Virus record (IMG/VR): IMGVR_UViG_3300011114_000310
Span: 1 to 27,224 of that record
DNA from: a virus
Direction: 5' to 3' (one strand)
Length of the DNA stretch: 27,224 nt
In this document: one piece after another, positions 1 through 27,224 of the stretch
How positions within the stretch are numbered: position 1 is the stretch's first letter
Layout of the letters: each line of letters opens with the position of its first letter
Made by a program: the position numbers and the translations under genes
Notes under the pieces: generated by a model
Seen by the model: only the letters and a program-made list of their open reading frames with translations
The model's database searches: none
What the model was told of the DNA's origin: nothing

Positions 1-1
1 G

Positions 2-1057
2 CTTAACTCCTTCGATAGCATTGTGATCTGCTTCGATGCTGATGAGCCGGGTAAGAAGGCTTCTAAGGAAGTAGCTGAACTGTTTGGTAACAAGGCTAAG
101 ATTGTGAAGCACTTGAGTGGCTACAAAGATGCCTGTGACTATCTCATTGCAGGTGCTACCAAAGAGTTTGTGAATGAGTGGTGGAGAGCTGAGGTGTACA
201 TTCCTGATGGCATCATCAATGCAGCATCACTGTGGGAGGAAGTCATTAAACCTGAGGCTAAGGCTGAGGCTATGTACCCTTGGAAGGGCTTGAATAAGCT
301 CTTGTATGGTATCAGACCTTCAGAGTTAATCACAGTCACAGCAGGTAGTGGCTTGGGTAAGAGTCAATTCCTACGTGAAATATTGTTCAATATACTGAAC
401 ACTACGACTTGGAACATTGGAGGATTGTTCCTTGAGGAGTCCACTCGAAAGACAGCTCGAAGTATCATGAGCTTACACGCTAACAAACTACTGCACTTAC
501 CTGACACTCCAACAACTGAACAGGAGCTTAAAGATGCTTTCGATGCAACACTTGGTACTAATCGTGTTTATCTCTTTGACCATTTCGGTAGCAGTGACGT
601 TGACAACATTGCCAACAGAATCCGATATATGGCTAAGGCTTGCGATTGCAGGGTTATCTTTCTTGACCACATCAGTATTGTTATATCTGGTCAAGACAAT
701 GGAGATGAGCGTAAGGCTATTGATAACATGATGACGAAGCTTAGGACACTGGTGCAGGAGCTGGAGATTACCTTGATCTGTGTCAGTCACCTTCGTAGAC
801 TGCAAGGGAACCAAGGTCATGAGGATGGTGGCAGTGTCTCACTGTCGCAGCTCAGAGGCTCAGGTGCTATTGCTCAACTGAGTGATGCTGTGATTACATT
901 GGAGCGTAACAGCATGGCAGCAGATGACAATGAGAGACATCAGACCAAGATCTCAGTGGCTAAGAATCGTTACAATGGTTATACAGGCCCAGCTTGTGTG
1001 CTCAAGTATGACATGGAAACTGGACGCATGGTGGAGATGCAGGAGGAGGTACTATGA
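2..1057 (+). CDS. Primase-helicase (T7 gp4-like), 5' end outside window
   Basis: Replicative DNA helicase with the end of a primase TOPRIM domain; it would unwind the fork ahead of the family A polymerase downstream and prime the lagging strand. The frame is open to the left edge, so the zinc-binding and most of the primase part lie outside; the GTG at 23 is internal. Visible near the start is the TOPRIM acidic motif FDADEPG, then DACDYL. The RecA-type helicase follows: Walker A GSGLGKS, FLEE with the catalytic glutamate, Walker B VIFLDH, the VSHLRR motif and a Gln/Arg-rich RGSGAIAQLSDA segment, as in DnaB/gp4 family proteins. The stop overlaps the next ATG (ATGA), with a strong AGGAGGAGG ribosome site inside the 3' end. 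Family assignment is firm; what the missing N-terminus contains is unknown. Confidence 0.93.
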   Translation, partial: LNSFDSIVICFDADEPGKKASKEVAELFGNKAKIVKHLSGYKDACDYLIAGATKEFVNEWWRAEVYIPDGIINAASLWEEVIKPEAKAEAMYPWKGLNKLLYGIRPSELITVTAGSGLGKSQFLREILFNILNTTTWNIGGLFLEESTRKTARSIMSLHANKLLHLPDTPTTEQELKDAFDATLGTNRVYLFDHFGSSDVDNIANRIRYMAKACDCRVIFLDHISIVISGQDNGDERKAIDNMMTKLRTLVQELEITLICVSHLRRLQGNQGHEDGGSVSLSQLRGSGAIAQLSDAVITLERNSMAADDNERHQTKISVAKNRYNGYTGPACVLKYDMETGRMVEMQEEVL

Positions 1058-1212
1058 GTAAGGGAAGTACACCTAGACCTTTCAGCGTAGCTCAGGAGCA
1101 GTACGATGCTCGATGGGACTTAATCTTTGGTCGTGATAAGGGTGACAAAGAGCGTGATGTAGCCTTTGATAAAGAGATGGATAAGCTAGAAGAGGAGACT
1201 GAAGATGAGTAG
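1054..1212 (+). CDS. Small conserved-type phage protein, 52 aa
   Basis: Unknown function. It begins MSKGSTPRPFSV and ends in a very acidic tail (EEETEDE). It is preceded by AGGAGGAGG at 1041-1049, five bases from the ATG, one of the best ribosome sites in the window. It overlaps the helicase stop by 4 bases and the next gene by 8 bases, so it reads as one link in a translationally coupled chain. The N-terminal motif is, as far as I recall, common in short proteins next to helicase or polymerase genes of podophages; that is memory, not a search. No catalytic motif or membrane segment is visible. The strong site and tight coupling make it a real gene. Confidence 0.75.
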   Translation: MSKGSTPRPFSVAQEQYDARWDLIFGRDKGDKERDVAFDKEMDKLEEETEDE

Positions 1213-1351
1213 TATTCTGATTGCAATCATTGGAGTGGTCTACACTGTAGTGGCTGTGGACTTACTCTACAAAGGTAACACTGGCTTGGGTATAGCCTTC
1301 ATTGGCTATGCACTAGGTAACGTGGGGCTGTACATGGAGGCTGCAAAATGA
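1205..1351 (+). CDS. Small membrane protein, 48 aa
   Basis: Hypothetical membrane protein. Two hydrophobic stretches are visible: residues 3-21 (ILIAIIGVVYTVVAVDLLY) and roughly 27-43 (GLGIAFIGYALGNVGLY), separated by a short KGNTG turn, so a two-helix hairpin is likely. The start ATG lies 8 bases inside the preceding gene, and its stop shares ATGA with the following gene. The ribosome site is a GAAGAGGAGA stretch inside the upstream gene. Such small membrane proteins in early phage operons sometimes interfere with host or competing phages, but nothing here shows that. Function unknown; the call as a gene rests on packing, ribosome site and clear membrane character. Confidence 0.65.
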   Translation: MSSILIAIIGVVYTVVAVDLLYKGNTGLGIAFIGYALGNVGLYMEAAK

Positions 1352-1614
1352 GCAAGTGGGTTAAGAACATTAAGAACCAAGCTGAAGCTGATGCTATCAT
1401 TGAAGCTCGTAAGGAGAAGATTAGACAGCAACAGAGTGCTTGGGCTAAAGCCAATAGAGACAAGGCCAATGCGTACAAGAGAGCCACTAAGGAACGTAAG
1501 AGGAATATATTACTATTAACCGCAGCAGACCCTGTAAAGACTGCCTACCATACTGACTGGAGGGGTACACTGTATCATTGCCCTGAATTAACGTATAGAG
1601 GAAAGAATGATTGA
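1348..1614 (+). CDS. Hypothetical basic protein, 88 aa
   Basis: Unknown function. Residues about 10-55 are highly charged and Lys/Arg/Ala-rich (AWAKANRDKANAYKRATKERKR), predicting a long basic helix. This resembles the helical segment that precedes the HNH motif in some phage HNH proteins, but no HNH, zinc or catalytic motif follows; the C-terminal third (HTDWRGTLYHCPELTYRG) has only one Cys. It could bind nucleic acid. It starts in the ATGA overlap of the membrane protein and ends 8 bases inside the next gene. Confidence that it is expressed is good; function is not assignable. Confidence 0.7.
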   Translation: MSKWVKNIKNQAEADAIIEARKEKIRQQQSAWAKANRDKANAYKRATKERKRNILLLTAADPVKTAYHTDWRGTLYHCPELTYRGKND

Positions 1615-1789
1615 CCTAGACACCATAGCTGGTAGAATGCTTGACTTGGAGACTAAGTACTATGAAATGCAAGATAAGTATCAGTTACTTATTCACCACT
1701 ATGAAGACCTAAAGGCAGAGTATGAAGCGTATCGTATTGGACATAGAGACAACCTTAGATCACAACACGATCTGGATGGTAGTAACTAA
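1607..1789 (+). CDS. Small coiled-coil protein overlapping polymerase start, 60 aa
   Basis: Hypothetical. It is preceded by a strong AGAGGAAAG ribosome site. Residues about 8-45 (LDLETKYYEMQDKYQLLIHH and what follows) have heptad-like spacing of hydrophobics among charged residues, typical of a coiled coil. Its 3' 68 bases overlap the 5' end of the DNA polymerase gene in another frame, so both proteins share DNA that encodes the polymerase exonuclease I motif. It might be a dimeric accessory or regulatory peptide, but that is speculation. Support comes from the ribosome site and from filling the gap between two firm genes. Confidence 0.65.
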   Translation: MIDLDTIAGRMLDLETKYYEMQDKYQLLIHHYEDLKAEYEAYRIGHRDNLRSQHDLDGSN

Positions 1790-3440
1790 GGACATTGACA
1801 GTGGAGAAGTGAACGTATGGAAAGCAGCAGACAGCCTCGTGGAGTATTTAAAGGACGTTACATTGATAGTAGCCCACAACGGGATAAGCTTCGATTTCTC
1901 GATACTCAACAGGCTTTGGAGTACGAAGATTCGCTTGAACCAAGTGTACGATACACTGATAGCCTCAAGACTGCTAGATCCCTCAGTAGAGAACGGTCAC
2001 AGCTTAGACGCATGGGGAACTCGACTAGGGAAGAATAAGATTGACTACACAAAGGTATGGACATGGTTGATGGAACGACGAGAGGAATACAAAGGTGAGT
2101 GCTTCAACATTCCTCACATGGCTCTTCTGGAGTATTATTGCATTAGGGACGTTGAGGTCACTTGTAATCTTTATAAGCATCTTACTGATGAACTCAATAA
2201 GAAAGACTTTTCACAAGAAAGCCTTGCTCTTGAACATAAGGTAGCATCTATCATTGCTGAACAGGAACGTCATGGATTCAAACTCGATCAAGCCTATACA
2301 ACCTGTTTACTTGCTGACATCAAAGGAAAGATGGCAGGAATCTATGAACAAATGCAAGAGAGATGGCCTCCAGTCATCACACAAAGGTTCCACAAAACCA
2401 GTGGAAAGCCCATCAAAGACTGCATTGATACTTTCAATCCCGGAAGTAGAAAGCAGATTGGAGAGAAGCTGATGGAGCTAGGATGGAAGCCTAAGGTGTT
2501 TACTGAGAAGGGTCAGGCTATTGTCGATGAGTCTGTACTGTCTAAAGTTGTAAACATTCCTGAGGCTCAGATGATTGCTACATACTTGATGCTACAGAAA
2601 CGTGTAGCTCAGATTGAAAGTTGGCTGGAAGCTGTTGGTAAGGACGGTAGAGTACATGGTAAGGTAATAACGAATGGAGCTGTAACTGGTAGGATGACTC
2701 ACAGTAGTCCTAACATGGCACAGATTCCTAATGCTGGGAGTATCTATGGGCCTGAGTGCAGAGAATGTTGGACTGTGGAAGCAGGTAATGTATTGGTTGG
2801 TTGTGACGCTAGTGGCCTTGAGCTGCGTATGCTTGCACATTATATGAAAGATGATAACTATGTTAAGACAGTCACTGAAGGATCGTCAAAGGACGGCACT
2901 GACGTACACACGCAGAATCAAAAGGCTGCAGGGTTACAAACAAGGGATCAAGCGAAGACATTTATATACGCATTCCTATACGGTGCAGGGCCAGCTAAGA
3001 TTGGTTCCATTGTCGGTGGTAATGCTAAAGCGGGACAGAAGCTTATTGACTCCTTTCTTGCGAACACACCAGCATTACAGCGTCTTAGAAATACGGTTAG
3101 CAGATATGCGGGTAAGGGCTTTGTACCGGGGCTTGATGGTCGCAAGATATGGGTTCGCAGTGAACACGCTGCCCTCAATTCGCTCCTTCAAGGGGCTGGG
3201 GCGATAGTGATGAAGAAAGCTTTAGTATTGTTTCACGATAAGACTAAGGCTAACAAGTGGCCTGTGAAGCTGGTAGCTAATGTCCATGATGAATTTCAAC
3301 TTGAAGTTCCTAAGATATATGCTACAATAGTAGGTGAGGCTGCAAAGCAAAGTATCGTTGAAGCTGGGCTGCATTTCAAGCTTCGTTGTCCACTAGACGG
3401 GGAGTACAAAGTTGGCAACAACTGGCGTGAAACACATTGA
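1722..3440 (+). CDS. DNA polymerase, family A, with 3'-5' exonuclease
   Basis: Replicative phage DNA polymerase related to T7 gp5, 572 aa (shorter than the roughly 700 of T7). The DEDDy proofreading domain comes first: Exo I DIET (D7, E9), Exo II AHNGISFD (D58), Exo III YCIRD (Y139, D143), all residues intact. The polymerase domain follows: motif A VGCDASGLELR (D362), motif B RDQAKTFIYAFLYG (R408, K412, Y416) and motif C VHDEF (D523, E524). Tyr416 sits at the position of T7 Tyr526. The ATG at 1722 is preceded by AAAGGCAG and is embedded in the upstream 60-aa gene. It works with the helicase upstream and the SSB, exonuclease and resolvase downstream as one replication set. Confidence 0.97.
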   Translation: MKRIVLDIETTLDHNTIWMVVTKDIDSGEVNVWKAADSLVEYLKDVTLIVAHNGISFDFSILNRLWSTKIRLNQVYDTLIASRLLDPSVENGHSLDAWGTRLGKNKIDYTKVWTWLMERREEYKGECFNIPHMALLEYYCIRDVEVTCNLYKHLTDELNKKDFSQESLALEHKVASIIAEQERHGFKLDQAYTTCLLADIKGKMAGIYEQMQERWPPVITQRFHKTSGKPIKDCIDTFNPGSRKQIGEKLMELGWKPKVFTEKGQAIVDESVLSKVVNIPEAQMIATYLMLQKRVAQIESWLEAVGKDGRVHGKVITNGAVTGRMTHSSPNMAQIPNAGSIYGPECRECWTVEAGNVLVGCDASGLELRMLAHYMKDDNYVKTVTEGSSKDGTDVHTQNQKAAGLQTRDQAKTFIYAFLYGAGPAKIGSIVGGNAKAGQKLIDSFLANTPALQRLRNTVSRYAGKGFVPGLDGRKIWVRSEHAALNSLLQGAGAIVMKKALVLFHDKTKANKWPVKLVANVHDEFQLEVPKIYATIVGEAAKQSIVEAGLHFKLRCPLDGEYKVGNNWRETH

Positions 3441-3603
3441 TAAGAATCAGATTCTATTTAGTGTTGAAGGGGAAACTTTCAAGATTAAGATAGGAGAGGA
3501 TCTAGACCTTGAAGAGGTGTATACTGTGCTCTTATCAGCACTTGTGCACTTAGAAGATCTAGCATCGGGTAATACAGCTCACCCGTCCCAAGAGCTGCAT
3601 TAA
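3412..3603 (+). CDS. Hypothetical protein, 63 aa, TTG start
   Basis: Unknown function. The start is uncertain: TTG at 3412 has a good GGGGAG site (3399-3404) seven bases upstream, while GTG at 3427 has no suitable site; no ATG is available near the N-terminus. With the TTG the gene overlaps the polymerase end by 29 bases. The sequence (QILFSVEGETFKIKIGEDLD) suggests a small beta-rich domain followed by a helix (LEEVYTVLLSALVHLEDLAS). It sits between polymerase and SSB. Its acidic, compact character would fit a small accessory protein, but no family is recognised. Confidence 0.65.
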   Translation: MATTGVKHIDKNQILFSVEGETFKIKIGEDLDLEEVYTVLLSALVHLEDLASGNTAHPSQELH

Positions 3604-3616
3604 AGAGGAAAATGAA

Positions 3617-4048
3617 ATGAGTATTGATACAGTGAAACCCGTTAAAGTTGCTGGTGAAATCTTCTGGAGCAACTGGATGAATAACTTTAACACTAAGTTC
3701 AACGAAGACAACAAGAAGTACGAATGTACCATTGGTAACTTGAGTGATGCAGCTTGTGAGAAGCTTAAAGAGCTGGGCATCAACATCAAGAACAAAGAGA
3801 GCATGGGTAACTTTATTGTTGCTAAGTCTACTTACTTGTTCACACCTGTGGACGAAGAAGGTAATCCTGTAGACATTGCCATGATGGGTAATGGTACTAA
3901 GTGTCACGCAGTCATCTCTTCATACCGTCACAAGATGTCAGCTAAGTTTGGTGCTGCACCTTCTATTAAGAAGTTGATTGTTACTGAACTGAAGGTGTAC
4001 GTCCCTGAAGGTGAAGAAGCAGCAGAGACAGCGGACGATGTCCTCTGA
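3617..4048 (+). CDS. Single-stranded DNA-binding protein (T7 gp2.5-like)
   Basis: A protein of 143 aa that would coat single-stranded DNA at the fork and interact with polymerase and helicase. The features match gp2.5-type SSB: a single OB-fold-sized domain (FWSNWMNNFNTKFNEDNKKY, later TYLFTPVDEEGNPVDIAMMG and AVISSYRHKMSAKFG) and a short acidic C-terminal tail ending EEAAETADDVL, the tail that in this family contacts polymerase and helicase. The start ATG follows AAAGAGGAAAATGAA. Position between polymerase and exonuclease is the usual one in T7-like replication modules. The last 11 bases overlap the exonuclease start. Identity by pattern, not by search. Confidence 0.85.
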   Translation: MSIDTVKPVKVAGEIFWSNWMNNFNTKFNEDNKKYECTIGNLSDAACEKLKELGINIKNKESMGNFIVAKSTYLFTPVDEEGNPVDIAMMGNGTKCHAVISSYRHKMSAKFGAAPSIKKLIVTELKVYVPEGEEAAETADDVL

Positions 4049-4748
4049 TAAGCCTACTGAGGCTATTGTAGATGCTGACTTTTTAGTTTATAAAGTTGGC
4101 TTCTCCAATGAAGCTGAAGAAGAACAGTGGGCACTAAATCGACTCACAGAGTGGTTTACCGACATCATCTATATGCGTCTGAAGTGTGATGACTACAGAG
4201 CATGGATTACAGGTAAAACTAACTTTAGATTCGAGGTAGCTACCACTGTTCCTTACAAGGGCAATCGTAAGGATGCTCCCAAGCCTATACACTATGAGGC
4301 TCTTCGCAAACATCTCATGAAGCTCGGTGCTAAGGTGTCTGAGAACGAGGAGGCTGATGACTCTGTAGGCATAGCGTCCACTGAAGGTAACTACTGGATC
4401 GTCCACGTTGACAAGGATCTAGATCAGTTACCGGGGTGGCACTATAATCCTGTAAAGGATGAGGAGTATTATGTTACTGAGTTTGAAGGCTTGTACAGTT
4501 TCTACAAACAGATACTGACAGGTGACAGAGTTGATAACATTGAAGGTATACGAGGTATTGGCCCTGTAAAGGCTGATAAGATTCTCAAAGACTGTACAAC
4601 CGAAGAGGAATTATATGCAGCTTGTATCAAAGCTTATGACGGCAATACTGACAGGGTACTGGAAAACGGTAAGCTCCTATGGCTAAGAAGAAAAGCAAAC
4701 CAGATGTGGCAACCACCTTCGAGCTTGCAGGATCAGTCTGGAACGTAG
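4038..4748 (+). CDS. 5'-3' exonuclease (T7 gp6-like, FEN/PIN fold)
   Basis: Structure-specific 5' exonuclease of 236 aa, expected to remove RNA primers and degrade host DNA for nucleotides. N-terminal AIVDADFLVYKVGF carries the metal-binding aspartates. Further motifs: PYKGNRK, ENEEADDSVG with adjacent acidic residues, VHVDKDLDQLPG, and the helix-hairpin-helix LTGDRVDNIEGIRGIGPVKA typical of FEN-family nucleases. The reading frame is also open upstream to a GTG at 4011, but ATG 4038 (MSSDKPTEA) gives the expected N-terminus; its ribosome site is weak, so it may depend on coupling to SSB translation. The last 70 bases overlap the next gene. Confidence 0.92.
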   Translation: MSSDKPTEAIVDADFLVYKVGFSNEAEEEQWALNRLTEWFTDIIYMRLKCDDYRAWITGKTNFRFEVATTVPYKGNRKDAPKPIHYEALRKHLMKLGAKVSENEEADDSVGIASTEGNYWIVHVDKDLDQLPGWHYNPVKDEEYYVTEFEGLYSFYKQILTGDRVDNIEGIRGIGPVKADKILKDCTTEEELYAACIKAYDGNTDRVLENGKLLWLRRKANQMWQPPSSLQDQSGT

Positions 4749-4981
4749 TCTATGCAGATCACATGGAAGACATGGGTAAATGTGATCCTGAGAAGCAAAC
4801 CATTAGCATACGTACAGGAATGAATAAGCAGTCTACTGAGCAAACCTTCTACCATGAGTTAGTTCATGCCATCTTGTTCACAATGGGTAAGCTAAACCAC
4901 GAAGAAGAGTTTGTAGATACCTTTGGAGCTTTCTTGCACCAGTATCAGATCACTAAGGAGTACCATGAAGCCGAAGCGTAA
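4679..4981 (+). CDS. Small HExxH metallopeptidase-like protein, 100 aa
   Basis: Predicted zinc metalloprotein. The core motif is FYHELVHAILF (H59, E60, H63), followed by HEEEFVDTFGAFL, where E77 or D80 could be the third ligand, as in minimal gluzincin/ImmA-IrrE-like and SprT-like proteins. The N-terminus is basic (MAKKKSKPD) and a short beta region (WNVVYADHM, TISIRTG) precedes the motif, matching the compact fold of this group. No extra domain fits in 100 aa. It starts 70 bases inside the exonuclease gene with a poor ribosome site and ends 17 bases inside the endonuclease gene. Possible targets are a host regulator or a phage protein; none is indicated by the sequence. Confidence 0.75.
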   Translation: MAKKKSKPDVATTFELAGSVWNVVYADHMEDMGKCDPEKQTISIRTGMNKQSTEQTFYHELVHAILFTMGKLNHEEEFVDTFGAFLHQYQITKEYHEAEA

Positions 4982-5393
4982 GAAGCCACTGACAGTTAGA
5001 CAAGTAGCTTTGAAGCATGGTTTTAGGTCAGGTTTAGAAGACAAGATAGCTGAGAGATTGAAAGCCTTAGAAGTTCCATTTGAGTATGAGAAGTTAATCA
5101 TTGGATATACGCAGCCTGAGAAGAAACGTACATACACTCCTGACTTCCTTCTACTTAAGAATGGTATTATCATTGAGAGCAAGGGCAGGTTCATGACTGC
5201 TGATAGACAGAAACATTTGATGGTGAAGGAACAACATCCTGAACTTGATATTAGATTTGTCTTCAGTAACTCTAAATCTAAACTCTCAAAGGTAAGCCAA
5301 ACTACATACGGGGATTGGTGCAACAAGCATGGATTCCAATATGCCGATAAAGATATTCCTATGTCATGGTTAAATGAAAAGAGAGGTAAATGA
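4965..5393 (+). CDS. Endonuclease I / Holliday-junction resolvase (T7 gp3-like)
   Basis: Resolves branched phage DNA and helps degrade host DNA. The 142 aa match T7 gp3 through most of their length: FRSGLEDKIAERL, YTPDFLL, NGIIIESKGRF, DRQKHLMVKEQHPELDIRFV, YGDWCNKHGFQYADK. The catalytic set of T7 endonuclease I (Glu20, Asp55, Glu65, Lys67) corresponds to E25, D60, E71 and K73 here, all present. ATG 4965 is chosen over the longer open frame because of AAGGAG at 4955-4960 and because the N-terminus then agrees with gp3 length (149 aa). It overlaps the metallopeptidase end by 17 bases and shares ATGA with the next frame. Confidence 0.95.
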   Translation: MKPKRKKPLTVRQVALKHGFRSGLEDKIAERLKALEVPFEYEKLIIGYTQPEKKRTYTPDFLLLKNGIIIESKGRFMTADRQKHLMVKEQHPELDIRFVFSNSKSKLSKVSQTTYGDWCNKHGFQYADKDIPMSWLNEKRGK

Positions 5394-5395
5394 TT

Positions 5396-5659
5396 ATGTT
5401 AGCTAATCTAATTGAAGCTTTAGAAAAGTCTAAAGAACTTCGCAGTGTATGGGAAGACTTTACAGATGTTATTCTTGTGGAGAAACTTAAAGAAACCTAC
5501 TTGAATACTATCAATGGTGGTTGGAGTTCTCATCCTGAGGACATTGCTGAGAACAAGAAAGTCAATGCAGCCATTGGTATTGTCTTAGGTTACTTCATGT
5601 ACACTGGTGATGCTCAGGAGTTCTTGAAAGAGGCTGAAAATGAACGTGAATCTGATTAA
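5396..5659 (+). CDS. Hypothetical helical protein, 87-89 aa
   Basis: Unknown function. Two ATGs compete: 5390 (three bases after GAGAGG) and 5396 (nine bases after it); the second has better spacing and gives MLANLIEALEKS. The protein is mostly helical and acidic, with a conserved-looking centre (NTINGGWSSHPEDIAENKKV) and a hydrophobic helix (AIGIVLGYFMYTG). The latter is too short and interrupted to be a confident membrane span. It lies in the coupled chain between the resolvase and the next small gene, overlapping each by 4-20 bases. Confidence 0.7.
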   Translation: MLANLIEALEKSKELRSVWEDFTDVILVEKLKETYLNTINGGWSSHPEDIAENKKVNAAIGIVLGYFMYTGDAQEFLKEAENERESD

Positions 5660-5834
5660 AGAGCATGAGAATGGTGATGCAACATATCAGTTTGACCTTA
5701 CAGCTGATGAAGCTCAATCACTTCTTACCTTTGGTATCCTAGAATCCATCAAAGCTGGTATACGTGAAGGTGATAGACTAACAGTAGAAGGAGATGACAT
5801 TGAAGATCCTAGTAATCCCGGACTGTCAGATTAA
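5640..5834 (+). CDS. Hypothetical acidic protein, 64 aa
   Basis: Unknown function. It is acidic and compact, with a beta-type N-terminus (MNVNLIKEHENGDATYQFDL) and a helix (ADEAQSLLTFGILESIKAGI). An AAAGAGG ribosome site lies inside the preceding gene, 20 bases before that gene ends. The C-terminus overlaps the metallophosphoesterase start. Proteins of this pattern are, from memory, frequent neighbours of phage nucleotide-metabolism genes; the role is not known to me. Confidence 0.7.
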   Translation: MNVNLIKEHENGDATYQFDLTADEAQSLLTFGILESIKAGIREGDRLTVEGDDIEDPSNPGLSD

Positions 5835-6567
5835 AGAGGGTGTACCTTTAGAGCACCTGACATGGGCTGGTAAGGCCATTGTCGATTACAAACCTGATGT
5901 AGTGATTAACATAGGTGACTTTGCAGATATGCCAAGCCTTAGCACTCACGACATCAAGGGTAGTAAGTACTTTGAAGGTCTACGCTACAAGAAGGACGTT
6001 GAAGCTACTAAGGAGGCCATGAAGCTTCTCTTAGCACCTTTGAAGGAACTTCAGAAGTCTCAGAAGTCATCTAAGCACAAGGTGTACAAGCCTCGTATGG
6101 TGATGACTTTAGGGAACCATGAGAACCGTATTGATAGGGCTATTAACAATAATCCTACACTGGAAGGCTTAATATCTACAAAGGATCTTGAGTATGAAAA
6201 AGATTGGGAAGTACACGGTTTCCTTCATCCTGTATTCATTAATGGGGTGGGGTTTAATCATTACTGGCCTGTGGGGGCTATGGGACGACCCGCAGGGGCT
6301 GCTAGTGCTATTATTAACAAGCTTCATATGTCTTGTGTTGCTGGACATCAACAAGGAAAGCAGATTGCATACGGTAAGAGGGCTGATGGGAAGCCTATTT
6401 GTGCTATCATCGTTGGGTCTTATTATCTCCACGATGAAAGTTATATGGATCAACTAAGCAATAGACACTGGAGGGGCTTACTGATGATGAATGAAGTACA
6501 GGATGGACACTTCGATGAAATGTTCTTAAGCGTAGAATACTTAGGGAGGAAATATGGCAGCGATTGA
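5800..6567 (+). CDS. Calcineurin-like metallophosphoesterase
   Basis: Predicted metal-dependent phosphoesterase of 255-257 aa. Metal-binding blocks in order (numbered from ATG 5794): IPDCQ (D10, with Gln12 where the usual DxH has His), NIGDFAD (D42), LGNHENR (N108, H109, E110), FNHYW (H156) and VAGHQQ (H185, followed by Gln186 where the usual GHxH has His). The two-metal site therefore seems present, with Gln in two His positions. Start choice: the AAGGAG at 5788-5793 touches the ATG at 5794, leaving no spacer, whereas TTG 5800 lies six bases from it and gives MKILVIPDCQ, a more natural N-terminus; I prefer the TTG. Substrate unknown; DNA ends, nucleotides or a signalling nucleotide are all possible. 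Confidence 0.88.
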   Translation: MKILVIPDCQIKEGVPLEHLTWAGKAIVDYKPDVVINIGDFADMPSLSTHDIKGSKYFEGLRYKKDVEATKEAMKLLLAPLKELQKSQKSSKHKVYKPRMVMTLGNHENRIDRAINNNPTLEGLISTKDLEYEKDWEVHGFLHPVFINGVGFNHYWPVGAMGRPAGAASAIINKLHMSCVAGHQQGKQIAYGKRADGKPICAIIVGSYYLHDESYMDQLSNRHWRGLLMMNEVQDGHFDEMFLSVEYLGRKYGSD

Positions 6568-6979
6568 ATGTAGTACTTGTTTTTATAGTGAATTAGACAG
6601 TGGTATTCATCCTTGTAATGATTGCACTAATTATGATAAGTGGGTTAATCGTAACCTCTACATAAGAGAAGCAGCAAAACCACTTAGTGAAGCCATTAAA
6701 GAGTGGGTTGACTGCAAGGATGATGATAATAAAGAAGTAAAAGAGGTTGGTAAGTTCTTTAAACAAATGAGAGATATAGTTAATAAACCTCCTCACTACA
6801 CTGCACATCCCTCAGGTATTGAATGTATCCAAGTTACAGAGCACATGGGTTTTAACTTAGGTAATGCAATCAAGTACATCTGGAGATGTGACCTTAAGCA
6901 AGATGCCATTGAAGACCTGAAGAAGGCTAAATGGTACATTGAACGTGAGATTGAGAAACGTGCTAAACATAACCTTTGA
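6554..6979 (+). CDS. DUF3310 protein with N-terminal Cys cluster
   Basis: A protein of 141 aa. The C-terminal half is a clear DUF3310 domain: VNKPPHYTAHPSGIECIQV, LGNAIKYIWRCDLK, AIEDLKKAKWYIEREIE. This family is widespread in phages near nucleotide-metabolism genes, sometimes labelled nucleotide-kinase-like, without proven activity. The N-terminus has C6xxC9 and C21xxC24, a likely small zinc-binding knuckle. A charged linker (about residues 40-72) joins the two. The ribosome site GGGAGGAAAT is strong. Being just upstream of the ribonucleotide reductase fits a role in nucleotide supply or host DNA breakdown, an inference only. Confidence 0.88.
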   Translation: MAAIECSTCFYSELDSGIHPCNDCTNYDKWVNRNLYIREAAKPLSEAIKEWVDCKDDDNKEVKEVGKFFKQMRDIVNKPPHYTAHPSGIECIQVTEHMGFNLGNAIKYIWRCDLKQDAIEDLKKAKWYIEREIEKRAKHNL

Positions 6980-7118
6980 AGAACTGAAAGAGGCTCTCAA
7001 GCGTTTGGATGAGGTCTCACTCTTGGAACTGTTAGGAATCCAGAGTGATGATCTTGTCGAAAGATTTGATGATGTGATTGAGAAAAAACAAGAATATTTA
7101 ATAAAGGAACTAGACTAA
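6960..7118 (+). CDS. Small acidic helical protein, 52 aa, GTG start
   Basis: A short gene filling the space between DUF3310 and the reductase. From GTG 6960 it reads MLNITFEELKEALKRLDEVS and ends EKKQEYLIKELD; the whole chain is predicted helical and strongly acidic. Its first 20 bases overlap the DUF3310 gene and its TAA shares one base with the reductase ATG (TAATG). The ribosome site is weak (GAG eight to ten bases upstream), so coupling is likely. I recall similar short peptides beginning with this ITFEELKE pattern in podophages, but cannot verify. Function unknown. Confidence 0.65.
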   Translation: MLNITFEELKEALKRLDEVSLLELLGIQSDDLVERFDDVIEKKQEYLIKELD

Positions 7119-9022
7119 TGACAACAACTATGACACCATACCAAGAATACATTGGCAAGAGTCGCTACTCTCGCTACTTGGATGATAAAGGCCGTAGAGA
7201 GCACTGGCCTGAGACTGTGAACCGCTACTTTGACTTCATGACCAAGCACTTGCAAGAGAAGCATAATTACACTATTCCTGCAAATCTAAAATCGGAACTT
7301 CGATCTGCAGTAACTAACTTAGAAGTGATGCCATCAATGCGTAGCATCATGACAGCTGGTGATGCCTTAGAGCGACAGAACATTGCAGGTTATAACTGCT
7401 CATACCTTCCCATTGATGACCCTAAAGCCTTTGATGAGGCTATGTATATTCTGTTATGCGGAACTGGTGTAGGCTTTAGTGTGGAGCAAAAGTATGTATC
7501 TAAGTTACCTGAGATTCCAGTTGATCTCTACAATAGTGGCACTGTCATTAATGTTAAAGACTCCAAAGAGGGATGGGCTAAAGCCTTACGACAAGTCATT
7601 GCCTTGCTATATGCAGGTGAGATTCCAAAGTGGGATGTCTCAGGAGTACGTCCAGCAGGTGCGAGACTTAAAACTTTTGGTGGTAGAGCATCAGGGCCGG
7701 AACCCCTTGTATCCTTATTTCACTACGTCACTGCTAAATTCAAAGGGGCAACGGGCCGTAAGCTCACTTCGCTTGAAGCGCATGACATCCTCTGCAAGGT
7801 GGGAGAGGTAGTTGTTGTCGGTGGGGTTCGTAGATCTGCAATGATCTCTTTGTCAGACTTGGGCGATGACCGTATGGCTCATGCTAAAGCTGGCAACTGG
7901 TGGGACGGTAATGGTCAACGTGCCTTGGCTAACAACAGTGCCATCTACGAAGTGAAGCCTGAGGTAGGTAAGTTCATGCGTGAGTGGTCAAGTATTTATG
8001 AATCACATTCTGGAGAGCGAGGCATCTTTAATCGTTATGCAAGTGAACTTCAAGCAGCTAAGAGTGGACGTAGGGAATTGGGTAAAGAGTGGGGTACAAA
8101 CCCTTGCAGTGAGATTATCCTTAGACCTTATCAATTTTGTAATCTGTCTTCTGTTATTGTCAGGAGCGATGATAGTGTGGATACTCTACGGAATAAAGTG
8201 CGCTTGGCTACTATTCTGGGGACTTTTCAATCGACGATGACTTACTTTCCTTACCTTCGTAAGGTGTGGCAGACAAACACTGAAGATGAGCGTTTGCTTG
8301 GTGTGTCCATGACGGGTATCTTGGACAATGCTTTATTGAATAATCCTGATAATGCTGAACTACCTGCCATCTTGGAAGGAATGAAGAATGTTGCTATTGA
8401 CACTAACGCTGAGTTTGCTGACGCTATCGGTATTAATCGTAGTGCTGCCATTACTGCCATTAAGCCAGAGGGCACTGTCTCTCAGCTTACAGGCACTGCT
8501 AGTGGCATCCACCCTCAGCACAGTCAGTACTTTATTCGTAGGGTACGCTCTGATAACAAAGACCCTCTGACTGCATTCTTGAAAGAGCAAGGGTTCCCGT
8601 CTGAGCTGTGTGTGATGAAGCCTGATAGCACTACTATCTTTAGCTTTCCCATGCGAGTTGAGAAGGGTGCTGTACTGCGTGAAGACTTGAATGCTATCCA
8701 ACACTTGAAACTGTGGTTATTGTTCCAGCGTCACTACTGTGAGCATAAGCCTTCAGTGACTATTTCAGTGAATGAGAATGAGTGGCCTGAAGTTGGAGCT
8801 TGGGTGTGGAATAACTTTGATGAGATTACAGGTGTGAGTTTCCTACCTATGGATGGTGGAACATACCGACAAGCTCCTTATGAGTCCATGACTGAGGAAG
8901 AGTATCATGCAATGGTTGCTGCTATGCCAGCTGGTATTGATTGGGACAAACTGGTTGAAGGCACTGACAATGTTGAAGGTGCTCAGACACTAGCGTGTAC
9001 CGCTGGTGCGTGTGAGATATGA
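7118..9022 (+). CDS. nrdJ: Ribonucleotide reductase, class II (adenosylcobalamin-dependent), monomeric
   Basis: Reduces ribonucleotides to deoxyribonucleotides for phage DNA synthesis, using a cobalamin-derived radical and needing no separate small subunit or oxygen. The 634 aa resemble the Lactobacillus leichmannii triphosphate-reductase type (about 739 aa). Evidence: GYNCSY with the first redox Cys (C94), LLCGTGVGFS, the active-site NPCSEI (N328, C330, E332) followed by QFCNLSS with the second redox Cys (C341), KPEGTVSQLTGTASGIHP, and HKPSVTISV. The C-terminus ends CTAGACEI, a C-x4-C pair that shuttles electrons in this family. All key residues are present, so the enzyme should be active where the host can make or take up B12. 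It shares TAATG and ATGA junctions with its neighbours. Confidence 0.95.
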   Translation: MTTTMTPYQEYIGKSRYSRYLDDKGRREHWPETVNRYFDFMTKHLQEKHNYTIPANLKSELRSAVTNLEVMPSMRSIMTAGDALERQNIAGYNCSYLPIDDPKAFDEAMYILLCGTGVGFSVEQKYVSKLPEIPVDLYNSGTVINVKDSKEGWAKALRQVIALLYAGEIPKWDVSGVRPAGARLKTFGGRASGPEPLVSLFHYVTAKFKGATGRKLTSLEAHDILCKVGEVVVVGGVRRSAMISLSDLGDDRMAHAKAGNWWDGNGQRALANNSAIYEVKPEVGKFMREWSSIYESHSGERGIFNRYASELQAAKSGRRELGKEWGTNPCSEIILRPYQFCNLSSVIVRSDDSVDTLRNKVRLATILGTFQSTMTYFPYLRKVWQTNTEDERLLGVSMTGILDNALLNNPDNAELPAILEGMKNVAIDTNAEFADAIGINRSAAITAIKPEGTVSQLTGTASGIHPQHSQYFIRRVRSDNKDPLTAFLKEQGFPSELCVMKPDSTTIFSFPMRVEKGAVLREDLNAIQHLKLWLLFQRHYCEHKPSVTISVNENEWPEVGAWVWNNFDEITGVSFLPMDGGTYRQAPYESMTEEEYHAMVAAMPAGIDWDKLVEGTDNVEGAQTLACTAGACEI

Positions 9023-9171
9023 TACTTGACTTTGAATTCAAGACTGGCTTAGTCTTTGGCATAGAAGCTGATGAACTCTACATCATGGATGAGGAGAACA
9101 ATATGTCAGAGGAAGCCAATCAAGTCATCTACTTACACATAGGATTTATAACACTAGCGTTTATCTTCTAA
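9019..9171 (+). CDS. Small protein with C-terminal hydrophobic segment, 50 aa
   Basis: Last gene of the rightward arm. Starting in the ATGA overlap with the reductase it reads MILDFEFKTGLVFGIEADEL; a charged middle (MDEENNMSEEAN) follows and it ends in a hydrophobic run (VIYLHIGFITLAFIF) that reaches the C-terminus, consistent with a tail-anchored membrane peptide. The gene ends 9 bases before the bidirectional terminator, which supports its being the true operon end. Function unknown. Confidence 0.7.
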   Translation: MILDFEFKTGLVFGIEADELYIMDEENNMSEEANQVIYLHIGFITLAFIF

Positions 9172-9180
9172 CTAAACTAA

Positions 9181-9212
9181 AAAGCCCTTAAGAGTTATCT
9201 CCTAAGGGCTTT
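9181..9212. terminator. Bidirectional intrinsic terminator between converging arms
   Basis: Perfect 10-bp stem AAAGCCCTTA / TAAGGGCTTT around a 12-base loop that itself can pair GAG with CTC. Being A-rich on one side and T-rich on the other, it works as a rho-independent terminator for both strands. It lies exactly between the last + strand gene (ends 9171) and the endolysin stop (9217). Confidence 0.9.
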
Positions 9213-9216
9213 ATTA

Positions 9217-9828
9217 TTAGCTCAGTACTTCTAGAGCATGGTTAATATGTTTTATTCTATCGTCTAGACCTATCGTACCTCCATTGATACGCTTAGTCAT
9301 TGTTACAAAGTCACCACTATCAGCATACTGGTTAAGCCTGTGAGTTTGCCAGAACCACCCAGCTGTTTGAGCTGCATACATTGGTGTACGAACTAACTCA
9401 GGTTGCATGATGAAGTCAACACCTAGTGCCTGACCTGCATGATAGAAGTTGTTCATTCCAGTTAGCTGAAGGAATCCGGAGCCTCGGAACCTGAAGCCAT
9501 CCCCAGAAGCTTCATCTCTGTTGCCCATACGATTACCGTAGATTCTATTGGCAATACGCTGTGGCTGCTTCTCATAAGCTGCAGCTTCCTCAGGAGTGAA
9601 GCCCCACTGACGCTTAGGTGTCTTAGGGAATAGTTTTAACAGTGTAGGTGCTCTGTAGTTAAGGTTCTCTTCCATGATGCGGAAGTTACCACACTCATGA
9701 CCACACTGACCAATCCATGAAGCTTGCTGAGCTGGTGTAGTGATACCAAACCTTTCAAAAGTTTCATTGAAAGGGTCTGCAAGTGCAGGGTCAATCTTAA
9801 GCTGTCTTAGTTGTTCACCGTTTACCAT
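9217..9828 (-). CDS. Endolysin, glycoside hydrolase family 19
   Basis: Cell-wall hydrolase of 203 aa that would cut the peptidoglycan glycan strands at lysis. GH19 hallmarks: ASWIGQCGHECGNFRIMEEN with the catalytic Glu in HE (H44-E45) and a second acidic residue shortly after (E53/E54), then ANRIYGNRMGN, DGFRFRGSGFLQLTGMNNF, and the NGGTIGLDDRI segment near the end. There is no signal peptide or membrane segment, so it should depend on a holin for access to the wall. No separate wall-binding domain is present. It is the final gene of the late arm and overlaps the Rz gene by 14 bases, forming a lysis cassette. Confidence 0.93.
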   Translation of the reverse strand: MVNGEQLRQLKIDPALADPFNETFERFGITTPAQQASWIGQCGHECGNFRIMEENLNYRAPTLLKLFPKTPKRQWGFTPEEAAAYEKQPQRIANRIYGNRMGNRDEASGDGFRFRGSGFLQLTGMNNFYHAGQALGVDFIMQPELVRTPMYAAQTAGWFWQTHRLNQYADSGDFVTMTKRINGGTIGLDDRIKHINHALEVLS

Positions 9829-10285
9829 TAACCAGCTCCCTCATTTCGTTGTAGGCTGCGACACACTGGGTGTGTTTGACGATGGCTTTGTCTCCTTCTG
9901 CGACGATGTCGATAAGAGCATTAATAGTCTGTCGCTCAAGTTCGCTTGCATCGGCTCCGCTATTTCCTGTGGCAGGGGTGGAACCTGAGCTGGTTTGTAC
10001 ACAACTGGTGGCGGGGAGGCGCAACCTACCAGTGTTAGCAAGCTCACGCATAGCAGATTTCTTTTTAGATATTTCATTTGTAGCCTTTCTTAGTGCTGTT
10101 TCTTTATCAGCCAGTTTAGATGTGAGAGTCTTCTCAAGTTCACGAGCTTCATCATTCTTCTTAGCAATCTCTATCTGCATATCTTGGTCACGTTCAAGCC
10201 ATCCATAATGATGACCAACTTGATATGTTCCAAATAAAGATATAAGTGCACTTATTATAAGCCACGGTAAGGGTATAGGAAACAT
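9815..10285 (-). CDS. Rz: Inner-membrane spanin subunit (Rz-like)
   Basis: A protein of 156 aa with an N-terminal signal-anchor (LPWLIISALISLFGTYQVG) and then a long charged helical region (roughly residues 30-85, including ELEKTLTSKLADKETALRKA), the expected periplasmic coiled coil of i-spanins. Two periplasmic Cys are visible (TSCVQT and HTQCVA), which may crosslink dimers. With its partner Rz1, encoded inside this gene in another frame, it would fuse inner and outer membranes at the last step of lysis, implying a Gram-negative host. It shares TAATG with the upstream membrane-protein gene and overlaps the endolysin start. Confidence 0.88.
   Translation of the reverse strand: MFPIPLPWLIISALISLFGTYQVGHHYGWLERDQDMQIEIAKKNDEARELEKTLTSKLADKETALRKATNEISKKKSAMRELANTGRLRLPATSCVQTSSGSTPATGNSGADASELERQTINALIDIVAEGDKAIVKHTQCVAAYNEMRELVNGKR
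9841..10077 (-). CDS. Rz1: Outer-membrane lipoprotein spanin (Rz1-like), nested in Rz
   Basis: A protein of 78 aa read in a different frame and wholly inside the Rz gene. It has a lipoprotein signal peptide MKYLKRNLLCVSLLTLVGC with lipobox LVGC (Cys19), followed directly by a proline-rich stretch (PPPVVYKPAQVPPLPQE), the classic o-spanin signature. The mature chain is about 60 aa, normal for Rz1. The fully embedded arrangement is the same as in lambda. This is one of the few cases in the window where a nested frame is real: signal, lipobox, proline content and context all agree. Confidence 0.88.
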   Translation of the reverse strand: MKYLKRNLLCVSLLTLVGCASPPPVVYKPAQVPPLPQEIAEPMQANLSDRLLMLLSTSSQKETKPSSNTPSVSQPTTK

Positions 10286-10818
10286 TAATCTACCTCTTTT
10301 CTAGCTTGAGCTATCTCTTCTCTATCCTCGTCGTCCTCTAGGTGTTCAGGAGGAGTCGTAGGTGGAGGGCCGGGTGTCCATGATTCATCTAACTCAGGAT
10401 TCTTCCATACTGGCATAGCACCAAAGGGCTGACTTGGTAGGCCATAGGCTGACTGTGGAGGAGCATAACTGCTACCATAGCCACCTCCACCGTATCCACC
10501 ACCGCCATAACCACCACAATGTTGTTGCTGTCCCATAGGCTGTGGGGGTCTAAAGGCTGAATTAACAGCTCTCTTACCTACAATGCCTCCAATACCACCC
10601 ACAAGTAAAAGGACAATATCGTTAAGCATCTTGGTGTATGCTTGGTCAATAGGAGCCATTGACTTAATAGGTTGTGTTACAAAAGTAACTGAATACAAGA
10701 GTGCAAAGACAATACCTATTAGAATTAAAGTAATAGCGATTACAACAAAGCCCCAGATACGTACCTCAATCTCTTCAGTTGTTAATTTAGGTTTATCGCT
10801 ATTGTTTAGTCTTATCAA
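10285..10818 (-). CDS. Membrane protein, holin candidate, with Gly/Tyr-rich tail
   Basis: A protein of 177 aa. Residues about 20-48 form a long hydrophobic helix (IWGFVVIAITLILIGIVFAL and onward) and 66-82 a second (DIVLLLVGGIGGIVGKRAV); both fit a holin-like hairpin, and the gene sits just before Rz and the endolysin. The C-terminal half is unusual for a holin: a Gly/Tyr tract (GGYGGGGYGGGGYG), then proline-rich and acidic stretches (PGPPPTTPPEHLEDDEDRE). The tail may be cytoplasmic and regulatory or may bind a partner. Alternatives for the holin are the 49-aa and 77-aa membrane proteins elsewhere in this arm. Function by context only. Confidence 0.6.
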   Translation of the reverse strand: MIRLNNSDKPKLTTEEIEVRIWGFVVIAITLILIGIVFALLYSVTFVTQPIKSMAPIDQAYTKMLNDIVLLLVGGIGGIVGKRAVNSAFRPPQPMGQQQHCGGYGGGGYGGGGYGSSYAPPQSAYGLPSQPFGAMPVWKNPELDESWTPGPPPTTPPEHLEDDEDREEIAQARKEVD

Positions 10819-10990
10819 TTTGTTTCTCCAAGATAGGTGCTACTAAGTATTCAGGACAGGTTTGAGAGAACTGACATCTAGGTTTCTGACACTGTTCAGC
10901 ATGAAAGTTATCCGGATTCTGACAGTAGTATCTGTATCTGTCTTCACATCCTGCTAAGGTGAACAGTAGAATAAATAAGAGATATTTCAT
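10799..10990 (-). CDS. Small Cys-rich lipoprotein, 63 aa
   Basis: The N-terminus MKYLLFILLFTLAGC is a lipoprotein signal with lipobox LAGC (Cys15). The mature chain of 49 aa has four more Cys (23, 34, 39, 45) in a YYCQNPDNFHAEQCQKPRCQ type pattern, suggesting two disulfides in the periplasm, and it ends in a basic tail. It overlaps the holin candidate by 20 bases and shares ATGA with the upstream gene. It is not Rz1-like (no proline-rich stretch). A superinfection-exclusion or envelope role would be typical of small phage lipoproteins but is not shown. Confidence 0.75.
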   Translation of the reverse strand: MKYLLFILLFTLAGCEDRYRYYCQNPDNFHAEQCQKPRCQFSQTCPEYLVAPILEKQIDKTKQ

Positions 10991-11136
10991 AAGCCAATCT
11001 TAGATAGTAGGAGATTAACAACTTTATCCGACAAATCGTCAGGGAGAAACTTAAGGAAGCCTAAGAAGTACAGAGCTACACAGCCATAGACAAATATCTT
11101 GAGGCACATATCAAAGGTCTTTTGATACTCATTCAT
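10987..11136 (-). CDS. Small membrane protein, 49 aa
   Basis: Short gene: MNEYQKTFDMCLKIFVYGCV, then ALYFLGFLKFLPDDLSDKVV, ending LLLSKIGL. One hydrophobic span (about residues 12-31) is followed by an amphipathic C-terminal helix. The stop overlaps the lipoprotein start (ATGA) and its ATG lies 2 bases from the end of the upstream gene, so it fills an otherwise empty 150-base gap. Size and topology would fit a small holin or antiholin, but this is only context. Confidence 0.65.
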   Translation of the reverse strand: MNEYQKTFDMCLKIFVYGCVALYFLGFLKFLPDDLSDKVVNLLLSKIGL

Positions 11137-11138
11137 GT

Positions 11139-11636
11139 TTACCTGCCACACCTGTGTGTTGTTTGACAGAAGGTCATTAACTCATTAACACCAACAAACA
11201 CCAAGAACAACACAAAAGCACAACCACCTAGAATCATAGCTAGTTCATTTAGCTCTTGTTCTTTCTCCTTAGCTGCCTTCTCAGCTTTCTTCAGAGCACT
11301 AAGCTCCTTGGCATCAGCTAAGTCCATCTCAGCTTGCCTAGCCTTAATCTTATTCCAGACATCAATCTTACCTGTTTGCATGAAGAGCATCTTAAGTTCT
11401 TCTTCAAAGGCTCTGGCTTGCTCCAAAGCCATCTCAATTTGTAATGCAGTTCCCATGTTGGAACCCTTACCAGACTGCTTAGCCTGAAGCATAGCCTTTG
11501 TAGCTACACTCTTGGCATCAAACATCTTACCAATCATAGGTGCAAGAGAGCCTAGATCGTTGGCTACCTTACTAGCCTTCTTGACCATACTGATTGCAGA
11601 CTGTATCCCTGCTAGAGCTGTTAGAGGATCAATCAT
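11139..11636 (-). CDS. Conserved-type phage protein with coiled coil and C-terminal TM, 165 aa
   Basis: Unknown function. The N-terminus (MIDPLTALAGIQSAISMVKK) is amphipathic, followed by a helical region (EMALEQARAFEEELKMLFMQ), a Lys/Glu/Ala-rich coiled coil (about residues 105-130, KKAEKAAKEKEQELNELA) and a hydrophobic span near the end (MILGGCAFVLFLVFVGVNEL). It has the layout of a tail-anchored membrane protein. I recall similar proteins starting MIDPLTALA in the late region of many podophages, without an assigned role. It lies between the ejection-protein genes and the lysis cassette, so either virion or lysis-related use is possible. Confidence 0.75.
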   Translation of the reverse strand: MIDPLTALAGIQSAISMVKKASKVANDLGSLAPMIGKMFDAKSVATKAMLQAKQSGKGSNMGTALQIEMALEQARAFEEELKMLFMQTGKIDVWNKIKARQAEMDLADAKELSALKKAEKAAKEKEQELNELAMILGGCAFVLFLVFVGVNELMTFCQTTHRCGR

Positions 11637-11800
11637 TTGTTATATGCTTTCTTCCATTCTAGACATACGACAATACGAGTCTTATAGTCTGCAGCCCACC
11701 TCCATGTCCACTTAACACATCTATCTGCGTTAGGATCAAAGCCAGCTGTGGCTATAAAACTCGTAAAAAGGATTAGAAGGGCTAGAGTTAGCCTCTTCAT
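11633..11800 (-). CDS. Small secreted protein, 55 aa
   Basis: The N-terminus is a clean signal peptide (MKRLTLALLILFTSFIATA, cleavage likely after ATA), leaving about 36 residues with two Cys (C28 and C46) and several Trp (VKWTWRW, CLEWKK). The pair could form one disulfide in the periplasm. The stop overlaps the next gene (ATGA) and the ATG is 5 bases from the end of the ejection-protein gene. Too small for an enzyme; an envelope or exclusion peptide is a possibility, unproven. Confidence 0.7.
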   Translation of the reverse strand: MKRLTLALLILFTSFIATAGFDPNADRCVKWTWRWAADYKTRIVVCLEWKKAYNK

Positions 11801-11805
11801 AGTAG

Positions 11806-13305
11806 TTACTGCTGTTGTTCAGGAACGCTTGAGAGTAAACCTCTAAAGGTAGAACTTGGGATAGGTTCTGGCATATTTCCAGACAGTAGATTAGAGACTA
11901 ATCCTTCAGTCTGCTTTCTACGTAATAAGCCTTGTAGTTTATCAGCTCCAAAACCAGTACCAGCAGTTAAAGCGGCAGCTGCAGGATTGGCTAGTGCACC
12001 CGCACCTAAAGCACCTGCTGTAATCTGGCTACGCTGAGGATTAAACCTAGCAAGTAATGACAATAAAGGGTCTGTAGCACCACCGGAAGCAACACTCTTA
12101 ATAGCATTCTGTTCACGTGTTGAAAAGGACTTCATCTTATCTTTATCAGCTGCAAGATTAATAAGTTGTCTACGTATTAGTTCACCCTGAGAAGCTTTAG
12201 GATCCAAAGCTTTAGCTTCTGCAACATTGAGAGCATCTTCAAGTATAGAGGCACGAGATAAGTTTCGCCAATCTTTTCTAGCATTTTGTACACTTTCTAC
12301 GGCTTTACCAACTGTTCCTTTGGCTGCAATAACATCACCAGAGCCTAAGGTGCTTAAATAGTCATCAATCTTAGTTACAACTTGACCTGCAAACTTACGA
12401 GTAGCTGGATCTGTTGCAGCTTTAAGATCTGTAGCAGCTGAACGCATTTGTTCCAGCTTAGTGAAAGATACACGCTGAGTACCTGTCATGTCTCTAAGTT
12501 GTTCAAGCAGCTGAGCTACAGGCTTGTGTGTTTCCATCTTAGGATTAAAGTTATTCTTAACTAATGTTTCTTCAGCACCATTAAGCATATCTAAAACACT
12601 CTTAGGCTTAACAAAGACACCCTGATCTTCCATTTCTGTGTATGAACGCTGAGCACGTTGTTTAACATCACCAATAGTTAATACTGGCTCAGTCCTAGCA
12701 CCCATCTTCTGAACACCACCGATAGTTTTACCTGTAACACCACCAGCAATAGTACCCGCAAGGATACCCATCACTGTAGCACCAAGGTCACTATCAGTTT
12801 CGCCTTTAGTCTTCTCTGCCATTGCTTGAGAAGCCATACCAGCTACACCAGATACAGGAACTTGTTGAACTAAGTTCTGAGTTAAAGGTGCTGCTATTTG
12901 ACCAAAACCTTTAGCAATAGCAGCTTGAGAGCCAGTACCTGCCATTGCTTGACCACCAGCCTGTACAGCTCTCTCAAGTCCAGTCTCAGCAACTGGTACA
13001 CCCATTTTAGTCAATGCTTGACTCTGTGATTGAGACATTGTAGGCATACGACTTTCAGAGCCTAATGCCATAGATCCTAGATTGTATGCACCACTTAAGA
13101 AGTCACCCACTGCATTAACAGGTGCAGCTACACCTTCAGCAATAATACGACCCGTAAGTCCTAGTTGCCTACTTAAATCTTGACCCACACTTCTTTGTGG
13201 AGGAATTGGTGCAGCTTTGCCTTTTAATGCGGATGCAATTTGAGCATCAGACATACCGTCAGGAAATTCTACAGTTTCTCCATTAAACTCAATGTACTGA
13301 GGCAT
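11806..13305 (-). CDS. Internal virion / DNA-ejection protein candidate, 499 aa
   Basis: Probable capsid-internal protein injected with DNA. The N-terminus (IEFNGETVEFPDGMSDAQIA) matches a short domain often seen at the start of phage ejection and virion-associated proteins. Two Gly/Ala-rich hydrophobic stretches (GATVMGILAGTIAGGVTGKT around residue 180; AGALGAGALANPAAAALTAG around 445) have glycine-zipper character and could insert into membrane, as ejection proteins do. The middle is helical and charged. No lytic or peptidase motif was seen. It is the last of three such genes downstream of adaptor and nozzle, the expected location. Function by composition and position. Confidence 0.7.
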   Translation of the reverse strand: MPQYIEFNGETVEFPDGMSDAQIASALKGKAAPIPPQRSVGQDLSRQLGLTGRIIAEGVAAPVNAVGDFLSGAYNLGSMALGSESRMPTMSQSQSQALTKMGVPVAETGLERAVQAGGQAMAGTGSQAAIAKGFGQIAAPLTQNLVQQVPVSGVAGMASQAMAEKTKGETDSDLGATVMGILAGTIAGGVTGKTIGGVQKMGARTEPVLTIGDVKQRAQRSYTEMEDQGVFVKPKSVLDMLNGAEETLVKNNFNPKMETHKPVAQLLEQLRDMTGTQRVSFTKLEQMRSAATDLKAATDPATRKFAGQVVTKIDDYLSTLGSGDVIAAKGTVGKAVESVQNARKDWRNLSRASILEDALNVAEAKALDPKASQGELIRRQLINLAADKDKMKSFSTREQNAIKSVASGGATDPLLSLLARFNPQRSQITAGALGAGALANPAAAALTAGTGFGADKLQGLLRRKQTEGLVSNLLSGNMPEPIPSSTFRGLLSSVPEQQQ

Positions 13306-13313
13306 AAGTATCC

Positions 13314-14489
13314 TTAAATTGCTTCAAGTTGCCCTGTTGCAGGGTTAAATCGTTTAGTAGCTTTAGGTGCAGAAGGTGCTTCAGTAGCACCACCGACACC
13401 AGACACACGAGCACGTGCTTTTCTAAGGTCATTCTCAATAATCTTTAACTGAGCATCAAACTCAGCAGGTTTCATTTTCTGATCCAAAGCACCAATAGCA
13501 GCTGTTAATTTCTTACCTTCAGCATCTGACAATGCGCCCATACCTTTAAGGTTCTGTACTTGAGGTAAGAATACCTGAGCTTTGAATGTTTCTAATTGTG
13601 ATGCAAAACCTGCAGCATTAGTACCGGGGATCATTGAAGCTGTTGTACCACCAAAACCTACAGCACTGGATTTACCGGGGTGATTAGCAATACGTCCCAG
13701 TGTCTCTAAAGCACTATCAAATGAAGCCACTACACCTTGTTTCTGAGACTCTTCTTTAGCTGCTTTATCAGCACGTTTATCATCAATACCTTGCTGACGA
13801 ATACCTGCCATCATTCCAGCAATCATTTGATTAGAATCAATACGCATCTGAGCAAGTTCTTTAGCGTTAGCTCCACGTTCTTTAGCAGCTTCCATCTGTG
13901 CATCTAGACGTTCACGCTGCATCTGTACAGCTTGTTCACGTTGAGTGGCTTTATCAGCAGCTGACTGTAATACAGACATCACCTTATCAGCAGAACCATA
14001 CTTAGTTACAGCTTTAAGAATATCCTCTTGAGTTGCATCAGGGCCAAGATTAGCTAGTTCATTACGCAAAGCAGCTTCTTGTTGGACTGATAGCTCTTTT
14101 TTCTGAGCCTCAGCAGTAGCTCCTTTTGTCTTAGCCATCTGCTCTTCCATAGCCTGAGCTTGTTGCATTACACGCATACCCAGTTCAGGATTAGTAGACT
14201 GTAGGGCTTGAGCCATCTGCTTCAAACCTTCAGGTGTGTTAGTATCAAACTGAGAAGCTAACTGACGAAGCATAGTAGCTTGACGTACAGCAGGATCTTG
14301 AACATCAACACCCATTGCACCAGCTAAGCCACGACCTAAGTTACCTGTGTTCTTAAAGATGTTATAGGATGTTTGCTGCTGAGGAGACATATTAGCAAAC
14401 TGTGTAGCCTTCTGCTCAACCAGTTGACGTTGCATTTCCTCAGGAGTACCCATGCCTCCAAATAAACCTTGAATTCCTTGAGTAGCCAT
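13314..14489 (-). CDS. Internal virion / DNA-ejection protein candidate, 391 aa
   Basis: Almost entirely helical, rich in Gln, Ala, Met and Lys, with long coiled-coil regions (for example EEQMAKTKGATAEAQKKELS and QREQAVQMQRERLDAQMEAA). The C-terminal block (AQVFLPQVQNLKGMGALSDA followed by EGKKLTAAIGALDQKM) resembles a conserved region of phage injection proteins as I remember them. There are no Cys residues and no signal peptide, as expected for a protein packed in the capsid. Both neighbours are of similar type and gaps are 8 bases, so all three are probably co-expressed. Confidence 0.72.
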   Translation of the reverse strand: MATQGIQGLFGGMGTPEEMQRQLVEQKATQFANMSPQQQTSYNIFKNTGNLGRGLAGAMGVDVQDPAVRQATMLRQLASQFDTNTPEGLKQMAQALQSTNPELGMRVMQQAQAMEEQMAKTKGATAEAQKKELSVQQEAALRNELANLGPDATQEDILKAVTKYGSADKVMSVLQSAADKATQREQAVQMQRERLDAQMEAAKERGANAKELAQMRIDSNQMIAGMMAGIRQQGIDDKRADKAAKEESQKQGVVASFDSALETLGRIANHPGKSSAVGFGGTTASMIPGTNAAGFASQLETFKAQVFLPQVQNLKGMGALSDAEGKKLTAAIGALDQKMKPAEFDAQLKIIENDLRKARARVSGVGGATEAPSAPKATKRFNPATGQLEAI

Positions 14490-14497
14490 GTTATTCC

Positions 14498-15496
14498 TTA
14501 AGATGTCTGGAAGTAGGGATTAATAACAGCATTGTAGTTAACACCACCTGAGCCACCGCCTGATAGTCCTGCAATCAACTGACTAATAGGATCTGTTAAG
14601 CCACCTACTACAGCATTGTTACGTCCAAGCTGCAAAGCTGCTGCTTGCTGAGCTGCTGCATTCTGAATGTTAGCTGCATTGGTAGCACCCGCTGTACTAG
14701 CTGCACCCAAAGCTGAGCCTTGAGTCAAAGCATTCTGACCTAAGTTCTCTAAGTTAACAGCACCTTGAGCGTACTGAGTGTATGGAGCCAGCGCTTGTGT
14801 CTGCAATCCAAAGCCTTGACCTGCTAAGTTCAAACCACCAGTCATTAGACCTTGACCGAACTGTACTTGTTGTTGTCCAGCTAATTGAGCTTGTGCAGCC
14901 AACTGAGCATCTTGTTGTGCTCTAGCATTGTACATAGCAGCAAACTGAGGATTACTAGCTGCTAAGCCGGGAGCATTTGCTGTGTAACCTGCAGTAGTTG
15001 CACCTGTAGCTAGACCCATACGTCCTTGCTGCTGTTGCATATTACTCAACTGTGCAAGTTGTTGTTCACGACCGGGAGCCAATAGTTGTTGTTGCTGATT
15101 CAAATAGTTCTGAGCTACTTGCTGAGGATTCTGAGCTGTGTAACCAGCACCTAAGTTAAACAGACCTGCAGCTTGAGCATTGACAGTAGGTTGATATGCT
15201 TGAATCTGCTGTGCCTGACCTAAGCCAGTACCAGCCATACCCATCAAACCTTCACGGGCTGCAGCTACGTCAGGGGCTACCTGATAACCAGCACCGATAA
15301 GCTTGCCACTCTCATCATAGTTAAAACCTGACTTACCAAAGCGAGTGGTAACTCCTACGGGTCTGAATTGAGCCATCTGTGCAGCCTGTGCAGCAGCATC
15401 AGTGGTAGCATTAGCAGCTTGGTTAGAAGCGTAAATGCTACCTGCAGTGCCTATAGCGGGGGCAATTAAACTTGTCCAGTCAAAGGGATCAGCCAT
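14498..15496 (-). CDS. Gln/Ala-rich internal virion protein candidate, 332 aa
   Basis: Extreme Ala/Gln/Gly composition with no Cys. It opens with MADPFDWTSLIAPAIGTAGS and an alanine-rich helix, carries a short conserved-looking segment (FRPVGVTTRFGKSGFNYDES), and then glutamine-rich helices (YLNQQQQLLAPGREQQLAQL, QDAQLAAQAQLAGQQQVQFG). Such proteins follow the tail nozzle in podophages and are usually found in virions as ejection components. It shares one base with the preceding small gene. Assignment is from composition and order. Confidence 0.7.
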   Translation of the reverse strand: MADPFDWTSLIAPAIGTAGSIYASNQAANATTDAAAQAAQMAQFRPVGVTTRFGKSGFNYDESGKLIGAGYQVAPDVAAAREGLMGMAGTGLGQAQQIQAYQPTVNAQAAGLFNLGAGYTAQNPQQVAQNYLNQQQQLLAPGREQQLAQLSNMQQQQGRMGLATGATTAGYTANAPGLAASNPQFAAMYNARAQQDAQLAAQAQLAGQQQVQFGQGLMTGGLNLAGQGFGLQTQALAPYTQYAQGAVNLENLGQNALTQGSALGAASTAGATNAANIQNAAAQQAAALQLGRNNAVVGGLTDPISQLIAGLSGGGSGGVNYNAVINPYFQTS

Positions 15497-15726
15497 TAGT
15501 ATGTACCTCCGTCAATAGTAGCTGTTAAAGTACCAGAGACAGTAAGATTAACTGCAGTGGTTGTTCCAGTAAGAGCACCGTTGTTAGCATCAGGTTTAGA
15601 ACTTATTGCCGAAGAAATATTATCAAACTCTGTGTTAACCTCAGTACCCTTAATGATCTTGCTAGGATTACCTGTGTTTAGGCTATCCTTAATTGCAAAG
15701 TTAGTTGCTTTAGTATAGTTACTCAT
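15496..15726 (-). CDS. Small tail-fibre-like protein, 76 aa
   Basis: Reads like an isolated tail-fibre N-terminal module: MSNYTKATNFAIKDSLNTGN, then KIIKGTEVNTEFDNISSAIS, ending in a Thr/Gly repeat region (GALTGTTTAVNLTVSGTLTA). The NYTK-TNFA-KDSL and KGTEVNTEFD patterns recur at the start of podophage fibre proteins. Here the chain stops after 76 aa, so it could be a short adaptor, a small virion protein, or the remnant of a split fibre. It overlaps the nozzle gene by 4 bases. Confidence 0.72.
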   Translation of the reverse strand: MSNYTKATNFAIKDSLNTGNPSKIIKGTEVNTEFDNISSAISSKPDANNGALTGTTTAVNLTVSGTLTATIDGGTY

Positions 15727-17261
15727 CGTGTCTTCCCTGTCTTAACATAGACATCAAGTTTCTGAATGGATATAGATTTATTAAATACATTGGTTTCAAA
15801 GCCTAGTTGAATAACTTTACCTGAGCCACCAATATTAATAATCTTATTGTCAAAGGCTGAACCACCATACTCACCAATGTTAAACTCAGCTATGTTGTAT
15901 TCTGCAATGGCTGCATTGGCTAAGTCAAACTGGCGTGTGTTCAAGATGTCACTGTAATCAAAGCCAAACTTTAAAGTGACTGGATAACCTTGACCACCAA
16001 TAATTGTTACTCCTACCTTCTTCATAATCTTAATGACAGTAGGTGACTGGAAATCAAAGTAGTTGGTAAAGTATCTTAGCAAGTATGAGTTATTGTTATC
16101 TTTATAACCATCATACTTACCAATGTAACCAGACTCACCCAATAACAAATCTTTATTACGAGTGTACTTAAAAGCTGTAGGAACTAAACCATCCCATGTT
16201 GTAACCCTGTTAGCTCCATTAGGTAGTGGTGCTCTCATGTCAAAGCAATACACTAACTGACGGGCTGGTAGAGACAATAGATAGAAAGCTTCCTTATCTG
16301 AGTAGACAGCTTTAATGTCAGCTGCAGTCTCTAGGCTAATCTCCAACACTAAGTCATCACGTACATTGGCACTAATGTCTCTCATTGGAGCTGACTTTTC
16401 TTGGATGGTACGCATTAATGAACGTACACCTGAGTCAGACAAGAAGATAATATCACCACCAGTGGCTACTACTGAGTCTCTGGCTACACAGCCCATACCT
16501 GTAATAGCATCTGATAGTGTTAAATTGTTAGGGTCAGTAGCATTAGAGTAAATAAGAATCTGTCTACGTCCAAAGACAATCAAGAAGTTATTGTGAGCTG
16601 CTAAGGATATAATCTCATCAGCACCATTAGGCCATACCTGAGATACATCCAATGTACCAGCTGTACCAGTACTTAAGACATGACCAGCAAGTAAGTCTGA
16701 GAACTGAATGGTACTCTTAGCTGTAGCGTTATTAGCACTCCATGTACGACCATAGGCACTGATAACTGTATTGTTACTGGACACTGTAGCTACATAGCCA
16801 GTCTTCTCAGAGATACGCTTAAATGTAGTTGTACTGACTGCAGGGTCAAACACTAAAGGATCATGACCAGCTTGGTAGAGATACAGGACACCATTCAAAG
16901 GAGCCATCTGCCAGTTACTGTCTGTAATGGTAGGGGCTGTACCACCACCACCGTAGGTTAACAGTGATAGTGTAGTGCCTACAAGTTTAAATAGTTTATT
17001 GTTACCAGCAGCAATAATGTATGAGTTACCAGCATTGTCAATTAATTCACCAATAGCTTTAACGTCAGCAGTGCTTAAGTCATTGTTAGCAGCATGGGAT
17101 AGTGTCCATCCCTTACGAGCACCAATCCTACCAAACTTATCAATGACACAGTTATTAGCCACGGTAGCATAACCAGCCTCTAGAGAGACTGAGCTATCCT
17201 GTGTATTCAGTCCTTGAAAGCCCGGAGCTGATATAGTGGTGGTTAAGAGCTTAGCAACCAT
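15723..17261 (-). CDS. Tail nozzle / stabilization protein (beta-propeller type)
   Basis: A protein of 512 aa forming part of the short tail below the adaptor. N-terminal GFQGLNTQDSSVSLEAGYAT and NNCVIDKFGRIGARKGW are typical of the family that includes P22 gp10-like and T7 gp12-like proteins. Repeating beta blades are visible: LIVFGRRQILIYSN, GMGCVARDSVVATGGDIIFL followed by SDSGVRSL, and YLLSLPARQLVYCFD. The C-terminal third is beta-rich with a repeated AEYNIAEFNIGEYGG stretch. It shares one base with the adaptor gene upstream. Exact equivalence (gp10 or gp12) cannot be settled by eye. Confidence 0.8.
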   Translation of the reverse strand: MVAKLLTTTISAPGFQGLNTQDSSVSLEAGYATVANNCVIDKFGRIGARKGWTLSHAANNDLSTADVKAIGELIDNAGNSYIIAAGNNKLFKLVGTTLSLLTYGGGGTAPTITDSNWQMAPLNGVLYLYQAGHDPLVFDPAVSTTTFKRISEKTGYVATVSSNNTVISAYGRTWSANNATAKSTIQFSDLLAGHVLSTGTAGTLDVSQVWPNGADEIISLAAHNNFLIVFGRRQILIYSNATDPNNLTLSDAITGMGCVARDSVVATGGDIIFLSDSGVRSLMRTIQEKSAPMRDISANVRDDLVLEISLETAADIKAVYSDKEAFYLLSLPARQLVYCFDMRAPLPNGANRVTTWDGLVPTAFKYTRNKDLLLGESGYIGKYDGYKDNNNSYLLRYFTNYFDFQSPTVIKIMKKVGVTIIGGQGYPVTLKFGFDYSDILNTRQFDLANAAIAEYNIAEFNIGEYGGSAFDNKIINIGGSGKVIQLGFETNVFNKSISIQKLDVYVKTGKTR

Positions 17262-17911
17262 TAGACATCAATCCAAGTGTTTTCTTCTTCATAACGATTT
17301 TTCTCAATAGCAATAGCATCTGCTAAGGCTAAGCGATACTGTTGATAGATTTCACTAAAGCCTGAACCACCGTCTTCACCTCGTTCACCAACAGCTTTAG
17401 CGTATGCCAGCATTTGAACAAGATAGTGAGGAACCTTTAATAGGTCAGCATCAGCTGTTAAATCAACTTGAGGAATAACTAATTCAAACCTTAGCTGATA
17501 TACTGCATCAGGTCTAGGCCAAATATCTACCTGAGTATCATCATTTGAGATACCTGAGTAGTTATAGTATGATGGAGCTGCACTCTGTATTGTACCTAGA
17601 TAATATTGTCTATTCATCCAGTTAGTAGGTACAGCTTGCATTGGATAGTCTTGAGTGTCATTTAAGACATCTTGAGTACGAAACCTCTGACCTGAACCTG
17701 TCAGTGTGTAATTACGAGTACCCGATACTGTTGGAATAACAATGGTAGTAGTTAAACAGTTCCAATCATAAGCATCTTCAATCTCTCTCTTAGCGTCATT
17801 AACAAATACACCCATAAGAGAACTATAAGGAGTATCACCAACTGACGATACTACATTCTCTCTTAACCGTGTAAGAACGTTATTCACTAGCTGTAAATAA
17901 GTTGTAGCCAT
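17261..17911 (-). CDS. Head-tail adaptor (tail tubular A / gp4-like)
   Basis: A protein of 216 aa expected to form the ring between portal and nozzle. Features: LVNNVLTRLRENVVSS, YSSLMGVFVNDAKREIEDAY, DWNCL, a beta region (TTTIVIPTVSGTRNYTLTGS), WPRPDAVYQLRFELVIPQVD, and a C-terminal helix bundle (LVQMLAYAKAVGERGED, IYQQYRLALADAIAIE). This helix-sheet-helix order is that of the phage adaptor family. ATG 17911 is chosen over TTG 17914 because AAGGA lies six bases before it. It is the first gene after the promoter at 17936-17964 and is followed without a gap by the nozzle. Confidence 0.78.
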   Translation of the reverse strand: MATTYLQLVNNVLTRLRENVVSSVGDTPYSSLMGVFVNDAKREIEDAYDWNCLTTTIVIPTVSGTRNYTLTGSGQRFRTQDVLNDTQDYPMQAVPTNWMNRQYYLGTIQSAAPSYYNYSGISNDDTQVDIWPRPDAVYQLRFELVIPQVDLTADADLLKVPHYLVQMLAYAKAVGERGEDGGSGFSEIYQQYRLALADAIAIEKNRYEEENTWIDV

Positions 17912-17935
17912 CAATATTCCTTATATTTGTATACT

Positions 17936-17964
17936 ATAATAACACACTTTAGTGTTAATGTCAA
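17936..17964 (-). promoter_or_regulatory. Near-consensus sigma70 promoter
   Basis: On the - strand: TTGACA (17964-17959), a 17-base spacer, then TATTAT (17941-17936), five of six matches to the -10 consensus. It faces the adaptor gene, whose ATG is 25 bases past the -10 box. The spacer holds a palindrome ACACT-AA-AGTGT, a possible operator. The -35 box overlaps the stop codon of the preceding DUF6496-like gene. Confidence 0.8.
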
Positions 17965-18143
17965 GCTTTTTTAGACTTCTTTTTAGCTTTACCTGCTTCA
18001 CTCATAGCAATAGCAATAGCTTGGTCACGAGATTTCACCACAGGGCCACCTTTACCGCTGTGAAGAGTACCTTCTTTGTATTCTCCCATAACCTTCTTCA
18101 TCTTGTTCTTAGCTGTTCTCTGTCCACGTGTAGGCATAACCAT
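17961..18143 (-). CDS. Small basic DUF6496-type protein, 60 aa
   Basis: A very basic protein: KKVMGEYKEGTLHSGKGGPV followed by SRDQAIAIAMSEAGKAKKKS. The order VM-EYKEG-LHSG-GPVV-SRDQAIAIA-SEAGK is that of a short family (DUF6496, from memory) found in phages and bacteria; function unknown, perhaps nucleic-acid binding given the Lys-rich ends. The first Met is at 18143; a second Met (MPTRG) follows two codons later. It lies just before the promoter that drives the tail-adaptor operon, and its last codon forms part of that promoter's -35 region. Confidence 0.78.
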   Translation of the reverse strand: MVMPTRGQRTAKNKMKKVMGEYKEGTLHSGKGGPVVKSRDQAIAIAMSEAGKAKKKSKKA

Positions 18144-18156
18144 ATTAGTATTCCTA

Positions 18157-18429
18157 TCAATAAAAGATTTTAACTGTAATAGAACCTGATGTAAAAGCTG
18201 TTACGTTAGCTCGTATATAAGGTGGGGGAGACGCAAGAGTTACAATACCATCAGCTGTCAAAGCTGTAGCCACTGTAGCCCATGTTGAACCATCCACAGA
18301 GCCTTGAACAGCCACTGTACCAATAGTAATACCTGAAATCTGTACATGAGCTGGTACTAAACCATCTGTACGAATTCCTTGTGAAGCACCTGTGGCAGCT
18401 ACGCCACTTAAAAGAGTTGCCAATGCCAT
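18157..18429 (-). CDS. Small beta-rich protein, possible virion decoration, 90 aa
   Basis: Unknown function. It consists of short beta strands (AHVQISGITIGTVAVQGSVD, GSTWATVATALTADGIVTLA, RANVTAFTSGSITVKIFY) in the pattern of an immunoglobulin-like or jelly-roll sandwich, with no Cys. The GSVDGSTWATV motif is one I associate with small phage structural proteins. The ribosome site GGAG lies about 10 bases upstream. Its position within the structural arm favours a virion protein, but it is next to accessory genes and this is an inference. Confidence 0.65.
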   Translation of the reverse strand: MALATLLSGVAATGASQGIRTDGLVPAHVQISGITIGTVAVQGSVDGSTWATVATALTADGIVTLASPPPYIRANVTAFTSGSITVKIFY

Positions 18430-18431
18430 AG

Positions 18432-18665
18432 TTATTTTACTCCATTAAATTTACTGTCAATAGCTAACCAAATAGCCCCGAAGAAAGCACCTATAATAAT
18501 AATAGGTTTCACAGCTTTAGCGATCCATTCAAGTACTAAGAAAGCACCTGAAGCAGCGTTAAAGGCTTTGATTACGTGTTCTGTGTTCTTATCTATGTTG
18601 TCTACTTTGGCCTCTACAGCCAATAGGCGGTCATAGATGTGTTCATGGGTTACTTCGTCTTTCAT
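18432..18665 (-). CDS. Small membrane protein, holin/XhlA-like candidate, 77 aa
   Basis: The N-terminal half is a charged amphipathic helix (HEHIYDRLLAVEAKVDNIDK) of coiled-coil type and the C-terminal half a hydrophobic span (PIIIIGAFFGAIWLAI) preceded by WIAKAVK. This is the layout of XhlA-type and related small phage membrane proteins, some of which assist holins. However it is about 7 kb from the endolysin in the same direction, so a lysis role is uncertain. The ATG follows the stop of the kinase gene directly (TAAATG). Confidence 0.6.
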   Translation of the reverse strand: MKDEVTHEHIYDRLLAVEAKVDNIDKNTEHVIKAFNAASGAFLVLEWIAKAVKPIIIIGAFFGAIWLAIDSKFNGVK

Positions 18666-19451
18666 TTAGACACCCATTTGTTTGCGTATCTTAGTTGCTG
18701 AAATAGCGTGTGTAGCATCGTCAAATGACTCTTGCTCAATCTTATATCCCACATCTCTACCATAGGTAATATTAACCACATTAGGTACAAGTTGTATCTC
18801 ATACTGACCTTGGTATAAAGGGTCTAAATCACGCTTGATAAAGTCTTTAACCTGATTAGCGGCAAAGGGGTTTGAGCTGTTCCAACCCTGACAGTCTCTA
18901 ATCTGAATAACCACTTGACCCGTCTTGGCCAATGCCCTCTCAAACAACTTACGATGGCCTTCATGCCAAGGTTGCCATCTGCCAAGCATCTGGACAGTCT
19001 CTTTCTGCCAATCAAAGACGGGGCGTGGGCGTTCATCCAAGATGTGAGCAGCAATGAACTCTCCCCACTTCTCAGCCTTTTGCTCAGTAATTCTGAAGTC
19101 GTACTGTTCGGGTGCAACAAACACCTTGTTGGTGTCTTCAAAACGGCCTTGGTTGATGGTGTCAACCCAGACAGTCCAGTCAGCCTTAAAGTTGTTACGC
19201 ATCTCAACTAGAGGGGCTACAAAGTCACAAATAACATAATCTACATCGTAACTGTCAGCAAGCTCACGCATACGCAAGCTCTGGCGAATACGACCCTCAT
19301 GAGAAAAGTCCCAGTCGTTATACTTTTTACGTACATCGTCAGCATTTAACCACATGACTGTTTTACGTTCTGCCTGTAAATGGTCAAGAATATGTTGAGC
19401 CAAAGTAGTTTTACCAGAACCCGGTAAACCCATAATCAATATACGTTTCAT
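18666..19451 (-). CDS. APS-kinase-like / HxGH nucleotidyltransferase fusion
   Basis: A two-domain protein of 261 aa. Residues 1-140 are a P-loop kinase: GLPGSGKTTLAQ (8-19), WLNADDVRKKYNDWDFSHEGR with the basic and acidic residues seen in adenylylsulfate kinases, then DYVICDFVAPLVEMR and WVDTI. Residues 150-261 are a nucleotidyltransferase: GRWQPWHEGH with the HxGH signature (163-166), NPFAANQVKDFI, and the ISATKIR motif (250-256) that closes the site in NMN-adenylyltransferase-like enzymes. The kinase looks like CysC; the transferase looks less like ATP sulfurylase than like the NMNAT/cytidylyltransferase group, so making PAPS is plausible but not certain; a NadR-like role (with domains reversed) is the alternative. 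It overlaps the sulfotransferase by 4 bases. Confidence 0.82.
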   Translation of the reverse strand: MKRILIMGLPGSGKTTLAQHILDHLQAERKTVMWLNADDVRKKYNDWDFSHEGRIRQSLRMRELADSYDVDYVICDFVAPLVEMRNNFKADWTVWVDTINQGRFEDTNKVFVAPEQYDFRITEQKAEKWGEFIAAHILDERPRPVFDWQKETVQMLGRWQPWHEGHRKLFERALAKTGQVVIQIRDCQGWNSSNPFAANQVKDFIKRDLDPLYQGQYEIQLVPNVVNITYGRDVGYKIEQESFDDATHAISATKIRKQMGV

Positions 19452-20269
19452 CCTTTAACCTTATAAAGTTGTTTGATTGCAAACTCTGGTGCAGGTGTAC
19501 GCCAGAACTCCTTGCCATTATACTTCTCCCATACAGATTTAGGAAGAATAGATGGGCGTTCTTGCCATGTCACTTCTTTGCGTACTGTATGCAGACTTTT
19601 CATGTTTAACGCTTTGTCATACACCTCATTGTCATACTCAACATTCTTGAAGTCATGTTCGTAATAAGGCTTTCCAATAAACCCATAAATCTCACGCATC
19701 ACGCTCTCAGGCTGTTTACATAAAGATTCATATTCCACCAACATAATCATGTCGGGGTTTAACAGTAAACCTTCTTCTAAGAAGTAATAAGGCTTGACCA
19801 CTTGGCCTTCCTTCTTTACGTCCATCAGGGCATCGCACCTTGTGGTGACTGTCTGCCTAGCTTCATCGTCTGTCAGGGTTGCACCATACAAAGAATTCTT
19901 GGCAGCAATACGTTCAAAGCTATCCAGTATCCAAGGTAAATCACGCACACAACAGACAATCTTGGTCTGTGGATACAGGTCTTTCAGCAGGGATGTTTTG
20001 GCAGTCCATCCCCTGCTAGTGTCAAACACTACGTTTGGAGTAACTGCTTTGTAGTAAGCGTTAAACAAGTCTTTGAGTATTTGCTTGCGTCTGTCTTCAT
20101 CTATCAGGTGGTTACTCTCGCTACCTGTAATGACATTGATTGTTGATGTAACCAATCCTTGTACGGGTGAAGAAATGTCTGCATAGAACTCAGGGTTCTG
20201 TCGCAGAATAGCCGAGAGCAGGGTAGAACCTGACCTTGGCAAACCAGAGATGAAGAAGAACTCTTTCAT
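19448..20269 (-). CDS. Sulfotransferase family protein
   Basis: A protein of 273 aa expected to move a sulfuryl group from PAPS to a hydroxyl or amine. The 5'-phosphosulfate loop is GLPRSGSTLLSA (residues 9-20), and the 3'-phosphate site is CVRDLPWILDSFER (R109, S117), both intact; the aromatic YYFLEEGLLLNPDMIMLVEY region and WRTPAPEF near the end fit the fold. ATG 20269 overlaps the upstream stop (ATGA); the open frame extends five codons further to a TTG without support. The acceptor is unknown: host surface glycan, phage fibre, or a small molecule. Being coupled to a kinase-nucleotidyltransferase gene supports a complete activation-transfer pair. Confidence 0.88.
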   Translation of the reverse strand: MKEFFFISGLPRSGSTLLSAILRQNPEFYADISSPVQGLVTSTINVITGSESNHLIDEDRRKQILKDLFNAYYKAVTPNVVFDTSRGWTAKTSLLKDLYPQTKIVCCVRDLPWILDSFERIAAKNSLYGATLTDDEARQTVTTRCDALMDVKKEGQVVKPYYFLEEGLLLNPDMIMLVEYESLCKQPESVMREIYGFIGKPYYEHDFKNVEYDNEVYDKALNMKSLHTVRKEVTWQERPSILPKSVWEKYNGKEFWRTPAPEFAIKQLYKVKG

Positions 20270-20691
20270 TCCATTGGAATCCAATTAACTGTAGCTTCGT
20301 CCCATTGGTAGCGTACATTCCCACCATTCATAATAGCATCAGCGGGTCTTGGCACTGGCGCACCCCATGTCATTGTGTCCAAGTAACCAATCCAAGATGG
20401 ATAAGGTCTACGGGCTTCATGCTCGGCAACTTTGGCTGAATTGAACTCGGCTTCTGTTAAGACTTGCAAAACACCAGCAATGGTAGTGTCGGCATCGTCA
20501 TCGCAAGTGCCGTAGTATTTGGGGGCACGTAAGTATGTTCCATCAGATGTTGTTGCCACAGGCCATGTAGAACTGTCATGCCATACGTGCTTGTAGCCCT
20601 TGACATCTGGCATTGATGGGCCTGTGCGCTGTGGTTCGGCTGTGCAGACTATTTTAGTTACTGCATCTACTTCTGTTACACAAATGTACAT
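20266..20691 (-). CDS. Tail-fibre-associated hypothetical protein, 141 aa
   Basis: Start set at ATG 20691 (MYICVTEVDAVTKIV) since the longer open frame would run into the fibre-tip gene; an AAGGG lies about 7 bases upstream. The C-terminal part (RRPYPSWIGYLDTMTWGAPV, then YQWDEATVNWIPME) has the repeating Trp/Pro pattern (YPSW...W-APVP-P...Y-WDE-T--W) that I associate with small proteins encoded after phage fibre genes, some of them fibre chaperones or tip components. Two Cys lie near the N-terminus. It shares ATGA with the sulfotransferase. Role inferred from context. Confidence 0.7.
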   Translation of the reverse strand: MYICVTEVDAVTKIVCTAEPQRTGPSMPDVKGYKHVWHDSSTWPVATTSDGTYLRAPKYYGTCDDDADTTIAGVLQVLTEAEFNSAKVAEHEARRPYPSWIGYLDTMTWGAPVPRPADAIMNGGNVRYQWDEATVNWIPME

Positions 20692-20711
20692 TGTGATGGC
20701 CCTTATAAAAT

Positions 20712-21350
20712 TTAAACTGCGACTCTGCGAACAGCACGAACTCGGAAGTAGCTGGCTTTTGAATTGTAGTTGGCTTGAGCGCCTTGACCAAAGAACTGCG
20801 CCCATCCATTTGAAGCAGAACCCTCTGTACTAGCCCAATAATTAGCATTCTCAAAGTATTGCGCATTTGGGCTTTGAAAAGCAGAAGCAGAAGTTTGAGC
20901 AGGGTCACCAGAAGTATAATTACTTGCCCTTGCAGGAACTGCATTTGGATTTATGCCAGACCCAGTGCTGTTACCACCTGAAGTTGGTTTTAAATTGTAA
21001 TAGCACAATTCCAATTCATTTTTAGCTGGCATATACCAATCACTGAAACCTCCAATAGTTAAACCTTCGCAAAATTCAGCTGCTGGATGGGTTATGTTGT
21101 TCATTGCTGCGCTGTTGGCTGGCCCATCAATATCTGAGGAAGTTCCAGAGGTTGCGGTATTTACTATTTTCCATTGTTTACTTGTGCTTTCAGCAGAAGC
21201 TACGGGGCCAACAACTAAGTTGTAATCAGCAATCCCATTACCAGCAGTCGATATTTGCCCTACAAAAAACCCGCCTTTAAAAGCAGCACCAATAGCAGGC
21301 GGCCCAAAAGAACGCTGATTTTGAAATACTGCTTGTAGTACACCGCTCAT
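20712..21350 (-). CDS. DUF1566-type fibre tip / receptor-binding candidate
   Basis: A protein of 212 aa starting at ATG 21350, which overlaps the fibre stop (ATGA). The C-terminal two thirds carry a C-type-lectin-like DUF1566 pattern: GGFSDWYMPAKNELELCYYN, then YFENANYWASTEG, GWAQFFGQG and a final YFRVRAVRRV. This domain commonly forms adhesin or receptor-binding tips, and the gene follows the long fibre directly. The N-terminus (MSGVLQAVFQNQRSFG) may attach to the fibre. Two Cys (in EFCEGL and LELCYY) could be structural. DUF1566-like domains are also known targets of diversity-generating retroelements; no reverse transcriptase is in this window. Confidence 0.8.
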   Translation of the reverse strand: MSGVLQAVFQNQRSFGPPAIGAAFKGGFFVGQISTAGNGIADYNLVVGPVASAESTSKQWKIVNTATSGTSSDIDGPANSAAMNNITHPAAEFCEGLTIGGFSDWYMPAKNELELCYYNLKPTSGGNSTGSGINPNAVPARASNYTSGDPAQTSASAFQSPNAQYFENANYWASTEGSASNGWAQFFGQGAQANYNSKASYFRVRAVRRVAV

Positions 21351-23134
21351 GTTAAGCCACTCCCTGAAATTAACCAAGTTGTTGATGTCATTTTGATTGC
21401 AGTTGCTGAACCATATTGGGCCAAACTGCGTGAACCAGTTGTGCCAGCAGAAGACAAATACATTGTGTCTGTCGTAATGGCAATCGTCACAACTTGGCTT
21501 GTCATGTTGATAAATGTGACTGCTGTGCCAATAGGATAAGCCACAGAACTGTTTGCAGGGATTGTGTATGTCCTTGCATTGGCATCGCCTGATGGATGGA
21601 AGATGTGTTTGCCAGCATCAGCTAAAACTAATGTGTAGGCTGCTGATTGACTATTCTGTGGGATGTTTCTAAAGCCAACTGCATCAGTACCATCAACTGT
21701 GCAATTACTTAATGTTCCGCTTGTTGGTGTTCCAAGTACGGGGGTTGTAAGTGTTGGAGATGTCAGAGTCTTGTTGGTTAGCGTATCAGTTGTTGCTCTA
21801 CCCACTAATGTGTCTGTGCTTGTTGGTAGCGTCAATGTGCCAGTATTGCTAATACTTGAAATAATCGGTGCAGTAAGAGTCTTGTTTGTCAGGGTTTCTG
21901 TGCCTGTCAAAGTGGCAAAGGAGCCAGCTGTTAGAGTAGCTTGAGTCCATGCTGAACCACTCCACACCCACAGATTAGAGGATGTTGAGTTCCAATACAA
22001 AGCACCTGTCAGCAAAGCATTGCCATCATTGTCAACTGTGGGTGCTGATGCTTTAGGGCCAAGATACCTGTCATCAAAGGAATCATAGGACGCTGCAGCT
22101 GAACTTGCTGATGCACTGGCTGCAGAGGCCGATGAAGAAGCTGCAGAGGCTGAGTTACCAGCATTAGTCTCTGAAGTTGCTGCATTGGACGCTGAAGTAG
22201 CTGCTGCTGTAGCACTACCTAAGATACTATCGACATAAGCCTTACGTGTAAGGTCATCGTTAGTTGTTGGAGTAGCTGTAGATGTAACCTTGTTAGCACC
22301 CATGACAATGTTACCTGTCATGGTTCCACCAGACAAAGGCAATCCTGCAGCTGCTGAAGTATCTACGTAGCCTTTAGTGGCAGCATCTGTGTTTGCAGTG
22401 GGAGTACCAAGACCTGTGATTTTAGACGTACCCATTGCAATAGCACCTGTCATAGTGCCTCCAGCCAAGGGAAGCTTAGCTGCAATAGAGTTAGTTACAG
22501 TGGTGGAAAATGAAGCATCATTACCTAGAGCTGTAGCAAGTTCATTAAGTGTATCTAATGCTCCGGGAGCTGAAGCTACCAAGTTACTGATAGATGTATC
22601 AACATATCCCTTAGTAGCTGCATCACCTGAATTAGTTGGTGAGGTAAGGTTAGTAATGGTGGCTGCAGTACCAGCATTCATGTTTAAGCCACCGTTAATG
22701 GTGACATCATTGAATGAAGAAGTACCTGTAGAGGCTGTTACGTTACCAGTTAAGTTACCTGTGACGTTACCAGTTACAGTACCTGTCACGTTACCAGTTA
22801 CGTTACCTGTCACAGCACCAGTCAAAGCACCTGCAAAGTTAGTAGTAGCTGTAACTACAGTACCTGTAATAGCTGCTGCTGTAGTACCACCAATAGGAGT
22901 ATTGTTAATTGTACCACCAGTCTGAGCTACGCCAGCAACAGTACCACCTGTGATGGCAGCTGCTGAAGCTTCTTGATTACCAAGTGAACCTACAATCCTA
23001 ACAACAGTTGCACTATTGTCTTTGGTGTACAGCTTCTTATCTGTTACGTTAACAGCTAACTCACCTTTAGTGAGATCTCCTGCAGCAGGTACAGCTGTGG
23101 ATGTACTGCTATTCTTTGTAATGATTGTTGCCAT
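21347..23134 (-). CDS. Tail fibre protein, low-complexity, 595 aa
   Basis: Long fibre subunit. The N-terminus ATIITKNSSTSTAVPAAGDL with GELAVNVTDKKLYTKD is the usual phage fibre start. It is followed by a TGNV repeat zone, three fibre repeats of the type DAATKGYVDTS with LPLSGGTMTGNI between, an Ala/Ser coiled zone (SASAASASASSAAAS), and paired ETLTNKTLTAPIIS / DTLTNKTLTSPTL repeats before a beta-rich C-terminus. No chaperone or enzymatic domain is seen. The ATG follows AGGAAC. The adjoining small genes probably supply the tip and an accessory factor. Highly repetitive sequence makes it prone to recombination. Confidence 0.9.
   Translation of the reverse strand: MATIITKNSSTSTAVPAAGDLTKGELAVNVTDKKLYTKDNSATVVRIVGSLGNQEASAAAITGGTVAGVAQTGGTINNTPIGGTTAAAITGTVVTATTNFAGALTGAVTGNVTGNVTGTVTGNVTGNLTGNVTASTGTSSFNDVTINGGLNMNAGTAATITNLTSPTNSGDAATKGYVDTSISNLVASAPGALDTLNELATALGNDASFSTTVTNSIAAKLPLAGGTMTGAIAMGTSKITGLGTPTANTDAATKGYVDTSAAAGLPLSGGTMTGNIVMGANKVTSTATPTTNDDLTRKAYVDSILGSATAAATSASNAATSETNAGNSASAASSSASAASASASSAAASYDSFDDRYLGPKASAPTVDNDGNALLTGALYWNSTSSNLWVWSGSAWTQATLTAGSFATLTGTETLTNKTLTAPIISSISNTGTLTLPTSTDTLVGRATTDTLTNKTLTSPTLTTPVLGTPTSGTLSNCTVDGTDAVGFRNIPQNSQSAAYTLVLADAGKHIFHPSGDANARTYTIPANSSVAYPIGTAVTFINMTSQVVTIAITTDTMYLSSAGTTGSRSLAQYGSATAIKMTSTTWLISGSGLT
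22737..22833 (-). repeat. 12-bp tandem repeat inside tail fibre gene
   Basis: About eight imperfect copies of a 12-base unit (two forms, GTTACCAGTTAC and GTTACCTGTCAC on the + strand) coding for TGNV/TGTV on the - strand. The copies keep frame, so length changes would add or remove four residues each. Coding repeat, not a CRISPR. Confidence 0.85.
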
Positions 23135-23148
23135 GTAAGTTCCTAAGA

Positions 23149-24651
23149 TTATTTGTTATAAGCAGCTAAAACTTCATCTAATGTTAAACCACCAGAAGGA
23201 GCAAACAAACCAAAGGCTCTTGAGACATCTCCGGGGCTTACACCATACTGTCTCATCTGAGCTGCAGCATCAGCAGCTGATACTCCAGACTTAGCTACAT
23301 CTGCAATGTTCTGATAGTACTGATTCAAACCCATGTCATTGATAACAGCATACTCTTTAGCTGGTGAAGAGTTCAAAGCTGTCATAGCTCGTTCTATGTC
23401 TTGGTCTGAAATACCATACTGAGTTTGCTGTGCTTGAATCTGCTCATTAGTGGCTGTAGGATTCTGTTCAATATAGTTAGTGATGATGTTGTTTAAATCA
23501 CCAAGGCTACCACCACTTGTTAAAGCATACTTAGTAGCATCTGAGAATGTAGTTGTACGTAAAGCTTCTTGCAAGTCAGCTTGACTAACACCAGCTTGAG
23601 CCATTGCAGCATCAATCTGATCTCTAGAAGCATAAGGATTGTCTAGAATCCATTGATTGATATTGTTTAAATACTGTGCAGGTGTTAGACCTAAGTTCTG
23701 AGTAGCATACTGATAACCAGCTGAATTCCCAGTAACTGTGTCAGTAAGTCCACCTCCTACTACGGTATCAGTAACTCCACCGCCTACTACGGTATCAGTA
23801 CCAGTACCACCAACAACGGTTGTCATGGTTGTAGGAGGAAGCACAACAGGTGCTTTAGGCAAAGGTGTAAGTGGGTTTGGTCTTGCTGGAGCCATACCAC
23901 CAGTAGTAGTACCACCTGCCATATCACCAAACAAGCTACCTGTGACAGAAGCTCCGGGATTGAATTGAGTTGAGTACCAGTTCTGCAATGGGCTTGCAAC
24001 ATCACGAGGTACGTTAGGCATCAAGCTGTTATAGTTGCTCTGTAGTTGACTGAAGTATTCTGGAGAGTAACCACCTGCACCACCACCTGAATAAGTGATT
24101 GGAGTTGATGTGTTTCCACCACCGCCACCCATGTTTGTGACAGCATTACCAGCACCTAAAAGACCAGCTACACTGATACCAGCTCTGGCTAAATTAGCAA
24201 TCTGTGCAGCTGTAAGACCTGTAGCAGCTGCTCCTGCACCGCCACCTGCAAGTAATCCTGCATCTGCTAAAGCTTCACCAGCAAAAGCAGTTTCTGCACC
24301 TGCAGCAGCACCACCAAACAAAGAACCACTTAAAGCACCGGGAAGAGCAAATGTTAAACCAGCACCAGCTAAGAACTTTAAGAAGTCTTGGTTAGCATTA
24401 ACTTCTTGTTGAGTACCTGTACGTGAGAAAGCACCTGTAGGATCATACTGATTGTATGTACCGCCTACTTTGTTCTGCTCAGGTGTGTAACCATAGATGT
24501 CCTGCAGAGCACCTTCCTGAAAAGTCTCACCAGATCCAGTATCAGCATAGTTACCTTGATAGATAGTACCATTAAGATTAACTGTATTGCCACGACCTGC
24601 AGCGATAATCTGCTGTATCTGCTCAGGTGTCAGTGCTTGAGGAGCTGCCAT
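23149..24651 (-). CDS. Virion-associated candidate with triple C-terminal repeat, 500 aa
   Basis: Function unknown. Domains: N-terminal segment (TPEQIQQIIAAGRGNTVNLN); a Gly/Ala-rich hydrophobic region (about residues 93-175) that could insert in membrane; a Gly/Pro linker; a nine-residue DTVVGGG repeat (about 280-308); and three related blocks of about 50 aa at 313-364, 374-422 and 432-480. Each block has the form YA-(8-16)-I-(x)-NP/S-A-(x)-QI-(x)-M/Q-(x)-YG[VI]S-(x)-D[VIL]-(x)-A[MFL], for example TQYGISDQDIERAM and RQYGVSPGDVSRAF. There are no Cys residues. Lying between capsid-linked small genes and the fibre, it is likely a virion or ejection protein. Confidence 0.72.
   Translation of the reverse strand: MAAPQALTPEQIQQIIAAGRGNTVNLNGTIYQGNYADTGSGETFQEGALQDIYGYTPEQNKVGGTYNQYDPTGAFSRTGTQQEVNANQDFLKFLAGAGLTFALPGALSGSLFGGAAAGAETAFAGEALADAGLLAGGGAGAAATGLTAAQIANLARAGISVAGLLGAGNAVTNMGGGGGNTSTPITYSGGGAGGYSPEYFSQLQSNYNSLMPNVPRDVASPLQNWYSTQFNPGASVTGSLFGDMAGGTTTGGMAPARPNPLTPLPKAPVVLPPTTMTTVVGGTGTDTVVGGGVTDTVVGGGLTDTVTGNSAGYQYATQNLGLTPAQYLNNINQWILDNPYASRDQIDAAMAQAGVSQADLQEALRTTTFSDATKYALTSGGSLGDLNNIITNYIEQNPTATNEQIQAQQTQYGISDQDIERAMTALNSSPAKEYAVINDMGLNQYYQNIADVAKSGVSAADAAAQMRQYGVSPGDVSRAFGLFAPSGGLTLDEVLAAYNK
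23740..23822 (-). repeat. 27-bp direct repeats coding for TDTVVGGG
   Basis: Two near-identical 27-base units share CCTACTACGGTATCAGTA at 23756-23773 and 23783-23800, with diverged partial copies on each side. They encode a nine-residue Gly/Val/Thr repeat in a linker of the 500-aa protein. The two best copies differ only slightly, which points to recent duplication. Confidence 0.8.
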
Positions 24652-24654
24652 GAT

Positions 24655-24987
24655 TTATTCGCCTTTTCTGTATAACTCAAACGTAGCTACGATTGACATT
24701 GTTGCACCAGCTTCTGAGATAACTGTAATGTAGTCACCTTCTTCCATTACAAAACATTGACTATTAGTTAACAAGTCCAGTGTTGTTCTAGCTGCTAGTA
24801 CTTGTTCAGATACCACAGCAATAGATGTAGATGTTGAAGCCTTGTACCAATTAAAACTTATGTGTTTACTAGGGGATGTATTACAAGTATGCAATAGGAT
24901 ACACTTAGCATAATAACCTGTAGGTACTGTATAGACAGTAGTCAGGGTATTAGCTGTTAGATTATATCCCGTTGATAGTGTCTTCAT
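24655..24987 (-). CDS. Small beta-sandwich virion-type protein, 110 aa
   Basis: Hypothetical. Alternating beta strands (TTVYTVPTGYYAKCILLHTC, HISFNWYKASTSTSIAVVSE, CFVMEEGDYITVISEAGATM, SIVATFELYRKG) suggest a jelly-roll or Ig-like sandwich of the kind used in capsid or tail decoration. Three Cys are present (CILLHTC and SQCF). It overlaps the 59-aa gene upstream by 26 bases and lies 3 bases before the 500-aa gene. Virion role inferred from its position close to the capsid gene. Confidence 0.7.
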   Translation of the reverse strand: MKTLSTGYNLTANTLTTVYTVPTGYYAKCILLHTCNTSPSKHISFNWYKASTSTSIAVVSEQVLAARTTLDLLTNSQCFVMEEGDYITVISEAGATMSIVATFELYRKGE

Positions 24988-25141
24988 CTTGCTTTACTGT
25001 TTTCTTAGTTGCTTTAGGTGCTACTACGGGTTCAGTTTGTTCAGGTACTGCCTCATAATCTGGATGCTTCTCCATTGAAACAATATCAACTGCGTGTTCA
25101 AAGTTGTAGATTTGATTAGTTTGCTTACACTTAAATTTCAT
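24962..25141 (-). CDS. Small charged protein downstream of capsid, 59 aa
   Basis: Short gene: MKFKCKQTNQIYNFEHAVDI, then VSMEKHPDYEAVPEQTEPVV and a Lys/Asp tail. AAAGGT lies seven bases before the ATG. Small proteins starting MKF-C with a following DI--M--HP-Y pattern occur next to capsid genes in podophages as I remember; their role is not known. It is the first gene after the capsid terminator, so its expression would depend on read-through or an unseen promoter. It overlaps the 110-aa gene by 26 bases. Confidence 0.72.
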   Translation of the reverse strand: MKFKCKQTNQIYNFEHAVDIVSMEKHPDYEAVPEQTEPVVAPKATKKTVKQDEDTINGI

Positions 25142-25184
25142 AGTATGTTACCTTTTTGATATGCTTTACTAAACACATTAAAAA

Positions 25185-25210
25185 GGCTCCCACCTATTAC
25201 AGTGGGAACC
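25185..25210 (-). terminator. Intrinsic terminator after major capsid gene
   Basis: Read on the - strand: GGTTCCCAC, an 8-base loop, GTGGGAGCC, then TTTTT. All nine positions pair, one as G-U. It starts 10 bases after the capsid stop. Because downstream late genes follow on the same strand, it probably lets only part of the transcripts pass, raising capsid output relative to tail proteins. Confidence 0.9.
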
Positions 25211-25219
25211 CTCTATCAC

Positions 25220-26143
25220 TTAGGCTGGAACAGCCAAAGCAACTGCTGAACCGTCACGCAGTTCTTTCACGCCATACAGTGTGTCAGCAGTGAACAATGT
25301 ACCGAGGTACTCTTGTTTGTACTGAGTCTGTGCACGAACACCTTGTTGCTCAACGAAGACTGCGAAGTCTTTATGAGCCAACAAAGCAATACGGCAAGCG
25401 GTAGAACCAGATGTTGTATCAGCGTTAGAAGTAACAAACACGGGTACACCGTACAAGTTACCAATTTCACCAGTACGGATTGTGTTGTTACCACCCATTT
25501 CACCAACAAAAGCTTGTTCAGTGTAACGAGCCAAACCCATCAAAGTATTACGGCTTGAAGGTGGGATAGCAAGGAAACGACCGTCCATAGGAACGTCATT
25601 ATCATCCAAACGCTGAATGCTACGACGAATCGCTGCATCAGTGAGAGCACCCAAACCTGTGTTAGCGGCAGCAACATAAGCTGTTGTACCATCAGCACCT
25701 GAGAAAGCACCTGAGTTAGCAGATGTACCTGTACCGCCTTGAACACCACGACCCAACTGGATCAATGATACGTCAACTTGACGAGCCAAAGCATAACCCG
25801 CATCTTCAGTGTAGAAGTTACGCAGTGAAGACAAAGCTTGAGCTTCGACAATATCCTCAATCAAGCGGCTATATTCATAGTGCTTGTCAATAGTAACAAC
25901 AACTTCAGACTCAGTAGCTGCAATCAGTGTAACCTGAGTTGAAGCTGCTTTAACTGAAGCATCGCCACGTGTAGGGGCTGGAATGTGAACGGTGTCACCT
26001 TTCTTACCCTTGAAGGACATCTTCTTAACCAAGTTTGCCAACACCAAGTTCTTCTTGTATGTTGCGATGATTTCGTCACTCCAGATTTCCGGAATGAACT
26101 TATCACCAGTCGTCTTCGTGACGTGATCTGTACCTAAAGCCAT
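25220..26143 (-). CDS. Major capsid protein
   Basis: A protein of 307 aa that would form the head shell. HK97/P22-coat-type pattern: FIPEIWSDEIIATYKKNLVL, GDTVHIPAPTRGDASVKA, VVVTIDKHYEYSRLIEDIVE, YALARQVDVSLIQLG in the spine-helix region, then VPMDGRFLAIPPSSRNTLMG, GEIGNLYGVPVFVTSN and a C-terminal GTLFTADTLYGVKELRDG, all typical of phage coat proteins. No protease domain is fused. AGGAG lies 8 bases before the ATG. Upstream is the scaffold gene and downstream its own terminator. No strong promoter was found in the 34-base gap before it, so it is likely transcribed with the scaffold. Confidence 0.93.
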   Translation of the reverse strand: MALGTDHVTKTTGDKFIPEIWSDEIIATYKKNLVLANLVKKMSFKGKKGDTVHIPAPTRGDASVKAASTQVTLIAATESEVVVTIDKHYEYSRLIEDIVEAQALSSLRNFYTEDAGYALARQVDVSLIQLGRGVQGGTGTSANSGAFSGADGTTAYVAAANTGLGALTDAAIRRSIQRLDDNDVPMDGRFLAIPPSSRNTLMGLARYTEQAFVGEMGGNNTIRTGEIGNLYGVPVFVTSNADTTSGSTACRIALLAHKDFAVFVEQQGVRAQTQYKQEYLGTLFTADTLYGVKELRDGSAVALAVPA

Positions 26144-26177
26144 TTTTAATTCTCCTAAAGAATATGTTTACAATTAA

Positions 26178-26960
26178 TTATTTAACCCTACCTTCGTTAT
26201 AAGCTGCTCGAATTTCAGGTTCAAGTGCTTCATACCGATTAGGGTCTGTCATACGTAGCCGGATAAGGTCGGCACGACGATATACTTTCTTAGATGATTC
26301 ACCAGTCCCTCCAACATCTACAGATGCTGCTGACAAGTTTTGCTTGCGTACAGCATTTCCGGCATCAGTGGTTTGTTGTGTCTTAGATGTTCGGATCTGT
26401 TTAAATGTCGTGAGTAATTCATCTGCTGCTGCAAAATCATAATTAGCATCAGCCATTGCATAGATATTAAGTCTCATGGGAGAGGCTTTAACCCATTCAA
26501 TAAACTCACCATCACGTACTACATCTGCAAAGTCAGGATGCTTCTTGTTGAGCATTGCTTGTGTCTGAATCTGCCTAAGTTGCTGTGAAGCTTGCTTAGC
26601 TGCTAATACATCAGGATGATTTGTAACTGCTTTACGAATCGCTGACTGAGGATCTTCAAAAAAGTCTACCTCATTCTCTACTACTGGTGGCTGTACTGTT
26701 TTCTGAGAGAGTTGCTGTTTCAAAAGCTCATCTGCTAGTCTACGAACTTCCCCAACTTCTTGAGCTTGCCTTCCAATTAGCTTTTCAGCCTCTTGGTGCA
26801 TTGTCACGATGTCTTCTAAGCTTTTACCCCGATACTTGTCGGGAACTTTAGAGGTTTCTTCTTGTGGGGTTTCTACAGGAGGTTGTTGCCTTGCCTGTTG
26901 TAGTTCTTCTACTGCATCAAATTCGCTTTGTCCCAATTCTTCTTGGTCAATGAGAGCCAT
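26178..26960 (-). CDS. Capsid scaffolding protein
   Basis: Expected to guide procapsid assembly and leave before DNA packaging. ATG 26960 (MALIDQEELGQSEF) is chosen over the longer open frame because AAAGGTAGGT directly precedes it and the extra residues would overlap the previous gene. The 260 aa are acidic and helical: Gln/Glu/Pro-rich N-terminus (EELQQARQQPPVETPQEETS), the KYRGKSLEDIVTMHQEAEKL segment often seen in podophage scaffolds, a long coiled coil, and a C-terminus rich in Arg (YRRADLIRLRMTDPNRYEAL) of the type that contacts coat protein. It immediately precedes the capsid gene, the standard order. Confidence 0.85.
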   Translation of the reverse strand: MALIDQEELGQSEFDAVEELQQARQQPPVETPQEETSKVPDKYRGKSLEDIVTMHQEAEKLIGRQAQEVGEVRRLADELLKQQLSQKTVQPPVVENEVDFFEDPQSAIRKAVTNHPDVLAAKQASQQLRQIQTQAMLNKKHPDFADVVRDGEFIEWVKASPMRLNIYAMADANYDFAAADELLTTFKQIRTSKTQQTTDAGNAVRKQNLSAASVDVGGTGESSKKVYRRADLIRLRMTDPNRYEALEPEIRAAYNEGRVK

Positions 26961-27018
26961 ACCTACCTTTCGTCCTGCCCTGTAATGGGTTTTAGGAGTG
27001 TTATAAATGAATTCAGAG

Positions 27019-27224
27019 TTAGTCACCTACATGAGATGCGTTCTGCTTCTGTTCCTGCCTGAGCTTTTCAGCTCGTACTTGTACCCACCTATCGGAAGCT
27101 GAAGGGAAATCGCCTGAGCAACCATCCAGCTTTATCCTTGGGGAGGATACAACCCTGATAGCGTCCTTACTACATACCTTACATTTAGCAGTGGTATGAT
27201 CGCTATCAACCAGCGATTCAGTTA
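27019..27224 (-). CDS. FmdB-like zinc-ribbon protein, 5' end outside window
   Basis: Open frame from the right edge to a TAA at 27019-27021; about 67 residues are visible. They contain CKVCSKD, then RVVSSPRIKLDGCSGDFPSA, then DRWVQVRAEKLRQEQKQ. The CxxC with a downstream SP-IKLDG-SGDFP--SDRW pattern matches phage members of the FmdB-type putative regulatory zinc ribbons, which have the first Cys pair near the N-terminus (here outside). Function unproven; in phages such genes sit near portal and scaffold. The portal and terminase probably lie to the right. Confidence 0.7.
   Translation of the reverse strand, partial: TESLVDSDHTTAKCKVCSKDAIRVVSSPRIKLDGCSGDFPSASDRWVQVRAEKLRQEQKQNASHVGD

Follow-up and report, generated by a model that had tools for sequence, protein, structure and literature searches.

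The window analysed here is the whole 27,224-nucleotide stretch of the viral record IMGVR_UViG_3300011114_000310. On its minus strand lies a run of genes in the order fibre, Lcl_C protein, small gene, sulfotransferase (ST), kinase–nucleotidyltransferase fusion, small genes and adaptor protein (Table 1). Both genes that an earlier note, made from the DNA letters, had described as ATGA-coupled were located as open frames at that place and on that strand. The ST frame opens with an ATG at 20269 and closes with a stop at 19450–19448, and the fusion carries on one chain both of the halves claimed for it, a kinase-like P-loop domain followed by an HxGH nucleotidyltransferase (NT) domain ending in ISATKIR. 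The small gene preceding ST also runs into it by an ATGA overlap and, judged on position alone, is fibre-assembly-like. Elsewhere in the window, positions 7118–9022 encode a B12-dependent ribonucleotide reductase with 64% identity to the Rhizobium and Roseobacter phage enzymes.

Table 1. Features of the fibre–sulfotransferase–fusion run in the window, and stand-alone NT genes of SAR11 loci
Feature	Position	Strand	Description
Tail fibre protein (opens the run)	21347..23134	-	phrog_38058 tail fiber, 1.9e-29
Lcl_C (PF07603) protein, candidate fibre tip	20712..21377	-	39.2 bits vs cut-off 34.9; upstream of ST and fusion
Conserved small gene 5' of ST	20266..20691	-	likely start 20691 (MYICVTEV), ~141 aa; phrog_7759, 3.6e-05
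PAPS-type sulfotransferase (ST)	19448..20269 with stop (19451–20269 without)	-	273 aa, P0002; PF13469, PF00685; phrog_27463, 1.5e-48
ATGA shared by the end of ST and the start of the fusion	19448..19451	-	read from sequence
Kinase–NT fusion gene	18669..19451 (18666–19451 with stop)	-	261 aa, P0001; phrog_10255, 1.5e-52; AlphaFold pLDDT 91.3
APS-kinase-like domain	19029..19451	-	fusion residues 1–141; P-loop GLPGSGKT
HxGH nucleotidyltransferase (NT) domain	18669..19016	-	fusion residues 146–261; about 116–120 aa
NT domain motifs of the fusion			GRWQPWHEGH, RDCQG, NPF, PNV, YGRDVGY, ISATKIR
Stand-alone NT gene, L418	7258–7638	-
Stand-alone NT gene, L419	7619–7999
Stand-alone NT gene, L420	3710–4090
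Stand-alone NT gene, L421	7096–7476

Sulfotransferase and kinase domain

ST matches PF13469 (Sulfotransfer_3) with an E-value of 1.8e-17 and 64.8 bits, above the gathering cut-off of 27, and PF00685 with an E-value of 1.1e-10 in the Pfam search. Both PAPS-binding motifs are present as claimed, the 5'-PSB as GLPRSGSTLL and the 3'-PB as R109...S117, and they are not lost in homologues. Across 142 ST sequences with identities down to below 20%, the motif residues are 92–100% conserved, with R12, S13, G14, T16, R109 and S117 kept at 99–100%. At the sequence level, the identity of the window protein as a PAPS-type sulfotransferase is confirmed. Sulfotransferases of the phages S-SKS1 and S-SRM01 and of OM43 phages likewise belong to PF13469 and are ~30% identical to the window ST; unlike for the latter, no linked PAPS-making partner is described for them in the papers found. 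The function of the OM43 phage sulfotransferases is recorded as unclear (PMC10580990).

The kinase half of the fusion matches PF01583 (APS_kinase) with 42.2 bits (gathering cut-off 21.1, E 1.1e-10) and falls far below the cut-off of the ApsK equivalog TIGR00455 (30.8 vs 138.7). A profile built from 69 diverse fusions retrieves APS kinases as the top PDB chains, with 2yvu (3.4e-12) followed by the Aquifex, human and Penicillium enzymes. The Foldseek search with the AlphaFold model of the fusion agrees: the 38 top PDB matches are APS kinases or PAPS synthetases without exception, and human PAPSS1, aligned over 271 columns, ranks second. The same human protein is the first match of a kinase-only cousin protein. 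In CysC of Mycobacterium tuberculosis, Asp480 holds the APS ribose, Arg483 and Arg497 the phosphosulfate, and Phe492 and Phe576 the adenine (PMC4373884). Their counterparts in the fusion, assigned by motif spacing, are D38, R41, R54, F49 and probably F104; D38, R41 and F49 occur in all 69 fusions, as does F or Y at position 104, and R54 occurs in 68. Thus, the fusion kinase shares with CysC (PF01583) the fold, the P-loop, the Asp, both phosphosulfate Arg residues and the stacking Phe. It differs from CysC in having Gln for the Asn of ENxRR, in its sub-equivalog score and in its lid, which is shortened relative to APS kinases; the usual lid lysine is not identifiable there, and R103 may substitute for it. 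Taken together, homology, fold and site residues strongly indicate that the kinase half acts on APS.

Nucleotidyltransferase domain

The NT half is barely above the cut-off of PF01467 (CTP_transf_like; 22.1 vs 21 bits, E 2e-4). Among the 69 diverse fusions, which are 39–95% identical, R158, Q160, H163, H166, S251, T253 and R256 are invariant, as are G157, P161, G165, N224, G231, R232, V234 and G235, and the pair R185-D186 is nearly so. Because the HxGH and ISxTxxR residues are invariant, NT looks like a catalytic HxGH adenylyltransferase, although homology alone does not give its substrate. The earlier note had judged this half closer to NMN adenylyltransferases (NMNATs) than to ATP sulfurylases, and by homology this is correct. 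The best PDB match of the NT profile is an NMNAT (1f9a, E 4.7e-9), with no ATP sulfurylase at E ≤ 1. When the structure of each domain was predicted and searched, as the note had proposed, the kinase led to APS kinases and NT to PPAT and NMNAT: the 119-aa NT model (pLDDT 90.3) matches them weakly in Foldseek (E 4e-3 to 1e-2, probability 1.00), and ATP sulfurylases are absent from its best 50 matches. Likewise, the Sat family PF01747 is not among the Pfam families listed for the window proteins (25 of 41), and in place of the large Sat fold with its PUA-like domain the fusion has just the compact NT domain.

Two known systems are instructive for comparison. Archaeal-type NadM, the best sequence match of NT, shares with it GRxQPxHxGH, NPF and ISxTxxR; NT is distinguished by the family-specific R185-D186 and YGR(D/G)VGY, by the loss of the ER of NPFTAxER, by its shorter length and by its sulfur-gene context. 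Animal PAPSS1/2 have the same domain order as the fusion, an APS kinase followed by an HxGH adenylyltransferase on a single chain. By contrast, the second half of the fusion has ~116 aa and is not Sat/PUA, its kinase lid is shortened, and its total length is 261 aa versus about 620.

The likeness to NMNATs suggests an alternative in NAD salvage, in which the kinase would phosphorylate nicotinamide riboside and NT would adenylylate NMN, so that NAD+ is rebuilt during infection or against NAD-depleting defences, with ST being unrelated. Phages do carry NAD-rebuilding enzymes, NT has both HxGH and ISxTxxR, the motif criteria for an NMNAT, and in Stenotrophomonas phage Bhz60 a NADAR-domain gene overlaps the fusion. 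However, NT scores far below the cut-off of the NMNAT equivalog TIGR01527 (29.4 vs 181.2), and the comparison of the kinase half with both CysC and NadR places it with APS kinases and not with the ribosylnicotinamide kinase of NadR. The genomic neighbourhoods considered below bear further on this alternative.

Distribution in phages and marine bacteria

Relatives number in the hundreds in IMG/VR, the best 80 of these at 85–100% identity, which places the ST–fusion pair far beyond chance. Of 98 ST–kinase junctions in related phages, 83 retain the ATGA overlap. By HMM count, ST is present in 71 of 80 loci retrieved with the fusion alone and in 68 of 76 retrieved with the kinase-only protein alone, and in the ST-less loci of both sets the DNA retrieved upstream spans at most ~4.4 kb, which would not reach an ST as far away as in loci of the L026 type. 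A co-occurrence of 100% from a cluster count was set aside in favour of these figures, since its clusters were loose and its rows de-replicated. ST of the window type (92–94% identity) precedes the fusion in some phages and a ~48% identical kinase-only protein of 144 aa in others. Fusions 91–97% alike also pair with STs of only 25–30% identity located ~4–5 kb upstream, some of which bear a C-terminal extension that by eye is TPR/glycosyltransferase-like. One 222-kb contig (L217) holds two STs, a kinase-only gene and the fusion together. In distant phages the association is looser: by HMM count ST is found in just 18 of 78 fusion loci and is absent from 60, with other ST-like neighbours recognised by motif in L228, L233, L260 and L283. 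A PF13469 gene is also absent from 17 of 30 long contigs carrying the fusion and from the three Stenotrophomonas-type phage records examined, where the fusion adjoins a NADAR gene; with the protein of the Stenotrophomonas phage as the only query, a scan gave zero matches. The co-occurrence expected from the earlier note thus holds for close relatives and in part fails in distant phages.

The phage loci differ widely in their other genes. L026 (2919–11188) combines RCC1-repeat fibre-like proteins, the fusion and an ST extended by a glycosyltransferase-like part with an HldE-like NT, a cupin, a pfkB kinase and an epimerase, a cluster that looks like phage-borne ADP-heptose-type sugar synthesis. 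The L217 cluster (513–7368) additionally includes an FkbM-like methyltransferase and a carbamoyltransferase-like gene and is reminiscent of Nod-factor decoration sets. In phage Bhz60 (L002, 11559–12735), an annotated cysteine dioxygenase gene lies ~3 kb upstream of the fusion–NADAR overlap. In L232, L236, L238–L242 and L248, a short gene (MazG-like in several of these phages) and an S-adenosylmethionine synthetase gene come after the fusion, and in L227–L229, L231, L233 and L244 an adenylosuccinate-synthetase gene lies just 5' of it. In L229, L230, L233, L244, L246, L275, L293, L294 and L303 the fusion adjoins a gene for a ~70-aa DUF2061 membrane protein, which in several phages comes directly after it; this family was considered as a possible neighbour of sulfate-assimilation genes. 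As evidence for a sulfur role this was dropped: DUF2061 was found in 5 of 75 genomes (class of G018), in none beside a cysC recognisable by eye.

The fusion family is also chromosomal in SAR86, SAR11, SAR116 and other marine proteobacteria, either as the fusion or as adjacent kinase (K) and NT (N) genes. Of 80 bacterial loci, 13 have ST and 21 have CysQ within two genes of K/N, the latter mostly in one alphaproteobacterial lineage; other ST families adjoin K/N in L313 and L371. The neighbouring CysQ scores above its equivalog cut-off (285 bits vs 228.8). CysQ is the phosphatase of PAP, the product of sulfotransferases. Among 35 K-N genomes, which are mostly incomplete so that single absences are weak, Sat is found in two, CysD in one and canonical ApsK in one (33, 34 and 34 without), while a PF13469 ST is found in 23. 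The complete SAR86 chromosome CP097973 encodes K-N and two STs and has no Sat, CysD or canonical ApsK. In SAR86, sulfate incorporation was reported to be unsupported save for one putative permease (PMC11582366). SAR11 was described as lacking sat and cysDN, and Pelagibacter as lacking cysDNCHIJ and sat, yet Table 3 of the same paper names cysC and cysQ (PMC5069961).

A distinct arrangement is seen in SAR11. The fusion profile matches 43 of 60 Pelagibacteraceae genomes at E ≤ 0.001, about 30 of them strongly. In four SAR11 genomes (L418–L421), N occurs without K as a 126-aa gene immediately 5' of qmoC-aprB-aprA (Table 1). It follows a CADD-type gene, with one gene intervening in L419, and suyAB-like, TauE-like and xsc genes are nearby. 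In two further SAR11 loci (L312 and L314) the whole fusion occupies a similar place in the apr locus; the proteins of loci of this type score above their cut-offs (AprB 193.7 vs 135.65 bits, Xsc 954 vs 676, AprA 1000 vs 642). AprBA turns sulfite into APS, and ATP sulfurylase is usually next in sulfite oxidation. The position of N before qmoC-aprB-aprA in the absence of K therefore argues for a separate role of N on the sulfite/APS route. We consider the stand-alone N a candidate for the missing ATP sulfurylase of SAR11, and this gene context is the strongest support for an ATP-sulfurylase role; an APS:phosphate adenylyltransferase is a possible alternative.

These genomes also bear on NAD salvage. 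NadD is already over its cut-off in 18 of the 35 mostly incomplete K-N genomes, and four SAR86 genomes without it carry a separate 368–378-aa protein with an HxGH NT domain. One such protein, of 372 aa with the domain at its C-terminus (L401, 1489–2604, minus strand), is possibly an alternative NMNAT; for the N-terminal half of these proteins, read as PncC-like, a family match was not obtained. The CysQ, AprBA and ST neighbours are left unexplained by NAD salvage. Given the APS-site residues, CysQ, AprBA and the genome-absence results, we regard it as quite unlikely.

Proposed pathway and its alternatives

The domain identities, conserved residues, operon structure and co-inheritance of the two window genes are established, and we consider it likely that ST and the fusion constitute a phage-encoded cassette for sulfate activation and transfer in a tail-fibre operon. 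The fusion is best read as a minimal PAPS synthetase feeding ST. Its NT half, judging from gene context, is probably an ATP sulfurylase built on an NMNAT-like scaffold, which would convert sulfate and ATP into APS and PPi. APS would then be phosphorylated at its 3'-OH by the kinase half, yielding PAPS. ST, made from the same message via the ATGA overlap, would pass the sulfuryl group from PAPS to an acceptor produced or exposed in the course of infection, which we guess to be the phage fibre or tip or a surface glycan. An activate-and-transfer module placed after the fibre genes had been suggested in the earlier note; the fold, the APS-site residues and the phage and bacterial contexts speak for it, whereas the loose link to ST in distant phages speaks against it.

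The ATP-sulfurylase/PAPS reading of the family is suggested by bacterial genomes that nearly all lack Sat, CysD and canonical ApsK and by the ST, CysQ and apr neighbours. With moderate confidence, we propose that NT represents a further ATP-sulfurylase family of ~120 aa from the NMNAT branch, standing beside Sat and CysDN and filling the gap in SAR11 sulfite oxidation. Together with the kinase it would be the PAPS synthetase of SAR86 and SAR11, captured by phages, fused or split, and used for sulfating fibres or the host surface.

A narrower alternative accepts a true APS kinase but takes APS from the host. NT would then be a non-catalytic partner, or else an APS adenylyltransferase of the APS:phosphate or another type. 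This would fit the many phages in which kinase-only proteins suffice beside ST, as well as the NMNAT/PPAT homologies of NT, and in the 7 of 35 K-N genomes with AprA over its cut-off APS could be provided by AprBA. However, NT looks catalytic, and the other 28 genomes are without AprA over cut-off and nearly all without Sat or CysD, so that another source of APS is needed there. We consider this alternative unlikely.

The fusion might instead make a nucleoside-diphospho-sugar or nucleotidyl-alditol for a glycan, on which ST would act with host PAPS. The NT superfamily does take in sugar- and alditol-phosphate nucleotidyltransferases, and the glycan-gene neighbours present in several phages and bacteria (epimerases, GLF, carbamoyltransferase, FkbM methyltransferase, HldE-like NT and kinase, and the ST that has a glycosyltransferase-like extension) are in line with such a donor. 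Yet the kinase keeps its APS-site residues, N stands alone in sulfite/APS operons, CysQ is linked to the family, and L026-type phages already own a kinase and an NT for heptose-type steps, which makes this explanation very unlikely. The suggestion in the earlier note of a novel donor other than PAPS accordingly fares poorly, as the bacterial contexts (ST, CysQ and apr loci) favour APS chemistry over NAD or a new donor.

SAR11 and SAR86 rank among the most abundant bacteria of the ocean. According to published descriptions, sulfate assimilation is absent from both (PMC5069961, PMC11582366). If the proposed reading is true, a compact sulfate-activating enzyme has been missed by standard models, and it would close a gap in the sulfur metabolism of these bacteria and could account for their orphan cysC and cysQ genes and sulfotransferases. 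A PAPS synthetase of 261 aa would also be of practical use for carrying out sulfation in vitro. For phages, it would mean a complete sulfation cassette within a fibre operon, with receptor binding, host-surface change and superinfection block as candidate roles, and would offer a role for phage sulfotransferases whose function is recorded as unclear. More generally, the family would represent an overlooked second way of sulfate activation.
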